This document shows, one piece after another, positions 1-64,000 of a stretch of DNA of 64,000 nt (positions are counted from its first letter, which is position 1; every line of letters begins with the position of its first letter). The stretch is from Nitrobacteraceae bacterium AZCC 2146 (GTDB lineage: Bacteria > Pseudomonadota > Alphaproteobacteria > Rhizobiales > Xanthobacteraceae). A program made the position numbers and the translations under genes. The stretch lies in assembly GCA_036924855.1 (NCBI GenBank), contig JBAGRP010000001.1, positions 4,278,001-4,342,000 on the forward strand. The letters run 5' to 3'. Under the pieces are notes generated by a model that was given only the letters and a program-made list of their open reading frames with translations, did no database searches and was not told the origin of the DNA.

Positions 1-2
1 GC

Positions 3-644
3 ATTCCCGGCGATCCCATCAATGTCGGGCTGATCGGCGACAACAAGGACGTACTGTGTGCGATGCATGAAGCCGGCTGGTATCCCGCCGATCCCGTGAC
101 CTTGCGCTCGTCGATCGAGATCGTCGGCAGCGTGCTGCTCGACCGTCCCTACAAGGATGCGCCGGTGAGTCCGCTGTATTATCTCGGGCGCCGCGAGGAT
201 CTCGCTTTCGAGAAGCCGGTCGGCAGCAGCGCCGACCATCGCCATCACGTGCGATTCTGGAAGGTACTGGACAAGGGCGAGGAGAACCGCCCGGTCTGGC
301 TCGGCGACGCCACCTTCGATCGCAGCGTCGGCATCAGCAACTACACCGGCGCGATCACCCATCACATCGCCCCCGATATCGACGCCGAGCGCACTGTGCT
401 GTCTGGCGACCTCGAAGCCGCCGGCATGGTGGAGGCGAAATATCAAGTCACCGGCATCGGCCCGACGGTGGCCGGGCGCAATGGCGGCGGCGATCTGTAT
501 TACACCGATGGCGAGGTCTGGATCATGAGGCTGGTGGAAGGCTGCCAGAAACGCACCGGCCCGGCGATCACGATCCCGAGTCCGGCGGCGACCGAGATCA
601 AGGACCAGATTTTTGGCGCGATCGCCGGCGCGCTTGGAAAATGA
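3..644 (+). CDS. LssY C-terminal-domain protein, 5' end outside window
   Basis: The reading frame is open from base 3, so the true start lies to the left; 213 residues are visible. The chain resembles the C-terminal domain of LssY-type proteins: the opening GDPINVGLIGDNKDV, then the AGWYPADP segment, and a central PVSPLYYLGRREDLAFEKP block followed by RHHVRFWK. LssY was named from the Legionella type I secretion (lss) locus, but the biochemical role of this domain is not established. The visible part has no membrane segment; in relatives a PAP2-type or membrane part may lie upstream and cannot be seen here. The next gene starts 132 bases downstream on the same strand with its own ribosome site, so co-transcription is possible but not shown. 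Confidence 0.75.
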   Translation: MPGDPINVGLIGDNKDVLCAMHEAGWYPADPVTLRSSIEIVGSVLLDRPYKDAPVSPLYYLGRREDLAFEKPVGSSADHRHHVRFWKVLDKGEENRPVWLGDATFDRSVGISNYTGAITHHIAPDIDAERTVLSGDLEAAGMVEAKYQVTGIGPTVAGRNGGGDLYYTDGEVWIMRLVEGCQKRTGPAITIPSPAATEIKDQIFGAIAGALGK

Positions 645-776
645 AGAACCTGAGAAATGAAGAATTCGGAAAATAACATGCCAGCGCCTTGAATTTCGCA
701 CAGACACGCGGCATCCATCATATCCCACCTTCGCTCCGCCATGCCGCCATGGCTGCGTTGCCAACAAGGACACAGA

Positions 777-1955
777 ATGGTCGTTCGCGCAGGGCGTGAG
801 TTTCTCGCCATCCCCGGCCCCAGTACGATGCCCGACGAAGTACTGCGAGCGATGCATCGCCCGGCGCTGGACATCTATTCCGACACCATGGTGCAGATGA
901 CCGGCAGCCTGCTGCGCGATCTCGGCACGCTGTTCGCGACCAAGGGGCAAACCTACATCTACATCGCAAACGGCCATGGTGCGTGGGAAGCGACGCTCAG
1001 CAACGTGCTGTCGCGTAGCGACAAGATCCTGGTGCTGGAAAGCGGCCGCTTCGCCGTCGGCTGGGGCAACGCCGCCCGCGCCATGGGCGTCGATGTCGAG
1101 GGCCTGAAAGGCGACTGGCGCCGCGCGATCCGCCCGGCGGAAGTCGAGGCGCGGCTGCGCGCCGACACCAGGCACGAGATCAAGGCGATCCTCGCCGTGC
1201 AGGTCGATACCGCATCCGGCGCGATCAACGACATCGAGGCGATCGGCAAGGCGATCAAGGCCGCAGGTCATCCGGCACTGTTCATGGTCGATGCGGTAGC
1301 GTCGCTCGGCTGCATGCCGTTCGAGATGGATGGTTGGGGCATCGACGTCGCGATGTCCGGCTCGCAGAAAGGCCTGATGGCGCCTCCCGGCCTCGGCTTC
1401 GTCGCTGCCAACGATCGCGCGCGCGAAGTGCACAAGACCGCGGATCTGCGCACGCCATATTGGGACTGGACCGAACGCGAGGGCACCGAGCACTATCACA
1501 AATATTCCGGCACCGCGCCGGTGCATCTCTTGTTCGCGCAGCGCCAGGCCATCGACATGCTGTTCGACGAGAAACTCGAAAACGTGTTTCGACGTCACCG
1601 CCTGCTCGCCGAGGCGGTGCGCCGTGCCGTCACGGTGTGGTCGGAAGGACAGGTGCTGGGTTTCAACATCGCCGAACCGAATGAGCGCTCCAACACGGTC
1701 ACGACGGTGGCGATGAAAGACCCCGCCGCGTTGCTCGCCTACTGCAAGAACATGTGCGGCGTGATCCTCGGCGTCGGCATCGGCGACCTGCAGGGCAAGG
1801 CGTTCCGCATCGCCCATATGGGCCATGTCAACGCGCCGATGATTTTGGGCACGCTGGGTGTGATCGAGATGGGCCTGCAGGCGCTCGGCATTCCGCATGG
1901 CAAGGGCGGCACCGAAGCGGCGATCAATTTTCTCGGCGAGACCGTCGCGGCCTGA
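777..1955 (+). CDS. class V aminotransferase (alanine/serine-glyoxylate aminotransferase type)
   Basis: A 392-residue PLP enzyme of the aminotransferase class V group that includes serine-glyoxylate and alanine-glyoxylate aminotransferases. Visible marks are the N-terminal PGPSTMPDEVLRAM segment (about residues 13-26), VDAVASLG with the cofactor aspartate at 172, and SGSQKGLMAPPGLGF, whose Lys198 should form the Schiff base. The stretch VDTASGAIND near 144 replaces the usual HxETSTG form, so the amino donor may differ from serine. The ATG at 777 is chosen because AAGGA lies about 8 bases upstream and the homologous chain begins there; an in-frame ATG at 741 would add 12 unlikely residues. It converges with the acyl-CoA ligase downstream. 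The exact substrate pair is not determinable. Confidence 0.85.
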   Translation: MVVRAGREFLAIPGPSTMPDEVLRAMHRPALDIYSDTMVQMTGSLLRDLGTLFATKGQTYIYIANGHGAWEATLSNVLSRSDKILVLESGRFAVGWGNAARAMGVDVEGLKGDWRRAIRPAEVEARLRADTRHEIKAILAVQVDTASGAINDIEAIGKAIKAAGHPALFMVDAVASLGCMPFEMDGWGIDVAMSGSQKGLMAPPGLGFVAANDRAREVHKTADLRTPYWDWTEREGTEHYHKYSGTAPVHLLFAQRQAIDMLFDEKLENVFRRHRLLAEAVRRAVTVWSEGQVLGFNIAEPNERSNTVTTVAMKDPAALLAYCKNMCGVILGVGIGDLQGKAFRIAHMGHVNAPMILGTLGVIEMGLQALGIPHGKGGTEAAINFLGETVAA

Positions 1956-1975
1956 ATCGCGACGCGCTGACCAAA

Positions 1976-1999
1976 CCTCTCCCGCTTGCGGGGCGAGGG
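1976..1999. terminator. hairpin between convergent genes
   Basis: An imperfect inverted repeat, CCTCTCCCGC-TT-GCGGGGCGAGG, lies between two convergent genes and could end transcripts from either side. There is no T-run, so Rho-independent function is uncertain. The motif also resembles dispersed short repeats common in this bacterial group. Confidence 0.4.
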
Positions 2000-2027
2000 A
2001 GCGCACGGCCGGCGAGCATTCATCAAA

Positions 2028-3614
2028 TCACGCCAGCAGCTTGCGCAGTTCTGCTTTGGCCACCTTCTCCAGCGTCGAACGCGGCATCTCGTCGACGAAG
2101 CGGATTTCGCGCGGCACCTTGAAATCGGCCAGCGCGTTGCGGCAGGCGGTCATGACGTGGTCGTGCAGCGCCGGCGGTGCCTTCGCGGCACCGCCATGCG
2201 GGATGATGAACACCACCGGCACCTCGTCGAGCATCGGATGCTTCATGCCGACCACCGCGGCCTCGCGCACGCCGGGCACGGCGATGACGACCTGCTCGAT
2301 CTCGGACGCCGCGACATTCTCGCCGCCGACCTTCAGCATGTCCTTGGTACGGTCGCCGAACCTGATGAAGCCGTTGTCGAGCAGCGTGACGCGATCGCCA
2401 GTGATGAAATAGCCGTGCTCGTCAAAACTCTCGCGCGTTGCCTTTTCGTTGTGCAGGTACTCCTTGAACAGCGACAGGCCGGGCACGCCCTTGATCGAGA
2501 GATTGCCGGTTTCGCCCGTGGCCGTCGGCGTGCCGTCATCGTGGGTGACGCGCAGGCTGTATTCGGTGGCGGCGCGACCGATCGCCATCGGCGTGTTGGG
2601 CTGATCGACCTCGCCGATGAGGCCGTGGGTGATGGTCTCGGTCATGCCCCACCAGCCGATGATCTTGACGCCGAAGGCGCTGAACGCCGGCGGCTCGCAG
2701 AACGCGGTGCCCCAAAGCCGAAATGTGTGCTGCTTCGGAATCTTGTGCTCGAGCAGCGCCTTCATGCAGAAACCGATAGTGGAATTCCAGGTGCAGCGGT
2801 GCTCGGCCGCGACATTCCAGAATCGCCGCGCGGAAAACCGCGGCTGAATCACGCAGCTGCCGCCGACCCACAGCGTCGAGAGCATCGAATAGGCCAGCGC
2901 ATTGGTATGAAACAGCGGCAGATAGGCCATGTGGACGTCGGCGGCGTGCAGGTCCTGATGCGCCGCATTGACCTTGGCGCCCCACAGCGCATTGGCGTGA
3001 GTCCACAGCACCGCCTTCGGCCGCGACGTGGTGCCCGACGTGTACTGCACGCTGCATGAGGCCCATGGATCGGTGGCGCGGCGCGGCCGGTCGGCGCTGT
3101 CGGCGAACAGGGATTCGAAGCGATCGGCTTGCGGCACCACGTGGCCAGCGGCGGGCGCGACGCCGGCGTCGTGCGAGATCACCGCGATCCAGCGCAGCTT
3201 GCGGCAATTGCTGGAAACGAGCTCCGCATAGGCCGGCTGGGTGATCGCAGCGACCGCGCCGCAATGCTCGGCGAAATATTCGAGTTCGGCGGCGGCAGAA
3301 CGGGTGTTGGTGGTCACGGCGATGGCGCCGAGTTCGGCGCAGGCGAACCAGGTCAGCATCGCCTCGATGCAGTTATCGAGATGGATCAGCACGTAGTCGC
3401 CGGGCTTGATGCCGCGCTTGACGAGGCCCGCAGCCAGCGCGCCGACGCGGTCGTGAAATTCGCCGTAGGTCCAGGGCCGCGCCGGCGCATCGAATGGCGC
3501 CCAGATCAGGAACGGATGGTCGCGCCGGGTCTCGGCGTGCATCCGCACCAGCCACGGCACATCCATGCCGGCGAAGGGCCCGACCACGCCGGGCGTCATT
3601 GCTGAATTCGGCAT
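2028..3614 (-). CDS. AMP-forming acyl-CoA synthetase/ligase
   Basis: A 528-residue member of the ANL adenylate-forming superfamily that should convert a carboxylic acid, ATP and CoA to acyl-CoA, AMP and pyrophosphate. The phosphate-binding loop YTSGTTSRPK is at residues 191-200. The WGMTET motif, the ITGDR hinge region and the C-terminal STLEKVAK segment, with the probable adenylation lysine near 517, are all present. The start is ATG at 3614: GGGAGG stands four bases upstream. A tandem ATG at 3617 abuts the ribosome site, and reading to 3725 would only add a low-complexity leader. The substrate (fatty, aromatic or bile-type acid) cannot be read from the sequence. It is convergent with the aminotransferase gene and shows no operon partner. 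Confidence 0.85.
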   Translation of the reverse strand: MPNSAMTPGVVGPFAGMDVPWLVRMHAETRRDHPFLIWAPFDAPARPWTYGEFHDRVGALAAGLVKRGIKPGDYVLIHLDNCIEAMLTWFACAELGAIAVTTNTRSAAAELEYFAEHCGAVAAITQPAYAELVSSNCRKLRWIAVISHDAGVAPAAGHVVPQADRFESLFADSADRPRRATDPWASCSVQYTSGTTSRPKAVLWTHANALWGAKVNAAHQDLHAADVHMAYLPLFHTNALAYSMLSTLWVGGSCVIQPRFSARRFWNVAAEHRCTWNSTIGFCMKALLEHKIPKQHTFRLWGTAFCEPPAFSAFGVKIIGWWGMTETITHGLIGEVDQPNTPMAIGRAATEYSLRVTHDDGTPTATGETGNLSIKGVPGLSLFKEYLHNEKATRESFDEHGYFITGDRVTLLDNGFIRFGDRTKDMLKVGGENVAASEIEQVVIAVPGVREAAVVGMKHPMLDEVPVVFIIPHGGAAKAPPALHDHVMTACRNALADFKVPREIRFVDEMPRSTLEKVAKAELRKLLA

Positions 3615-3727
3615 CATTCCTCCCGGTGGAAATCCGCCGATGGGCACCCGCTGTTGCGCAGGAAGGCAGCTTCCGTTTGTTGTTATTCTTGTGCCACCGG
3701 ATGCCGGTGCGCGCAAACGGTGCAACC

Positions 3728-3809
3728 GTCATTGCGAGCGAAGCGAAGCAATCCAGAAGCCACAGGCGAAGACTGGATTGCTTCGTCGCAAGAGCTCTTC
3801 GCAATGACG
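3728..3809. repeat. dispersed palindromic repeat, family 1
   Basis: The ends are inverted copies: GTCATTGCGAGCGAAGCGAA / GCAATCCAG on the left and CTGGATTGCTTCG / CTTCGCAATGAC on the right, giving a long imperfect hairpin of about 82 bases. It lies between the acyl-CoA ligase and the VOC gene. Such elements are typical intergenic repeats of Bradyrhizobium-group genomes. I see only this copy in the window. Confidence 0.75.
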
Positions 3810-3818
3810 GCTGGGACC

Positions 3819-4232
3819 TCAGCCTATTTCGTAGGACGAAATTTCAATCAGGCTGCCATCGGGATCCCTGCAATAGACCGATTGCAAAACGCCGCGCGCG
3901 CCCTGCTTCGCAACCGGGCCTTCCTCGATGGCGACATTGCAGGCATCGAGATGCACGACCACTTCGGCCGGCGACGCCGCGGTGAGAAAACACAGGTCGT
4001 CGCTGCCGGCCATCTCGTGGTCGGCGGTGAACCATTCGATCTTGTCGGCGCTCACGGGCCGCAAATTGATCTTCTGGGCGCCAAAGCTCACCGAGGTCCG
4101 CGGCGTCTTGCCATGGCCGGGATCGAACACCTTGATCTCCATGCCCAGCACTTTTTGAAACCAGGCAGCAGATCGCTGCACGTCGGCGACGTTGAGAACG
4201 AGATGGTCGAGCGCGGTGACCGTGACGGACAT
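3819..4232 (-). CDS. VOC superfamily protein (glyoxalase/dioxygenase fold)
   Basis: A single-domain 137-residue protein of the vicinal oxygen chelate fold. The N-terminal LDHLVLNVADVQRSAAWFQ strand-helix, with His10 as a probable metal ligand, and the closing CRDPDGSLIEIS strand with Glu131 are characteristic. Small VOC proteins include glyoxalase I, fosfomycin/bleomycin resistance proteins and ring-cleavage dioxygenases, and the sequence does not decide between them. ATG at 4232 is preceded by AAGGAAAAGCC. The gene is divergent from the Bug receptor gene, with about 138 bases between them, and its promoter probably lies there. Confidence 0.8.
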   Translation of the reverse strand: MSVTVTALDHLVLNVADVQRSAAWFQKVLGMEIKVFDPGHGKTPRTSVSFGAQKINLRPVSADKIEWFTADHEMAGSDDLCFLTAASPAEVVVHLDACNVAIEEGPVAKQGARGVLQSVYCRDPDGSLIEISSYEIG

Positions 4233-4370
4233 GGCTTTTCCTTGATTCCGGAGGTGCTGGTGCGCGCTGGAGCCGCACTGGCCGATAGTTGAATTGTTTG
4301 ATACAACGCGGCGTTGTCAATTCAATACACGCTGACCGCGCAGCAAGCGCGGCAGCCGGGAGAAACAAAA

Positions 4371-5346
4371 ATGGCTTCACGTCGCGCCGTGATCGGTCTG
4401 ATCGCGATGGGCTTTTCGACTTTGATTTCAATTGGCAGCGCGGCCGCGCTGGACTATCCCACCCGGCCGGTGCGCTTCGTCGTCGGGCTATCCCGCCGGT
4501 GGCGCCACCGACATTCTGGCCCGCGTGATCGGCCAGCGGCTGTCCGAACGGCTCGGCCAGCAATTCGTGGTCGAGAACAAGCCGGGCGCCGGCAACAACA
4601 TCGGCACCGAGGCGGTGGTGAATGCGGAGCCGGACGGCTACACGATCCTGCTCGTCAATCCGGCCAACTACATCAACGCCACGCTCTACACGAAGCTGAA
4701 TTTCAACTTCCTGCGCGACATCGCGCCGGTGGCTGCCTTCAATCGGACAGCCAATGTGATGACCGTCAGCCAGAACGTGCCGGTGAAAACCGTGGCCGAA
4801 TTCATCGCCTATGTGAACGCCAATCCCGGCAAGGTGAACATGGCGTCGTCCGGCAACGGCACCTCGGTGCATCTGTCCGGCGAGATGTTCATGATGATGT
4901 CGGGCGTGAAGATGCAGCACATCCCCTATCGCGGCGCCGCGCCGGCGATCACCGACATGCTCGGCGGCCAGGTGCAGCTGATCTTCGACAACATGCCGTC
5001 GATCATCCAGCATATCCGCGCCGGCAGCCTGCGCGCGCTCGCGGTGACGACAACGACGCGGTCGCAGCTGTTGCCGGACGTTCCGACGGTGGCCGATACG
5101 GTCCCCGGCTACGAAGCCAGCGCCTTGTTCGGCATGGGCGCGCCGAAGAAGACGCCGCCGGAGATCATCGCCAAGCTCAACAGCGAGGTCAACGCTGTGC
5201 TGGCGGAGCCGGCCATCAAGGCCAAGCTGGCCGAACTGGGCGGCGATCCCCTGATCGGAACGCCGGAGGCCTTCGGCAAGATGATCGCCGCCGAAACAGA
5301 AAAGTGGGAGAAGGTGGTCAAATCCGCCGGTCTCAAGGTCGAGTGA
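4371..5346 (+). pseudogene. Bug/TctC-type solute-binding protein, frameshifted
   Basis: The gene encodes a tripartite tricarboxylate transporter receptor (Bug family): a signal peptide (MASRRAVIGLIAMGF onward), DYPTRPVRFVVG, then YPAGGATDILARVIGQRLS, NKPGAGNNIGTEAV, and the C-terminal WEKVVKSAGLKVE. The first about 39 codons are in one frame and the rest in another. Translation matches the family if one G is removed from the GGG at 4485-4487. So the gene carries a +1 frameshift or the base is a sequencing error; everything after is intact to the stop. The ATG at 4371 follows GGGAGAAAC. No membrane partners (TctA/TctB) are nearby, which is common for orphan Bug receptors. A strong terminator follows at 5417. 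Confidence 0.85.
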
Positions 5347-5416
5347 ACCGATGCGGCATCGCGGCGTCTCATTCCGGTGAACGCCGTGCTACAAGCGATC
5401 ACGAGACCGGGATTCG

Positions 5417-5456
5417 ACGGAGCCGGCGGAACGTTTGACTGTCGGCTCCGTTTTTC
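5417..5456 (+). terminator. Rho-independent terminator after Bug receptor gene
   Basis: The 9-bp arms ACGGAGCCG and CGGCTCCGT (5417-5425 and 5443-5451) enclose a 17-base loop and are followed by TTTTCC. It lies about 70 bases past the stop of the frameshifted receptor gene and before the DUF3551 gene. Confidence 0.7.
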
Positions 5457-5498
5457 CTGACAAACCCGATTTTCCGCAGCCGCGGAGGAGAGAAGATC

Positions 5499-5756
5499 AT
5501 GCGCAATGTGATGCTGGCCCTGCTGGCTGTTGGAACGATGTCTGCCGTGGCCTCCGGTCCGGTCGCGGCCGCTCCGGTCTATCCCTATTGCATTCAGTCC
5601 CAGCAGTTCGGCACCGACTGTTCGTATCCGACCTACAATGCCTGCCTGGCGACCGCTTCCGGCCGCGGCGTCCAATGCATCGTCAATCCGCGCCTCGCCT
5701 TCGATCCGCAGCCTTACGCCGAGCCGCGCCGCCAGAGCCGCCGCAGCTATTACTGA
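5499..5756 (+). CDS. DUF3551 small secreted protein
   Basis: 85 residues: a Sec-type signal peptide (hydrophobic core MLALLAVGTMSAVA, probable cut after AAA near residue 25), followed by a short mature part with four cysteines in YCIQSQQFGTDCSYPTYNACLATASGRGVQC and a basic tail. This is the DUF3551 pattern, abundant in Bradyrhizobium and relatives; function unknown. ATG at 5499 is preceded by GGAGGAGAG, a strong ribosome site. The cysteines suggest disulfides in the periplasm. It stands alone between a terminator and a convergent methyltransferase gene. Confidence 0.8.
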   Translation: MRNVMLALLAVGTMSAVASGPVAAAPVYPYCIQSQQFGTDCSYPTYNACLATASGRGVQCIVNPRLAFDPQPYAEPRRQSRRSYY

Positions 5757-5781
5757 GACATCGACGTCAGCAAAAAGCCCG

Positions 5782-6462
5782 CTATTTCATCGGCCGCGTC
5801 GCGATCCAGATCACGTGACGCGCGCCGCCACGGGTGCCGGTGGCGCGAATCTTGATTTCCTCGGCGGCAAAGCCGACCTTGCCGAGACGTGCGGTGAACT
5901 TGTCGTTCGGCCCCGATGACCACACCGCCAGCACGCCGCCGGGGCTCAGCGCCGCGTAGGCCGCCTGCAGGCCCTTGAGATCATACAACGCGTCGTTGGA
6001 CTTTCGCGTCAGCCCTTCCGGGCCGTTGTCGACGTCGAGCAGGATCGCGTCGTAGCTGCCGCGCCCCGCCGCGATCGCCTGCACCACATCGGCTTCGCGA
6101 ATCTCGACGCGCGGATCGGTCAGGCTGTCGCCGGATAGTTCCGCCATCGGCCCGCGAGCCCAGGCGATGATCGCCGGCACCAGCTCGACCACGGTGATCT
6201 TCGCCTGCGGGCCCAGCACCTTCAACGCGGCGCGCAGCGTGAATCCCATGCCGAGGCCGCCGATCAGCAGCCGTGGCGCGGCGAGCGCCTTGATGCGGAA
6301 GCAGGCCAGCGTCGCCAGCGCCTCTTCGGAGCCGAACAGCCGGCTGCTCATCAGCTCGTTCTGGCCGAGTTTTATCGCGAATTCGGTGCCACGCTGCATC
6401 AGGCGGAGCTGAACTCCGCCGCCAGGCACGTCTACGGTATCGATCAGCTTCCAGGGAATCAC
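5782..6462 (-). CDS. spermidine synthase-like SAM-dependent enzyme
   Basis: 226 residues with the Rossmann core of spermidine synthases and related methyltransferases: LLIGGLGMGFTLRAAL (motif I, about residues 65-80), VVELVPAIIAW (motif II acidic residue), and DAILLDVDNGPEG (post-motif). The usual polyamine-synthase tetramer domain at the N terminus is short here, so this is more likely one of the spermidine synthase-like methyltransferases of unknown substrate than SpeE itself. The start is GTG at 6462, since no in-frame ATG lies nearby. It is co-directional with the urocanase-like gene upstream (gap 48 bases), so it may receive read-through from that operon, but nothing links it to that pathway. 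Confidence 0.7.
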   Translation of the reverse strand: MIPWKLIDTVDVPGGGVQLRLMQRGTEFAIKLGQNELMSSRLFGSEEALATLACFRIKALAAPRLLIGGLGMGFTLRAALKVLGPQAKITVVELVPAIIAWARGPMAELSGDSLTDPRVEIREADVVQAIAAGRGSYDAILLDVDNGPEGLTRKSNDALYDLKGLQAAYAALSPGGVLAVWSSGPNDKFTARLGKVGFAAEEIKIRATGTRGGARHVIWIATRPMK

Positions 6463-6510
6463 GGGCGTCTTTCATCAGGCATTTTACGCGCCGCGACGAG
6501 ACCCGTGCGA

Positions 6511-8151
6511 TCAAAGCCGGAAGTGGTTGATCCCCGCCTTCGCGATCTCGTCGAACGATTCGTCGTAGCCGGCGTCTGCATAGCGCATTATGCCGGTGGT
6601 CGTATCGTTGGTCAGCGCGAGTTGCAGCCGTTCCTTGGCCGCCTGGGTGCCGTCCGCGATCAGGGTCACGCCCGCACTGGTCATGTAGCCGGAATAGCCG
6701 CCGCCACCGGAATGAATCGCCACCAGGTCGGCCTGCGAGGAACAGGCCACCATGGCGTTGAGCAGCGGCCAGTCGGAGATGGCGTCGGAGCCGTCCTTCA
6801 TGTTCTCGGTCATGATGTTGGGATGCGCCATGGCGCCGGCGTCGAGGTGGTCGCGGGTGAAGGCGATCGGGCCGGACAGCTGGTGCTCGCGCACCATCTG
6901 GTTGACGGCGAGGCCGAGCTTGGTGCGTTCGCCATGGCCCAGCCAGGCGATGCGGGCCGGCAGGCCTTCGAACGGCACGCGGGCGCGCGCCAGATTCACC
7001 CAGTTGGTGACGATCTTGTTGTCGGGAAACATCTGCAGCAGCAGATCATCGATCTTGCGGATGTCGTCGGCGTCGTTCGACAGCGCGATCCAGCGGAACG
7101 GGCCGATGGCGCGGGCGAACAGCGGCCGCAGAAACGCTTCGGTGAAGATCGGGATGTCGAAGGCCTTCTCGACGCCGCCGTTCTTCGCATGCGTCCGGAT
7201 CAGGTTGCCATTGTCGAATACGATGGCGCCCTTGCGCTGGAACTCGAGCATCGCGGTGACGTGGCGGACGATCGACGCCATCGATTCCTGCATCAGCAGC
7301 GCCGGATTGTCGGTGCGCAACTTGCGGACTTCATCCAGCGTGTAGCCGGCGGGAATATAGCCATAGACCAGATCATGGGCCGAGGTCTGGTCGGTAACGA
7401 CATCCGGCACCAGCCCCCGCCGCACGATCTCCGGAAAAATGTCGGCGGCATTGCCACAAAGGGCCACCGACAACGAGCGCTTCTCGGACTGCGCCTGTTG
7501 GATCATCGCCAGCGCTTCGTCGAGCGACGACGCCTTGGTATCGAGGAAGCCGATGGCGATACGCTTGTCGATGCGGGCTTCGTCCATCTCGATGCAGAGG
7601 ATCGCCGCCTTGGCCATGGTGCCAGCCAGCGGCTGCGCCCCGCCCATGCCGCCGAGGCCGGATGTCAGCACGAAGCGGCCGGCGAGATCCTCGCCGAAGT
7701 GCCGTGCCGCGATCCGCATGAAGATTTCGTAGGTGCCCTGGATCACGCCCTGCGAGCCGATATATTGCCAGTCGCCGGCGGTGAGGCCGCCCCAGCAGAT
7801 CAGGTTCTTATTGGCAAGTTCGTAGAACTTTTCCGCCTTGGCCCATTGGCCCACCATGTTGCAATTCGCCATGATGACCACCGGCGCCTTGGCGTGGGTG
7901 CGGATGGTGCCGATCGGCTTGCCGGATTGCACCAGCAGCGTCTCGCCGTCGTCGATGGTCTTCAGCGCATCGACGATCTTGTCATGGGACGGCCAGTCAC
8001 GCGCGGCGCGGCCGAGCGCGGCATAGACGATCAGGTTTTCGGGATCTTCGCCGACGGCGAGAACATTCTCGAGCAGCCGAAGCAGGCCCTCCTGCCGCCA
8101 GCCGCGGCAGCGGATCTGACCGCCCGATGTGACCGTGAATGTCCGCGCCAT
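6511..8151 (-). CDS. urocanase-family hydratase, probably S-methyl thiourocanate-type
   Basis: 546 residues, co-linear with urocanate hydratase (HutU): WIYIGSQG-like WQYIGSQGVIQGTYE (129-142), NAD-binding LTSGLGGMGGAQPLA (162-176), VTDQTSAHD, GPFRWIALS and GSDAISDWPLLNA are conserved. Against HutU as I remember it, several signature positions differ. The Cys of LPARICW is Ala402 and the Cys of RPLFCRG is Ala346. The Arg of SPNRETE is replaced by Ile446-Met447. The HHGGGVGMGFSQHSG loop reads HSGGGGYSGYMTSAG (480-494). Urocanase paralogues are known to hydrate thiourocanate and S-methyl thiourocanate. With a DUF917 gene 10 bases upstream and no hutH/hutI/hutG, I infer a non-urocanate substrate. 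Last gene of the operon. A true but divergent urocanase is the alternative. Confidence 0.8.
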   Translation of the reverse strand: MARTFTVTSGGQIRCRGWRQEGLLRLLENVLAVGEDPENLIVYAALGRAARDWPSHDKIVDALKTIDDGETLLVQSGKPIGTIRTHAKAPVVIMANCNMVGQWAKAEKFYELANKNLICWGGLTAGDWQYIGSQGVIQGTYEIFMRIAARHFGEDLAGRFVLTSGLGGMGGAQPLAGTMAKAAILCIEMDEARIDKRIAIGFLDTKASSLDEALAMIQQAQSEKRSLSVALCGNAADIFPEIVRRGLVPDVVTDQTSAHDLVYGYIPAGYTLDEVRKLRTDNPALLMQESMASIVRHVTAMLEFQRKGAIVFDNGNLIRTHAKNGGVEKAFDIPIFTEAFLRPLFARAIGPFRWIALSNDADDIRKIDDLLLQMFPDNKIVTNWVNLARARVPFEGLPARIAWLGHGERTKLGLAVNQMVREHQLSGPIAFTRDHLDAGAMAHPNIMTENMKDGSDAISDWPLLNAMVACSSQADLVAIHSGGGGYSGYMTSAGVTLIADGTQAAKERLQLALTNDTTTGIMRYADAGYDESFDEIAKAGINHFRL

Positions 8152-8161
8152 GTGGATGCCC

Positions 8162-9250
8162 TCAGCTCAATGCATAGTCGGTGAGGTTGATGCCCAGCGC
8201 CTTCTCGACGATGGGATAGACCGAAGGATCGGTGACGCTGGACGATAGCGGGATCACGTTCTTCGCGATCCGCAGTACCAACAGTTCGTCGCCTTCGCGC
8301 AGTTCGCCGACGCTGACCGGCACGCCGTCTCGGTTCAACGTGGTGATGACATCCGGGAAACCCGAGAGCCGCTGGCCGTCCGCGCCCTCCACCGCCATGT
8401 ATTCGTTCATGACATAGAGCGTCACGGCCTTGCTGCCGGTTCCGATGCTGACGGTGCCGACATCGAACGCTTCCCTGGTGTAGGTCACCGCCTTCTTCGT
8501 CACCTTGCCCTGGCCGATGATGCTGCCCTTGGTCTGCATGCAGATCGCGTCGATCACAGCACTCCCGCCCTTCGCCTCGGCGCCCAGAATGGCTTCGCCG
8601 AGATCGAGCGCGATCGAGATGCCGCCGAGCGCGGCGTTCTTCTTCACATAGGATGCCGGCAGGGGATTGCGGCACGAGGCGATGAAACCGCCGGCCATGT
8701 CGCCCGCCGTCCGCAGCACCGGCGAGATCTTGGCGGTGGCGCCGCGCACCACCAGTTCGATGTAGGAATTGTTGGCGCGATTGCCGCCGACCGCGGACTG
8801 GATCATCTGGTCAGGCGAATTGGCCATGCCGATCGAGCCCATGTCGCCGGTGGGGTGGGCGCGGATGTCGCCAACCGCATCGACCACCTTGCAGCCGAGA
8901 ATCGCCGACGGCAGCCAGCCGTTCAGCGTGCTGGACTTGCCGTTCTGTCCGATCATCAGGCCATAGATCGGTGCACCCAAGGCTTCCTGCACCAATTGCA
9001 CCGACTTGACGTAATCGACGCCGCGCATTTCCCAGTCGGTGGTGCCGGCCGGCGCACCGATCGCCGCCGCGGTGGCGATCCAGGCGTCATCGGGGACTTC
9101 ATCCATCGAGACCAGCTCGGGCTTGCCGGCATTGACCGCGGCGGTGCCGAGCATGCGGCCGTGATCGGCCCAGCCGCCACCGCCCGCGGCGAAAACCGAG
9201 CCGCCCTTGACCGCGGCTTCAACATCTTTAGCACCCAGAATGCGTCGCAT
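8162..9250 (-). CDS. DUF917 family protein (S-methyl thiohydantoin desulfurase-like)
   Basis: 362 residues of the DUF917 family: N-terminal RRILGAKDVEAAVKGGSVFAAGGGG, then DEVPDDAWIATAAAIGAPAGTTDWE, and the later CMQTKGSIIGQGKVTKKAVTYTREAFD. As I recall, this family has been renamed after S-methyl thiohydantoin desulfurase, which removes methanethiol from the product of S-methyl thiourocanate hydratase to leave hydantoin-5-propionate. That name is from memory and was not checked. The ATG at 9250 follows AGGAGAATCCG. Gaps of 10 and 12 bases to its neighbours show tight operon structure between a urocanase paralogue and a hydantoinase, which fits that step. Other DUF917 members are annotated hydantoinase/oxoprolinase-like, so the exact reaction is uncertain. 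Confidence 0.8.
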   Translation of the reverse strand: MRRILGAKDVEAAVKGGSVFAAGGGGWADHGRMLGTAAVNAGKPELVSMDEVPDDAWIATAAAIGAPAGTTDWEMRGVDYVKSVQLVQEALGAPIYGLMIGQNGKSSTLNGWLPSAILGCKVVDAVGDIRAHPTGDMGSIGMANSPDQMIQSAVGGNRANNSYIELVVRGATAKISPVLRTAGDMAGGFIASCRNPLPASYVKKNAALGGISIALDLGEAILGAEAKGGSAVIDAICMQTKGSIIGQGKVTKKAVTYTREAFDVGTVSIGTGSKAVTLYVMNEYMAVEGADGQRLSGFPDVITTLNRDGVPVSVGELREGDELLVLRIAKNVIPLSSSVTDPSVYPIVEKALGINLTDYALS

Positions 9251-9262
9251 CGGATTCTCCTG

Positions 9263-10633
9263 TTAATGAGGTGCGGACAACACCGGCGGCCGCACGAAAC
9301 GGCCGTTGCCGGCTTCGGCTGTGACGTTGGTGCCGTCATAGATGGCCTTGCCGCGCAGATAGGTGGCGACCGGGCGATACGGCAGCTCGATGCCGGCATA
9401 GGGGCTCCAGGTCACGAAGTTATGGCCTGAAGCGGCCGGATCGTAGCGATGCGGCGCATGCGCCATGACCACCAGATCGGCGTCGCGGCCGGGCTCGATG
9501 GCGCCCTTGCGGTGGCCGATGCGAAACAGCCGCGCCGGATTGGCGGAGAGCAACCGCGCGGCGTGGCTGATGTCGAGATGGCGTTCGGTGAGGCCCTTCA
9601 CCAGCAAAGCGTACAGAACTTCCAGTCCCGGCACGCCGGAAGAGTTCTTCAACATGTCCGGATCGTTCTTGCGGTTCTCCGACCAGGAGACGTGATCGGT
9701 GGAGACCACGGTGACATGGCCGGCGGCGAGATGCCGCCACAGCGCCTCAACCTCATGACGCGGCCGGATCGGCGGGTTGATCTTCGCCTTGCCGACCAGC
9801 CGCGAGACGTCGTTCTCCTCGTCGAGGATGAGATAATGGATGCAGGCCTCCACCGTGGCGTCAAAGCCCTGGCGGCGATAGGATTCGCAGAGCTCGTAGC
9901 CGCGACCCACCGAGCAATGCACCACATGCGCAGAGCAGCCGGCCTGGGCACCGATCTCATAGACCTCGGCCATCGCCAGGGTCTCGGTCACCGGGGGCCG
10001 CGACAGGCCGTGGGCGCGATAGTCTGATATCCCCGAGGCTTCCACCGCCGCGATGGCGGCGCGCACCATCTCGTCATTCTCGTTGTGCACGCCGGCGGCG
10101 AGGCCATGCCTGCCGATCTCGGTGAAGCATTCATACAGCACCTGCGGCGCGATCCGCGGAAAACGCTTTGGATCGGTGTTGAAGGTGGAGAACTTGAACG
10201 CGGCGACGCCGGCTTCGACCATATCGGCGATGTGCTTGGCGCCATCTTCCGGCGCGATGGTGCCGTACAGGGCAAAGTCGACCCGCGCCTGCGCGCCAGC
10301 TTCTTCGATCTTCTGCCGGACGCGGTCGCCGGTGCAGACCAGGAAGCCGGCGTCATAGGGCATGTCGACGATGGTGGTGACGCCGCCGGCTGCCGCCGCC
10401 CGGGTCGACCAGATGAAGTCCTCCTGGTTCAGCTGCGATTTCGAATGCACCTGGGCGTCAATCGCGCCGGGCAACACGTAAGAACTGCCGAAGTCCTGGC
10501 GCTCCGCCGCCTGCGGCGCCGGGCCGTTGCCGACGCGTTCGACGATGCCGCTGCGAACAGCGACATAGCCGTCGTCGAGGACGCGGTCGGTGAGCACCAC
10601 GCGGCCGGTGACGACAAGATCAAAATCACTCAT
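9263..10633 (-). CDS. hydantoinase/dihydropyrimidinase-type amidohydrolase
   Basis: 456 residues of the cyclic amidohydrolase family (dihydropyrimidinase, hydantoinase, allantoinase, dihydroorotase). Metal-site candidates are DAQVH (59-63), Lys147 in AAFKFST (carbamylated lysine), His183 in GVHNEND, His239 in AHVVHCS and Asp313 in STDHVSW. The first His of the usual DxHxH is Gln61. The family opens cyclic ureides; in this operon hydantoin-5-propionate to N-carbamoyl-glutamate is a sensible inferred reaction. ATG at 10633 overlaps the stop of a five-codon mini-ORF (ATGA), and the leader carries a 14-base tandem duplication. LivF ends 46 bases upstream. Substrate confidence is much lower than family confidence. 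Confidence 0.85.
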   Translation of the reverse strand: MSDFDLVVTGRVVLTDRVLDDGYVAVRSGIVERVGNGPAPQAAERQDFGSSYVLPGAIDAQVHSKSQLNQEDFIWSTRAAAAGGVTTIVDMPYDAGFLVCTGDRVRQKIEEAGAQARVDFALYGTIAPEDGAKHIADMVEAGVAAFKFSTFNTDPKRFPRIAPQVLYECFTEIGRHGLAAGVHNENDEMVRAAIAAVEASGISDYRAHGLSRPPVTETLAMAEVYEIGAQAGCSAHVVHCSVGRGYELCESYRRQGFDATVEACIHYLILDEENDVSRLVGKAKINPPIRPRHEVEALWRHLAAGHVTVVSTDHVSWSENRKNDPDMLKNSSGVPGLEVLYALLVKGLTERHLDISHAARLLSANPARLFRIGHRKGAIEPGRDADLVVMAHAPHRYDPAASGHNFVTWSPYAGIELPYRPVATYLRGKAIYDGTNVTAEAGNGRFVRPPVLSAPH

Positions 10634-10661
10634 ATCAGGTTACTCATGGCAAGTTACTCAT
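10630..10661 (-). promoter_or_regulatory. duplicated mini-ORF leader before the amidohydrolase gene
   Basis: GTTACTCATGGCA occurs twice on the plus strand (10639-10651 and 10653-10665). On the coding strand this gives two five-codon ORFs, MSNLP and MSNLI, at 10661-10644 and 10647-10630. The second stop overlaps the amidohydrolase start codon as ATGA. The main start, MSDFD, also begins ATGAGT. The arrangement could allow translational coupling, or may be a chance tandem duplication with no function. Confidence 0.4.
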
Positions 10662-10679
10662 GGCAGATCCAATTCAGTG

Positions 10680-11378
10680 TTAATTCACGAAGACGTCGAA
10701 CAGTTGTTCGTTGTTGATGGCGTCCGCCGAGACGCCGGAGAATGCCAGCACGCCGGATGTCATGACGCAGACATGGTCGGTGAAGTTCAGCGCGCGGGCG
10801 GTGTTCTGCTCGACGAGGAGGATGGTGACGCCATCGGCCTTGAGGGCAGCAAGTGCATCGAAGCAGAGATCGACCATCTTGGGCATCAGGCCGAGCGAGA
10901 GTTCGTCGATGAGAAGAAGGCGCGGCTCGGCCATCAGCGCGCGGCCCATCGCCAGCATTTGCTGCTCACCGCCGGACAGCGATCCCGAAATCTGCTTGCG
11001 GCGTTCTGCGAGGCGTGGAAACAGGTCGTAGACGCGCGCGCGATTCTTGCGGTCATTGGCGATGGCATGGCGATAGCCGCCCACCGTGAGGTTTTCCTCA
11101 ACGCTCATGTCGGAGAACAGCCGGCGGCCTTCCGGCACCACGGCCACGCCGAGTTCGACGCGCTTCACCGGCGGCACATGGGTGATATCCTGACCGTCGA
11201 GCAGGATGCGGCCGCCATGGATGGTGGTGTGGCCCATGATCGCCATGATGGTCGAGGTCTTGCCGGCGCCGTTGGGACCGAGAAGCGCCAGCGACTGGTG
11301 CGCGGCGAGATGCAGCGAAACGTCCTGCACGGCGCGCACCGAGCCGTAGCCGCAGCTGAGATTTTCAAGCCGCAACAT
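10680..11378 (-). CDS. livF: Liv-type ABC transporter ATPase
   Basis: 232 residues, the LivF-type nucleotide-binding subunit of a branched-chain amino acid-family (HAAT) importer. Walker A is GPNGAGKTST, the signature is LSGGEQQMLAMGRAL, and Walker B is LLLIDELSLGLMP. The family's VPEGRRLFSDMSVEENL block is present. It overlaps livG by 14 bases, so the two are translationally coupled. It works at the inner face of the cytoplasmic membrane with LivG, LivH and LivM. The transported compound need not be an amino acid: HAAT importers carry urea, amides and aromatic acids as well. The downstream catabolic genes suggest it imports their substrate. Confidence 0.9.
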   Translation of the reverse strand: MLRLENLSCGYGSVRAVQDVSLHLAAHQSLALLGPNGAGKTSTIMAIMGHTTIHGGRILLDGQDITHVPPVKRVELGVAVVPEGRRLFSDMSVEENLTVGGYRHAIANDRKNRARVYDLFPRLAERRKQISGSLSGGEQQMLAMGRALMAEPRLLLIDELSLGLMPKMVDLCFDALAALKADGVTILLVEQNTARALNFTDHVCVMTSGVLAFSGVSADAINNEQLFDVFVN

Positions 11379-12129
11379 GATCGTCGGCCTTTCCGATATA
11401 GGCTTCGCGCACCGCCTTGTTGGCCATTACGGTCGTCGGATCGCCATCGGCGATGATGCGGCCGCCGTCGAGCACCAGCAGCCGCTGGCAGACCCGCAGC
11501 ACCTCGCGCAGATTGTGCTCGATCAGCACCGTGGTGACACCGCCAGCATTGAGCGCGGCGATGGTGTCGACCTGCTGCTCGGCCTCGCGGTGGTTGAGGC
11601 CGGCCAGCGGCTCGTCGAGGATGATGAGGTCCGGCTCGACCGCGAGCGCACGCGCCACTTCGAGGCGCTTGAGCATGCCGAGCGGCAACGCGTTGACATC
11701 GCTCTGTTCAAGGCCGCCAAGGCCAACGCGCGCGAGGATCGCGCGGGCGCGCTCGTTCTCGGTCTTGCGCGCCTTGTGAAACAGCGCGGTGAGCGGATTC
11801 GAGGTGAAGCGATGCCCGGCCGCCAGCGCGGCGTTGTCGAGCACCGTCATCGAGCGGAACGGTCGCACGATCTGGTGGGTGACGGCGAGACCTTTGCGTA
11901 CGCGCGCAGCGGTCGGCAGCGATGTCACATCTCTGCCGCCGAGCAGGATTTTTCCGCTATCCGGCGCCAGCACGCCGGCGACGATCTTCAGCAGGGTCGT
12001 CTTGCCGGCGCCGTTCGGACCGATCAGCCCGACCAACTCGCTTTTCTTCACGCTGAACGACACATCGGTCAGCGCCTGGACGCCGCCGAAGGCGATCGCG
12101 ATGTTCTGAACTTGCAGCGTCTCGGTCAT
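11365..12129 (-). CDS. livG: Liv-type ABC transporter ATPase
   Basis: 254 residues, LivG-type ATPase. Walker A is GPNGAGKTTLL; the signature region reads LPLGMLKRLEVARAL, the degenerate form usual for this subfamily; Walker B is LIILDEPLAGL. The start ATG at 12129 overlaps the livM stop by four bases, and the 3' end overlaps livF by 14. It forms the second ATPase of the heterodimer for the importer of this operon. Nothing unusual in length or motifs. Confidence 0.9.
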   Translation of the reverse strand: MTETLQVQNIAIAFGGVQALTDVSFSVKKSELVGLIGPNGAGKTTLLKIVAGVLAPDSGKILLGGRDVTSLPTAARVRKGLAVTHQIVRPFRSMTVLDNAALAAGHRFTSNPLTALFHKARKTENERARAILARVGLGGLEQSDVNALPLGMLKRLEVARALAVEPDLIILDEPLAGLNHREAEQQVDTIAALNAGGVTTVLIEHNLREVLRVCQRLLVLDGGRIIADGDPTTVMANKAVREAYIGKADDHVAA

Positions 12130-12974
12130 GCCCGTCGCAGCCTCCGCGTGGCTGACGTGACGATGCCGGCGAGACCGCCCGGCGCAAAGCGCATCACCAG
12201 CACCAGCAGCCCGCCGAAGATCAGCAGGCGATACTCGTTGATGAAGCGGAACGCCTCCGGCAGCAAAGTGAGAATGACGGTGCCGACCACCACGCCCCAG
12301 GTCGATCCGGTGCCGCCGATCACCACCATGGCCATCAAGGTCACCGACAGGATGAAGCCGAAGGAATCCGGCACGATGAACTGGGTGAAATAAGTGTAGA
12401 GCCCGCCGGCGAGGCCGGCGATGGCGGTGCCGATCGCAAACGCCACCAGCTTGTAGGTCGAGGCCGGGATCGCCAGCGTGCGCGCCGCCTGCTCGTCGTC
12501 GGCCACGGCGCGGAAGGCAAAGCCCATCCAGCTACGCTTGAGATAAAGACTGAAGGCGATGGTGGCGAGCGCGAACAGCAGGATCATGACGGCGTTGCCG
12601 TCGGGACCGAGGCCGCTCGCCGGAATCTTGCTGATGCCCATCTCGGCGCCGAGCCAGGACTGCTTGCGGACGAAGCCGACGAGGAGAAAGCCGACGCCGA
12701 TAGTGGTGACCGCGAGAAAATCCTCGCGCAACCGCACCGAGGCAAAGCCGACGATCAGGCCGAGCAGGCCCGCGACAAGCAAGCCGGCGAGCAAAGCCAC
12801 CGGAACCGGCATGCCGGCGACAGCGCAGAGCGCCGCTGCATAGGCGCCGGCGCCGAAGAACGCGCCGTGGCCGAGGCTGACCTGGCCGCAGAAGCCGGTG
12901 ATCAGGTTGAGGCTGACGGCGAGCATGATGTTGATGCCGACGATGGACAACAGGCTGTAGGCGTAAAGGCTCAT
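12126..12974 (-). CDS. livM: Liv-type ABC transporter permease
   Basis: 282 residues, almost wholly hydrophobic, with about eight to nine predicted membrane segments and the LivM motifs NLITGFCGQVSLGHGAFFGAGAY and GGTGSTWGVVVG. It pairs with LivH to form the membrane channel. ATG at 12974 overlaps the livH stop by four bases, and its own stop overlaps livG. The order livK-H-M-G-F is the usual one. Confidence 0.9.
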   Translation of the reverse strand: MSLYAYSLLSIVGINIMLAVSLNLITGFCGQVSLGHGAFFGAGAYAAALCAVAGMPVPVALLAGLLVAGLLGLIVGFASVRLREDFLAVTTIGVGFLLVGFVRKQSWLGAEMGISKIPASGLGPDGNAVMILLFALATIAFSLYLKRSWMGFAFRAVADDEQAARTLAIPASTYKLVAFAIGTAIAGLAGGLYTYFTQFIVPDSFGFILSVTLMAMVVIGGTGSTWGVVVGTVILTLLPEAFRFINEYRLLIFGGLLVLVMRFAPGGLAGIVTSATRRLRRA

Positions 12975-13840
12975 GCGGTTTTCGCTCCCGCAAAACCCTG
13001 CGGCCGGATCATCAGCACGACGATCAGGAACAGGAAGGCCAGAGCGTCGCGATCAAGCCAAGCACCGACCGCGATAGTGCCGAAGGATTCGATCAGGCCC
13101 AGCGCAAAACTCGCCATCAGCGTGCCGCGGATGCTGCCGAGGCCACCGAGCACGATAATCGCCAGCGCCTTGTAGCTGACCACAAAACCCATCGACGGTT
13201 CGACGAAATTGTTCAAGAGCGCGATCAGCGCGCCGGCAAGCCCGGCCAGCGCCGAGCCGATGAAGAAATTCATGTAGCGCACCTGGATGGCATCGACGCC
13301 GAAACTGGTGGCAATCGTCGGATTCGAGACCGTGGCGCGCCAGGCGACGCCCATCCGTGTCTTCGTGGTGAACAGGCCGAGCGCGACCAGACAGACGGTG
13401 GAAACCACCAGCATGGCGATCTGCACGGCGTTGATGGTGAGGCCGAAGATATCGAAGATTTGCGTCGGATAGGGATTGCGGCGGAAGGTCAGGCCCTGCT
13501 CGCCGAACACGATGCGGAACGCGTCTTCCATAAACACCAGCAGGCCCATCGACGCGATCATCGCCACATAGGGCGGATACACCAGCAGCGGCTGGTACAG
13601 CAGCCGATAGATCGCGCCGCCGAGCAAGGCCGAGGCGATCATCGCCAGCACGATGCCGAGCGCAATGCTGCCGGTGGCGTTGGCGACGATGACGGTGATG
13701 AAGGCGCCGAACGCATAGACCGCCGCATGAGCGATGTGCAGGATCCGCAGCAGGCCATAGACCAGCGTCAGGCCGACGGCCATCAGCGCATACATGCTGC
13801 CGAAGATCAGGCCGTTCAGCGTGAGATCGAGATAATACAC
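12971..13840 (-). CDS. livH: Liv-type ABC transporter permease
   Basis: 289 residues, a hydrophobic permease of the LivH type: LNGLIFGSMYALMAVGLTLVYG near the N terminus and ALAIIVLGGLGSIRGTLMASF near the C terminus. Translation starts with GTG at 13840. The gap of 195 bases to the substrate-binding gene upstream holds a dispersed repeat rather than a recognisable promoter, so either read-through or differential expression across the repeat is possible. Confidence 0.9.
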   Translation of the reverse strand: MYYLDLTLNGLIFGSMYALMAVGLTLVYGLLRILHIAHAAVYAFGAFITVIVANATGSIALGIVLAMIASALLGGAIYRLLYQPLLVYPPYVAMIASMGLLVFMEDAFRIVFGEQGLTFRRNPYPTQIFDIFGLTINAVQIAMLVVSTVCLVALGLFTTKTRMGVAWRATVSNPTIATSFGVDAIQVRYMNFFIGSALAGLAGALIALLNNFVEPSMGFVVSYKALAIIVLGGLGSIRGTLMASFALGLIESFGTIAVGAWLDRDALAFLFLIVVLMIRPQGFAGAKTA

Positions 13841-13893
13841 GAGGCCTCGAATACGGACATGGAGCGCAGGATCGGGGGCTTCAACAAGGGCTT

Positions 13894-14026
13894 GTCATTC
13901 CCCGACACGCCAGTTGGCGTGTCTGAGGATGCGCCCTCTTGGCGCAGGCCCGGAATCCATATCCCCCGCGGTGGTTATGGATTCCGGGCTCGCTCGCAGC
14001 TTGCGCTGCTCGCGCCCCGGAATGAC
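13894..14026. repeat. dispersed palindromic repeat, family 2 (copy A)
   Basis: About 133 bases starting GTCATTCC and ending GGAATGAC, with internal arms CCCGGAATCCATA and TATGGATTCCGGG and a GCTCGCTCGCAGC...GCTGCTCGCGCC section. A clearly related element lies at 35168-35296. It sits inside the operon between the substrate-binding gene and livH and can fold into a long hairpin, so it may attenuate or stabilise the transcript. Confidence 0.75.
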
Positions 14027-14035
14027 TGTTGGTTC

Positions 14036-15214
14036 TTACTCGGTCGGCGGAGCCAGCAACTTCAGATCGTCGATCCAGGCGAAGTGCACGAACTTGCCGT
14101 CCTTCACCACATTGACGTTCATCGGCATGTTGATCTCGCGCAGGCTGTTGAAGCTGACGAGGTCACCGGCGAGGTGCGAAAAGTTCTTGGTGGCGGCCAG
14201 CGCGTCCCGCACCTTGGCGGGATCGGTGCTGCCGGCGCGCTTGATCGCATCGGCCATCAGCATGACGGCGGAGTAGCTGGTGGCGCCGACGTTCTCACCG
14301 GGGTAGCCGGCCTTCTTCTGGAAGTCGGCGAGATAGGTCTTGAGTTCGGCATTGTCGCGGTCGCGATTGAGGCCGCCGACGATGTAGACGCCTTCGACCG
14401 CAGAGCCCGCGATATCGATCAGCTTCTGCGCGTCGAAGGCCTGCGAACCGATGATCGGCACGGTGATGCCGGCGGCGCGCAGCTGCGTCGCCAGCGGACC
14501 GGCGGTGAAGAAATAGCCGGTGATGTAGATCGCCTTCGGATTGTCGCGCTTGACGCTGGCGACGATCGAGCCGAACTGGCGATCGCGCAGCGGATAGCTG
14601 TATTCGCCGAGAACCTTGATGCCGAACTGGCCGGTCGCGGCCTTGAAACCTTCCAGCGTCGCCTGGCCGTAGTCATTGTCCATGGAGATGACGGAAATCT
14701 CCTTGAGGCCGAGATTGTCACCGATGAACTTTGCGGCGGCACGGCCCTGCGGCTGGCCGAGATGCACGGTGCGGAAATCGTAGTCGCCGGCACGGGTGAT
14801 GTCGGGATGCACGCCGTAAGCCGAAATGAACGGCACCTTGGCGGTCTGGAAGATCGGCGCCGCGGCGCGGCCGGAGGCCGAGTAGCTGCCGGACACCGCG
14901 AACTTCACACCGTCCTGGCCGACGAGCTTGTTGGCGGTGAACACCGCCTCGTCGGTCTTGGCCTGGTCGTCATAGGTGACGAGTTCGACCTTCTGTCCGA
15001 GCACACCACCGGCAGCGTTGATGCGCTCGACAGCGAGTTCGGAGGCCACCTTGGCGGAGACGCCGTCGGTGGCGGCCGCACCGGTCAGCGGCGCCTGGAA
15101 GCCGATCTTGATCTGCGCTGAAGCAGGGATCGCCGCGAAAGCGGCGATCGTCAGTGTCGTCGCGCCCATCAGCAAGGATGCTGAACGGGACAACCAGGTG
15201 GAGCGGTGTGTCAT
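14036..15214 (-). CDS. Liv-type ABC transporter substrate-binding protein
   Basis: 392 residues with a Sec signal peptide (hydrophobic core LLMGATTLTIAAFAA, cut probably after ASA near 33) and the type I periplasmic binding fold of the Leu/Ile/Val-binding family: IKIGFQAPLTGAAATDGVSAKVASE, VTYDDQAKTDEA, VKFAVSGSYSASG and EISVISMDNDYGQ. ATG at 15214 is chosen because the signal peptide begins there; longer reading only adds basic junk. It is the first gene of the eight-gene operon and is divergent from the double LysR regulator. Its ligand is likely the substrate of the catabolic enzymes downstream. Confidence 0.88.
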   Translation of the reverse strand: MTHRSTWLSRSASLLMGATTLTIAAFAAIPASAQIKIGFQAPLTGAAATDGVSAKVASELAVERINAAGGVLGQKVELVTYDDQAKTDEAVFTANKLVGQDGVKFAVSGSYSASGRAAAPIFQTAKVPFISAYGVHPDITRAGDYDFRTVHLGQPQGRAAAKFIGDNLGLKEISVISMDNDYGQATLEGFKAATGQFGIKVLGEYSYPLRDRQFGSIVASVKRDNPKAIYITGYFFTAGPLATQLRAAGITVPIIGSQAFDAQKLIDIAGSAVEGVYIVGGLNRDRDNAELKTYLADFQKKAGYPGENVGATSYSAVMLMADAIKRAGSTDPAKVRDALAATKNFSHLAGDLVSFNSLREINMPMNVNVVKDGKFVHFAWIDDLKLLAPPTE

Positions 15215-15430
15215 CGGTTTTGCCCTGTCTTGAGCCAGGCAGGAGGAAGCTCTCCGCCGGCGCAGCCAAAAGTTGACGTGCATGGTGACGTGTCGGCGCC
15301 GGTCTGCGGCATGCGCAATCCGGAACATGGTCGAAAGTGTGAAACCCGGCGGCTCTGCCGGATAATACATTTCGCAAATGACGGACATCAGATTGGGCTA
15401 TACCATGGCGTGAAATGGATGGGGCGCGGC
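15215..15430. promoter_or_regulatory. divergent promoter/operator region between transporter operon and double LysR
   Basis: This 216-base stretch must hold promoters for both directions. Two dyads are visible: CCGGC-N6-GCCGG at 15346-15361 and CATTT-CGC-AAATG at 15368-15380. The second is AT-rich at its arms and of the interrupted-palindrome type that LysR-family dimers bind. I cannot define -35/-10 boxes with confidence. The regulator most likely autoregulates and activates the operon from here. Confidence 0.55.
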
Positions 15431-17260
15431 ATGGATTTCCGGCAACTACGCTATTTCACCGCGACCGTCGAGCAGCGCAGCATGAGCGCGGCGGCGCGGA
15501 TCTGCCGGGTGTCGCAGCCGACGCTCAGCACGCAGATCAGCGACCTGGAGGTTGAACTCAACGAAACACTGTTCAAGCGCGTCGCATTCGGCGTGCGTCC
15601 GACGCCGGCGGCGCAGGCGTTTTACCGGCGGCTCGCACCGGTGCTGTCGGATGCCATCCACGCCTTGCGATACATCCGCTCCGGCGATGTCAGAGGGATC
15701 CAGGACATCTCGATCGCGATCGATCAATCAGCGGCAAGCCTGCTCAGCCTGCTGGTCGGCCGTACCGCACGGCAGGTTGAGGCAAAGCATCCCCATCTCA
15801 GGATCGCGTATGGCACGTCTGAATCGGCGACGCCGCGCGAGCGGACCGGCATCCGGCTCAGCCACCGCATGGGGAAGCCGGCCGCGAAGGCGCTGTCATT
15901 CCCCGATCGCTGGGTGTTCGTCGAGATCGGTGCGCCGCGCGGGCCCGGCGCGCGCGGCGTGATCCGCGGCGGCGATCTGTCGCCATTCGACGGCTATATC
16001 GATGTGCCCCGCCTCTCCAACGAGATCCGCGCGGCGCTCGCGCAGTGGAGCGACGCCGGAACGCCGATCCTGATGAACATGACCGACGAGGATGCCGGCG
16101 AGGTGATCGCGTCGATTCTCGCCAACAACCGCGGCAGGGCACTGCTGCCGCTGCTGGCGCTGAAGCCGGACGTGCTGAAGCACCCGCGGTTGCGGATCAG
16201 CGACATCGACGCCGGCCTGCCGCCGCTGCATGTCGCGATCGAGATGTTCGACCCGCCGGACGCCGCGCGCACCGCGCTCGTCACAGCGCTGGTGAAACCG
16301 GTGCGCATGGCGACGCTGGCCGGCGATCCGCCGCCGGTGCTGCTCCCCGATGCCCGACAGCTGCGTTATTTTCTGCGCGTGCTGGAGGAAGGCACGATCT
16401 CGAGGGCCGCAGCGCGGCTCAACATCGTGCAACCCGCGGTGAGCATGCAGATTCGTGCGCTGGAGCGCGCGCTCGGCGGCGCCCTGATCGACCGCACCCA
16501 TCAGGGGGTCTCGGCGACCGACTTTGGCCGCAAGGTCCGCAACATCTTTACGCCGATGATGATGGTGCTGCAGGACGTCAACCTCGCCGCGTCGTCGGAC
16601 CGCAAGAAGGCGCGGCAGGTGCTGCGCGTCGGCACGCTGCCGGGATTGAATGAAGAAAGCCTGCTGGTGACGGCCACCACGGCGACGGTGATGGAATGGC
16701 GCGCGGCGTTTCCCAATATCGAGTTGCGGGTGGTCGAGGCGTATAGCGGCGTGCTGCTGGAATGGCTGACCGGCAACCAGATCGATATCGCCGTGGTCGA
16801 GGACATGCACGGCCTGACCTCGTTCAAGGAGACCGTGCTGTCGTCGGAGCCGCTGGCGATCCTGACCAGTGCGAAACAGGCGATCTGCGCGCCCGGCCCG
16901 ATCGACATGAGCGAGCTGTCGAAACTCAATCTGGTGCTGCCGTCGCCGCGGCACGGGTTGCGGGCGCTGCTGGATCGTAAATTTGCCGAGGAAGGCCTGC
17001 AACTGGTGCCGAAACTGCAGCTGGATTCGATGCTCTCGGCCATGCGGCTGGTCAAGGCCGGCGGCTGGGCCACAGTGATGCCGTCATCCGCCGTGCGTCA
17101 GGACATCGACGATGGCGTGCTGGTGGCGCATCCGATCGTGCGGCCGGTGATCGCGCGCGAACTGCGTTCGGTGCAACTGGCGCGCAATCCAAAGCGCTCG
17201 TGGGAAAATGAATTCATCCGGCTGTTGCGCGCGCGGCTAACGACGACATTGCTGTCTTAA
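15431..17260 (+). CDS. tandem double LysR-type transcriptional regulator
   Basis: 609 residues containing two complete LysR-type units in one chain. Unit 1 has its winged helix at about 1-60, starting MDFRQLRYF, with the recognition segment around CRVSQPTLSTQISDLE, and a diverged effector domain to about 300. Unit 2 has its winged helix at about 308-366, starting DARQLRYF, with NIVQPAVSMQIRALE, followed by a normal substrate-binding domain to 609. A usual LysR protein is about 300 residues, so this is a head-to-tail fusion. Unit 1's effector domain matches the family poorly. ATG at 15431 begins the first helix; upstream extension is not supported. It is divergent from the transporter/catabolic operon, which it probably controls. 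No frameshift is needed to read it. Confidence 0.88.
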   Translation: MDFRQLRYFTATVEQRSMSAAARICRVSQPTLSTQISDLEVELNETLFKRVAFGVRPTPAAQAFYRRLAPVLSDAIHALRYIRSGDVRGIQDISIAIDQSAASLLSLLVGRTARQVEAKHPHLRIAYGTSESATPRERTGIRLSHRMGKPAAKALSFPDRWVFVEIGAPRGPGARGVIRGGDLSPFDGYIDVPRLSNEIRAALAQWSDAGTPILMNMTDEDAGEVIASILANNRGRALLPLLALKPDVLKHPRLRISDIDAGLPPLHVAIEMFDPPDAARTALVTALVKPVRMATLAGDPPPVLLPDARQLRYFLRVLEEGTISRAAARLNIVQPAVSMQIRALERALGGALIDRTHQGVSATDFGRKVRNIFTPMMMVLQDVNLAASSDRKKARQVLRVGTLPGLNEESLLVTATTATVMEWRAAFPNIELRVVEAYSGVLLEWLTGNQIDIAVVEDMHGLTSFKETVLSSEPLAILTSAKQAICAPGPIDMSELSKLNLVLPSPRHGLRALLDRKFAEEGLQLVPKLQLDSMLSAMRLVKAGGWATVMPSSAVRQDIDDGVLVAHPIVRPVIARELRSVQLARNPKRSWENEFIRLLRARLTTTLLS

Positions 17261-17570
17261 GCGCTGCGCTGCGTCGCGCCGCTACGAGCAATACAGGGTC
17301 GATCGAATGGAGCGGCCGGACCAGCGACGCGACAAGGGATGATGCTTATTACCGTGCAAAGCCTTTAGTTAAAGCCATTCCATGATTCCTTAACTGCCGG
17401 ATAACTACCAGGAAGGGTTTCCCGGCCATTTCACCGCTAGTAATTGCAAACGGTATTCCTTGCTTCTAGTGAGTATCAGCCAACGCATCTTCGGGTTGTG
17501 CTTCGACTTCGGCATGGATGAAGACGCCTTGTTCGTCGCGAATTCACTGGCTCACCTTGGAAGGATCAGC
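17261..17570. other. intergenic stretch, no gene recognised
   Basis: 310 bases between the regulator and the small secreted protein gene. I see no ORF with a ribosome site, no clear hairpin and no repeat. The promoter for the downstream gene presumably lies in its right half. Confidence 0.5.
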
Positions 17571-17897
17571 ATGTCGAAAATCCTGCACAACATGGCGGTG
17601 TGTCTTATCGCCATCTTCATCGTGTCGGCTCCGGCGAGTGCCGCGCCGATGATCGGACAGAGCATCACCACCGACTCGCTCACCACACTGGTGTCGGGCG
17701 GTTGTGGTCCGAACGGCTGGCGCGGCCCCTGGGGCCATTGCCGCAACACGCCGTATTACGGACCGCTGCCGGGCGGCTACTATCAGGAAGGTCCCTATGT
17801 GAATAATGATTGCCCACCCGGCTACTGGCGCGGTCCGTGGGGTCACTGCCGCAACACGCCGTATCACGGCCATCTGCCAGATGGCGGCTGGAAGTAA
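17571..17897 (+). CDS. small secreted GCG/CRN tandem-repeat protein
   Basis: 108 residues: a Sec signal peptide (MSKILHNMAVCLIAIFIV, cut near ASA at 24), a GGCGPNG prefix at 43-49, and two copies of WRGPWGHCRNTPY at 50-62 and 86-98. Each is followed by a G/P-rich loop (YGPLPGG and HGHLPDGG). The pattern matches, as I remember it, the GCG-CRPN signal-plus-repeat family found in Bradyrhizobium and Methylobacterium; function unknown. ATG at 17571 has GGAAGGA upstream; the longer frame from 17460 is discarded because it would bury the signal peptide. A strong terminator follows at 17967, so it is a one-gene unit. Confidence 0.78.
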   Translation: MSKILHNMAVCLIAIFIVSAPASAAPMIGQSITTDSLTTLVSGGCGPNGWRGPWGHCRNTPYYGPLPGGYYQEGPYVNNDCPPGYWRGPWGHCRNTPYHGHLPDGGWK

Positions 17898-17966
17898 GGT
17901 TTGATCGTCTGCCCGTTGGCGCGGGTACCGCGCCAGCGTAAGTGTTCTCAGCACCAACGATATGGG

Positions 17967-17992
17967 AGGCCAGCCACAAGGCTGGCCTTTTT
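17967..17992 (+). terminator. Rho-independent terminator
   Basis: A perfect 9-bp stem, AGGCCAGCC / GGCTGGCCT, with an ACAA loop followed by TTTT. It ends the transcript of the small repeat protein gene 70 bases upstream. Confidence 0.85.
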
Positions 17993-18093
17993 GTTGCGAG
18001 CGATTCCACTGCTGCGTCGATCTCTGTTGCACGAGCCCTGTTTACTTTCAGTAGCGTTTCCGCTTTCAGTCGGGAAAAGCCTTTGGGGGAAAC

Positions 18094-19737
18094 ATGAACA
18101 GTCACTCCGCGCCAGCCCGCGCCGCATCGTCTGAGTCCGTGGAATTCGACTACATCATCGTCGGCGCAGGTTCAGCGGGATGTGTGCTTGCCAATCGGCT
18201 CAGTGCGTCCGGCAAGAACTCCGTGTTGTTGCTGGAGGCTGGTCCGAAGGACCGCAATATCTGGATCCATGTGCCGCTCGGCTATGGCAAGCTGTTCAAG
18301 GACAAGACCGTCAACTGGATGTACCAGACCGAGCCCGAGCCGGGACTGGACGGACGAACCGTCTTTCAGCCGCGCGGAAAAGTTCTCGGCGGATCGAGTT
18401 CGATCAACGGCCTGCTCTATGTGCGCGGCCAGCACGAGGATTACGATCGCTGGCGCCAGCTCGGCAACAGCGGTTGGGGCTATGACGACGTGCTGCCGTA
18501 TTTCAAGAAGGCGGAGGATCAGCAGCGCGGCGGCGACGCGTTTCACGGCGCCGGCGGTCCGTTGCCCGTCTCGGATTGGCGGCATGCGGACCCATTGTCC
18601 GAAGCCTTCATCGCGGCCGCTGCCGAGACCGGCCTGCCCTTCAATCCCGACTTCAACGGCGCATCGCAAGAAGGCGTCGGAATGTTTCAGACCACGACGC
18701 GGCGCGGGCGAAGGGCCAGCACCGCGGTGGCGTATCTGCGTCCGGCCTTGCGCCAGGGCCGTCTGCGCGTGGAGACCTCCGCGCTGGCGCAGCGCATTCT
18801 GTTCGAGGGTCGTCGCGCGGTCGGCGTCGAATACAAGCGGGACGGCATTGCCCGCACGGCGCGCGCCCGCAAGGAGGTCCTCGTCTCCAGCGGCGCCTAC
18901 AATTCGCCGCAGCTGCTGCAGCTCTCCGGCGTCGGCCCCGCCGACCTGCTACGCCAGCACGGCATCGATGTGGTGATGGAGGCCCCGGGCGTCGGCCACG
19001 ATCTGCAGGACCATATGCAGGTCAGGATGGTGATGCGCTGCGCGCAAAAGATTACGCTGAACGACGTCGTCAACCATCCCCTGCGCAAGATCTGGATGGG
19101 CCTGCGCTACGCCGCCTTCCGCACGGGGCCACTGACCATCGCCGCGGGCACCGCCGGCGCGTTCTTCAAGACCAGTCCGCGGCTGGCGACGCCGGATATC
19201 CAGATCCATTTTCTACCATTCAGCACCGACAAGATGGGCGAGGCACTGCATTCCTATTCCGGCTTCTCGGCGTCGGTCTGTCAGTTGCGGCCGGAAAGCC
19301 GCGGCTCGCTGCGAATCAGGAGCGCCGACCCTTCGGTGCCGCCAGAAATCCGCATCAACTATCTTGCCACCGAAGTCGATCGCACCGCCAATGTCGAAGG
19401 CCTGAAAATCCTGCGCCAGATGCTGCATGCCCCGGCGCTGCGCCCGTTCGTGACCGAGGAAGTCGAACCTGGCGCCAAGGTGATGAGCGATGAGGAACTG
19501 CTGGCCTACTGCCGCCAGCGCGGCAGCACGATCTATCACCCGACCTCGACATGCCGGATGGGCAATGACTCGCTCGCCGTCGTCGATCAGCGATTGCGGG
19601 TGCGCGGCATCGAAGGCCTGCGGGTAATCGATGGATCGATCATGCCGGACCTCGTCTCTGGCAACACCAACGCGGCCATCATCATGATTGCCGAAAAGGC
19701 GTCAGAGATGATTTTGGCGGATGCGCGCGGGGCCTGA
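18094..19737 (+). CDS. GMC-family FAD oxidoreductase (choline dehydrogenase-like)
   Basis: 547 residues. The FAD-binding YIIVGAGSAGCVLANRL motif is at 20-36, followed by the GMC signature GKVLGGSSSINGLLYVRG and the second signature SSGAYNSPQLLQLSGVGP. The catalytic pair is probably His482 (in YHPTSTCRMG) and Asn526 (in SGNTNAA). GMC enzymes oxidise alcohols to aldehydes or ketones, choline dehydrogenase being the best known bacterial member, but no betaine aldehyde dehydrogenase or betI lies nearby, so betA is not claimed. There is no signal peptide, so the protein is cytosolic or inner-membrane-associated. It converges with the molybdopterin oxidoreductase gene (9 bases apart). Confidence 0.88.
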   Translation: MNSHSAPARAASSESVEFDYIIVGAGSAGCVLANRLSASGKNSVLLLEAGPKDRNIWIHVPLGYGKLFKDKTVNWMYQTEPEPGLDGRTVFQPRGKVLGGSSSINGLLYVRGQHEDYDRWRQLGNSGWGYDDVLPYFKKAEDQQRGGDAFHGAGGPLPVSDWRHADPLSEAFIAAAAETGLPFNPDFNGASQEGVGMFQTTTRRGRRASTAVAYLRPALRQGRLRVETSALAQRILFEGRRAVGVEYKRDGIARTARARKEVLVSSGAYNSPQLLQLSGVGPADLLRQHGIDVVMEAPGVGHDLQDHMQVRMVMRCAQKITLNDVVNHPLRKIWMGLRYAAFRTGPLTIAAGTAGAFFKTSPRLATPDIQIHFLPFSTDKMGEALHSYSGFSASVCQLRPESRGSLRIRSADPSVPPEIRINYLATEVDRTANVEGLKILRQMLHAPALRPFVTEEVEPGAKVMSDEELLAYCRQRGSTIYHPTSTCRMGNDSLAVVDQRLRVRGIEGLRVIDGSIMPDLVSGNTNAAIIMIAEKASEMILADARGA

Positions 19738-19746
19738 GCTTTGGCG

Positions 19747-21840
19747 CTACGCCAAAGCCTTCTTCACCCACACCTTGTTGTCGTGGAACGCGGCGCCGCC
19801 ATAGGGGGCGACGGGTTCGGCGCCGGTGAGCATGTTGATGCCGTGGCCGCCGATGTGGGACTTGTTCGGGTGCACCGATTCCGCGATCAGCACGCCGCGG
19901 CGCAACCCGGAGAAAACGCGCGCGATCAGGGTCGTCTCGCCGCGCGCATTGCCGAGGGTGACGGCATCGCCATCCGCGATGGAAAGCCGCGCTGCGTCTT
20001 CCGGATGCATCATCACGCTGGGCGCGCCTTCGCGCGCTTTCGACGACGGAGTCTCGTTGAAGCTGGTATTGAGAAAGCTCCGCGACGGGCTGGTCGCCAG
20101 CCGGAATGGATGGGCGTCATCGACCGCCTCGATGATGGCCCAGTGATCCGGAAACGATGGCATCTGCTCCCACGCGCCCATCAGCCCGGCATTGGGCATC
20201 GGCACCTGCGACCAGTCGGCCTTGAAGTGAAACTTGCCGTCGGCATGGGCAAAGCCGTCGAGATAATGCGCGGTGCGGAAATCCGGCTGGATGTCGCGCC
20301 ACAAGTCCGCCTCAAGCGCGTCGATGCCGCCGCGACCGCTGACCTGCAGCGTTTCGTCGATGATCGCGCGTGGCGTCATGTCGAAGGCGCGATGATTTGC
20401 GCCGAGCCGCGACGCAAGAGCCTGCAATACATCGTGGTTGGAGCGGCATTCGCCGGGCGGATCGATCAATTTGGCGCCGACCGAAATATGCTGGTGGCCG
20501 CCGCCGTAATAGAGATCGTCATGCTCCATGAACATCGTCGCCGGCAGCACGATGTCGGCCATCGCCGCGGTCTCGGTCATGAACTGCTCATGCACCGCGA
20601 CGAACAGATCTTCGCGCGCAAAGCCCTGCCGGACCAGCGCCTGCTCCGGCGCTACCGTCATCGGATTGGTGTTCTGGATCAGCATCGCCTTGACCGGCGG
20701 ACCGTGATGCAGCGCTTCGGTGTCGCCGGTCAGCACGCGGCCGATCTTCGACTGGTCGAGCCGGCGCGTGGTCGGATCGATCGTCTCGAGTCCTTCGATC
20801 AGCGTCTTGTCGAATTTCCAGATCGCGGCGTTGTTGAAGAAGGCGCCGCCGCCCTCATGTTGCCAGGCGCCGGTGACGGTCGGTACACATAATGCGGCAT
20901 GCATTTGCGCCGCGCCATTGCGGCTGCGGGTAAACCCATAGCCGAGCCGGAAATAGGCGCGCCTGGTTTCGCCAACCAGTTTCGCAAAGGCTTCGATCTC
21001 CGCGACCGGCACGCCACAGATGGCTGACGCCCACTCCGGCGTCCGCGTGGCGAGATGCGCCTCCAGTTCGGCAGAGTGGTCGGTGTACCTTGCGAGATAG
21101 GCACGATCGGCAAGGCCGTCACGGAACAACACATGCATCACGCCGCAGGCAAAGGCGCCGTCAGTGCCAGGCCGCAGCAGGATCTTGATGTCGGCCTGCT
21201 TCATGGTGTCGTTGTCGTAGATGTCGATCGCCGCGATCTTCGCGCCGCGTTCCTTACGGGCACGCGTCGCGTGGGTCATCACATTGACCTGCGTCGATAC
21301 CGGGTTGGTGCCCCAGATCACGATCAGGTCGGACTTCGCCATTTCGCGCGGATCGACGCCGGCAACCCTGCCGGTTCCGGCCGCGAAGCCGGCCCAGGCG
21401 ATGGTGGCGCAGATGGTGCTGTAGAAGCGCGAATACTTCTTCACGTTGGCAAGCCGGTTGATACCGTCGCGCATCACCAGCCCCATGGTGCCGGCGTAGT
21501 AATATGGCCAGACCGACTCCGCGCCGAAGTCGCGCTCGGCGGCGTCGAAACGGGCCGCGATTTCGTCGAGCGCCTCGTCCCATGTGATGCGCGCGAACTG
21601 GCCAGAACCCTTCGGGCCGGTGCGGCGCATCGGATGCATCAGCCGTTCGGGGTGATGGACTCGTTCGGCGTAGCGCGCAACCTTGGCGCAGACCACGCCA
21701 GCGGTGTAGCTCTGCTGCTTCGAGCCGCGGACCCGCCCGATGGTCTGTCCATCGATCACCTCGATGTCGAGCGCGCAGGCGGAGGGGCAGTCATGCGGGC
21801 AGGTCGAATGCCGGACGTCGATCTTGGCTTGGATGTTCAT
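19747..21840 (-). CDS. molybdopterin-dependent oxidoreductase with N-terminal 4Fe-4S site
   Basis: 697 residues of the DMSO reductase/formate dehydrogenase superfamily. The N-terminal cluster site is Cys14, Cys18, Cys22 and Cys51 (CPHDCPSACALDIEV ... VVCAK). Molybdopterin-contact regions include LIVIWGTNPVSTQ and MLIQNTNPMTVAPEQ, and the C-terminal molybdopterin dinucleotide-binding domain (SRSFLNTSFNETPSS ... HPEDAARLSIADGD) is complete. No signal peptide is seen, so it is cytoplasmic. There is no partner electron-transfer subunit beside it. Proteins of this type are annotated as formate dehydrogenase- or polysulfide reductase-like without known substrate. ATG at 21840 starts directly before the cluster domain. 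Confidence 0.85.
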   Translation of the reverse strand: MNIQAKIDVRHSTCPHDCPSACALDIEVIDGQTIGRVRGSKQQSYTAGVVCAKVARYAERVHHPERLMHPMRRTGPKGSGQFARITWDEALDEIAARFDAAERDFGAESVWPYYYAGTMGLVMRDGINRLANVKKYSRFYSTICATIAWAGFAAGTGRVAGVDPREMAKSDLIVIWGTNPVSTQVNVMTHATRARKERGAKIAAIDIYDNDTMKQADIKILLRPGTDGAFACGVMHVLFRDGLADRAYLARYTDHSAELEAHLATRTPEWASAICGVPVAEIEAFAKLVGETRRAYFRLGYGFTRSRNGAAQMHAALCVPTVTGAWQHEGGGAFFNNAAIWKFDKTLIEGLETIDPTTRRLDQSKIGRVLTGDTEALHHGPPVKAMLIQNTNPMTVAPEQALVRQGFAREDLFVAVHEQFMTETAAMADIVLPATMFMEHDDLYYGGGHQHISVGAKLIDPPGECRSNHDVLQALASRLGANHRAFDMTPRAIIDETLQVSGRGGIDALEADLWRDIQPDFRTAHYLDGFAHADGKFHFKADWSQVPMPNAGLMGAWEQMPSFPDHWAIIEAVDDAHPFRLATSPSRSFLNTSFNETPSSKAREGAPSVMMHPEDAARLSIADGDAVTLGNARGETTLIARVFSGLRRGVLIAESVHPNKSHIGGHGINMLTGAEPVAPYGGAAFHDNKVWVKKALA

Positions 21841-21952
21841 GCGGGCAGGCTATCACAAGGCGGGAACGGCGAAAGCCGTGGTTCTGCGTATTCAGACAGC
21901 AGCGCGGTGCCGAAACCAGTCGTCGCGGCTGGTATTGAGCCGCGCGGCGGCT

Positions 21953-22144
21953 CTATTTTGCCAGCGCGTCGCGTTGGGCCAGGAGTTTGTCGAGTTCCTC
22001 GTTCTGCTGGGCAAGCCGATCGGCGATGCGTTCCTCACTCTGCTCGCCGGAGGCCGCGGCCGCCTGTTCGATCAACTGCCGGATGTTGTCGCGAAGCACC
22101 GCGATGCGATCATCGAGTTCGGCGGCTGAAAAGGTGGCGTTCAT
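21953..22144 (-). CDS. small predicted coiled-coil protein
   Basis: 63 residues, charged and helical, with leucine spacing typical of a short coiled coil (ELDDRIAVLRDNIRQLIEQA ... ERIADRLAQQNEELDKLL). ATG at 22144 is used because AGGAG lies 8 bases upstream; an in-frame TTG at 22150 overlaps the spacer. I do not recognise a family. It lies between the molybdopterin oxidoreductase and the old yellow enzyme genes, all on the minus strand. The downstream gap of 112 bases shows nothing clear. It could be a small structural or regulatory protein. Confidence 0.6.
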   Translation of the reverse strand: MNATFSAAELDDRIAVLRDNIRQLIEQAAAASGEQSEERIADRLAQQNEELDKLLAQRDALAK

Positions 22145-22223
22145 CGTCAATGCTCCTGGTCCGTTGCGGGCCGCAACGAGTTTACCGCGCGCGACGGCTG
22201 CTTCCTATCGAAATATCCACGCG

Positions 22224-23336
22224 CTAGCCGGCGCCGTAGAACGGATAGTCGGTGTAACCGGCAACGTCGCCGCCATAGAAGGTCGCGCGGTTATACGGCG
22301 TGAACGGCGCGTTCTGCTTGATCCGCTCCGGCAGGTCCGGATTGGCGATGAAGGCGCGGCCGAAAGCGATGGCATCGACCCTGCCGGAGGCGACGGCAGC
22401 CTCGGCGGAAGCTGAGTCGAAACCACCTGCCGTGATCAGCACGCCCGGCCACAACGGCCGGAATAGCTCGAACGCCGAGGGCACGTCGGTATGGTTAACC
22501 TCGGCGCGGCCGGCGCCGCTGCTGCGCGGCTCGACGAAATGCAGATAGGCCAGACCCCGCATGCCGAGCTTGCCGATGACATGGCTGTAAAGCGGCATCG
22601 GATCGGCCTCGCCGCTGTCGTTGGCGACGCCGTAAGGCGACAGCCGCACCGCAACACGGTCGGCGCCCCAGACCTCGATCACGGCATCGGTGACTTCCAT
22701 CAGCAGCCGGGCCCGGTTCTCGATCGAACCGCCATATTGGTCGGTGCGCAGGTTCGACCGCGACTGCAGGAATTGTTCGAGCAGGTAGCCATTGGCGCCG
22801 TGGATCTCGACGCCGTCAAAGCCAGCTGCCAGGGCGTTGCGGGCGCCCTGCCGATAAGCGTCGACGACGCCGGGAATCTCGCTGGTCTCCAGCGCGCGCG
22901 GCACCTCATAGGGTGCCGCCACACCCGAGGCTGTACGGGTGCTGCCGGAAATCGCAATTGCCGAGGGGGCGACGGGCAGCACGCCGCCGGGCTGGAACGA
23001 GGAATGCGACGCACGGCCGACATGCCAGAGCTGCAAAAAGATGATGCCGCCTTTGGCGTGCACAGCGTCGGTGACCTGGCGCCAGCCTTCGATCTGCTCG
23101 TCCGAATAGATACCCGGCGTATCCGGATTGCCACGCCCCGTCGGCGTCACCTGTGACGCCTCCGCGATAATCAGCCCGCCCGGCGTCGCGCGCTGGGCAT
23201 AGTATTCCGCGTTCAGCGCCCGCGCTGCGAGACTTGTCGTGTCTGCACGCATCCGCGTCAGCGGCGCCATGGCGACGCGATGATTGAGTTTGTAGGGACC
23301 GATCTGCAACGGCGTGAACAGCATGGGGAAATTCAT
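22224..23336 (-). CDS. nemA: old yellow enzyme-family alkene reductase
   Basis: 370 residues, FMN-dependent TIM-barrel ene-reductase of the OYE/NemA group: MAPLTRMRA (22-30), the QLWHVGRAS strand, His179/Asn182 in VEIHGANGYLLEQFL that bind the substrate carbonyl, SRSNLRTDQYGGSIENR, and the closing AIAFGRAFIANPDLP. It uses NAD(P)H to reduce activated alkenes, nitroesters or maleimides in the cytoplasm. ATG at 23336. The FdhF/YdeP-type gene diverges from it across about 213 bases, where both promoters must lie. The NemA name reflects family; the native substrate is unknown. Confidence 0.85.
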   Translation of the reverse strand: MNFPMLFTPLQIGPYKLNHRVAMAPLTRMRADTTSLAARALNAEYYAQRATPGGLIIAEASQVTPTGRGNPDTPGIYSDEQIEGWRQVTDAVHAKGGIIFLQLWHVGRASHSSFQPGGVLPVAPSAIAISGSTRTASGVAAPYEVPRALETSEIPGVVDAYRQGARNALAAGFDGVEIHGANGYLLEQFLQSRSNLRTDQYGGSIENRARLLMEVTDAVIEVWGADRVAVRLSPYGVANDSGEADPMPLYSHVIGKLGMRGLAYLHFVEPRSSGAGRAEVNHTDVPSAFELFRPLWPGVLITAGGFDSASAEAAVASGRVDAIAFGRAFIANPDLPERIKQNAPFTPYNRATFYGGDVAGYTDYPFYGAG

Positions 23337-23549
23337 CGGGACTCCATTCGAACTTCAAATCGGGCGATTGGGAAAGGTGCGCAAGCGGTAAGCGATGCTT
23401 GCTATCTATGCCGGGCTGCCCCGCTGGTCGACAAGCGGATTATGCATTCAATGAAAGTTGATGCGCATTCGTTATTGCACCGCACGCTTTGTGCTAGCGT
23501 CTTTCCAAACGGCCATATGGGCCGCTCTTGCGGCAAGGACGAATTCGCG

Positions 23550-25832
23550 ATGGCAAAAAAACAGGTCACCGGTGTCGAGGAATATCAAGGCGCAGCCGCA
23601 GGCTGGGGTGCTCTGAAGGCCGTGGCAAATGCATTGCGCGGGCAGATGGCGGTCGTGAACGAAACCCATGGCCTGCTCACCATGAACCAGCCGCACGGTT
23701 TCGATTGCCCGGGCTGCGCCTGGCCCGACCCGAAGCATACTTCTTCGTTTGAATTCTGCGAGAATGGCGCCAAGGCGGTGTCGTGGGAAGCGACGTCGAA
23801 GCGCACCACGCCGGAATTCTTCGCGGCCCACACCGTGAGCGAACTCTGGGGCTGGAAGGACTTTGACCTCGAGAACGAAGGCCGCCTCACCCATCCGATG
23901 GCCTATGACCCGGCCTCCGATCGCTATCTGCCGATTTCGTGGGAAGACGCGATGACGCGAATCGGCACAGCGCTACGCGCGCTGCCGGATCCCAACATGG
24001 CGGAATTCTACACTTCCGGCCGCGCCTCGAACGAGGCAGCGTTTCTGTATCAGCTGTTCGTGCGCGAATACGGCACCAATAATTTTCCCGATTGCTCCAA
24101 CATGTGCCACGAGGCCACCAGTGTCGGGCTGCCGGAATCGATCGGCGTCGGCAAGGGCACAGTGACGCTGGAAGATTTCGACCATGCGGATGCGGTCTTT
24201 TGCATCGGCCACAATCCCGGCACCAACCATCCGCGGATGCTGACGACCTTGCGCGAATGTGCCAAGCGCGGCGCGGCGATCGTCTCGATCAATCCGCTGC
24301 GCGAGCGCGGGCTGGAGCGCTTCATGTCGCCGCAGAGCCCGGTGGAGATGATGACGCTAAGCTCGACGCCTATTTCATCGGCCTACTATCAGGTGAAAGT
24401 CGGCGGCGACATCGCCGTGCTGAAGGGCATGATGAAGACGCTTGTGGCGCTCGATGCCGCGAGTCTAGCGGAAGGCGGCCCCGGCGTGCTCGATCGCGCT
24501 TTCATCGCCGCACACACTGTAGGCATCGACGCGCTGCTGGCAGACATCGATGCAACGTCATGGGAGGCGATCGAGAAATCCTCGGGCCTGCCCCGGGCCG
24601 ATATCGAGAACATCGGCACCATCTACGCCAGGGCCAAGAGCGTCATTATCAATTACGGCATGGGCATCACCCAGCATCGCCACGGTACCGGCAATGTGCA
24701 GCAGATCGCCAATCTGCTGATGCTGCGCGGAAACATCGGACGCCCCGGCGCCGGCATCTCGCCGCTGCGCGGCCATTCCAACGTGCAGGGCGACCGCACC
24801 GTGGGGATTACCGAAGTGCCGAATGCGGCCTTGCTGGACGGCATCAAGCGCGTGTTCGGCTTCGAGCCGCCGCGCGACCATGGCCATGACGCCGTCGCGG
24901 CGGTGCGGGCGATCCGCGATGGCCGCTCCAAGGCGCTGATCTGCCTCGGCGGCAATCTCGCTGTGGCGATGTCGGATCCCGAGGCCACATACCCCGCGAT
25001 GCGCGGCCTCGATCTTGCCGTGCATATCGCTACCAAACTCAATCGCTCGCATCTGCTGCTGGCGAAGCAGTCGATCCTGCTGCCATGCTTGGGGCGTACC
25101 GAGATCGACGTGCAGGCCTCGGGCCCGCAATCGGTCACCGTGGAAGATTCGATGTCGATGGTGCACGCCTCGCGCGGCGGATTGAAGCCGGCCTCGGAAC
25201 ATCTGAAATCCGAGACCGCGATCATCGGTGCCATGGCGATGGCGACGCTGCCGAACACAAAGGTGCGCTGGGCCGAACTGGTCGCCGACTACAGCAAGAT
25301 CCGCGACGCCATCGAGGGCGTGTTTCCTGCCTTCAAGGATTACAACACCCGCATCAAGGAGCCCGGCGGCTTTCGCCTCTACAACGCAGCGTCAGAACGG
25401 GAATGGCTGACGCCGGGCAACAAGGCGAATTTTCTGCTCTTTCCCGGGCTCTATGAAGACGGACCCGGCGACGAAGCACTGACACTGACGACGATCCGCA
25501 GCCACGACCAGTACAACACCACGATCTACGGCATGAACGACCGCTATCGCGGCATCACCGGCCGACGCGATGTCGTCTTCGTCAACGAACAGGATCTCGC
25601 CAGTCGCGGCCTGAAGCATGGCGACCTGATCGACATCGCTGTTGCCGCGCCCGGCAATGTCACCCGCGTGATGCGGCGCATGACAGCGGTGTCCTACAAG
25701 ATCGCGCAGGGCTCGGTCGCGGCGTATTATCCCGAGGCTAACGTGCTGGTGGCGCTCGACCAGCACGATGCGAAGTCGGGAACGCCGGCCTACAAGTCGA
25801 TTCCGATCCGGATCGAAGCATCCGCCAATTAG
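23550..25832 (+). CDS. FdhF/YdeP-family molybdopterin oxidoreductase
   Basis: 760 residues, the usual length of YdeP-type enzymes. Marks are FDCPGCAWPDP with Cys53/Cys56 near the N terminus, NFPDCSNMCHEATS with Cys186 at the position of the formate dehydrogenase selenocysteine, LRGHSNVQGDRTVGI, and the C-terminal molybdopterin-binding GMNDRYRGITGRRDVVFVN segment. YdeP relatives affect acid resistance in enteric bacteria and others are formate dehydrogenase-like; the reaction is not known. The start is ATG at 23550 behind AAGGAC; earlier in-frame codons to 23280 add an unrelated leader. It is the second molybdoenzyme within 6 kb, and neither has redox subunits beside it. Confidence 0.87.
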   Translation: MAKKQVTGVEEYQGAAAGWGALKAVANALRGQMAVVNETHGLLTMNQPHGFDCPGCAWPDPKHTSSFEFCENGAKAVSWEATSKRTTPEFFAAHTVSELWGWKDFDLENEGRLTHPMAYDPASDRYLPISWEDAMTRIGTALRALPDPNMAEFYTSGRASNEAAFLYQLFVREYGTNNFPDCSNMCHEATSVGLPESIGVGKGTVTLEDFDHADAVFCIGHNPGTNHPRMLTTLRECAKRGAAIVSINPLRERGLERFMSPQSPVEMMTLSSTPISSAYYQVKVGGDIAVLKGMMKTLVALDAASLAEGGPGVLDRAFIAAHTVGIDALLADIDATSWEAIEKSSGLPRADIENIGTIYARAKSVIINYGMGITQHRHGTGNVQQIANLLMLRGNIGRPGAGISPLRGHSNVQGDRTVGITEVPNAALLDGIKRVFGFEPPRDHGHDAVAAVRAIRDGRSKALICLGGNLAVAMSDPEATYPAMRGLDLAVHIATKLNRSHLLLAKQSILLPCLGRTEIDVQASGPQSVTVEDSMSMVHASRGGLKPASEHLKSETAIIGAMAMATLPNTKVRWAELVADYSKIRDAIEGVFPAFKDYNTRIKEPGGFRLYNAASEREWLTPGNKANFLLFPGLYEDGPGDEALTLTTIRSHDQYNTTIYGMNDRYRGITGRRDVVFVNEQDLASRGLKHGDLIDIAVAAPGNVTRVMRRMTAVSYKIAQGSVAAYYPEANVLVALDQHDAKSGTPAYKSIPIRIEASAN

Positions 25833-25906
25833 GCTGCGCCGCAACATGACCGCTTCCCATCGGGAGGCGGTTGCCGTGCGTGCGTTTTCAGCGTACCGGG
25901 GCGCCC

Positions 25907-27193
25907 ATGAACAGCGCCATCGAACCCGCAACAAAGCCCAGTCCTGAAACCACCACTTCGCGCATCGGCGCTGCGCTGATGGCGGCCATGGTGATCCTGA
26001 CCTGCGGGCACATTCTATCCAATCTGCTGCGCACCACGCCGGCCATGGCCATCGACCTGATGGCGGTGGATCTCGGCTCCACCGCTCAGGCTTTGGCAGC
26101 GCTGACCGCGGCCTATCACTTTTCCTTTGCGATCTGCCAGATTCCGATCGGCGTAGCGCTGGATCGCTACAGTATCCGGACCGTTTCGCTGACGTTATTC
26201 GCGGGCACCATCGCCGGCGCCTGCCTCGCGGCGCTGTCGCGCGGCCCGGTGAGTTTCTTCCTGGCGCAGTTGCTGCTCGGCATGGCGACATCGGGCATGC
26301 TGATGTGCCCGATGGCACTCGCTGCCAAGCGATTGTCGCCTGCGCAGTTCGGGCTGTGGTCCGGACTGATCCTGTCGCTCGGAAATGCCGGGATGCTGCT
26401 GTCGGCAAGTCCCCTCGCCTTCGTAGTGGAGCATTGGGGCTGGCGCACCGGCTTCTGGCTGGCGGGCGCCGCCGCCTTCGTCGTCGCCGGACTGGTGATG
26501 CTGATCGTGCCCAATGACAGACCGGTGCAAGCGAAGAGCCGAGCCCTGCTTGCGGAGATGACGACGGTGCTGCGGCTCGGTGGATCGCGGGCACTGCGCG
26601 GCATCGTCATCCTCGCTTTCGTCTCGCTGGCGGTGCAGATCGTGCTGCGCGGGTTGTGGGCCGGCCCGTGGCTGATGAACATCAAGGGCCTGTCGCGACT
26701 CGAGGCCGGCAATGTGCTGGCGGTGTTCACGGTCGCACTGGTCGTGGCACCGGCGCTGATGGGCATTCTGGATCGCAAGCTCGGGCAACGCCGCCTGCTG
26801 TTGTTGGCGACGCAGCTGCTGGCCGCCGGCCTGTTCGTGGCGATGGCGCTGGGCGCGCCCGGTTTCCCGCTGGCCAATGCGTTCGGCGTCGCCTTGATGC
26901 CGGCCTCATTCGACGTCGGCGTGCTGGTGTCGATCGGCTTGCTGGTCTGCGTGCAGCCGCTGATCTACGCGATGACGCGGCAGGTCATCGCGGTCGAAAA
27001 CACCGGCAAGGCACTGTCGGCGGTTAACCTGTCGTTCTTCCTCGGCACCGCGGTGCTGCAGTCGGTGACCAGCCCGATCGCCGCGGCGTGGGGCCTGCCG
27101 GCGGTGCTGATCGCAATGGCGATCTTCCTGAGCACCGCAACCGTTGCATTCTTCGTGTTGACCCGCCCTGCCGCGCCGCGCCTGGCCGCATAA
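25907..27193 (+). CDS. MFS transporter
   Basis: 428 residues with about 12 hydrophobic segments and the MFS loop IGVALDRYSIRTVSL between helices 2 and 3. The first helices contain MVILTCGHILSNLLRTTPAMAIDLMAVDLG. I cannot assign a substrate; the shape is of the NarK/CynX-like general MFS type. ATG at 25907 is preferred over 25871 as it begins the polar N terminus before helix 1. It lies 74 bases downstream of the YdeP-type gene, so co-transcription is plausible. Confidence 0.8.
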   Translation: MNSAIEPATKPSPETTTSRIGAALMAAMVILTCGHILSNLLRTTPAMAIDLMAVDLGSTAQALAALTAAYHFSFAICQIPIGVALDRYSIRTVSLTLFAGTIAGACLAALSRGPVSFFLAQLLLGMATSGMLMCPMALAAKRLSPAQFGLWSGLILSLGNAGMLLSASPLAFVVEHWGWRTGFWLAGAAAFVVAGLVMLIVPNDRPVQAKSRALLAEMTTVLRLGGSRALRGIVILAFVSLAVQIVLRGLWAGPWLMNIKGLSRLEAGNVLAVFTVALVVAPALMGILDRKLGQRRLLLLATQLLAAGLFVAMALGAPGFPLANAFGVALMPASFDVGVLVSIGLLVCVQPLIYAMTRQVIAVENTGKALSAVNLSFFLGTAVLQSVTSPIAAAWGLPAVLIAMAIFLSTATVAFFVLTRPAAPRLAA

Positions 27194-27307
27194 TTTTACC
27201 ACGACGTTACGCCGGCAAGTTGCTGGAGTTGCGCGTTGCGCTATGCTCTGATGCCCGACGCGATGCGACGAAAATGTCGTGCGCAGTCTTTGCAGGGAGG
27301 ACGTCAC

Positions 27308-27508
27308 TTGCCTTTTTTCGTCAAGGGGACTGATACGTCAGGGACCATCTCGCTGCGCCGCGATAACGCTGCGGCCGCCGTGAAGAAAGCCAAAGAACTC
27401 ATGGACGACGGCTGCTGGGATATCGAGATCACCGGCCCGGACGGACATGCCCATGAGCTGGCTGCGTTCGAGGCCCAACAAACTGCCGGCGCGGATCGCG
27501 CCGGTTGA
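27308..27508 (+). CDS. small conserved hypothetical protein, TTG start
   Basis: 66 residues, PFFVKGTDTSGTISLRRDNA followed by a helix AAAVKKAKELMDDGCWD and the strand-like IEITGPDGHAHEL. I recall similar short uncharacterised proteins in Bradyrhizobium genomes. The start is TTG at 27308 because GGGAGGA stands seven bases upstream and the conserved sequence begins there; the longer frame from 27236 lacks a ribosome site. Its stop overlaps the presumed TTG start of the GST gene, so the pair is probably translationally coupled. Confidence 0.65.
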   Translation: MPFFVKGTDTSGTISLRRDNAAAAVKKAKELMDDGCWDIEITGPDGHAHELAAFEAQQTAGADRAG

Positions 27509-28449
27509 TCGATACGGTGACGGCACCGGAACTTATTCTGCATCACTACCCGCGTTCGCCGTTCGCCGAAAAAGTCCGCACTGCATTCGGGCTGAAAGGC
27601 CTGCGCTGGCGCTCGGTGATCCAGCCGCGGATCGCGCCGAAGCCGGCACTCATTCCGCTCACCGGCGGCTACCGCCGAATCCCGGTGCTGCAGATCGGCG
27701 CCGATATCTATTGCGACAGCCGCCGGATCCTCGCCGAACTCGAATCGCGCTTTCCCGAGCCCAGCCTTTATCCTGATGGCACGCGCGGCCAGGCCGACCT
27801 GATCGCGGCATGGGCGGATCGCTGCCTGTTTCCCAATGCGCTCGGACTCGTGTTCGGCCTGCACGGCGACCGCTTTCCGCCCGAGTTGCACGCCGATCGC
27901 GCCCGTTTCACCGCTGGAAAATTCGATGGCTGGGACAGTGCGAAGATGCAGGTGCAATTGCCGGCGCTGCGCGACCAGTTTCGCGTCCACCTCGCCTGGC
28001 TTGGTGACTGTCTTGCCGATGGCCGCCCGTTCCTGCTCGGCGCCGCGCCATCGCTGGCCGATCTCGCCGCATATCATCCGCTGTGGTACGCACGCAGCAA
28101 TCTCGGCGAAGCCGAAGGGCTCGCGGACTATCCGCGCCTACTCGCATGGATGGATCGCATCAATACCATCGGTCACGGCACTGTCGAAGAACTGCCGCCC
28201 GAGGACGCGCTTGGCATTGCCCGCGATGCGCAACCGGCACTTGCATCAAACATGACAAACAACACCGGGCATCGCTGGACGCCCGGCACGCGGCTGTCGA
28301 TAACGCCGAGCGACTGGGGCTTTGACCCCATCCTCGGTGACTTCGTCTCGGCAGGGAAGGACACCATCGCGTTGCGGCGGGACGACCCCGACGTCGGTGC
28401 GATCGTGGTGCATTTCCCGCGCGCGGGCTTTGCCATCGCGGAGGCATGA
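27505..28449 (+). CDS. glutathione S-transferase-family protein with extra C-terminal segment
   Basis: 314 residues. The thioredoxin-like GST N domain is LILHHYPRSPFAEKVRTAF ... RRIPVLQIGADIYCDSRRILAELE (about 9-85). A helical C domain follows to about 240, including FLLGAAPSLADLAAYHPLWY. The last 65 residues (from NNTGHRWTPG) form an added beta-rich segment not found in ordinary GSTs of 200-230 residues. The start is TTG at 27505 overlapping the previous stop, or GTG at 27517; there is no clear ribosome site, which fits coupling. It probably acts in glutathione conjugation or as a chaperone-like GST; the substrate is unknown. Confidence 0.75.
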   Translation: MIDTVTAPELILHHYPRSPFAEKVRTAFGLKGLRWRSVIQPRIAPKPALIPLTGGYRRIPVLQIGADIYCDSRRILAELESRFPEPSLYPDGTRGQADLIAAWADRCLFPNALGLVFGLHGDRFPPELHADRARFTAGKFDGWDSAKMQVQLPALRDQFRVHLAWLGDCLADGRPFLLGAAPSLADLAAYHPLWYARSNLGEAEGLADYPRLLAWMDRINTIGHGTVEELPPEDALGIARDAQPALASNMTNNTGHRWTPGTRLSITPSDWGFDPILGDFVSAGKDTIALRRDDPDVGAIVVHFPRAGFAIAEA

Positions 28450-28652
28450 CAGGCCCATCGCCAACGCATGGCCCGCATTCGCGATTTCCGCAGGTCGCAG
28501 TTTGACGGCATCGCGCAAACCCGGCTAAGTCCGGCGAAACGCTGCAAAGCCGCAGAATCCAACTCTGCGCATCGGTGCCTACAATTCAGCGCTCAACGAT
28601 AAAACAAGCTGGCCCGTCGCTTCGGCGATGCGTCGAAATGGAGGATAACGCC

Positions 28653-29897
28653 ATGACCATCAGCCGCCGCACATTCGGAATTGGCGCGTCTGCTCTGTTG
28701 GCCGGCCCGATCGCGGCGCCGTTCATCCGCAAGGCCGGTGCGGCCGAGCCGGTGATCCGGATCGGTGTGGTCAATTCGATGAGCGGCGGTCTCGCGGCCT
28801 ATGCGCAGGAAGGCCAGCCGGCGTTCGAATACATCATCAAGAAGATCAATGCCGAGGGCGGCATCAAGAGCAAGGGCGGCGCCAAGATCGAGCTGGTGCT
28901 GGCCGACGATACCAGCCAGCCGGCGCGCACCGCCGCCGAAGCCCGCAGGCTGATTACCGAAGAAAAGATCCAGCTGCTCACCGGCACCATCCTCAGCGCA
29001 CAGATGCTGGCGCTGACGCCGGTGGTCGACGAAGCAAAAATCCCGACGCTGTCGGTCTGGGCCGGCGGCTCGCAGTCGAACTACATGTTCACGCTCGGCT
29101 ATCCTTACGACCGCGGTTACGCGCAGACGATGCATGATTTCGTGATCTCGCTGCGCGACGACAACAAATTCGCGATCAAGACCGCTGTCATGGCCTATTC
29201 GAACTACGAGGCCGGGCAGCAGTCCAACAAATTCCTGGTCGAGAAGTTGAAGGCCAGCGGCATCCAGATCATCGGCGAGGCCGCACTCGATATTCGCGCC
29301 CAGGACCAGACCGCGGCGATGGTGCGGATCCGCTCGCTCAAGCCCGACGTCGTGGTCGGCCTCGTCACGCCGCGCGATGGCATCCTGCTGCATCAGGCGC
29401 GCTACAATCTGAACTATCACGGCAGCATCTTCTGCGGCGGCACCGGCGGCTATTCGGATCTGTCGCTGTGGAAGGATCTCGGCCCCGAGATCGGCAAGGC
29501 GGTGTTGACCAGGAACCTGTTCGGCATGACCGGCTTCAGCGAAGGCGCCAAGATCCCGTCGATGCAGGCGATCGTCAAGGAACTGCGCGACGTCGCCAAG
29601 CTCGAGAAGATCGGACAGGGCGCCATTCAATATGCGCAGGCCGCGCGCGTGCTGCAGCAGGTGCTGGAGAACGCCAAATCGCTGCAGAGCGATGCGCTGC
29701 TCGACGCCCTGAAGAACGTCAACATTCCCTATGGCGATCCCAACCTCTACGTCTCTAAACCGAAGGGCCTGCAATTCGCCGAAGACCGTCTGCTCAAGGA
29801 TGGCTCCGCGATGTTCATCCAGTGGACGCCGGAGCAGGACCAGCAGGTCGTCTTCCCCAAGGAATTCGCCCAGGTGCCGCCGCGGCCACGGGTTTAA
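28653..29897 (+). CDS. HAAT-family ABC transporter substrate-binding protein, Tat-type signal
   Basis: 414 residues of the branched-chain amino acid-type periplasmic binding family: IRIGVVNSMSGGLAAYAQEGQPAFE, LVLADDTSQPARTAAEARRLI, VKELRDVAK. The N terminus ISRRTFGIGASALLAGPIAAPFIRKAGA has an SRRTFG twin-arginine motif, so export by Tat is likely, which is unusual but known for this family. ATG at 28653 has GGAGG eight bases upstream. First gene of a five-gene importer operon on the plus strand. The ligand is unknown; no catabolic gene is attached to the operon. Confidence 0.87.
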   Translation: MTISRRTFGIGASALLAGPIAAPFIRKAGAAEPVIRIGVVNSMSGGLAAYAQEGQPAFEYIIKKINAEGGIKSKGGAKIELVLADDTSQPARTAAEARRLITEEKIQLLTGTILSAQMLALTPVVDEAKIPTLSVWAGGSQSNYMFTLGYPYDRGYAQTMHDFVISLRDDNKFAIKTAVMAYSNYEAGQQSNKFLVEKLKASGIQIIGEAALDIRAQDQTAAMVRIRSLKPDVVVGLVTPRDGILLHQARYNLNYHGSIFCGGTGGYSDLSLWKDLGPEIGKAVLTRNLFGMTGFSEGAKIPSMQAIVKELRDVAKLEKIGQGAIQYAQAARVLQQVLENAKSLQSDALLDALKNVNIPYGDPNLYVSKPKGLQFAEDRLLKDGSAMFIQWTPEQDQQVVFPKEFAQVPPRPRV

Positions 29898-29906
29898 GAG
29901 GTCGCC

Positions 29907-30618
<712 letters not shown>

Positions 30619-30626
<8 letters not shown>

Positions 30627-31323
30627 GATCGACAACCTGGTCGCCGGCTATGGCGGCGTCGCCGTGCTGCGCGACATCAACGTCAAGATGGCGGCCGGCG
30701 AGATTGTCGGCCTGCTCGGCGCCAACAATGCCGGCAAGACCACGCTGATCAACAGCCTGTCCGGCATGGTGAAGCCGATGTCCGGCCGCATCATGTTCCT
30801 CGGCGAGGACATCAGCAAGATGACGCCGCAGGCGCGCGTCGAGCTCGGCATTGTCCAGGTACCGGAAGGCCGGCTGGTGTTTCCCGAAATGAGCATCCGC
30901 GAAAACCTTCTGCTCGGCGGCATCAATGCCCATGCGCGCAAGAACCGTCCGCAGCAGATGGAAAAGGTGCTCGCGCTGTTTCCGCGACTCGGCGAGCGGC
31001 TGTCGCAGAATGCCGGCTCATTGTCCGGCGGCGAACAGCAGATGCTGGCGATCGGCCGTGGCCTGATGGCGGAAGCCAAATTGCTGATGCTCGACGAACC
31101 CTCGCTCGGCCTGTCGCCGCTGTTCGTGCAGTACATCTTCGAGATCATCGACAAATTGCATGCCGACGGGCTGACCATCCTGCTGGTCGAGCAGAATCTG
31201 AACCTGACATTGCGCCACGCCAGGCGCTGCTACGTGCTGGAGCGCGGACAGGTGGCGGTCGAGGGCGAGGCGGAGGTCGTGAAGAACGATCCGCGCACCC
31301 GCAGCGCCTATCTTGGTTTGTGA
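30619..31323 (+). CDS. livF: Liv-type ABC transporter ATPase
   Basis: 234 residues. Walker A here reads GANNAGKTTL, with Asn replacing the usual Gly in the GxxGxGK pattern (GPNGAGK to GANNAGK). Signature LSGGEQQMLAIGRGL and Walker B LLMLDEPSLGL are normal, and VPEGRLVFPEMSIRENLLLGG is the LivF hallmark. ATG at 30619 lies inside the end of livG. It is the partner ATPase of the same importer. Confidence 0.9.
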
Positions 31324-31335
31324 TCGGAGAGTGAT

Positions 31336-32202
31336 GTGACCGAACTTTACCAGGCCCTCGCCCAGGGCCTTCTGATCGGCAGCACCTACGGGCTGCTCGC
31401 GCTCGGCATGGGCCTCGTCTACGGCGTCAGCGGTGTCGTCAATTTCTCCCACGGCGATTTCATCTCGCTCGGCATGTTCATGTGCCTGGCACTGTATTCC
31501 GCCTTTTCGCTGGACCCCTACGTCTCCGCCATCATCACCATCCCGGCGATGACGGCGATCGGCGCTGTCGTCTACATCTTCCTGATCCGGCCGATGGTCG
31601 GGCATCAGTTCCTGATGGTGGTGCAGCTGACGCTGGGTCTCAGCCTGGTGCTGCAGAACGGCATCCTGATGATCTTTGGTGGCCAGCCGGCGCGCACGCC
31701 GTCGGTGGTTGAGTCGAAACTCTTTATCCTGGGCGACGTCGTGCTGCGGGTGCCGCACATCATCGCCTTCGTGGTGTCGTTCGTGCTCGCCATCGGCCTC
31801 TACATCATGCTGCGCTCGACAGACTTCGGCCGCTCGATCCGCGCTGTGCATCAGAACGCCCATGCAGCGGCGCTGATGGGCATCAATGTCGGCCGCGTCC
31901 AGGTGCTGACCTTCGCGCTCGGCATCGGCATTCTCGCGCTGGCCGCGGCGCTGCTGCTGCCGGGCACGCCAATCCAGCCGACGCAAGGGCTGCGCTACAC
32001 CGTCATCACGCTGCTCGTCGTCGTGCTCGGCGGCATGACCAATTTCGTCGGTATCATGCTGGGTGGCCTGATCATCGGCATTGCCGAGGCCTTCGGCACC
32101 ATCTATCTCGACGGCCCGCTCGGCCTGCTGATGCCCTACATCATCTTCGTGGCGATCATGCTGTTCCGGCCGCAAGGCCTGACCTGGAGCGCTTCGCGAT
32201 GA
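31336..32202 (+). CDS. livH: Liv-type ABC transporter permease
   Basis: 288 residues, about eight hydrophobic segments; ALAQGLLIGSTYGLLALGMGLVYG at the N terminus and LLVVVLGGMTNFVGIMLGG near the C terminus are LivH marks. GTG start at 31336 after GGAGAGTGAT. It overlaps livM by four bases. It forms the membrane pore with LivM. Confidence 0.9.
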   Translation: MTELYQALAQGLLIGSTYGLLALGMGLVYGVSGVVNFSHGDFISLGMFMCLALYSAFSLDPYVSAIITIPAMTAIGAVVYIFLIRPMVGHQFLMVVQLTLGLSLVLQNGILMIFGGQPARTPSVVESKLFILGDVVLRVPHIIAFVVSFVLAIGLYIMLRSTDFGRSIRAVHQNAHAAALMGINVGRVQVLTFALGIGILALAAALLLPGTPIQPTQGLRYTVITLLVVVLGGMTNFVGIMLGGLIIGIAEAFGTIYLDGPLGLLMPYIIFVAIMLFRPQGLTWSASR

Positions 32203-33191
32203 GGGAGGAATTCTACAAGACGCTGTCGTCGCCGATCTGGTGGGGCGCGCTGGCGCTCGCCGCGATCATGCCCTTCATGCTGTCGAGCTACTACGTCCAT
32301 ATCCTCACGCTGTCGCTGGTCTATGTGGCGCTGGCGTCGTCGTGGAATATCGTCGGCGGCATGGCCGGGCAGATCTCGCTGGCGCACAGCCTGTTCATCG
32401 GCGTCGGCGCGATGCTCTCCAGCGCGCTGCTGCTCAAGCTCGGCATCAACATGTGGCTGGGCCTGGTGATCTCCGCCGCGATCTCCGGCGTGCTCGGCGC
32501 CATCATCGCCTGGATCGACTTCCGCTTTCAGCTCGGCCATCTCTCCTTCGTGCTGATCACACTGGCCTTCGCGGAGATGGGCAGCATCATCGTCGATGGC
32601 TGGGAATTCCTCGGCGGCGCCTCCGGCCTGTTGCTGCCCAAGGACACCGGCAACTTCCTCGCCTTCCAGTTCGGCGGCGGCCATGGCGCATTCTGGATGA
32701 TGCTGGCGCTGGCAGCGATCTGCGTGCTCGTCAATGTCGCGATCCTCAATGCGCCGCTCGGCTATTACCTGCGCACCATCCGCGACAACGAGAAGGCGGC
32801 ACAGGCGATCGGCGTCAACATCCTGCGCTACAAGATCATCGCCATGGTGATTTCCGCCGTGCTCGCCTCCGTCGTCGGCACCGCCTATGTGCGCTACCTC
32901 ACCTTCGCCGATCCCTATCTGCTGGTGTCGCCGGTGATCACCATCGAAATCGTGTTGTTCGCCACCGTCGGCGGGCTCGGCCGCGCCTATGGCCCGGCGC
33001 TCGGCGCGCTTCTGCTGGTGCCGCTCGGCGAAGTGCTGCGCGGCAAATTGGGCAGCACCCTGCCCGGTCTGCATTACTTCATCTACGGCATCGTGGTGAT
33101 CTCGGTCATCCTGGTGACGCCGCGCGGGCTGCTGCCACTGTTCGAACGGCTGTGGGCGCGCTGGCGAAGCCCGCAGCCGGCGAGCAAGTGA
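32199..33191 (+). CDS. livM: Liv-type ABC transporter permease
   Basis: 330 residues, hydrophobic throughout, with the LivM-type SWNIVGGMAGQISLAHSLFIG and ATVGGLGRAYGPALGALLL motifs. ATG at 32199 overlaps livH (ATGA). It is the last gene of the second importer operon; the next gene starts 125 bases on. Confidence 0.9.
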   Translation: MREEFYKTLSSPIWWGALALAAIMPFMLSSYYVHILTLSLVYVALASSWNIVGGMAGQISLAHSLFIGVGAMLSSALLLKLGINMWLGLVISAAISGVLGAIIAWIDFRFQLGHLSFVLITLAFAEMGSIIVDGWEFLGGASGLLLPKDTGNFLAFQFGGGHGAFWMMLALAAICVLVNVAILNAPLGYYLRTIRDNEKAAQAIGVNILRYKIIAMVISAVLASVVGTAYVRYLTFADPYLLVSPVITIEIVLFATVGGLGRAYGPALGALLLVPLGEVLRGKLGSTLPGLHYFIYGIVVISVILVTPRGLLPLFERLWARWRSPQPASK

Positions 33192-33316
33192 CTGGCGCCC
33201 CCGATCGCGGCCATGATCCCGGCAGTTAATTGATACCGTTCTAGTTGGCGGATCGCACAAGCGCGGCTAATCTCTTCCCTGGCAGGTGTGGACTGCGTCA
33301 GTGAGGGGAGCGAGCC

Positions 33317-33775
33317 ATGATTTACGTGCTTGGATTGCTGATGGGGTTGGTCGCCGGGCTGCGGGCCATGACCGCGGCGGCGGCGGTCAGCTGGGCCGCC
33401 TATCTCGGCCTGCTGAATGTCGCGGGCGGCTGGCTATCGTTTCTCGGCTCGACCTGGACCGTCATCATCCTCACCGTTCTCGCGATCGGCGAACTTGTCA
33501 CCGACCAATTGCCATCGACGCCCAGCCGCAAGATTCCGATGCAATTCGGCGCCCGCGTGCTGATCGGCGCGGTCGCCGGCACCGCCATTGCAGGCTCGGG
33601 CAATTGGCTGGTCGGCGCACTGGCCGGCATCGTCGGCGCGGTGGTTGGCACGCTCGGCGGAGCCAGCGTTCGCAGCCAGCTCGCGACAAATTTCGGCAAG
33701 GACGCACCGGCGGCCTTCATCGAAGACGCCGTCGCCATCATCGGCGCGGCCCTGATCGTGCTCGCGCTGAAATGA
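33317..33775 (+). CDS. DUF4126-type membrane protein
   Basis: 152 residues, four to five hydrophobic segments rich in Ala/Gly: YVLGLLMGLVAGLRAMTAA at the start, the polar LVTDQLPSTPSRKIPMQFGAR loop, and a C-terminal FIEDAVAIIGAALIVLALK helix. The pattern matches DUF4126, a membrane family of unknown role. ATG at 33317 is preceded by GAGGGGAGCGAGCC. Its stop overlaps the start of the flavoprotein reductase (ATGA), so the two are made together and may act together. Confidence 0.75.
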   Translation: MIYVLGLLMGLVAGLRAMTAAAAVSWAAYLGLLNVAGGWLSFLGSTWTVIILTVLAIGELVTDQLPSTPSRKIPMQFGARVLIGAVAGTAIAGSGNWLVGALAGIVGAVVGTLGGASVRSQLATNFGKDAPAAFIEDAVAIIGAALIVLALK

Positions 33776-35139
33776 CCCGCCGCTTCGACGCCATCGTCAT
33801 CGGTGCGGGACAAGCCGGCCCGTCACTCGCCGGCCGCCTAAGCAGTGCTGGCATGTCCGTCGCCATGATCGAGCGAAAGCTGTTCGGCGGCACCTGCGTC
33901 AATACCGGCTGCATGCCGACCAAGACCCTGGTCGCCAGCGCCTATGCTGCGTATCTCGCCCGCCGCGGCGCCGATTTCGGCGTCATGATCGACGCTGTCA
34001 GAATCGACATGCCGCGCGTCAAGACGCGCGCCCAGACCGTAACAATGAATGCCCGCAACGGTGTCGAGAGCTGGCTGCGCGGCATGAAGAACTGCACCGT
34101 GATCCAGGGCCATGCCCGCTTTGAATCTGCCAACACGATTCGCGTCGACGACGAGTTGCTCACCGCGCCGAAGATTTTCATCAATATCGGCGGCCGCGCC
34201 GTGGTGCCGGACATGCCGGGGATCAACGACATTTCCTACCTCACCAACACCAGTATCCTGCAATTGGATCGCGTGCCCAAACATCTGGTGGTGATCGGCG
34301 GCAGCTATATCGGGCTGGAATTCGCGCAGATGTATCGCCGCTTCGGCGCCAAGGTGACTGTGGTCGAAAAGGGCGCGCATCTGGTGTCGCGCGAGGACGA
34401 GGAGATTTCCGAAGCGATCCGAGACATTCTACTGGCGGAGGGCATTCACATCCGCACCAATGCCGAATGCATCACCTTCAGGCCGCATCCGGACGGCATC
34501 GGCGTCGGCGTCGATTGCACCGAAGGCGATCCGGAGATCGTCGGCAGCGACGTGCTGCTCGCGGTCGGCCGCCGTCCCAATACCGACGACCTTTCCCTCG
34601 ACAAGGCCGGCGTCGCATTGGACGCACGCGGCTACATCAAGGTCGATGACGGCCTCGAAACCAACGTCCCCGGCATCTTTGCGATGGGCGATTGCAACGG
34701 CCGCGGCGCCTTCACCCATACCGCCTACAACGATTTCGAGATCGTCGCCGCCAACCTGCTCGACGGCGAACATCGCCGGGTCAGCGACCGGATTCTCGGC
34801 TATGCGCTGTACATCGATCCACCGCTCGGCCGCGTCGGCATGACGCTGGCGCAGGCCCGCGCTACCGGCAAAAAGCTGCTGATCGGCCACCGGCCGATGA
34901 CCCGCGTCGGCCGTGCCGTGGAGAAAGGCGAAACGCAGGGGATGATGCAGGTGGTAGTCGATGCCGAAACGAAGAAGATTCTCGGCGCAGCGATTTTGGG
35001 CACCGGCGGCGACGAGGCGATCCACGGCATTCTCGACGTGATGAACATCGGCGCGGAATACACCGCGTTGCAGAACGCAGTGCCGATCCATCCGACGGTG
35101 TCGGAACTGATCCCGACGATGCTCGGCGAGATGAAGTGA
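33772..35139 (+). CDS. class I pyridine nucleotide-disulfide oxidoreductase (mercuric reductase-like)
   Basis: 455 residues. FAD-binding IVIGAGQAGPSLAGRL at about 9-24, the redox-active pair Cys42/Cys47 in GGTCVNTGCMPTK, NAD(P)-binding VVIGGSYIGLEFAQMY, second FAD motif GIFAMGDCNG and the C-terminal dimer-interface IHPTVSELIP with His440/Glu445 are all present. The family covers dihydrolipoamide dehydrogenase, glutathione reductase and mercuric reductase. There is no N-terminal HMA domain and no C-terminal Cys pair, so mercury reduction is unlikely, and there are no 2-oxoacid dehydrogenase genes nearby. Proteins like this are often called mercuric reductase without proof. Confidence 0.85.
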   Translation: MTRRFDAIVIGAGQAGPSLAGRLSSAGMSVAMIERKLFGGTCVNTGCMPTKTLVASAYAAYLARRGADFGVMIDAVRIDMPRVKTRAQTVTMNARNGVESWLRGMKNCTVIQGHARFESANTIRVDDELLTAPKIFINIGGRAVVPDMPGINDISYLTNTSILQLDRVPKHLVVIGGSYIGLEFAQMYRRFGAKVTVVEKGAHLVSREDEEISEAIRDILLAEGIHIRTNAECITFRPHPDGIGVGVDCTEGDPEIVGSDVLLAVGRRPNTDDLSLDKAGVALDARGYIKVDDGLETNVPGIFAMGDCNGRGAFTHTAYNDFEIVAANLLDGEHRRVSDRILGYALYIDPPLGRVGMTLAQARATGKKLLIGHRPMTRVGRAVEKGETQGMMQVVVDAETKKILGAAILGTGGDEAIHGILDVMNIGAEYTALQNAVPIHPTVSELIPTMLGEMK

Positions 35140-35167
35140 TGTGCCTGACAGCGTGACCTGAAGACTC

Positions 35168-35296
35168 TCATTCCGGGACGCGCCACTTGGCGCGGGCCCG
35201 GAATCCATACTCCCGGCAGTGGTTGGATTCCGGGCTCGCTCGCAGCTGTCGCTGCTCGCGCCCTCAGGCGCGCCAATTGGCGCGCCGGGGAATGAC
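35168..35296. repeat. dispersed palindromic repeat, family 2 (copy B)
   Basis: Begins TCATTCCGGG and ends GGGGAATGAC, with internal CCCGGAATCCATACTCC and GGTTGGATTCCGGG arms and the GCTCGCTCGCAGC section. It is closely related to 13894-14026. It lies between the convergent reductase gene and the small membrane protein gene. Confidence 0.75.
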
Positions 35297-35312
35297 AGCC
35301 GGTAATTATGTC

Positions 35313-35480
35313 TCAGAATTTCTTGACGATCATCAGCGCGAGCAGGATCGTCGCGCAGGACGCCATGACGACGGCCATGTTGATCAGATTGCGTGCCGCG
35401 ATCGAGACCGCGGAGGTCGGATAGACCGCGTCGGAGGCTTTCGCCTTCTTGCGCGGTGCCGGTCGTTTTTTAGCTGCCAT
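35313..35480 (-). CDS. small single-span membrane protein
   Basis: 55 residues: a very basic N terminus (AAKKRPAPRKKAKAS), a short linker and one hydrophobic helix LINMAVVMASCATILLALMIV ending KKF. The likely topology is N-terminus inside. ATG at 35480 has GGGGA upstream; the longer frame to 35576 runs through a hairpin and is discarded. I do not recognise a family. The strong dyad 16 bases upstream may shape its leader. Confidence 0.6.
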   Translation of the reverse strand: MAAKKRPAPRKKAKASDAVYPTSAVSIAARNLINMAVVMASCATILLALMIVKKF

Positions 35481-35496
35481 GATGTCCCCGAAGAGG

Positions 35497-35525
35497 AGGG
35501 TCAGACCGCGATGCGGCCTGACCCT
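35497..35525 (-). promoter_or_regulatory. leader hairpin upstream of small membrane protein
   Basis: AGGGTCAG and CTGACCCT arms (35497-35504, 35518-35525) enclose a second GC-rich stem CCGC/GCGG, giving a 29-base hairpin with one mismatch. On the minus strand it ends 16 bases before the start codon of the 55-residue protein and just before the Shine-Dalgarno region. It could be a 5' leader structure or an upstream terminator without a T-run. Confidence 0.5.
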
Positions 35526-35655
35526 GACGCCTTCCCTGCCGGGGTTTGTTCCCCGATCATGCCAAGACCATCGCATGAACGGCCGCTGAATTGCTTAATC
35601 GAAGTGGTGAATCGAATCTGACCGGATTCGATGGTTTATGAATTTCCCTCTGCGG

Positions 35656-36405
35656 TCAGATGGTGCGGCCACCGTCCACCGGCAGGATCACGCCGGTCAG
35701 AAACTCGGATTCCTCGCCGGCGAGATAAACGCAGGCATTGGCAATGTCCGAGGGACGCGACATCCGGCCGAGCGGAATCGTCGAAATGAATTTGGCGCGG
35801 TTCTCCGCCGTGTCCGGCACGCCCATGAAGGCTTCCAGCAATCCGGTCTCGCCCATGACCGGCGCGATGCAGTTGACGCGGATGCCGTCGGGCGCGAGTT
35901 CCACGGCCATCGATTTCGACATCAGGTTCACCGCGCCCTTGGTGGCGTTGTACCAGGTCAGCCCCGGCCGCGGCCGCACGCCGGCAGTGGAACCGATATT
36001 GATGATGCGCCCGCTCTTTTGTTGGCGCATTACCGGTACGCAGGCATTGGTCATCAGGAATATCGATTTCACGTTGATCGCAAAGGTCTTGTCGAATTCG
36101 TCTTCGGTGACCTCGAGCAGCGGCTTGTTGCGAAAGGTCCAGCCGGCGTTGTTGACGACCACGTCGAGCTTGCCGAACCGATCGACCGCCAGCTTCACAG
36201 AGGCATCGACGTCAGCCTTCTTCGTCACATCGCCGCCGAGCGCGATGGCGCCAGCGCCGATCTCCGCCGCGACCCTTTTCGCGCCGTCGGCATTGAGGTC
36301 GAGAATCACCACCTTGGCGCCCTCGCGGACATAGGCCCGCGCGATCTCGGCGCCGAAGCCCGAGGCGCCGCCGGTGACGATCGCGGATAATCCCTGCAGT
36401 CTCAT
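35656..36405 (-). CDS. short-chain dehydrogenase/reductase (SDR)
   Basis: 249 residues, classical SDR: cofactor loop VTGGASGFGAEIARAY (residues 9-24), NNAG motif, catalytic Ser in INIGSTAG and the YNATK tetrad (Tyr-x-x-x-Lys). The acidic residue in VVILDLNADG after strand 2 favours NAD over NADP. It belongs to the FabG/glucose dehydrogenase-like group; substrate unknown. ATG at 36405 follows AGGGAGAGAAAT. Not obviously part of an operon. Confidence 0.85.
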   Translation of the reverse strand: MRLQGLSAIVTGGASGFGAEIARAYVREGAKVVILDLNADGAKRVAAEIGAGAIALGGDVTKKADVDASVKLAVDRFGKLDVVVNNAGWTFRNKPLLEVTEDEFDKTFAINVKSIFLMTNACVPVMRQQKSGRIINIGSTAGVRPRPGLTWYNATKGAVNLMSKSMAVELAPDGIRVNCIAPVMGETGLLEAFMGVPDTAENRAKFISTIPLGRMSRPSDIANACVYLAGEESEFLTGVILPVDGGRTI

Positions 36406-36496
36406 ATTTCTCTCCCTGATCGCGCCTTGAACAAGCGCTTGGTCGGGAGAATGTAGACCGCGCCCGCGACGTTGAGAAGCTGTCGGACGAAAGCGT

Positions 36497-38077
36497 CTAT
36501 ACGAAACGCTGCACGTTGACCTCTTCGAGATCGAGCTCCTGCTCGATGGCGTGCAGCACGGTGTCGTGAATTTCCCCGCTGCGATGCAGCCGCAGCAATT
36601 CCTGGCGGCCGGCCGCAATTGCCGCCAGCACCGCGGTGAAATGCTCGATGCGATGCGGCGTCAGCGTTTCGGTTTCCTCGGAGAACCGCGTCGAGGCACG
36701 GACACGATAGGAATACTGCTCGAACAGCCGCGGATGGCGATGCGTGCCATCGGCATTCAGCGACTCCTTCTCTACCGCCGCGAGTTGCGCAGTGGCGACC
36801 ATCGCACGGGCCTGCGCTTCCGAGAGCGTCGAGGTCTGCAGCGTCGCAAAGCTGCCCTTCGACAGCAGCCGTACCAGCGGCGCCAGCGTGGTGCCCTGCA
36901 CCAGCACGGTGACCAGGATCACCGCGAAGGTGACCGCAAGAATGAAGTCGCGGCCGGGAAATCCTTCCGGCAGCGACAGCGCCACGGCAAGGCTGACCAC
37001 GCCGCGCAAGCCAGCCCAGCTCATGATGAACGGCACCGCCAGCGGCGGATAGGGATCACGCGCCCGCAGCGACGGCACCAACAGACGCGGCAGATAGGTG
37101 CTGGGGAAAATCCAGACGAAGCGCGCGACGATCACCGCGGCGACGATCGCCGCAGTCGCCGGCAGCAGAGCCATCAGAGCATCAGCGCCGCCGAGACGCG
37201 TCAGCACGCCGCGCAGCGACAGCCCGATCAGGATGAACACCAGCGACTCCAGCACGAACACCATCACGCCCCACACTGCGACCGCGCGCGTCCGCGTCGC
37301 GGCATTGACGATCTCGTGCTGCTGCCAGCCCAGGATCATGCCGCAGGTCACCGTGGACAGCACGCCGGAGACGCCGAGCTTTTCCGCCGCGATGTAGGAA
37401 ATCCAGGCATTCAGAAAGGTCCAGATGATCACCAGGTCGGAATCGCGTATCCGCTTGACGACGAAGATCGTGACGCAGGCAAAGGCCGCGCCGGCTAGCA
37501 CGCCGCCGGTGGCAAGCCAGGCAAAATTCAGCGTCGCCTGGCCGATGCTGAACACGCCGGTCAGACTTGCAGCCAGCGCAAGGCGAAACAGCACCAGGCC
37601 GGAGGCGTCGTTGACCAGGCTCTCGCCCTCCAGCAGCATGATGACGCGCGGCGGCAGCGGCAGCTTGGCCAGCACGGCTTTTGCGGCCACCGAATCCGGC
37701 GGCGAGACGATGGCGCCGAGCGCGAAGCACGCTGCCCAGGGCAGCGACGGCATCACCAGATGCGTCACAACGCCGACCACCAGCGTCGTGAAGAAGACCG
37801 CGCCGACCGCAAGTTGCAGGATGATCCGGATGTCGGCACGAAAATCCCGCCACGAGGTGAACCAGGCGCTCGCCATCAGCAGCGGCGGCAGGAACAATAC
37901 CAGCACCAGGTCAGGATCAAGCTCGACATCGGGCGTACCGGGGATCACGGCAAAGCCGATCCCGCCCAGAATCAACGCCGCCGCGCGCGGCAGCTCAAAC
38001 CGCCGCGCGATCAGGTCGAGCACCACAATGACGGCCATCAGCAGCAGGATCAGTTCGAAACGGGAAACGGCGGTCAT
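36497..38077 (-). CDS. CPA1-family Na+/H+ antiporter
   Basis: 526 residues: about 12 membrane segments followed by a cytoplasmic helical tail from about 400. The ion-path motifs are SPPDSVAAKAV (Asp128) and GESLVNDASGLVLF (Asn156-Asp157). It exchanges cytosolic Na+ or K+ for protons in the inner membrane. ATG at 38077 begins the first transmembrane helix after a short polar stretch; the longer frame upstream is not protein-like. Members of this type (YjcE/NhaP-like) are single-gene units. Confidence 0.85.
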   Translation of the reverse strand: MTAVSRFELILLLMAVIVVLDLIARRFELPRAAALILGGIGFAVIPGTPDVELDPDLVLVLFLPPLLMASAWFTSWRDFRADIRIILQLAVGAVFFTTLVVGVVTHLVMPSLPWAACFALGAIVSPPDSVAAKAVLAKLPLPPRVIMLLEGESLVNDASGLVLFRLALAASLTGVFSIGQATLNFAWLATGGVLAGAAFACVTIFVVKRIRDSDLVIIWTFLNAWISYIAAEKLGVSGVLSTVTCGMILGWQQHEIVNAATRTRAVAVWGVMVFVLESLVFILIGLSLRGVLTRLGGADALMALLPATAAIVAAVIVARFVWIFPSTYLPRLLVPSLRARDPYPPLAVPFIMSWAGLRGVVSLAVALSLPEGFPGRDFILAVTFAVILVTVLVQGTTLAPLVRLLSKGSFATLQTSTLSEAQARAMVATAQLAAVEKESLNADGTHRHPRLFEQYSYRVRASTRFSEETETLTPHRIEHFTAVLAAIAAGRQELLRLHRSGEIHDTVLHAIEQELDLEEVNVQRFV

Positions 38078-38206
38078 GCGGGCCTGTTGATGCAAGGGAT
38101 GCTGGTTTCCGGCGCACGAAATGATGCACGTCCGAAAGCGGACCCCGTTTCTCGCAAATGTCAGGCAGGCTGTACAGGCTGCCCCGCAGTCTTGCGCTTT
38201 CAACCT

Positions 38207-38248
38207 GTCGTCCCGGCAAGCGAGCCTGCGAGCACAAGCCGGGACGAC
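38207..38248. repeat. dispersed palindromic repeat, family 3
   Basis: GTCGTCCCGGC at 38207-38217 and GCCGGGACGAC at 38238-38248 form an 11-bp perfect stem around CAAGCGAGCCTGCGAGCACAA minus a base. A partial relative (CCCGGCAAGCGAGCTTGCGAGC) lies downstream of dnaA near 62071. Typical intergenic repeat of this group. Confidence 0.7.
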
Positions 38249-38281
38249 GCGTGGGGGCTGTGCCGGAGACCTCACGATGGC

Positions 38282-38310
38282 AAACAAAAGGGCGGCGATG
38301 AGCCGCCCTT
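38282..38310 (-). terminator. Rho-independent terminator of glycosyltransferase gene
   Basis: Stem AAGGGCGGC / GCCGCCCTT (38288-38296 and 38302-38310). Read on the minus strand, the hairpin is followed by TTTGTTTG. It lies 31 bases past the stop of the glycosyltransferase gene. Confidence 0.8.
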
Positions 38311-38340
38311 GCGCTATTCGTACAATATGCTCTTCACGCT

Positions 38341-39408
38341 CTACTCCGCGCTCTGCACCAGCCTGATCTTCGGCGTGCCCACACCGGTAATCTCTCGATA
38401 CGCCGCCATGTAGTCCAGCGCCATCCGCCGCGCGGTGAAGCGCTCCTCAAAACGCTTGCGGATCGCGACGCGGTCCATGCCTGCGAGACGCCCCACCGCC
38501 GCCGCGGCGCTGGTCTCGTCCTCGACGACGAAGCCCGTCAAAGCCTGGTCGACGATCTCCGGCACCGAGCCGCGGTTATAAGCGATCACCGGCGTCCCGC
38601 AGGCCATCGATTCGATCATCACCAGCCCGAACGGCTCCGGCCAGTCGATCGGTAGCAGCAGCCCGAGCGCGCCCGAGAGGAATTGCGGCTTCTCGTGATC
38701 GCCGATCTCGCCGATATATTCCACCAGCGGGTGATCCATCAGCGGGCGGATGATCTCGTCATAGTACTCCTGGTCGGCGCGGTCGATCTTGGCGGCGATC
38801 TTCAGCGGCATGTTGCAGCGGATTGCGATCTTGATGGCGCGATCGACCCCCTTTTCCGGTGCGATGCGGCCGAGCACGGCGAGATAGCTCGGCGTGATTG
38901 GCTGCGGCGTCAGCAATTCCTCCGGCAGTCCATGATGGATGGTGCGGACAAAATTCGCCTGCGGCACCGGGCGCCGCTGCGCATTCGAAATCGAAATGAC
39001 GGGAGCTTTGTTGAAAGTGGTGAACACCGGCTGGTGCTCGGGAAGATCGAGCCGGCCATGCAGCGTCGTGAGGAAGGGGGTGGGCTGCCGGGCGAACAGC
39101 GAGAACGGATAGTAGTCGAGATGGAAATGCAGGAAGTCGAATTCCTCATCATCGCATTTCTGCCGCACGCGTTCCAGCATCTCCATATGAAGCGCGTTGG
39201 GATCGCGAACCGAACCATCGAGTCGAAGCGCCTTCGGCCATCCGGCGTCCAGCCTCGCCGACGTCCGCGAATCCCCACTGGCGAACAGCGTAACCTCATT
39301 CCCCAGAGCCACCAGTTCCTCGGTCAACCAGTGCACGACCCGTTCGGTACCGCCATAGAGCTTGGGCGGAACGGCTTCGGTAAGCGGAGCAACCTGCGCG
39401 ATGCGCAT
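38341..39408 (-). CDS. GT4-family glycosyltransferase
   Basis: 355 residues, GT-B fold. The acceptor-side N domain has QVAPLTEAVPPKLYGGTERVVHWL. The donor-binding C domain has LGRIAPEKGVDRAIKIA and EPFGLVMIESMACGTPVIA (the Ex7E motif of GT4), followed by GSVPEIV. The family retains stereochemistry and uses a nucleotide sugar. ATG at 39408 has GGAGATG upstream. It is divergent from an ABC exporter gene, beyond which lies a debranching enzyme; I infer a shared role in a surface or storage glycan, which is not shown by sequence. Confidence 0.88.
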   Translation of the reverse strand: MRIAQVAPLTEAVPPKLYGGTERVVHWLTEELVALGNEVTLFASGDSRTSARLDAGWPKALRLDGSVRDPNALHMEMLERVRQKCDDEEFDFLHFHLDYYPFSLFARQPTPFLTTLHGRLDLPEHQPVFTTFNKAPVISISNAQRRPVPQANFVRTIHHGLPEELLTPQPITPSYLAVLGRIAPEKGVDRAIKIAIRCNMPLKIAAKIDRADQEYYDEIIRPLMDHPLVEYIGEIGDHEKPQFLSGALGLLLPIDWPEPFGLVMIESMACGTPVIAYNRGSVPEIVDQALTGFVVEDETSAAAAVGRLAGMDRVAIRKRFEERFTARRMALDYMAAYREITGVGTPKIRLVQSAE

Positions 39409-39646
39409 CTACACATCTCCTGTTGTTGGTGTGATGAAAATTTTCTTCGTGAGAAGATTTCCTTCGCTACATGGGGCACCGGCGTGCCAAGTCGGGAACG
39501 TTCTCGCATCTGCGAAGTTCCTACGTAATGTGCGCACTTCGTCCACACTGTGGTCTTGCTGATGCCATCACGCCCGTTCAACTTTCCTGCACTAGCGATG
39601 CTGCCGAATTGTTGCGCAGTGATGACGAGAACATGGGAAATTTGCG

Positions 39647-41491
39647 ATGGCGCTATTCACGCGAGCGGTCGAAAGCGCTGTCCGTCGAGATTCTGGTTCT
39701 CCTTCAATGGGTTTTGAACAGCACATGGACAGTCTTTCCGGATACTCACAACGCCCTTTTGCCTTTGTAATGCGCTACATCAAGCAGCGCTCGGCATCAC
39801 ATACCGTGATCCTGCTTGCTGTACTTGCAGCCGTCGCCTGTTCGGTAGGCACCCAGTACGGCATCAAGTATCTCGTCGATGGCCTGTCGACGGGCCCGAA
39901 CGGCGGTAGCGGCGGGGTCTGGCTGGCATTTATTTTTCTGGTATCGCTGATATCAGCCGACATGTTCCTGTGGCGCGTTGCCAGCTGGACCGCGAGTTTT
40001 ACATTCGTCGGCGTCACCGGCGATTTGCGTAGGGATATTTTCCGGCATCTGACCGGCCATGCGCCGAGCTATTTTACGGATCGGCTGCCGGGGATGCTGA
40101 CCAGCCGCATTACCGCCACGTCGAATGCCGTCTTTACCGTCGAAAACATGTTTGTCTGGAATGTGTTGCCGCCCTGCGTTGCCACAATTGCGGCAATCGC
40201 CCTGATCGGCACCGTTAGCCTGCCGATGGCGGCGGGCCTCGCCGTGATCGCCGGCGCCGTCGTTGTCACGATGTTCAAGATGGCCGCCGCCGGCAAGGAC
40301 CTGCATGACGACTTCGCCGACAAGGCCGCGGCGGTTGACGGCGAAATGGTCGATGTCATCAATAACATGCCGCTGGTCCGCGCCTTCTGCGGGTTGGGCT
40401 TCGAGCACGACCGCTTCGATGCCACCGTCGACCGCGAGTTGAACGCGCGCGGCCGCAGCCTGCGCTATCTCGAACGATTGCGTCTGACCCATGCCGCGAT
40501 CACCGTCGTGCTGACCATCGCGCTCCTGGCTTGGGCGATCATGCTGTGGCAGCGCGGCGGCGCCTCGACGGGCGACGTGGTGCTGGTCTGCACCCTCGGT
40601 CTGTCGATCCTGCATGCCACGCGGGACCTTGCGGTGGCGCTGGTCGATGTCACCCAACATGTCGCGCGCCTATCGGAGGCGCTCGCCACGCTGCTGGTGC
40701 CGCATGAATTGAGCGATCATCCAGAGGCGGAGCCGCTGGTGAAGAACGGCGCGGCGATCGCCTTCAACAATATCTCGTTCCATTATCCCGGCGGCCAGCC
40801 GGTGTTCGAGAAGTTCAGCCTGCGGCTCAAGGCTGGCCAGCGCGTCGGCCTGGTCGGCCAGTCCGGCGGCGGCAAGTCGAGCCTGTTTGTCTTGCTGCAG
40901 CGTTTCTACGATGTGCAGAATGGCAATATCACTATCGACGGTCAGGACATTTCCCGCGTCACCCAGCTCAGCCTGCGCCAAGCGATCTCGGTGGTGCCGC
41001 AGGATATCTCGCTGTTCCATCGCTCGATCATGGAAAACATCCGCTATGGCCGGCCAACCGCCTCCGACGAAGAGGTATTGCGCGCGGCGATCGCGGCGCG
41101 CTGCGATTTCGTCGAGACCCTTCCGGAGGGACTGCACACTCAGGTCGGCGACCGCGGCGTGAAACTGTCCGGTGGCCAGCGCCAGCGCATCGCGATTGCC
41201 CGCGCCTTCCTGAAGGACGCGCCGATCCTGCTGCTGGATGAGGCCACCGCCGCGCTGGACAGCGAGTCCGAAGAAGCGATCCGCGAGGCGCTGAACCGCC
41301 TGATGCGCGGCCGCACCGTGATCGCCATCGCGCACCGTCTCGCCACGCTGCGCAATTTCGATCGCGTCGTCATGCTGCAGGGCGGCAAGATCATCGAGGA
41401 CGGCAAGCCCGACAGCCTGATGCAGGGCCAGGGCCCGTATCGCGAACTCGTGACCCAGGAAATGAGCCGCCTCGCCCAACACGCGGCCTGA
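39647..41491 (+). CDS. ABC exporter, fused permease-ATPase
   Basis: 614 residues with the type I exporter layout: six membrane helices in about the first 340 residues (VILLAVLAAVACSVG, WLAFIFLVSLISADMFL and so on) followed by the ATPase. Walker A is GQSGGGKSSLF, signature LSGGQRQR, Walker B ILLLDEATAALD, and the switch His is in IAIAHRLATL. It should export a lipid, glycan or peptide as a homodimer. ATG at 39647 is the first plausible start; ATGs at residues 21 and 27 are alternatives. It diverges from the GT4 gene over 238 bases and precedes the debranching enzyme by 71 bases. Confidence 0.85.
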   Translation: MALFTRAVESAVRRDSGSPSMGFEQHMDSLSGYSQRPFAFVMRYIKQRSASHTVILLAVLAAVACSVGTQYGIKYLVDGLSTGPNGGSGGVWLAFIFLVSLISADMFLWRVASWTASFTFVGVTGDLRRDIFRHLTGHAPSYFTDRLPGMLTSRITATSNAVFTVENMFVWNVLPPCVATIAAIALIGTVSLPMAAGLAVIAGAVVVTMFKMAAAGKDLHDDFADKAAAVDGEMVDVINNMPLVRAFCGLGFEHDRFDATVDRELNARGRSLRYLERLRLTHAAITVVLTIALLAWAIMLWQRGGASTGDVVLVCTLGLSILHATRDLAVALVDVTQHVARLSEALATLLVPHELSDHPEAEPLVKNGAAIAFNNISFHYPGGQPVFEKFSLRLKAGQRVGLVGQSGGGKSSLFVLLQRFYDVQNGNITIDGQDISRVTQLSLRQAISVVPQDISLFHRSIMENIRYGRPTASDEEVLRAAIAARCDFVETLPEGLHTQVGDRGVKLSGGQRQRIAIARAFLKDAPILLLDEATAALDSESEEAIREALNRLMRGRTVIAIAHRLATLRNFDRVVMLQGGKIIEDGKPDSLMQGQGPYRELVTQEMSRLAQHAA

Positions 41492-41562
41492 CGGGTTTAC
41501 GCTCATGAGCTGAGTCGTTCCCACAAACGGCCAGCACTTCACATCAACCGGCCGAGGCACCC

Positions 41563-43764
41563 ATGTCTATCGACGCCGCAGCCAAACTCACCTCGATCCA
41601 CGCCGATGAACCGGCGATGGAATCGCCGTTCTATATTCCGATGATCGGCCCCGCGGCGCGGCCGCGCCGTGCGCTGAAGCACGACGACACGTTCGTGGTG
41701 CTCGACAGCCACGGTGACATCGGCGCCTCTGCGGGCGGCCCCGATGGATTGTTCAATGCCGATACCCGCTATCTCGCACGTCTCGAGCTGGCGCTGGACG
41801 ACGTGCAGCCGCTGCTGCTCGGCTCCAATCTGCGCGACGACAATTCCGCGCTGACCGTCGACCTCACCAACCCCGATATCTACCGCAACGGCCGTCTCGT
41901 GCTGCAGAAGGACATGCTGCACATCGTGCGCACCTTCTTCCTGTGGCGCGGCACTGCCTATCAGCGCGTCGGCCTGCAGAACCACGGCGAGCATCCGGCG
42001 AGCTTCGATCTGACGCTAATCTTCGACAATGATTTCGCCGACCTGTTCGAGGTGCGCGGCGAGAGGCGGTCGCACCGCGGCGTCGCCACCAGCCGGCTGC
42101 TCAGCCCCAGCGATGTTGCGCTGGAATATACCGGCCTCGACAACACGGCACGCAGCACGATGGTGCATTTCGATCCGCGTCCCACCCGGCTGGCGGCGAA
42201 TGCTGCAACCTATCATTTCGAGCTGGCGCCGCAGCAGAGCACCTCGCTGTTCGTGGCAGCGAGCTGTAACGCAGCCGCCGGCCACAAACCGGTGCCGTTT
42301 TTCCGTGGCCTCCTCGCACATCGCCGCGAGATGCGGCAATTGACCAAGGGCGCCACGTCCATCGAAACCTCGAACGACATCTTCAACGAGGTGCTGTGCC
42401 AGGCCATGGCCGACCTCAACATGCTGATGACGGAAACGCCACAGGGACGTTATCCCTATGCCGGCATTCCCTGGTATTCGACCACATTCGGCCGCGACGG
42501 CCTGATCACCGCGCTGCAGATGTTGTGGATCGATCCGAGCGTCGCCCGCGGCGTGCTGAAGCGGCTCGCTGCGTTTCAAGCCAAGAGCGTCGATCCGCTC
42601 GCGGACGCAGAGCCTGGAAAGATCTTGCACGAGATGCGCGGTGGCGAGATGGCGGCACTGCGCGAGGTGCCGTTCGCGCAATATTACGGCAGTGTCGATT
42701 CCACGCCGCTGTTCGTGCTGCTCGCCGGTCTCTATGTCGAACGCACCGGTGATGACGAAACTTTGCGCGAGCTATGGCCGGCGATCGAGGCGGCGCTGCG
42801 CTGGATCGACGGGCCCGGCGATCCCGACAGAGACGGCTTTGTCGAATATCAACGGGCCTCCGAGCAGGGCCTCGCCAATCAGGGCTGGAAGGATTCGTTC
42901 GACGCGATCTTCCACGCCGACGGCAAACTCGCCGAAGGCTATATCGCGCTCGCCGAGGTGCAGGGTTACGTCTATGCCGCCAAGCAGCTGGCGTCGCGCC
43001 TGGCGCGGCGCATGGGGTTGATGGACGACGCCCGGCAGCTGGAAGCCGAAGCGCAAGCGCTGTCGGAAAAATTCGAGGATGCGTTCTGGTGCGAGGAATT
43101 CGGCACCTATGCGCTGGCGCTCGATGGCGAAAAGATGCCGTGCGAGGTGAGAACGTCGAACGCCGGGCAATTGCTGTTCACCGGCATCGTCTGCGAGGAT
43201 CGAGCGCGGCTTGTCGCCGCCGACCTGATGCGGCCGCATTTTTTCACCGGCTGGGGTATCCGCACCGTGGCGCGCGGCGAGGCCCGCTATAATCCGATGT
43301 CGTACCACGACGGCTCGATCTGGCCGCACGACAACGCGCTGATCGCGCTCGGCCTCGCCCGCTACGGCCTTATGCATTCCGTCGAGGCGGTCTTCAAAGG
43401 CCTGTTCGACGCCGCCGCCTATATGGACCTGCGGCGGCTGCCGGAATTGTTCTGCGGCTTCCAGCGCGAAAAACGCCGCGGCCCGACGCTATATCCGGTC
43501 GCCTGCGCGCCGCAGGCCTGGGCCAGCGCCACGCCATTTACGCTGCTCGAAGCCGCGCTCGGCATCGAGTTCGATGCGCAACGCGGCGAAATCCGCTTCC
43601 GCAATCCGCGGCTGCCGGCGTTCCTGCATCAAGTGATCTTGCGCGACCTGCGGCTTGGCGAGTCCAGCGTCGATCTCTGTCTGCGCAAGCACGAAGACGA
43701 CGTCTCGCTGGAAGTGCTGCGCACCCGCGGCAAAATCCAGGTCTCGATCGTACTGACGCATTGA
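41563..43764 (+). CDS. amylo-alpha-1,6-glucosidase-type glycosidase
   Basis: 733 residues. The N domain (about 38-260, HDDTFVVLDSHGDIGASAGGPDGLFNADTRYL) is the GDE_N_bis type. The (alpha/alpha)6-barrel carries STTFGRDGLITALQMLW, NQGWKDSFDAIFH and the SYHDGSIWPHDNALIALG segment with likely catalytic acids. Such proteins are annotated as glycogen debranching enzymes, although specificity of the bacterial group is mostly untested. No signal peptide. It is co-directional with the ABC exporter and near a GT4 enzyme rather than glg genes, so a substrate other than glycogen is possible. Confidence 0.87.
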   Translation: MSIDAAAKLTSIHADEPAMESPFYIPMIGPAARPRRALKHDDTFVVLDSHGDIGASAGGPDGLFNADTRYLARLELALDDVQPLLLGSNLRDDNSALTVDLTNPDIYRNGRLVLQKDMLHIVRTFFLWRGTAYQRVGLQNHGEHPASFDLTLIFDNDFADLFEVRGERRSHRGVATSRLLSPSDVALEYTGLDNTARSTMVHFDPRPTRLAANAATYHFELAPQQSTSLFVAASCNAAAGHKPVPFFRGLLAHRREMRQLTKGATSIETSNDIFNEVLCQAMADLNMLMTETPQGRYPYAGIPWYSTTFGRDGLITALQMLWIDPSVARGVLKRLAAFQAKSVDPLADAEPGKILHEMRGGEMAALREVPFAQYYGSVDSTPLFVLLAGLYVERTGDDETLRELWPAIEAALRWIDGPGDPDRDGFVEYQRASEQGLANQGWKDSFDAIFHADGKLAEGYIALAEVQGYVYAAKQLASRLARRMGLMDDARQLEAEAQALSEKFEDAFWCEEFGTYALALDGEKMPCEVRTSNAGQLLFTGIVCEDRARLVAADLMRPHFFTGWGIRTVARGEARYNPMSYHDGSIWPHDNALIALGLARYGLMHSVEAVFKGLFDAAAYMDLRRLPELFCGFQREKRRGPTLYPVACAPQAWASATPFTLLEAALGIEFDAQRGEIRFRNPRLPAFLHQVILRDLRLGESSVDLCLRKHEDDVSLEVLRTRGKIQVSIVLTH

Positions 43765-43842
43765 TATTTACCGCGCCCGATCATGGCGTGAGGCTGCACG
43801 AGATGGCTCGTGCGTCGAATCGAAAGTCTTGAGGGAGGCTGC

Positions 43843-44421
43843 ATGCGCGCGACCCGTCTGACGCTGATCCTGGTACTCGCCTGCGCCGGGCTTTCGGCCG
43901 CGCCATCATGGTCCGCGGACGACACCGTTCCGCCGCAAGCCGCTCCGGCCGCGCCGCAGGAGAGCCCGGCGCCGCCAGATGCCGCGGTGAAGACCGACTC
44001 GGCACCCGCCAGTCCTGTTCCAACCCCTCCGCCAGCCGCCACGGCTGCGCCGCCGCCGTCCGTCACCGTCATCGAGGCCGTCGATGCTCACGGCATTCTC
44101 GGCCGCGACGTCCGCAGCCCCGCGAGTGAGAACATGGGCCGGATTGTCGACGTCATCGTTGATCGCGCCGGCCAGGTCCGTGCCGCAGTGATCGACTTCG
44201 GCGGCTTTCTCGGCGTCGGCAGCCGCAAGATCGTGGTCGAATGGAGCGCGCTGCATTTCTGGAACGTGGCCGACAAGAGCGCGAGCATCACGCTGGAGCT
44301 GACCCGCGAGCAGGTCCGCGCCGCGCCGGAATACAAGGACGACGCGCCGATCGTTGTGCTCGGCGCCTCCGGCGCACTGCATCCGCTGCGCTATCCGCCT
44401 TTGACGATGCAGGAGAGATAG
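43843..44421 (+). CDS. secreted PRC-barrel domain protein
   Basis: 192 residues: a Sec signal peptide (LTLILVLACAGLSAAPSWSA), a Pro/Ala-rich linker of about 50 residues, then a PRC-barrel domain from about 85 (ILGRDVRSPASENMGRIVDVIVDRAGQVRAAVIDFGGFLGVGSRKIVVEW). PRC-barrels occur in photosynthetic reaction centres and RimM but also in many small stress-related envelope proteins. ATG at 43843 lies behind GAGGGAGGCTGC. The MFS gene starts directly at its stop, with that gene's ribosome site inside this gene's last codons. Confidence 0.8.
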   Translation: MRATRLTLILVLACAGLSAAPSWSADDTVPPQAAPAAPQESPAPPDAAVKTDSAPASPVPTPPPAATAAPPPSVTVIEAVDAHGILGRDVRSPASENMGRIVDVIVDRAGQVRAAVIDFGGFLGVGSRKIVVEWSALHFWNVADKSASITLELTREQVRAAPEYKDDAPIVVLGASGALHPLRYPPLTMQER

Positions 44422-44422
44422 G

Positions 44423-45769
44423 TTGCCGATTTATGCAACCATACGCGCACCTGACCGGCCACCTCGCGAAAACGAGGCGGTGCCTGACCTTGCCTGCGCG
44501 CCCGGCATTGCGCCCGAGCACGATCCCGGCGAACCGCGGCGGGCGCCGCCATCCCGGGAAAGTTTGCGCGGACTCGACTGGTTCGTCTTCTTCCTCGCCG
44601 ATGTGCAGACCGGCTTCGGCCCGTTCGTCGCGGTCTATCTGACCACGCAGAAATGGACTCAGGTCGAGATCGGCTTTGTGCTGTCGATCGGCGGCGTCAT
44701 CGCGCTGATCGGCCAGATGCCCGGCGGCGCCATCGTCGATGCCGCGCGCTCGACACGGCTGGTCGCCGGCGCCGCGGTGCTGACGATCGGATGCTGCGCG
44801 CTGGGCTATGCGGCGTTTCCGATCTTTCCCATTGTGGTCACCGCCGCGACGCTGCATGCGATGGCGAGCTGCGTACTCGGCCCGGCGATTGCCGCGATCA
44901 GCCTCGGTCTTGTCGGCCCACTGAAAATTGGCGAGCGGCTCGGCCGCAACGCGCGCTACGCATCGCTGGGCAATGGCGTCGCCGCGGCGGTGATGGGCAC
45001 CTGCGGCTATTTTCTCTCCAGCCGCTCGGTGTTTCTCGTCACCTTCCTGCTGGCACTGCCGACGCTGTATGCGCTGTCGCGGATCCGCGCGCACGAAATC
45101 GACGCCGCGCAGGCCCACGGCGCAACGGCTGAACAGACCGAGAAACACGAAGCTATTCGTTTTCGCGATCTGGTGCGACAGCGGCCGTTGCTGACTTTTG
45201 CCGGCGCCGTGCTGCTGCTGCAACTCGCTAACGCCGCAATGCTGCCGCTGATGGCCGGCGTGGTCACCACGCGCTCGGCGGATTGGGCGCCGGTGCTGAT
45301 CGCATTCTGTATCGTGGTGCCGCAGGCCATCGTGGCGGCGACTTCGCCAACTATCGGCCGCAAGGCGCAGCAATGGGGGCGACGGCCGCTATTATTGCTC
45401 GGCTTCGCCGCGCTGACGATCCGTGGACTTTTGTTCGCGACAGTGACCGATCCCTATGTGCTGGTCGCTGTGCAGCTGTTCGACGGCGTCACCGCAGCGG
45501 TGTTCAGCGTAATGATCCCGCTGATCGTCGCCGACGTCGCTTTCGGCAGCGGCCGCTTCAGTCTCGCGCAGGGCATCGTCGGCACTGCGACGGGAATTGG
45601 TGCCGCGCTCAGCACCGTGCTGGCGGGCTTCGTCGCCGACCGCTTCGGGGCTCCCGTCGCCTTTGTCGGGCTCGCCGGCATCGCGGCGCTCGGGCTTCTT
45701 ATGATCTGGACCATCATGCCGGAGACGCGGCGCAGCAGCGATGAAATTTCGGCCCAGGCAGGGGGCTGA
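44423..45769 (+). CDS. MFS transporter, TTG start
   Basis: 448 residues: a polar 50-residue N terminus, then about 11-12 membrane segments (WFVFFLADVQTGFGPFVAVYL, IGFVLSIGGVIALIGQMPGGAIVDA and others). The start is TTG at 44423, one base after the previous stop; AGGAG lies seven bases upstream inside the preceding gene, and the first in-frame ATG is far within the coding region. GTG at 44480 is the alternative. The gene is coupled to the PRC-barrel gene. Substrate unknown; not a clear drug-efflux or sugar subfamily. Confidence 0.78.
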   Translation: MPIYATIRAPDRPPRENEAVPDLACAPGIAPEHDPGEPRRAPPSRESLRGLDWFVFFLADVQTGFGPFVAVYLTTQKWTQVEIGFVLSIGGVIALIGQMPGGAIVDAARSTRLVAGAAVLTIGCCALGYAAFPIFPIVVTAATLHAMASCVLGPAIAAISLGLVGPLKIGERLGRNARYASLGNGVAAAVMGTCGYFLSSRSVFLVTFLLALPTLYALSRIRAHEIDAAQAHGATAEQTEKHEAIRFRDLVRQRPLLTFAGAVLLLQLANAAMLPLMAGVVTTRSADWAPVLIAFCIVVPQAIVAATSPTIGRKAQQWGRRPLLLLGFAALTIRGLLFATVTDPYVLVAVQLFDGVTAAVFSVMIPLIVADVAFGSGRFSLAQGIVGTATGIGAALSTVLAGFVADRFGAPVAFVGLAGIAALGLLMIWTIMPETRRSSDEISAQAGG

Positions 45770-45817
45770 CCAGGACTTTAAAATCCAGCCTCGCCGCAAG
45801 CGCCGGCCTGCCGCCGC

Positions 45818-46915
45818 TCAGTACGATCCGAGCGCCACCGGCCGGAACACCTGCAACAACTGCTGATCGAGCTTGTCGCCCATCTGTTCCATGATCTCGA
45901 ACGCTTTGGCGTGGGTAAACGGCATCCGATAGGAGCGTCGTTCCACCAAAGCGGCGTGAATATCGACGATAGTCATCAGCCGCACGATGTCGCTGATCTG
46001 ATCGCCCTTCAGCCCGTCGGGATAACCTGACCCGTCGAGGAATTCGTGATGATGCAGCACGACGTCGAGCATCTCGCGCGGAAAGCTGCCCTGCGCCACC
46101 AGCGCTTCGAAACCGAGCCGCGGATGCCTGCGCATTTCGGTCGTTTCGTCGTCGGTCAGCTTGCCCGGCTTGTCCAGAATCGCGACTGGGGTGAAGGCCT
46201 TGCCGACATCATGGACGAGTGCCGCACGGGTCAGACGGCGCTGATCCTCGTCGCGCATGCCGAGATGCTGCGCGAAGGCGACGGCGAAGCCGGTGACGAA
46301 CAGGCAGTGGCGATAGCTGTGGTTGTGATGGCGGCCGACGGTGGCCAGCCATTCGCGCAGCGACGAGCGCTTGATCGCTTTCAGGATCGCACTTTCGGCC
46401 TGCATCACATCGTTGAAGGTCAGCGGCACGCCGGCCGGGAGCTTCTCGAAGATCTTGACCATCACCGCATGCGCCGCCTCGACGCCGCGAGTCAGCGCCT
46501 TGCCGCTGGCAGAAAAATCCTCGTCATGCGGATTCGGGAACGCCGCGCGGATCCGCTGCAGCACACCGCGCGCATCGAACGGCCGTGCGATGGTGTCGGT
46601 GGCGCCCAGCGCCCAGGCCTGCATCGAGCCGTGATGCAGCGCATCGGCCAGAACGAACAACCGCGGCACCGATTCATAGGCCTTGGCGCGCAGCTTGTTG
46701 CGGACGCGCTGCACGCTCTCCGCGGAACGCAGGTTGATATCGACGATGATCCCGGACAGCTCGCTAGCTGGCTTTTCCGGAATCTCGGACGTCGAGATGG
46801 TTTGGACCTCGCCGACCTTCTTCAGGATGTTAACGAGCTCACTGCTGTGATCGCTGCGGTCCGATGCCAGAAGCAACCGGCGGCGCGCAGGCGATTGTTT
46901 GACTGAGACGGTCAT
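45818..46915 (-). CDS. HD-GYP domain protein with receiver-like N terminus
   Basis: 365 residues. The N-terminal 125 resemble a response-regulator receiver (Asp59 in GIIVDINL) but lack the usual clustered acidic residues near the start, so phosphorylation is doubtful. From about 190 the HD-GYP domain has HDVGKAFTP (His235, Asp236), LHHHEFLDGSGYPDGLKGDQIS (288-309) and GYP at 297-299, so all signature residues for cyclic-di-GMP phosphodiesterase activity are kept. ATG at 46915 begins MTVSVKQ. It stands alone; no kinase gene is adjacent. Confidence 0.85.
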   Translation of the reverse strand: MTVSVKQSPARRRLLLASDRSDHSSELVNILKKVGEVQTISTSEIPEKPASELSGIIVDINLRSAESVQRVRNKLRAKAYESVPRLFVLADALHHGSMQAWALGATDTIARPFDARGVLQRIRAAFPNPHDEDFSASGKALTRGVEAAHAVMVKIFEKLPAGVPLTFNDVMQAESAILKAIKRSSLREWLATVGRHHNHSYRHCLFVTGFAVAFAQHLGMRDEDQRRLTRAALVHDVGKAFTPVAILDKPGKLTDDETTEMRRHPRLGFEALVAQGSFPREMLDVVLHHHEFLDGSGYPDGLKGDQISDIVRLMTIVDIHAALVERRSYRMPFTHAKAFEIMEQMGDKLDQQLLQVFRPVALGSY

Positions 46916-47117
46916 ATGCCCTCGATCTATTGCAGCGACCAAGCCGCAAGCAGGACATACATACCTCAAAACCTGGTTCCTGAACCTTAAGGTGTATTGT
47001 TAACAATTCATGATCAGGGCGACAGGAGCCGCGACCGGCAAACGCCGCTATCAGGGAGTTACCACTGCCTGAGCGAGTTGATTTAAAATGTTGGTAATTG
47101 CGGGCTCGCCCACGCCA

Positions 47118-47152
47118 CAAAAATCCGCCGGAAGCAGCGCTTCCGGCGGATT
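47118..47152 (-). terminator. Rho-independent terminator after iorB-type gene
   Basis: A perfect 14-bp stem, AATCCGCCGGAAGC / GCTTCCGGCGGATT, around a three-base loop (47122-47152). On the minus strand it is followed by TTTTTG. It lies 18 bases past the stop of the molybdenum hydroxylase gene. Confidence 0.9.
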
Positions 47153-47169
47153 GAACTCTGGCTTGAGCG

Positions 47170-49452
47170 TTACGCCTTCATCGCGCCCTTCACGGCCTCG
47201 GCCGTGATCGGCAACGAGCGGACGCGGGCGCCGACGGCATTGAAGATCGCATTGGCCAGCGCCGGTGCGATCACCGTCACGGCGGGCTCGCCGACGCCGG
47301 TGGCCTTCTCGCCATTGGCGATGACGCTGATCGCCACCTCCGGCACCTGACTCATCCGCAATGGCGTGTAGGTGTCGAAGTTGGTCTGCTCGATGCCGCC
47401 GTCCTTCAGCGTCGCCTTCTCGTACATCGCCAGCGACAATCCCCACAGCGCCGCGCCTTCGACCTGGGCGCGGATATTGTCGGGATGCACCTGAGTGCCA
47501 ACGTCGGTGGCCACCGTAAGCTTCTTCACCTTCACCTCGCCGGAGCCTGCGACTGCCACATGAGCGACGCAGGCGGTCCAGCTGGCGGTGGCACGCTCCT
47601 GCGACGACACGCAGGCGACGCCCATGCCTTCGCCCTTCGGCAAGGTCCGGGTTCCGTAGCCGGCGAGCCCCATCGCCGCGAGCAGCGTGTTGCGCAAGCG
47701 CTGCGCGCCGCCGGCATTGTCGCCCGCGCCATCCAGCATCGCGATGCGGAACTGCGCTGGGTCCTTGCCGGCCGCATGAGCAAGTTCATCGATCATGCTT
47801 TCCACCGCCCAGAAGGTCCAGCCCGGCGCCACCGAGCGCAACTGCCCGGACGGTGTGGCCTGCTGCGCCATCTCGTTAAGGATGGCGCGGACATTGTGGT
47901 TCGGCACCGAATAGAAGAAGTCTGCGCCGTTGACCGTGAAGGCATCGAGTGCCCCCTTCTTGTCCACCGAAGGCGACAGGAAGTCGGGGATGCCCCAGCG
48001 CTTGGTCGGCCAGGCGCTGACCACATCGTGGTTCAGCGCGACCAGCTTGCCATCGTTGTCGAGACCCGCCTTGATCTTCTGGAAAGTAAGCGGCCGCGAA
48101 AAATCCATGGTCATGTCATCTTCGCGGGAATAGATCACCTTGACCGGTTTGCCGATCGCCTTCGCCGCCAGCACCGCCGGCACCATCATGTCGGCGTCCA
48201 GTCGCCGGCCGAAGCCGCCGCCCAGCCACAACTGATGCATCACGACATATTTCGGATCGATGCCGAGCGCGCCGGCCGCAACGCCGCCGGTGCGGGTGGC
48301 GAACTGGTTGCCGGAATACAGATGCCAGACCTCGCCCTGCTGCTGCGCCGTGGCGTTCATCGGCTCCAGCGGCGCATGGATGTTGATGCTGGTGGTGTAC
48401 TCCGCTTCCACGACTTTCGCGGCTGAACCCAGCGCCGCGCCGGAGTCACCATTCTTGACGAAGAACAGCCCGGAGTCGTCGAGCCCCTGCAGACGCTTCG
48501 CCTCTGTCAGCAGGGATTCGCTCGACACTTTGGCATTGGGGCCATTGTCCCATGTCACCTTCAGCGCTTCGGCGGCCTTGCGAGCATTGGCATAGGTGTT
48601 GGCGACCGCCACGACCCAACCCGTTGTCGTGCCGGTCTTGTCGTCGAGCGTCACCGCCTTGATGAAGCCAGGCACCTTCTTTGCCGCGGAGTCATCGACC
48701 GACTTCACCGTCGCGCCGTAGCGCACCGGCGGCATCACGATCTTGCCGTAGACCATGCCGGGCAAAAATGTATCGATGCCGTATTTCGCGGTGCCATTGG
48801 TCTTGGAGGGAATGTCGATCTGCGGCACCGAGACGCCGATCATGGTGTATTGATCCGGTGTCTTCAGCTTGACGGCTTTCAGCTCATCGGGGGTGAAGGT
48901 CTTGGTCGCCTTGCCGCTCTTGACCACATCGGCAAACGACAGCGACTTCTTCAACTTCGGATGTGAAATTACGGAGTCGCGCACCGTCAGTTCGGACGCC
49001 GGCACGCCCAGCATGCCGGCGGCGGCTTCGATCAGCGCCAGCCGGCCGGCGGCGCCGGCACGGCTCATGGCGTCGAAATTCATCATCGTGCTCCAGCTGC
49101 CGCCGGTGATCTGCGCGCCGAGCACGGGATCATTGAACTTCGGATCGTTGGAGGCGAGCTGGACCCGCATGTCCTTCCAGTTCGAGCCGAGTTCTTCGGC
49201 GACGATTTGCGCCATGGTGGAGGCGATGTGCTGGCCCATGTCGGCCTTGCCACAGGTGACGGTGACGAGCCCGTCGGGCGCGATCGAATACCAGACGCTG
49301 GGATCGAAACTGCCGGGCGCGGCGAGCGCCTGGTCGACGCCGGGAATCGCGGCGTAGCCGAGCACAAGGCCGGTGGCGGCGGTGCCGACGAGGAACGAAC
49401 GGCGCGACAGATCGGCGGGCTCGCTGCTGGTAATTTTCACGTGCGTATTCAT
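47170..49452 (-). CDS. iorB: molybdopterin subunit of IorB-type (xanthine oxidase family) hydroxylase
   Basis: 760 residues. A twin-arginine signal (LSRRSFLVGTAATGLVLG) sends it to the periplasm. The two molybdopterin-binding domains include GKADMGQHIASTMAQIVAEELG, WLGGGFGRRLDADMMV and the active-site Glu near 722 in GVGEPAV. Relatives are isoquinoline 1-oxidoreductase beta and periplasmic aldehyde dehydrogenases. The [2Fe-2S] partner gene overlaps it by four bases (ATGA). ATG at 49452 behind GGAGGAACAC. Near a PQQ alcohol dehydrogenase, an aldehyde substrate is more likely than isoquinoline; this is inference. Confidence 0.87.
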   Translation of the reverse strand: MNTHVKITSSEPADLSRRSFLVGTAATGLVLGYAAIPGVDQALAAPGSFDPSVWYSIAPDGLVTVTCGKADMGQHIASTMAQIVAEELGSNWKDMRVQLASNDPKFNDPVLGAQITGGSWSTMMNFDAMSRAGAAGRLALIEAAAGMLGVPASELTVRDSVISHPKLKKSLSFADVVKSGKATKTFTPDELKAVKLKTPDQYTMIGVSVPQIDIPSKTNGTAKYGIDTFLPGMVYGKIVMPPVRYGATVKSVDDSAAKKVPGFIKAVTLDDKTGTTTGWVVAVANTYANARKAAEALKVTWDNGPNAKVSSESLLTEAKRLQGLDDSGLFFVKNGDSGAALGSAAKVVEAEYTTSINIHAPLEPMNATAQQQGEVWHLYSGNQFATRTGGVAAGALGIDPKYVVMHQLWLGGGFGRRLDADMMVPAVLAAKAIGKPVKVIYSREDDMTMDFSRPLTFQKIKAGLDNDGKLVALNHDVVSAWPTKRWGIPDFLSPSVDKKGALDAFTVNGADFFYSVPNHNVRAILNEMAQQATPSGQLRSVAPGWTFWAVESMIDELAHAAGKDPAQFRIAMLDGAGDNAGGAQRLRNTLLAAMGLAGYGTRTLPKGEGMGVACVSSQERATASWTACVAHVAVAGSGEVKVKKLTVATDVGTQVHPDNIRAQVEGAALWGLSLAMYEKATLKDGGIEQTNFDTYTPLRMSQVPEVAISVIANGEKATGVGEPAVTVIAPALANAIFNAVGARVRSLPITAEAVKGAMKA

Positions 49453-49937
49453 GTGTTCCTCCGATCGCTGGACGCAGCCGCGGTCCGCATTTCGGACGCC
49501 GCGCGCATCACCGCCTTCTGGATCCGTGAATAGGTCATGCAGCGGCACAGATTGCCGTCCATATGCGCAACCACTTCTTCCTTGGTCGGATTGCTGTTCT
49601 TCGACAGCAGGGATGCCGCCTGCATGATCTGGCCGGATTGGCAGTAGCCGCATTGCGGCACCTGCTCGACGATCCAGGCCTTCTGCAGCGGATGATCGCC
49701 CTTGGCGCTGAGGCCTTCGATGGTGGTGATCTTCTTGCCGGAAACTTCGCTCAGCGCAGTCTGGCAGGAGCGCACCGCCTCGCCGTTGACGTGCACGGTG
49801 CAGGCGCCGCACAGGCCGGCGCCGCAACCAAACTTGGTGCCGGTCATCTGGAGCTGTTCGCGGATCACCCAGAGCAGCGGCGTATCGCCAGCCGCATCGA
49901 CGGACATATTCCGCCCATTGATGTTGAGATTAGGCAT
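49449..49937 (-). CDS. iorA: [2Fe-2S] subunit of IorA-type hydroxylase
   Basis: 162 residues with both clusters visible: the plant-type site Cys38, Cys43, Cys46, Cys58 (FGCGAGLCGACTVHVNG) and the C-terminal helical site Cys96, Cys99, Cys131, Cys133 (CGYCQSGQ and LCRC). It passes electrons from the molybdenum subunit, whose start it overlaps. It has no signal peptide; in this family the subunit is exported together with the Tat-tagged large subunit. ATG at 49937 follows GGGGAAGAAACG; a longer frame to 50009 is rejected. Confidence 0.88.
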   Translation of the reverse strand: MPNLNINGRNMSVDAAGDTPLLWVIREQLQMTGTKFGCGAGLCGACTVHVNGEAVRSCQTALSEVSGKKITTIEGLSAKGDHPLQKAWIVEQVPQCGYCQSGQIMQAASLLSKNSNPTKEEVVAHMDGNLCRCMTYSRIQKAVMRAASEMRTAAASSDRRNT

Positions 49938-50162
49938 CGTTTCTTCCCCTGCCGGTGCATGGTGCCGCTTACGGCGGCAACTCACTTTTGGGACACTCCC
50001 GACACCCACCGGGTCGATGCCGGAACTGGTTACAGAATGAGCGCGATCTAATCTGGAGGCAATGCAAATTAGAATCGCTCGAAGAGAATTAAATTGATCG
50101 AAGTGTAGTTAGCGAGATCCGCATTGTGCGCCGCGACAAAGTCCGATGCGTTGCTGTTCTCG

Positions 50163-50804
50163 CTAACCTTTCGCCCGCAAAATGCTGATCCGCGTTTCGT
50201 CGACGAAACTCTTGATGTCCTGATTGGCGCGGCGGAACAGCTTTCGCTCCACCGCCACATGGCGGCCGCCAACCGTCTTGCTGCACTGTTCCTTGAGATA
50301 GACGCCGCCGACCGACGTTTCGTCGGTGCCGGGCTGGGCTTCGCTGCAGGTCCAGCCTTCCGCGCCGTAGCGAAATTTTGCCTGCACACCAAGCAGGAAG
50401 GCTTTCTTGCGTAGGTACAGCCGCGTCTTCGGATCGGTTTCGATCAGCAGCCCTGCGACGCGCCCGGCATTATCGATCAGCGCCGTCAGGATCGCCGGAT
50501 GACCGGCCACCATGGTGCCCTCGGGATTGCTCGCGGGATCATAGGCAAAGCGCACGGCGCGCAGCCCGGCGTCTCCAGCCGGACAATCCTTTGCGCTCTC
50601 CCAGTTCGCCAGTTTCTGCGCCGGCGCCGCCGCGCAAGCCAGACCGGCATAGTCGGTCTTGGACAGATCGTTCGCCACCATGCCGATCCTGATCTCGCGC
50701 AGATCGTTGCCGGTGAAATCCTCCGCACCGGCGGGCGTTCCGGTGACAAGCGGAGTACAGAACAAGAGGCCTGCAACGAAAATTTTTGGAAAAGAATTCA
50801 TCAT
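50163..50804 (-). CDS. secreted hypothetical protein coupled to cytochrome c gene
   Basis: 213 residues with a Sec signal peptide (KIFVAGLLFCTPLVTG, cut after AGA near 27). The mature part begins EDFTGNDLREIRIGMVANDLSK and has at least four Cys (LACAAAP, DCPAG, WTCSEA, QCSKTV), so two disulfides are possible. I do not recognise a family. ATG at 50804 overlaps the cytochrome stop (ATGA), and the cytochrome in turn follows the PQQ dehydrogenase, so a role in assembly or activity of that alcohol-oxidising system is likely. Confidence 0.65.
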   Translation of the reverse strand: MMNSFPKIFVAGLLFCTPLVTGTPAGAEDFTGNDLREIRIGMVANDLSKTDYAGLACAAAPAQKLANWESAKDCPAGDAGLRAVRFAYDPASNPEGTMVAGHPAILTALIDNAGRVAGLLIETDPKTRLYLRKKAFLLGVQAKFRYGAEGWTCSEAQPGTDETSVGGVYLKEQCSKTVGGRHVAVERKLFRRANQDIKSFVDETRISILRAKG

Positions 50805-51343
50805 TGCGCCTTTCCTGCCGTCTCCATGGATTCGCCCGGCGTCTTGTAGGTGTTGCAGACGCGCGACCCGTCGGAAAAGAAGCTGATGCATTCGGCGTAG
50901 GACGGTTCGCCCTTGCCCTTGATCCGCGCGATCACGTAATCGGCGACGGCCTCGATCTCGTTCGGCCGCAGAAAGCTGGTCGCCTCCGGCGGCATCTGAT
51001 CGCCGAGATCCTGCCGGGTCATGTCGTGGCACTTGACGGTGTCATAGGCACCGCGGGTGAAGAAGGGCATGCCAGTGGCGGGACGGCCGCAACCGACGGT
51101 CTCGACGATCTGCTCGCGCGTCAGCTCGGTCTTGCGCAGCGACAGCGCATCGCCGCCATAGCCGCCGCCGCCATTGCCGTGCCATTTGTGACAGCCCATG
51201 CAATTGGCGCGTTTGAAGATATTCTTGCCGGCATCGGTGGGGTCCGGCGGCGACTGCGCGCGCGCGGAGGATAGCGCGCCGGCGAGGCAGGCCAGTGCGG
51301 CAACGATCGTCAATGGAAGTTTGAGAGTCGTCAGATTTATCAT
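50801..51343 (-). CDS. periplasmic c-type cytochrome next to PQQ dehydrogenase
   Basis: 180 residues: signal peptide (LPLTIVAALACLAGAL, cut after ARA near 29), one haem site CMGCH at 48-52 and a likely axial Met92 in GRPATGMPFF. Probable electron acceptor for the PQQ dehydrogenase upstream (XoxG/cytochrome cL-like role). Extra Cys85 and two late Cys in SYAECISFF and SRVCNTY could form a disulfide. The 235-base gap to the dehydrogenase holds a repeat element, so coupling is by read-through only. Confidence 0.82.
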   Translation of the reverse strand: MINLTTLKLPLTIVAALACLAGALSSARAQSPPDPTDAGKNIFKRANCMGCHKWHGNGGGGYGGDALSLRKTELTREQIVETVGCGRPATGMPFFTRGAYDTVKCHDMTRQDLGDQMPPEATSFLRPNEIEAVADYVIARIKGKGEPSYAECISFFSDGSRVCNTYKTPGESMETAGKAQ

Positions 51344-51414
51344 TAAAGCTCATTCCGATTTGAAAGCACGCTCAAGCCTTTCGCTTAGGATGAACAATCC
51401 AATCCCCACGGATT

Positions 51415-51520
51415 CCTCATCCTGAGGAGCGGTCGTCTTCGACCGCGTCTCGAAGGATGGGCGAAACACGCTTTATGGTTCGAGACGCGCGCCCAAGAGC
51501 GCGCTCCTCACCATGAGGAC
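51415..51520. repeat. dispersed palindromic repeat, family 4
   Basis: CCTCATCCTGAGGAGC at the left end and GCGCTCCTCACCATGAGGAC at the right end are imperfect inverted copies, with the further inner arms GCGTCTCGAA and TTCGAGACGC. It lies between the PQQ dehydrogenase and cytochrome genes and can fold into a long hairpin. Confidence 0.75.
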
Positions 51521-51578
51521 GGAGGTTGGCTCAACGCTTTGGCTGCCTTCATCCGTCATGGCGAGGAGCGTCGCGCCC

Positions 51579-53360
51579 TCAGAGCGCAAACACGTAGAGC
51601 ATCGATCCCGGCTGCATCTTCTTCAGTTCGGGCGTCGAATCGATGAACCACTTGTCCCAAGCGCCGCCCATCCCGACCAGGATCGCGATGTATTGCTTGC
51701 CATCCACCGTGAAGGTCATCGGCGGGGCATTGACGCCGCCGCCGGTGTTGAACTCCCAGCGTTTCTCCAGCGTCTTGGCGTCGAGTGCCATCACCTCGCC
51801 CGAAGGCTGACCGGAGAACACCAGATCGGGCGTCGCCAGCATGCCGCCCAAATTCGGGAACGGCGTTTCCATCTTGCCGGCGATCTTGCCGGTGGTGACG
51901 TCGATCGCGGTGACACTGCCGGTGATGCGCACCGGCTGGCTCGGTCCGCCGCCGGTCCAGAACTCACGCGGCTTGAGCTTGTCCGGCGTCGCCTCCTCGA
52001 CCGTGATGCGGTTGCAGCTCTCGATCACCGGGATGTACCAGAGCTTCAGGTCGGGATTATAGGCAGTCGGCGGCCAGTTCTTGCCGCCCATGTTGCCGGG
52101 GCAGATGTCGGTGACCTTGTTGTCGCGATGCGGCGTGACGGACGCGTTGTAGCGCTGCACCGGCTTGCCCGGATCGTATTCGACCGGCTTGCCGGATTCC
52201 GCATCCAGTCCCTTGGTCCATGTCACCTTCTTCACGAAGGGCAGGCCCCAGACGAATTTGCCGCTGTTGCGATCGATGGCATAGGCAAAGCCGTTGCGAT
52301 CGGCCTCCAGCGCTAGCTTCAACGTGCCGTTCGGGCCGGGCACATCGACCAGCACATTTTCCGCGACACTGTCATAGTCGAACGGATCGTTCGGCGTGTG
52401 CTGGTAATGCCACTTGATCTTGCCGGTGTCGGCTTCCAGCGCCAGCGAACTGTCGGTGTAGAGATTGTCGCCGGGCCGGTACTGGTTGTCCCAGTCCGGG
52501 CCGGGATTGCCGACGCCCCAGATGATGGTGTCGGTGGCGGGATCGTAGCTTCCCGTGACCCAGGTCGAGCCACCGCCGCTGGCCGCAGCGTTCTGATCGT
52601 CCTTCCAGGTTTCATGGCCGGGCTCGCCCTTGGTCGGAATCGTGTACGTGCGCCAGACTTCCTTCTGGCTCGAAAGATCCGTCGCCGCGATCCAGCCGCG
52701 GATGCCGTATTCGGCGCCGGCCACCCCGGTGATCGCCATGTTCTTCACGATCAGCGGCGCGCCGGTGATGACCTCCCCCTTGTCGGGATCGGCAACCTGG
52801 CGCTGCCACGCGACCTGGCCATTGTCCTTGTTGGTGGCGATCAGCCGGCCATCGAGCGTATGCGAGACCACGAGATTGCCCCACAGCGCGACGCCGCGAT
52901 TATCGACGCCGCAGCAGGCCACCGCGCCAGCCCAGTCATGATCAGTCTTCGGATCCATCTTCCAGAGCAGCGCGCCGCGCCCGCCATGGGTGTCGATCTT
53001 GTAGACCGAGCCCCAACCGTCGGTGACATACATGAAGCCGTTCTCGACGATCGGTGTGGCTTCTAGACCGCCATGGGTCCAGATGCCGCCACCCTCGACG
53101 CCACCGAGATGCATGGTCCAGGCGACTTTCAGGTTCTTCACCGTATCGCGATTAATCTCCTTCAGACCGGAGAACCGATGCGCCGAAAAATTCTTGTGAT
53201 GGTGAAGCCAGTTGCCGGTTTCCTTGTCGGCATTGAGCAGCCGGTCATGGGTGACCTCATCAGCGGCAGCGGCGGGCAGCGCGCCGAAACCGATGGCTGC
53301 CACACTCGCGAGCAACGCGGCTCGCACGTAAACTTTTCTGATAGAAGTGAACCGCGTCAT
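51579..53360 (-). CDS. PQQ-dependent alcohol dehydrogenase, lanthanide (Asp-x-Asp) type
   Basis: 593 residues with a signal peptide (cut after AAA near 33) and the eight-bladed propeller of quinoprotein alcohol dehydrogenases. The vicinal cysteines Cys149-Cys150 (VACCGVDN) and GNPGPDWDNQYRPGDN are present. The catalytic Asp328 in PFDYDSVAEN is followed two residues on by Asp330, the extra metal-binding Asp that marks lanthanide-dependent enzymes (XoxF, PedH, ExaF) and is Ala or Ser in calcium enzymes. It oxidises methanol, ethanol or larger alcohols in the periplasm. ATG at 53360 behind AGGAGG. Cytochrome c and an unknown secreted protein follow. No pqq genes in the window. Confidence 0.85.
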   Translation of the reverse strand: MTRFTSIRKVYVRAALLASVAAIGFGALPAAAADEVTHDRLLNADKETGNWLHHHKNFSAHRFSGLKEINRDTVKNLKVAWTMHLGGVEGGGIWTHGGLEATPIVENGFMYVTDGWGSVYKIDTHGGRGALLWKMDPKTDHDWAGAVACCGVDNRGVALWGNLVVSHTLDGRLIATNKDNGQVAWQRQVADPDKGEVITGAPLIVKNMAITGVAGAEYGIRGWIAATDLSSQKEVWRTYTIPTKGEPGHETWKDDQNAAASGGGSTWVTGSYDPATDTIIWGVGNPGPDWDNQYRPGDNLYTDSSLALEADTGKIKWHYQHTPNDPFDYDSVAENVLVDVPGPNGTLKLALEADRNGFAYAIDRNSGKFVWGLPFVKKVTWTKGLDAESGKPVEYDPGKPVQRYNASVTPHRDNKVTDICPGNMGGKNWPPTAYNPDLKLWYIPVIESCNRITVEEATPDKLKPREFWTGGGPSQPVRITGSVTAIDVTTGKIAGKMETPFPNLGGMLATPDLVFSGQPSGEVMALDAKTLEKRWEFNTGGGVNAPPMTFTVDGKQYIAILVGMGGAWDKWFIDSTPELKKMQPGSMLYVFAL

Positions 53361-53478
53361 GGACTGTTTCCTCCTGTTGGCGTCTTCGTGTTGATTTGAT
53401 CGCCCGGCATATCCGGGACGTTCAGGTGAGAAGCCTTGTTCAGTGAGACCGTATTCAGCGAATTCGTCGGTTGCCGCG

Positions 53479-53946
53479 TCAGGGCGCGCGGCTCACAAGC
53501 ACCTCCATTTCCTTGGTTCCGGCTTTCTGGAACACGACGGAGCAGGTCAGGCGCTCGCCATCCACCAGTCTCTGTCGGGTCTGCAGCAGCATGACGTGAT
53601 AATTATCGGGTTTGAGGACGGTCGCCTTGTTCGGCGGGATCGGAATCGACGGGATCGAACGCATCGCAGGCGATCCCTCGCCGCGATCGACAATGTGCTT
53701 CTCGGTAAAGTTCGCGAACGGGCACCTCACCCGCAACAATGCATCGGCCTCTGCCGCGTCGTTGGTGATCGTCATCAGCAATGGAACATCGATTCCGACC
53801 TGATCAACAGGCGACACCCAGGCCTTCGTGACCTGCAGGGTTTCGCCGGCGCCAAGCGCCGGACCGATCCCGAGTCCGAGTGCGACCAGGCTAAATCCTG
53901 CAGACCAGAGTCTTGACGACCGAGGCCGTGCAGACGCCACCGCCAT
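53479..53946 (-). CDS. PCuAC-type copper chaperone
   Basis: 155 residues: signal peptide (SAGFSLVALGLGIGPALGAG) and a cupredoxin-like domain with the PCuAC copper ligands. EKHIVDRGEGSPAMRSI holds the first His and Met; KPDNYHVMLL holds the HxM pair. Such proteins bind Cu(I) in the periplasm and load cytochrome oxidase CuA or other cuproproteins. ATG at 53946 is used; an in-frame GTG at 53955 is possible. It lies 118 bases upstream of the PQQ dehydrogenase gene and may be in the same transcript, although that enzyme contains no copper. Confidence 0.78.
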   Translation of the reverse strand: MAVASARPRSSRLWSAGFSLVALGLGIGPALGAGETLQVTKAWVSPVDQVGIDVPLLMTITNDAAEADALLRVRCPFANFTEKHIVDRGEGSPAMRSIPSIPIPPNKATVLKPDNYHVMLLQTRQRLVDGERLTCSVVFQKAGTKEMEVLVSRAP

Positions 53947-53955
53947 GCTGACCAC

Positions 53956-54344
53956 CGGTCAGTTCACGGTCGGCTCGTGTACATATGGATTGGGGAAAGT
54001 CTGGACAGGGAAAGTCTGGACAGAGACTGGCAAACGCTATGCGGCGTCCGGCTCATCGGCATTGTCCTCCTGCGTCGTATTTTTGTTTTTCGACTCTGCA
54101 AGCGCGGACATTGCACGTCCAAAGTTACAACCTGTCAAGCGCGTCGTGCGTCAAACAATAGGTGCAGCGCCGCAACGCGCCGGTTTGGCATTATTGATCC
54201 GGTCTCGGCCGCCATCGATCTTGCAGAGCTGCGCGGCGTTGCCACGGTGTTGTCAGACGCAGCGAATAATTTATCATGCTACTGTCATTGCTAGACTTTG
54301 CGACGTCGCCGCTTGATCGCCACAATCCTGAAAAGGCTCATCGC
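53956..54344. other. intergenic stretch with a 15-bp tandem duplication
   Basis: 389 bases between divergent genes. A perfect tandem duplication of GGGAAAGTCTGGACA occupies 53993-54022. Other open frames here are short and lack a ribosome site. Promoters for the PCuAC gene (minus) and the next gene (plus) should lie here, but I cannot pick out their boxes. Confidence 0.5.
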
Positions 54345-54686
54345 ATGAAGCGGATCATGTTTAGCGCGGGGCTATCGTTGATCGCTGCTGCGATGCAGCC
54401 TGCAACCGCGCAACAGGTTGCACCGCTGTCGCATGTGCCGTTCACCGCGGCCCTGTCGAACGCCACGCCACTGGCGTTTGGTATGCAAGCCGACGATGCT
54501 GCCCGCGCGCTGGGCACGCCGCTGGCTTACATCAGCGGCCGGCCGGGTAATGAAATCTATCTCGCCTTCCGCGATGTCGGCGGCAGCGGCTTCTTCGATC
54601 GCCGCGATCGGCTCTATCTCCAGTTCCGCAAGGGTCGCCTCACCGGCTGGAAGGGCGACTGGGGCCGCAACTGGATGTGGCAATAA
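54345..54686 (+). CDS. small secreted hypothetical protein
   Basis: 113 residues with a signal peptide (FSAGLSLIAAAMQPATA, cut near AQ at 23) and a mature part PLAFGMQADDAARALGTPLAYISG ... GSGFFDRRDRLYLQFRKGRLTGWKGDWG. The helix-then-two-strand order with a 'GM...AxxxLGTP' start recalls the small BamE/SmpA fold, but there is no lipobox, so that is only a shape resemblance. ATG at 54345 with AAAAGG upstream. Function unknown. Confidence 0.6.
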   Translation: MKRIMFSAGLSLIAAAMQPATAQQVAPLSHVPFTAALSNATPLAFGMQADDAARALGTPLAYISGRPGNEIYLAFRDVGGSGFFDRRDRLYLQFRKGRLTGWKGDWGRNWMWQ

Positions 54687-54754
54687 CATTGCATCGCAAA
54701 TTCGCTTGCTGCATCAAGCTCAAGACTCGTCAACCCAACATGAATGGATGACCC

Positions 54755-55429
54755 GTGGGACAAGACATTACGCTGACCGCTTCGGACAAGTTTGAACTCG
54801 GCGCCTATCGTACAACACCCCCCGGCACGCCGAAGGGGGCGGTGGTCGTGATCCAGGAAATCTTCGGGGTCAATCATCACATCCGCGCCGTCTGCGATCG
54901 CTTCGCCGTGCAGGGCTATGTCGCGGTGGCGCCATCGATCTTTGATCGCATCGAGCGCAACTTCCAGTCTGGCTACTCGCCCGAGGAAGTCGCCATCGCC
55001 CGCAAATTCGTCGCCAGTCCGGACTGGCCGGCGATGCTGCTCGATACGCAGGCCGCGATCGATTCGGTAAAGGACGTCGGCCCGGTCGGGATCATCGGCT
55101 TCTGCCTCGGCGGCAGCGTCGCTTATGCCGCGGCGACGAAACTGTCAGGCTTGAGCGCCGCGATCGGTTACTACGGCGGCGCCATCGTCCGCTTCGCCGA
55201 CGACAAACCGAAGGTGCCGACGCAACTGCATTTCGGCGAACAGGATCACGGCATTCCGCTCAGCGATGTCGAGACCATTCGCACCAAGCGGCCGGAGGTC
55301 GAAGTGTTCGTCTATGACGGCGCGCAGCACGGCTTCGGCTGCGACGAACGCGCCAGCTACGACAAAGCGAGCGCCGACGTCGCCCGGCAGCGCAGCCTGG
55401 CCTTCTTCGCCAAACATCTCGTCGCCTAG
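54755..55429 (+). CDS. dienelactone hydrolase-family protein
   Basis: 224 residues, alpha/beta hydrolase with the dienelactone hydrolase triad: Cys117 in GFCLGGSVAYA, Asp164 in GEQDHGIPL and His192 in GAQHGFGC, plus Glu35 in VVIQEIFGVN that activates the Cys. Members hydrolyse dienelactones in chlorocatechol breakdown, but most chromosomal copies have unknown substrates. No aromatic-degradation genes are adjacent. The start is GTG at 54755 with a weak ribosome site. It converges with the broken Bug receptor gene. Confidence 0.85.
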   Translation: MGQDITLTASDKFELGAYRTTPPGTPKGAVVVIQEIFGVNHHIRAVCDRFAVQGYVAVAPSIFDRIERNFQSGYSPEEVAIARKFVASPDWPAMLLDTQAAIDSVKDVGPVGIIGFCLGGSVAYAAATKLSGLSAAIGYYGGAIVRFADDKPKVPTQLHFGEQDHGIPLSDVETIRTKRPEVEVFVYDGAQHGFGCDERASYDKASADVARQRSLAFFAKHLVA

Positions 55430-55439
55430 AGGAGCGCGG

Positions 55440-56441
55440 TCATTCGCCCCTGACACCTGCGGTTTTGGCCACCGTCGCCCATCGCGCGTAATCGCGGCGC
55501 AAGGTCGTCTCGAAGGATTCGGCGGTGCCACCCACCGGGATCAGATTGACCGCCTGCAATCCCGCGATCCCCTCGGGCGACGCGATGATCCGCGCCAGTT
55601 CGGCAGACAGCTTGGCGACGATGTCCTTGGGCGTCGCCGCCGGTACGAAGACGCCGACCCAGCCTTCGGCCTCGAAGCCGGGATAGCCCAACTCGGCAAG
55701 GGTCGGCAATCCGGCAACAGTTTCTTGCGCGTCTCGCCGCCAACGGCCAGCGCCCTCACCTTGCCGCCGCTCAATTGCGGACCCGCGGTGGTGAGATCGA
55801 CGAAGGCAGCGGTCACCTGGTTGCCGAGCAAGTCATTCAGCAGTGGCGCGGAGCCGCGATACGGCACATGGGTCAGATCGATCCCGGCGGTCTTCTTGAG
55901 CAACTCGCCGTAGAGGTGTGACGTCGTCGCGTTGCCGAACGTTCCGTAAGCGTATTTGCCGGGGTTCGCCTTGGCTAGATCGATCAGGTCCTTCAGCGAT
56001 TTCATTGGCTGCGCATCGGGAATCGTCAGCACGATCGGCGACAGTGCGACGTGGATGACCGGCGCAAGATCCTTGAAGACGTCGTAGGACAAATTGGAAA
56101 CGAGGCTGGGAGCCTGGATGATCTGGGTGATCGCGACCAGCACGGTGTATCCGTCAGCCGGTGCCTTGGCGACGAAGTCGTTGCCGATCAGTCCGCCCGC
56201 GCCCGACTTGTTCTCGACGACGACGGCCTGCTTCCACGCATCCGACAGCTTGCTCGCCAGCAACCGCGCCGAGACATCGGTCGCTCCGCCTGCGGCATAG
56301 GGCACCAATGAATGTGATACGCTTGTCGGGATAACCGGGCGCGGACTGCGCGAACGCATTCGAAAACATCGAGGTCATGAACGTCATCAAGACCGCCGCA
56401 GTCACGACTCGCGCGGTTTTGACCGACGGATACGGATTCAT
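55440..56441 (-). pseudogene. Bug/TctC-type solute-binding protein with two frameshifts
   Basis: The family features are spread over three frames. The signal peptide and PGYPDKRITFI come from the start at 56441. VPYAAGGATDVSARLLASKLS through GGETRKKLLPD follow in a second frame. PTLAELGYPGFEAEGWVGVF to the end are in a third. The first shift fits one extra base at about 56305 (ATTGGTGCCC for expected ATTGTGCCC). The second fits one missing base near 55710 (GATTGCCG for expected GATGTGCCG). Otherwise the sequence is full length. Either a recent pseudogene or sequencing errors; the other Bug gene here is also frameshifted. Confidence 0.85.
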
Positions 56442-56687
56442 TGTCGACTCCCATAGATATTATTTTGAGTTCGCAGGCATGTGACCGGCGCCCGGCGAGT
56501 TGACCTCGCTTGACTTTTTCTAACATGGCTCAATCGTGAATTGATACGGCGTCCCGACAAGGTCGCGTCGTTGCGCTGATACACCACAGTCCGACTCGTG
56601 GTCTTGCCGAAAGACGCCAATTCCGCTGAATGGAAGGAGCAGTTGCCTCGCCGAAAGTTGGCGCACGCGAAAGAATTCAGCGAGAGC

Positions 56688-57434
56688 CTAGAACCAGCGT
56701 TCGCTGATCAGCACGGTGTCGCCGGGGCTGATCGGCGTGCCGAGCGGCACTACCGCGCGGTACACACCGTCCGCCGTATTGTGGGTCAGCGTGACCTCGT
56801 CGCGCTTGGCACGCGGCGAGAAGCCGCCGGCGATGGCCACCGCGCTCTCCACGCTCATGTTCGGCACATAGGGATACTGGCCGGGGGCGGCGACTTCACC
56901 GAGGATGAAGAACGGCCGATAGGCTTCGATCTCGACGGCCACCGAAGGCTCGCGGATAAATCCGTTGCGCAGGCGGCCACTGATTTCCGAAGCAAGGCCA
57001 GCAGGTGTGCGACCGCGTGCCGGCACCGAGCCGATCAACGGCATGGTGATCGCACCGCCCGCATCAATGGCGTAGGAATTGGTGAGACCTTCCTGGCCGT
57101 AGACCACCACGCGCAGCTTGTCGCCGGCATCGAGGTGATACTGCGCATCAAAGCTTGAGACGGGAGCGGGGTAACGCGCCGGCACTGGCGCATAGCCGCG
57201 GCGTGACGGCGCAAAGCCGTTGCGAACGGCTGCGAAGGCACCGCCGCCCGAATTGGAAACCACCACAGGAGGCGAGGCATAGGCCGGCTGGTCATAGGCC
57301 AGCGCGTCGAGATCGCTGCGCGGCTGCACCATCGCGACGGGTCCCGACCTTTGCATGCAGCCGGACAGCGCCAGCGCCGCAAGCGAAGCTATCAAGGACA
57401 ATCGAAACGCGCGCACTGGCAACACCTGGCTCAT
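56688..57434 (-). CDS. polysaccharide export outer-membrane lipoprotein (Wza-type)
   Basis: 248 residues. Lipobox LSGC with Cys26, a Pro/Ala-rich spacer, then the polysaccharide export domain YHLDAGDKLRVVVYGQEGLT ... YAIDAGGAITMPLIGSVPARGRTP (about 98-150) and one SLBB-like part FFILGEVAAPGQYPYVPNMSVESAVAIAGG. Shorter than Wza (about 380), as usual for alphaproteobacterial ExoF/GumB-like proteins with a single SLBB unit. It acts in the outer membrane channel for exopolysaccharide. No wzc/exoP-like or glycosyltransferase genes are adjacent, so it is an isolated member. Confidence 0.85.
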   Translation of the reverse strand: MSQVLPVRAFRLSLIASLAALALSGCMQRSGPVAMVQPRSDLDALAYDQPAYASPPVVVSNSGGGAFAAVRNGFAPSRRGYAPVPARYPAPVSSFDAQYHLDAGDKLRVVVYGQEGLTNSYAIDAGGAITMPLIGSVPARGRTPAGLASEISGRLRNGFIREPSVAVEIEAYRPFFILGEVAAPGQYPYVPNMSVESAVAIAGGFSPRAKRDEVTLTHNTADGVYRAVVPLGTPISPGDTVLISERWF

Positions 57435-57506
57435 CCCTTATGGCGAGACAGCTTCGGTTGTGCCCGGTTATGGTTAACATTCCGTTTTCACCGCCCCCAG
57501 CGGCAT

Positions 57507-57538
57507 GAAAAAGCCCGCCTCCGATACCGGAGGCGGGC
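57507..57538 (-). terminator. Rho-independent terminator of msrA
   Basis: Arms GCCCGCCTCCG / CGGAGGCGGGC around a short loop (57513-57538). On the minus strand it is followed by TTTTTC. It lies just past the msrA stop. Confidence 0.85.
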
Positions 57539-57565
57539 ACTTGGTCAAGTCGCGTCAGGGAGCGA

Positions 57566-58222
57566 TCAGGCGCTGACGGCAACGCCGATCGGGCACGACA
57601 CGCCGGTGCCGCCGAGGCCGCAATAGCCGGCCGGATTCTTCGCCAGATATTGCTGGTGATAGTCCTCGGCGAAATAGAACTCGCCGGCCGGTGCGATCTC
57701 GGTGGTGATGGCGCCGAGGCCCTTAGCCGACAGCGCCTTCTGATACGCCGCCTTCGACGCATCGACGGCGTTGCGCTGCGCATCGCTGAACGTGTAGATC
57801 GCCGAACGATACTGCGTGCCGACATCGTTGCCCTGGCGCATGCCCTGGGTCGGGTTGTGGCTTTCCCAGAAAACCTTCAGCAACTGCTCGTAGGAGATCT
57901 TCTTGGGATCGAACACCACCAGCACCGCTTCGGTGTGGCCGGTGCGGCCCGAACAGGTCTCTTCATAGGTCGGGTTCGGCGTGTGGCCGCCGGCATAGCC
58001 GACCACCGTGGTGTAGACGCCATCGCCGAGTTCCCAGAACTTCCGTTCCGCCCCCCAGAAACAGCCGAGCCCAAACACCGCCTGCTCGAGGCCTTCCGGA
58101 TAGGGCGGCTGGATCTGATGACCGTTGACGAAATGACGTATCGCAGTCGGGATCGGCGTGGCCCTTCCGGGCAGCGCTTCGGCGGCAGTGGGCAATGCGG
58201 TGGTCTTGCGCATAAACAACAT
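57566..58222 (-). CDS. msrA: peptide methionine (S)-S-oxide reductase
   Basis: 218 residues. The active-site GCFWGAE motif places the catalytic Cys54; [27 protein letters not shown], the YDHxxQYL-like [17 protein letters not shown] and a later resolving Cys near the C terminus (GVSCPIG) are all present. It repairs methionine-S-sulfoxide with thioredoxin. No signal peptide, so cytoplasmic. ATG at 58222 follows GGGAGATGATCC. Single-gene unit ended by a terminator. Confidence 0.93.
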
Positions 58223-58442
58223 GGATCATCTCCCGGCGCGTCGTCGAACGAAGTGAAATCCGGTTCGCTGGAGCAACGCGCGCATCTGACGGCCAACAGC
58301 GCTGGAGCGGCAAAACCGGATTCACTTTTGCCGAACGGCGCCGAACTCAAACCGCAATATAGGCATCTACGGACAAAACGGCAGATCTGTTACGCCCGCC
58401 AGCCCGGACAAAAGCGATCGGCGCGGCAACGCCGTGGCCTCA

Positions 58443-58760
58443 TCAATTCCGGGAATAACCGATCAGCGGCTTGCGCGGCCGGAACAGCAGCATCAAGAGG
58501 ATTCCCAGCACGCCCATCACCGCCCAGGCCGGCTGGTTCAGAATGACCTTCACGACACCATTCCAGAGCCAGGGCGCAGCGCCCTCGATCATCGCCTGGA
58601 ATGCCCGCTGGCTGGCCTGATGGATGTCGTTCCAGAATTCGCCAAGCCGGGTCAGCCGCAACGCCTGATCGGCGATCGACCGGGCGCCGTCATAGACCAG
58701 GAAAATGAACCCGCCGGCCAGGAGCAAGAGCCCCACCAGACGGAAAAACCCGCGGATCAT
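58443..58760 (-). CDS. small two-span membrane protein
   Basis: 105 residues: hydrophobic helices LVGLLLLAGGFIFLVY near the start and WAVMGVLGILLMLLF near the end, with a loop carrying FWNDIHQASQRAFQAMIEG between them and a basic C terminus FRPRKPLIGYSRN. Both termini are probably cytoplasmic. Family not recognised beyond hypothetical proteins of rhizobia. ATG at 58760 has GAGGGG upstream; the frame could be read to 59006 but that part is not protein-like. Confidence 0.65.
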   Translation of the reverse strand: MIRGFFRLVGLLLLAGGFIFLVYDGARSIADQALRLTRLGEFWNDIHQASQRAFQAMIEGAAPWLWNGVVKVILNQPAWAVMGVLGILLMLLFRPRKPLIGYSRN

Positions 58761-59100
58761 GCGAACCCCTCTTGTCGATCTGGCCCCGGCAATACCGGGG
58801 TAGCCCAAGAAATTCAACCCCGCCAGCAACTTAACCGCCATTCCGGGCTTTTTATCGCCCGAACGGGTCTCCGGGAAAACGTTGACGGTGGAAATCCCGC
58901 CCTCTATAAGGAGTGCCAATGGCGGTGGGCGCAATCCTGCCGCCGCTGTTCTTTGAGCGGCGTGCCTTGAGAGTTTTCGCTCCGGGGATAGCATTTTCAG
59001 GAACACCCCGGAAACAGATCAGCGTTGGCCGCGCAGTTGAGCGGCAGGCGTCAATCAGCCCGGCGCCCATGATGGGTCGCTGCTGAAGGATATTTGAGAT
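58761..59100. other. intergenic stretch upstream of rpsT
   Basis: 340 bases between the membrane-protein gene and divergent rpsT. I see no ORF with a ribosome site. The rpsT promoter should lie in the right half; no clear boxes were picked. Confidence 0.5.
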
Positions 59101-59376
59101 ATGGCCAATACGACCTCCGCCAAGAAGGCGACGCGCAAGATTGCCCGTCGCACCATCGTCAACAAGGCGCGCCGCACCCAGATGCGCGGTTCGGTTCGCA
59201 CCGTCGAGGAAGCGATCAAGAGCGGCGACCGCGAAGCGGCGCTGAAGGCGATGGCGCTCGCGGAGCCTGAACTGATGCAGGCCGCCCAGCGCAACATCGT
59301 TCACAAGAACAAGGCGAGCCGGAAAGTTTCGCGCCTCGTGCACCAGATCGCGAAGCTCGCAGCCGTCGCGCAGTAA
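59101..59376 (+). CDS. rpsT: 30S ribosomal protein S20
   Basis: 91 residues, highly basic, with the S20 pattern [25 protein letters not shown], an alternating acid-base helix and the C-terminal [22 protein letters not shown]. It binds 16S rRNA early in small-subunit assembly. ATG at 59101 behind GAAGGATATTTGAG. A Rho-independent terminator follows 25 bases on. Its position before dnaA matches other Bradyrhizobium/Rhodopseudomonas chromosomes. Confidence 0.95.
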
Positions 59377-59400
59377 CCCGATCGACGAGAATAATCTTCG

Positions 59401-59427
59401 AAAAGCCCGGCTCGCGCCGGGCTTTTT
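59401..59427 (+). terminator. Rho-independent terminator of rpsT
   Basis: A perfect 11-bp stem, AAAAGCCCGGC / GCCGGGCTTTT, with loop TCGC followed by TT, so the 3' side ends in a six-T run. It can work in both directions but serves rpsT here. Confidence 0.9.
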
Positions 59428-60615
59428 TGTGCGTGCAATTACCCGACAGATTTCGATGGCGCGAACCAAACCGCTTTCACAATCAGGATTGCGCGTTACG
59501 CAATGTCGCTTGTACGACACGGTGGGAACAGAAGATGTCGACGATGCGGTGTCAATCGACGTTCTTCTTCACCCGCGCTCGATTCGAAAATAGCAACAGC
59601 GTTGCGCCACCATGCTGAGTCCCGTGTCTAGGGTTACCCTGACTCAACGCACAGGAAAAAACGCGCACGTCTAATCACTTATCGGCATAGCGAGGCGCAG
59701 CACTTTGAAAACGCATTGCCGCCGCCGTGAATCGTAAACGAATTATGAATTTATTTTTTGCCGCCAGCCGATTTGCAATCGCGTCGTCACATTTCGATTC
59801 AGCGCGTTGATTCAAAACCTTGTCGCTTCGCCGTGGAAATCGCGGCGCGATGCCGGGTTTGCAAATGCGGTTTTCGCGAGGCATCCGAAAAATCATTCCG
59901 TTGCGAGAACTGGGCCTTGGTGTATTTCTTAATCGTTCGCGGCGCCCGCGGTTCTTCAGATCAGCGCGATTTAAGAACCGGGGCGGACATGCAAATCAGC
60001 GGCGGTGTGCAGGTTAGCGACGCTTTCCAAGCTTTAGTTGGGCTGCAGCTCATAGCAATGTGAGAACGGTTGTTCTGTGTCAAAATTTCTCAAAGGCGCT
60101 CGGGCTTCGAGCGCTTTACAAAAAAGAGAGATGGGCGCCGGCCAACCGCAGCCAGACGAGCCGAAGGCGAAGGGAATAAGCGGGCAGACGAGCGGGCAAG
60201 ACGACACGGCGATGTAATGCGGAGCGGCTTTGGCCGTTGAGGCGTTGCAGACTGAATTTGGAACACTTTTGGGATGACAGCTTGCAGCGGGCAACCGCGG
60301 CGAGTGGGGGAGGCTTTATGCTCAATACAACCACCACAGCATTTCATCACGTGCGATCTTTGACTGATGCCGTCTTGAAGGCGCGCGCCTGCGCGCGACC
60401 CACTGCCCGCGCTCCCGACCGGCCGTTGAGTACACGCTGACCTCGCGGAGACTTCCTTTCCACCATCGCTGACCGGACCGCGGCGTTTCGCCGAGCGGCT
60501 GGTCTATGCCCGGAAACGAAGATTCATCCGAGGTCGCACCGCGCATGAAACCGCGCGGACATCTCACCGGCAACGTTAGGCCGCCTATCAATTCAATCGG
60601 AAGAGTCGTCAGAAA
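59428..60615. other. 1.2 kb rpsT-dnaA intergenic region, possible origin or dnaA control region
   Basis: This is the longest gene-free stretch. It holds an AT-rich run at 59729-59760 (ending AATTTATTTTTTG), a 7-bp stem hairpin GCGCTCG-GGCTT-CGAGCGC at 60096-60114 followed by TTTACA, and a 40-codon ORF with a strong ribosome site at 60318. I find no consensus DnaA boxes (TTATCCACA or its complement), so I do not call it oriC; the dnaA promoter must lie in its right half. Confidence 0.5.
60318..60440 (+). CDS. possible small leader ORF upstream of dnaA
   Basis: ATG at 60318 is preceded by GGGGGAGG at about four to five bases' spacing, one of the best ribosome sites nearby, and opens 40 codons (MLNTTTTAFHHVRSLTDAVL, then an Arg/Ala/Pro-rich tail). 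The second half is low-complexity and could be chance. It lies 175 bases before dnaA. No family recognised. Confidence 0.35.
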   Translation: MLNTTTTAFHHVRSLTDAVLKARACARPTARAPDRPLSTR

Positions 60616-62046
60616 ATGTCAAACATGGAACAGGATCGCTGGTCTCGCGTGAAGGGTCGGCTTCGGTCGAGCGTCGGCGAAGACGTCTACTCCAGCTGGT
60701 TCGCGCGGATGGATCTGGAAAGTGTGCAGGACGAGAGCGTCCACCTTTCGGTCCCGACCCGGTTCCTGAAGAGCTGGATCCAGGCGCATTATGCCGAACG
60801 CGTTCTGACCTGCTGGCAGGCCGAAATGCCTGAGGTGCACCGGGTCGATGTCACCGTGCGCACCGCAATGCGCTGCGCGCCGCCCGCCAAGGAAGCCCCC
60901 GCGCCGGTCGATAGCCGCCGCACCGAAGGCCGCGATGGCCGCGCCTCGTCGGAATTGCGCGCCACGGCGATCGCGCCGGTTTCGGCAAGCCATGAAGCGC
61001 TCGGCGGCTCGCCGCTTGATCCGCGCCTGACTTTCGGCAGCTTCGTGATCGGCCGCTCCAACACGCTGGCCCATGCCGCCGCGCGTCAGGTGGCGGAAGG
61101 CCGCCGCGGCGACAGCGTGATGTTCAATCCGCTTTACATCCATGCCGGCGTCGGCCTCGGCAAAACCCATCTGCTGCAGGCCGTGACCTGGGCCGGCAAT
61201 TCCGGCACCGAGCGCAAGGTGCTGTATCTCACCGCCGAGAAATTCATGTACGGCTTCGTCGCCGCGCTGAAGACGCAGACCGCGCTGGCCTTCAAGGAAG
61301 CGTTGCGCGGCATCGACGTGCTGGTGATCGACGATCTCCAGTTCCTGCAGGGCAAGACCACCCAGGCCGAGTTCTGCCACACGCTGAATGCGCTGATCGA
61401 CGCCGGCCGCCAGGTGGTGATCGCCGCCGACCGTCCACCATCCGATCTGGAGAGCCTCGACGAGCGGGTTCGCTCGCGGCTAGCCGGCGGCCTCGTGGTC
61501 GAAATGGGATCGCTCGGCGAAGAACTGCGCCTCGGCATTCTGAAATCCCGCGTCGCAGCGGCCCGCGCCCATCACGCTACGTTCGACGTGCCAGCACCGG
61601 TGCTGGACTATCTCGCCCGCACCATCACCCATAACGGCAGGGATCTCGAAGGCGCGATCAACCGCTTGCTGGCGCACAGCAAGCTCAACGCCACGCCGGT
61701 GACGCTGGAAATGGCCGAGCGCGAAGTGCGCGACCTGATCCGCCCGCAGGAGCCGAAGCGGATCAAGATCGAGGACATCCAACGCGTGGTGGCAAGACAG
61801 TATAATGTCAGCCGCTCCGACCTGCTGTCGTCGCGTCGCACCGCCAACGTGGTCCGCCCGCGCCAGGTCGCAATGTATCTAGCCAAGACGCTGACGCTGC
61901 GCTCGTTGCCCGAGATCGGCCGCCGCTTCGGCGGGCGCGATCACACCACGGTGCTGCATGCCGTCCGCAAGATCGAGGCGCTGGTCGGCAAGGACACCGC
62001 GCTGCAGGACGAGGTCGAATCGCTGAAGCGCCAGTTGCAGGAGTAA
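60616..62046 (+). CDS. dnaA: chromosomal replication initiator protein DnaA
   Basis: 476 residues in the standard four-domain plan. Domain I is 1-80 ([21 protein letters not shown]); a variable linker runs to about 130. The AAA+ domain has Walker A GVGLGKT at 178-184, Walker [10 protein letters not shown] at 235-243, and arginine-finger region VRSRLAGG. The DNA-binding domain ends with [16 protein letters not shown] (439 onward), which reads DnaA boxes. ATG at 60616, with an alternative Met at codon 4. Upstream AGTCGTCAGAAA gives a weak ribosome site. Confidence 0.96.
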
Positions 62047-62444
62047 AGCAACAGCAGGAGTGCTGTTGACCCGGCAAGCGAGCTTGCGAGCGCTGAGCCC
62101 AAGGGGACCAAGTCCATAAATAGACTTGGTCCCAATCCCGGAGGATCGATACGCCGTGCTGCCTCGTTTAGGCACCAAGGGTAGAGATCTGCTTTCACAG
62201 CCAAATCGGCGTTATGGGGTCGCGGCGTTCGCCGGGACGCCCCGTGGGGTTTCCTCCCAAAACGTGGGGAACGGCGCCCCGTATCCCTTGCACTTCCCGC
62301 CTATCCACGTCACCTTGCGGACCCCCGCGGGATTGAGCAAAATCCGTTTTGATCGAGCTTGCGGGCGTCAATCGCCGCGGCGCCCGTCCGGGTGGCCCGG
62401 AACTTCCACCACACGACGTCGAATTGGATCGGGCGGGTTTTGCA
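62047..62444. other. dnaA-dnaN spacer with a strong dyad
   Basis: 398 bases. It contains a partial family 3 repeat (CCCGGCAAGCGAGCTTGCGAGC near 62071) and a perfect 11-bp dyad at 62104-62133. I see no convincing gene; the in-frame extension of dnaN back to 62349 lacks a ribosome site. Confidence 0.5.
62104..62133. repeat. perfect inverted repeat between dnaA and dnaN
   Basis: GGGACCAAGTC at 62104-62114 and GACTTGGTCCC at 62123-62133 pair perfectly around the eight-base AT-rich loop CATAAATA. There is no T-run after it, so it may be an operator or an RNA hairpin that attenuates read-through from dnaA to dnaN. Confidence 0.65.
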
Positions 62445-63563
62445 ATGAAGGTCACCGTCGAACGCGCGCAACTTTTGAAGTCGCTGAGCCACGTGCATCG
62501 CGTGGTCGAGCGCCGCAACACGATTCCGATCCTCGGCAACGTGCTGATCCGCGCCGAGAACGCCCGGCTGTCGCTGAAGGCCACCGACCTCGACCTCGAA
62601 GTCACCGAAACCCTCGCCGCCGAAGTCGGCACCGCCGGGTCCACCACCGTACCGGCACACATGTTCTACGACATCGTCCGCAAGCTGCCGGACGGATCTC
62701 AGATCGTCCTCGAAGCTGATGGCGATCGCTCGGTGATGGCAATCCGCGCCGGGCGCTCGCGTTTCACGCTACAGACCCTGCCGGAAAATGATTTTCCGGA
62801 TCTCGCCGCCGGCGAGATGACGCATTCGTTTGCGCTGCCGGCATCCGACGTCAAGCGCCTGATCGACCGCACGCAGTTCGCGATCTCCACCGAAGAGACC
62901 CGTTATTATCTCAACGGCATCTATTTACACGCCGCCGGCACTGCGACCGCCGCGACGCTGCGCGCCGTCGCCACCGACGGCCACCGCCTGGCGCAGATCG
63001 ACCTCAAGCTGCCGAAGGGCGCGGACGGCATGCCCGGCGTGATCGTGCCGCGCAAGACCGTCGGCGAAGTGCAGCGGCTCATTGAAGATGCCGAAGCCGA
63101 AGTCGGCATTGAGCTATCGCAGGGCAAAATCCGCTTCACCCTTTGCAATGTTGTACTGACCTCGAAACTGATCGACGGCACCTTCCCGGATTACGGCCGT
63201 GTGATTCCGCAGAACAACGACAAGGAACTGATCGTCGACAAGAAAGACTTTGAGGCCGCGGTCGATCGCGTCTCCACCATCTCCAGCGAACGCGGTCGCG
63301 CCGTCAAACTGGCACTGTCCGCGGGCAAGCTGATCCTGTCGGTGACCAATCCGGATTCCGGCAGCGCGACGGAAGAACTCGAAGTCGAATATGCCTCCGA
63401 CGCCCTCGATATCGGCTTCAACTCGCGCTACCTGCTCGACATCGCCGCCCAGATCGAAGGCGAAGTTGCCGTGCTGCGCCTGGCCGACCCCGGTTCGCCG
63501 ACCCTGGTGCAGGACAAGGATTCCAAAGGCGCGCTCTACGTGCTGATGCCGATGCGGGTGTGA
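62445..63563 (+). CDS. dnaN: DNA polymerase III beta subunit (sliding clamp)
   Basis: 372 residues, three clamp domains: KVTVERAQLLKSLSHVHRVVERRNTIPIL at the start, the middle FALPASDVKRLIDRTQFAISTEETRYYLNGIYLH, and the closing DSKGALYVLMPMRV with the M-P-M-R C terminus typical of beta clamps. It encircles DNA and tethers polymerase. ATG at 62445 begins the conserved sequence. It follows dnaA on the same strand and precedes recF by 165 bases. Confidence 0.95.
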   Translation: MKVTVERAQLLKSLSHVHRVVERRNTIPILGNVLIRAENARLSLKATDLDLEVTETLAAEVGTAGSTTVPAHMFYDIVRKLPDGSQIVLEADGDRSVMAIRAGRSRFTLQTLPENDFPDLAAGEMTHSFALPASDVKRLIDRTQFAISTEETRYYLNGIYLHAAGTATAATLRAVATDGHRLAQIDLKLPKGADGMPGVIVPRKTVGEVQRLIEDAEAEVGIELSQGKIRFTLCNVVLTSKLIDGTFPDYGRVIPQNNDKELIVDKKDFEAAVDRVSTISSERGRAVKLALSAGKLILSVTNPDSGSATEELEVEYASDALDIGFNSRYLLDIAAQIEGEVAVLRLADPGSPTLVQDKDSKGALYVLMPMRV

Positions 63564-63597
63564 GGCCCTTCTGTTCTCGAACAAGCTCACTAGATTG

Positions 63598-63713
63598 CGT
63601 CACGGCCGGGCCTGAGTACGAAGCACCTCTTCGCACAGATGTCCCGGCCATCCACGTCTTTGGACGCCGTTTCAAAGCAAGACGCGGATGCCCGGCGTAG
63701 AGCCGGGCATGAC
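63598..63713. repeat. dispersed palindromic repeat, family 5
   Basis: The stretch contains paired segments CCCGGCCATCCACGTCTT and AAGACGCGGATGCCCGG, plus GCCCGGC...GCCGGGC, giving a compound hairpin. It lies between dnaN and recF and would separate their transcripts. Confidence 0.65.
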
Positions 63714-63728
63714 GAAAGAATGGGGTTT

Positions 63729-64000
63729 ATGACCGCCTCCCGCATCCATCGCCTGACGCTAACGCACTTCCGCAACTATCGCGCGGCGACGCTGGAAACG
63801 CGTGGCGATGTCGTGGTGCTGATCGGCCCCAACGGCGCCGGCAAGACCAATTGCCTCGAGGCGATTTCCTTTCTCTCTCCGGGGCGTGGCCTGCGCCGCG
63901 CCACCCTCGACGATGTCGCCGATATCCAGGGCGATGGCTCCTGGGCGGTCTCCGCCGAAGTCGAGGGCGAAGTCGGCCTCGCCACACTTGGCACCGGCAT
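63729..64000 (+). CDS. recF: DNA replication and repair protein RecF, 3' end outside window
   Basis: The first 90 residues are visible: SRIHRLTLTHFRNYRAATLE followed by Walker A GPNGAGKT at 33-40 and NCLEAISFLSPGRGLRRA, the RecF N-terminal SMC-like ATPase start. It loads RecA at gaps with RecO and RecR. ATG at 63729; the upstream TGGGGTTT is a weak ribosome site. The dnaN-recF order supports a conventional dnaA region. Confidence 0.92.
   Translation, partial: MTASRIHRLTLTHFRNYRAATLETRGDVVVLIGPNGAGKTNCLEAISFLSPGRGLRRATLDDVADIQGDGSWAVSAEVEGEVGLATLGTG

Follow-up and report, generated by a model that had tools for sequence, protein, structure and literature searches.

A candidate operon for the import and degradation of thiourocanate in Nitrobacteraceae bacterium AZCC 2146, a probable ergothioneine producer

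The window, a 64,000-nucleotide stretch of contig JBAGRP010000001.1 of Nitrobacteraceae bacterium AZCC 2146, contains an eight-gene operon read from the minus strand throughout. Its open reading frames encode, in order, a binding protein, LivH, LivM, LivG, LivF, an amidohydrolase, a DUF917 protein and a urocanase paralogue. The locus and its surroundings are annotated as follows.

5782..6462, minus strand, spermidine-synthase-like protein (PF01564, 2e-6), operon membership uncertain
6511..8151, minus strand, thiourocanate hydratase (urocanase paralogue, 546 aa; NF058530, diagnostic sites)
8162..9250, minus strand, thiohydantoin desulfurase (DUF917 / S-Me-THD domains, 362 aa; NF058529)
9263..10633, minus strand, hydantoin-5-propionate amidohydrolase ErtD (456 aa; NF058538)
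10680..11378, minus strand, importer ATPase, LivF type (PF00005)
11365..12129, minus strand, importer ATPase, LivG type (PF00005, PF12399)
12126..12974, minus strand, importer permease, LivM type (PF02653)
12971..13840, minus strand, importer permease, LivH type (PF02653)
14036..15214, minus strand, periplasmic substrate-binding protein, proposed thiourocanate binder (PF13458, 7.6e-63; lineage linked to urocanase-family genes)
15215..15418, no strand, divergent intergenic region (aligned blocks in five loci)
15419..17260, plus strand, tandem double LysR-type regulator (613 aa, two LysR units in one chain; two HTH_1 stretches and one LysR_substrate stretch)

The original prediction of eight co-directional genes with a complete HAAT (branched-chain type) ABC importer is confirmed, as Pfam domains of every importer part were found (one PF13458 binding protein, two PF02653 and two PF00005 proteins). 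From the binding protein to the urocanase paralogue, the gaps between genes measure 195, -4, -4, -14, 46, 12, and 10 bases; coupling is thus tight among seven genes, and only the binding-protein gene stands off, by 195 bases. The open frame of the latter begins at 15388, but an apparent signal peptide, MTHRSTWLSRSASLLMGATTLTIAAFAAIPASA, puts the likely start at 15214. The operon therefore spans about 6511-15214: the predicted end at 6511 stands, but the other end, placed at 15430, does not. Full-length NCBIfam matches of the three enzymes (E = 0, 3.5e-184, and 6.2e-238) and the recurrence of the gene set in other genomes indicate that the locus is not a chance assembly. The spermidine-synthase-like gene lies 48 bases downstream of the operon, and the same neighbor is present only in the same-species loci L049 and L114 (cluster 62).

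Curated NCBIfam models assign the three enzymes to the plain (non-S-methyl) ergothioneine branch. The hydratase passes the model for thiourocanate hydratase (NF058530; 1021 bits, cut-off 930) and fails that for S-methyl thiourocanate hydratase (NF058531; 745 bits, cut-off 880). Similarly, the DUF917 protein passes the thiohydantoin desulfurase model (NF058529; 612 bits, cut-off 440) and fails its S-methyl counterpart (NF058532; 271 bits, cut-off 450), while the amidohydrolase passes the ErtD model (NF058538; 790 bits, cut-off 600) and fails NF058539 (390 bits, cut-off 650). ErtD carries QxH where HxH stands otherwise, as do its relatives. Residue 402 of the hydratase is Ala, and the aligned site, with types assigned by identity, is Cys in 30/30 HutU-type sequences, Ala in 49/52 thio-type sequences (the window and G117 each counted twice; exceptions L059 and L060 with Gly, L081 with a gap), and Gly in 8/8 S-methyl-type sequences, two of which (L024, L032) are 61% identical to the S-methyl-type locus L171 and were typed by identity rather than by the models. 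The conserved Cys of HutU is presumably the active-site Cys410 of P. putida. The possibility that the urocanase paralogue is HutU was rejected: although it passes the broad hutU model (712 bits, cut-off 375), the HutU Cys is replaced by Ala and the genome has a separate true HutU gene (960 bits), to whose product the hydratase is about 51% identical.

The operon had been assigned to an S-methyl branch, in which S-methyl-thiourocanate or S-methyl-ergothioneine is taken up and methanethiol is released. The window's enzymes are homologous to those of this branch, and the family does include other genomes with S-methyl operons of that kind: S-methyl enzymes are encoded in sister operons that have a related importer, a double LysR and, in most, a UbiD-type decarboxylase, as in L171 (hydratase 961 bits, cut-off 880; desulfurase 547 bits, cut-off 450). 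For the present operon, however, this subtype is very improbable and was rejected, because both enzymes score too low for the S-methyl models and pass those of the thio type, which the diagnostic sites also match. The sulfur would thus be expected to leave as sulfide rather than as methanethiol. This corrects the S-methyl reading, whereas the predicted importer and the steps through hydratase, desulfurase, and hydantoinase to N-carbamoyl-glutamate are retained.

Ergothionase converts ergothioneine to thiourocanate (2-thio-imidazole-4-acrylate). The first-step lyase was correctly predicted to lie outside the window, and a PF00221 search of the complete genome revealed no recognizable ergothionase either, although a non-homologous lyase would escape this search. 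The sole PF00221 protein is an MIO-type histidine ammonia-lyase (HutH); applied to six ert loci (L053, L078, L083, L089, L096, and L098), the same search recovers their ergothionase-type lyases at 271-452 bits. The expectation that the lyase would be of the MIO type was not borne out, since the MIO triad is missing from 20/21 ergothionase-type lyases (two clusters, related loci), L094 having the only one with the triad. In addition, EgtB (538 bits, cut-off 360) and EgtD (408 bits, cut-off 291) were found in the genome, and the organism is a probable ergothioneine producer. With EgtB and EgtD but no recognizable ergothionase, it would probably scavenge the thiourocanate of others and spare its own ergothioneine; the missing known thiourocanate-making enzyme suggests that this bacterium lives on other microbes' leftovers. 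The N-carbamoyl-glutamate hydrolase, also predicted to lie outside the window, has an unlinked candidate elsewhere in the genome (ErtE; NF058540, 565 bits, cut-off 520). An orthologue also occurs in same-genus genomes without a thiourocanate hydratase; a pathway-specific ErtE in this genome is therefore unsupported.

The importer belongs to a lineage associated with urocanase-family enzymes. The best PDB match of the binding protein by sequence is 3hut (129 bits). Its relatives (E<=1e-60) occur in 14 of 248 family genomes, and all 14 are urocanase-positive, compared with 73/248 overall. Besides the window, the binding protein is encoded on the same stretch as a urocanase-family hydratase in 10/13 genomes, the neighboring hydratase being of the thio type in G182 and G185, of the S-methyl type in G112, G164, G231, and G095, and HutU in G040, G079, G037, and G053; in the others, there is no urocanase on the 11-kb contig of the binding protein (G017) or the genes are split over contigs (G004, G237). 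In four genomes, no more than 8 kb separates HutU from a related HAAT importer. A PF00221 lyase is absent from 7/14 binding-protein genomes versus 8/59 other urocanase-positive genomes (p = 0.006, kinship ignored), and from 6/12 versus 8/53 when genomes <90% complete are removed (p = 0.016, kinship ignored). In the importer tree, a branch with full support has all five thio-type importers on the same side, and the four HutU-linked importers group together. Importer lineages largely track the type of the neighboring hydratase, with exceptions: the L052 importer adjoins an S-methyl desulfurase and clusters with the importers of that type, though its locus holds a thiourocanate hydratase, and the G095 importer, in an S-methyl context, stands apart from the other S-methyl importers. 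Two genomes with HutU-linked importers (G037, G053) do have a lyase at the HutH level, so the ligand there could be histidine. In the operon studied here, lineage and gene context point to thiourocanate as the putative ligand; no HAAT importer for this compound is described in the titles and abstract openings that searches of open-access literature listed.

A census of related loci places this arrangement in context. It started from 72 loci (L049-L120), of which four were dropped (L049 and L114, both from G237, which is thus uncounted, and L112 and L117, which duplicate L051 and L076) together with 17 lacking a thiourocanate hydratase, leaving 51 including the window; gene types were assigned by tblastn identity and score, contig-end loci may miss a gene, and kinship was ignored. 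Ergothionase is present in 19/22 loci with an MHS-type transporter, 0/6 with HAAT, 0/10 with PAAT, 0/3 with TRAP, and 2/10 others. As ergothionase-free clusters also use PAAT, TRAP, or no recognized importer, the lack of ergothionase is not special to HAAT.

These counts bear on the alternative that the cell takes up ergothioneine itself and cleaves it with an unrecognized non-homologous lyase or a promiscuous HutH. The later steps match ergothioneine catabolism, and hydratase and ergothionase share a locus in 21/51 cases; but 19 of these 21 loci carry an MHS symporter and none a HAAT importer, and no second PF00221 protein was found in the genome. Moreover, MIO lyases require a free amine. 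The known bacterial ergothioneine importer, EgtU, belongs to the quaternary-amine type and not to HAAT (PMC9732360). Import of ergothioneine is, on balance, unlikely.

A UbiD-type decarboxylase is found in 15/51 loci, three of them loose (L055, 8.4 kb from the hydratase; L100, 6.7 kb; L116, 33% identity), and never together with ergothionase; 15/51 loci have neither. In the window's species, UbiD adjoins the unlinked ErtE, which is not so at the 11 other same-genus ErtE loci seen, and this weakens the view of UbiD as a plain bystander. It is also present in 4/5 genomes with an S-methyl-type operon. These three patterns favor an alternative in which the importer takes up a carboxylated thio-imidazole precursor and UbiD makes the hydratase substrate from it. 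However, UbiD is unlinked to the operon here, the loci with neither gene and the loose UbiD loci fit poorly, and we know of no carboxylated thio-imidazole precursor of this kind. We regard this alternative as improbable, and flag the UbiD enzyme beside the pathway as a candidate participant.

The divergent regulator gene starts at 15419 or 15431 and ends at 17260. By sequence, its product gives two HTH_1 matches and a single LysR_substrate match; its AlphaFold model (mean pLDDT 85.5) has two HTH-plus-effector units and matches full-length LysR proteins in Foldseek. The regulator is, by its predicted structure, a fused double LysR, whose second effector unit is visible in the model. At least 19 double LysR proteins were found among the 7997 scored candidates sharing the most words, not counting the more distant ones of L171 and L083. 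Between regulator and operon (15215-15418), TAT, TCTGAT, CATT, and TATT (minus-strand reading) align in the window, L050, L051, L057, and the same-species L182. This conserved block may be an operator; a palindromic LysR box shared by the five regions was not found in the alignment. The double LysR probably controls the operon.

In the reading that we favor as fairly probable, the operon imports and degrades thiourocanate, scavenged from others by a probable ergothioneine producer. The HAAT importer would bring in thiourocanate, which the hydratase would convert to thiohydantoin-propionate; the DUF917 desulfurase would swap sulfur for oxygen, freeing sulfide, and ErtD would open hydantoin-5-propionate to N-carbamoyl-glutamate, the reactions being those of the enzyme families. 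The unlinked ErtE candidate could then yield glutamate. A broader and still tentative proposal, which we hold to be possible rather than likely, is that HAAT importer and UbiD form an entry route replacing ergothionase, fed by environmental thiourocanate or by a carboxylated thio-imidazole converted by UbiD, with at least one host probably making ergothioneine, under double LysR control, and with separate lines for urocanate, S-methyl-thiourocanate, and thiourocanate arising from one importer lineage. If scavenging is confirmed, the breakdown of ergothioneine would be shared between organisms outside the gut too, as reported inside it: one microbe would free trimethylamine and thiourocanate, and another would take up the acid together with the nitrogen and sulfur it contains. 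The system would further offer an importer of imidazole acrylates that can be put to the test, along with closely related importers that naturally differ in ligand, with as many as three specificities.

The pathway itself is already published, and the operon described here is a variant of it. Beliaeva, Leisinger, and Seebeck reportedly described, in 2021, a five-step bacterial ergothioneine catabolism, to which NF058529, NF058530, NF058538, and NF058540 appear to correspond. The three operon enzymes pass these curated models and a last-step candidate is encoded elsewhere in the genome; in contrast, there is no recognizable ergothionase, the importer is of the HAAT type, and the ErtE candidate is unlinked. 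With the S-methyl branch (NF058531, NF058532), the operon shares enzyme families and, through the sister operons, a related importer and a double LysR, but its enzymes lie below both cut-offs, and the scanned sisters L171 and L174 also hold a GST-like gene. A HutU with a possible urocanate importer is likewise similar in the broad hutU match and in the HAAT importers near HutU in four genomes, and differs in the identity of only about half to the separate HutU and in the Ala replacing its Cys.

Bacteria of the gut are reported to cross-feed thiourocanate, with anaerobes there using a thiourocanate desulfhydrase (PMC13405746). In both settings, the thiourocanate of one microbe would feed another; unlike the gut system, the present one would run through hydratase, desulfurase, and hydantoinase, in a probable close relative of Tardiphaga. 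Finally, EgtU (PMC9732360) is also an ABC importer for a thio-imidazole compound, whereas the binding protein here is of the branched-chain type.

The operon is divergent from a regulator gene:

About 15214 down to 6511, minus strand: periplasmic binding protein, LivH, LivM, LivG, LivF, amidohydrolase, DUF917 protein, and urocanase paralogue, in this gene order
15419-17260, plus strand: regulator, 613 residues

Intergenic gaps, counted from the binding-protein gene on, are 195, -4, -4, -14, 46, 12, and 10 bases. The genome consists of one contig (7.64 Mb, completeness 100). A desulfurase 98% identical to that of the window is present in a Tardiphaga MAG, which suggests that the host is probably Tardiphaga or a near relative.

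NCBIfam has separate models for the plain thiourocanate branch and the S-methyl branch, to which the original prediction had assigned the operon. However, the hydratase reaches 1021 bits with the thiourocanate hydratase model (cut-off 930) and 745 bits, below the cut-off of 880, with its S-methyl counterpart; its score is likewise above the cut-off of the broad hutU model (712 bits against 375). Similarly, the DUF917 protein passes the thiohydantoin desulfurase model (612 bits, cut-off 440) and not the S-methyl one (271 bits, cut-off 450), and the amidohydrolase passes ErtD NF058538 (790 bits, cut-off 600). Aligned hydratases (52 thio-type, 8 S-methyl-type, and 30 HutU-type; types set by identity, window entered twice) have at residue 402 Ala in 49/52, Gly in 8/8, and Cys in 30/30, respectively; the thio-type exceptions are Gly in loci L059 and L060 and a gap in L081. 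Residue 122 is Gly in both thio-type and S-methyl-type sequences and Gln in HutU, with zero exceptions. The HutU-type Cys at 402 is equivalent to active-site Cys410 of P. putida urocanase; a smaller residue could leave space for the 2-substituent. HutU (960 bits) and HutH are encoded separately in this genome, and the hydratase is above cut-off in 15/248 genomes of the GTDB family.

Ten plasmid records (H1-H10; Rhizobium, Paracoccus, Shinella, and others) also carry a thiohydantoin desulfurase (67-74% identity). An alignment of the window amidohydrolase (9263-10633) with 77 relatives or partial copies shows Gln in place of the first HxH His in 68 of the 72 that cover the motif, and these 68 are all those of at least 43% identity; the remaining four, at 29-30%, keep HxH and are amidohydrolases of other kinds.

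Ergothionase is described as histidine-ammonia-lyase-like, without the MIO cofactor (PMC13405746). A PF00221 search found no ergothionase-type lyase in the window's complete genome. Its single PF00221 protein has the ASG triad and scores 728 bits to histidine ammonia-lyase, and T. denticola ergothionase 6s7j was matched at 190 bits with this genome's own HutH as query. The same search recovers the lyases of ert loci L053, L078, L083, L089, L096, and L098 at 271-452 bits. Of 21 sequences in two clusters of ert-locus lyases (L098 left out), 20 lack the ASG triad and L094 has it. Three other genomes that share the window's importer type were covered: two lyases occur in G182 (L051) and one in the genome of L057, all of them MIO, and zero PF00221 lyases were found in G185 (97% complete, 9% contamination). 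A PF00221 match of some kind occurs in 12 of the 15 hydratase-positive family genomes, and all 12 intact or nearly intact lyases there carry the triad; G117 has its lyase as fragments only, adjoining its hydratase. Lower-scoring lyases of family genomes G157, G084, G165, and G001 all fall outside these 15.

The short PF00221 fragments of G117 (C85, about 1201-1563; L044, L119) are an apparent lyase remnant beside a thiourocanate hydratase. Elsewhere, L113 (G100) and L094 combine an MIO-type lyase (563 bits to NF006871 in G100) and a TRAP transporter in a thiourocanate-gene stretch; the substrate is possibly a free-amine thio-histidine.

Across 51 loci with a thiourocanate hydratase, window included, ergothionase accompanies 19/22 MHS symporters, 0/6 HAAT importers (window, L050, L051, L052, L057, L115), 0/10 PAAT, 0/3 TRAP, and 2/10 loci without a recognised importer. 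Unlinked lyases within the ergothionase score range occur in PAAT-type G260 and G261 (295 and 298 bits), so absence from the locus does not there equal absence from the genome.

Relatives of the HAAT binding protein (E<=1e-60) occur in 14/248 family genomes, all within the 73 that are urocanase-positive. They lie in thiourocanate operons (G182, G185), in S-methyl-type operons (G112, G164, G231, G095; G164 genes and both G095 pairs pass the S-methyl models, G112 and G231 being typed by identity to G164), or <8 kb from HutU (G040, G079, G037, G053); G004 and G237 are split over contigs, and no urocanase was found on the G017 contig carrying the binding protein. In the importer tree (1415 aligned columns), a fully supported branch separates five thio-type importers (window, L050, L051, L057, L115), the four HutU-linked ones group together, and that of G095 pairs with that of G017; L052 joins three S-methyl importers despite its thiourocanate hydratase. 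A PF00221 lyase is absent from 7/14 binding-protein genomes versus 8/59 other urocanase-positive ones (Fisher p = 0.006; p = 0.016 without genomes <90% complete; relatedness uncorrected in both). This fits, without proving, import of an acrylate that a lyase would otherwise produce; as a counter-case, G037 and G053, with HutU-linked importers, have a HutH-level lyase.

ErtE was not found in the window. In many other loci it adjoins ErtD, often between ErtD and the desulfurase (L051 ErtE: 570 bits, cut-off 520). The genome's ErtE-model gene lies 1.87 Mb from the operon, and its orthologue is also present in same-genus genomes without the hydratase (e.g., G155, G169, G189). The neighbour of this ErtE-model gene is a UbiD-family decarboxylase that shares 82% identity with the hydratase-neighbouring UbiD of L050. 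The closest solved relative of UbiD is 6h6v (291 bits), a furan-dicarboxylate decarboxylase. At same-genus loci of this ErtE, UbiD lies within about 1.5 kb in G000 and G237 and was not found within that distance at 11 others (L123-L127, L196, L197, L199-L202). Among the 51 hydratase loci, 15 have UbiD (loosely linked in L055, L100, and L116) and 21 ergothionase, never both.

Twelve loci, mostly Bosea (L058, L061-L064, L069, L077, L087, L099, L101, L103, L104), carry ErtD and ErtE relatives and the thiohydantoin desulfurase (in pieces in L104, broken or contig-end-cut in L101) in a stretch lacking the hydratase; the L058 ErtD passes NF058538 (672 bits). Achromobacter loci L082, L084, and L091 likewise lack the hydratase. 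In two S-methyl-type operons a GST-like gene adjoins the desulfurase (L171:10252-10875, L174:3993-4604). At 191-3912 of L174 (G095), near two S-methyl hydratase-desulfurase pairs, an ErtD that shares 88% identity with the window copy adjoins a protein related to molybdopterin S/N-oxide reductases (TIGR00509, 974 bits, short of its cut-off of 1018). Finally, L083 (JAHREI010000002.1), titled Bacillus subtilis, has a lyase with 97-98% identity to the L085-L092 lyases (Rhizobiales, Pseudochrobactrum) in identical gene order, which suggests a probably mislabelled or contaminated assembly.

In the regulator sequence, HTH_1 occurs twice and the LysR effector domain once. The AlphaFold model of the protein (mean pLDDT 85.5, pTM 0.60) shows two consecutive HTH-plus-effector units, whose arrangement is uncertain given this pTM; Foldseek matches of the model are full-length LysR proteins. 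A protein search returned at least 19 related proteins of 602-622 residues, and more distant double proteins occur with S-methyl operons and Pseudochrobactrum-type ergothionase clusters. A block in the operon-regulator intergenic region is kept in four other loci, one from the same species.

EgtB (538 bits, cut-off 360) adjoins EgtD (408 bits, cut-off 291) in this genome, which has a second EgtD (381 bits); their presence suggests that the host probably makes ergothioneine, and absence of ergothionase would spare its own pool. By descent and context, the importer's cargo should be the pathway's second compound. The enzymes of the operon are known ones, from a published pathway; their arrangement is unusual and includes no recognisable first enzyme.
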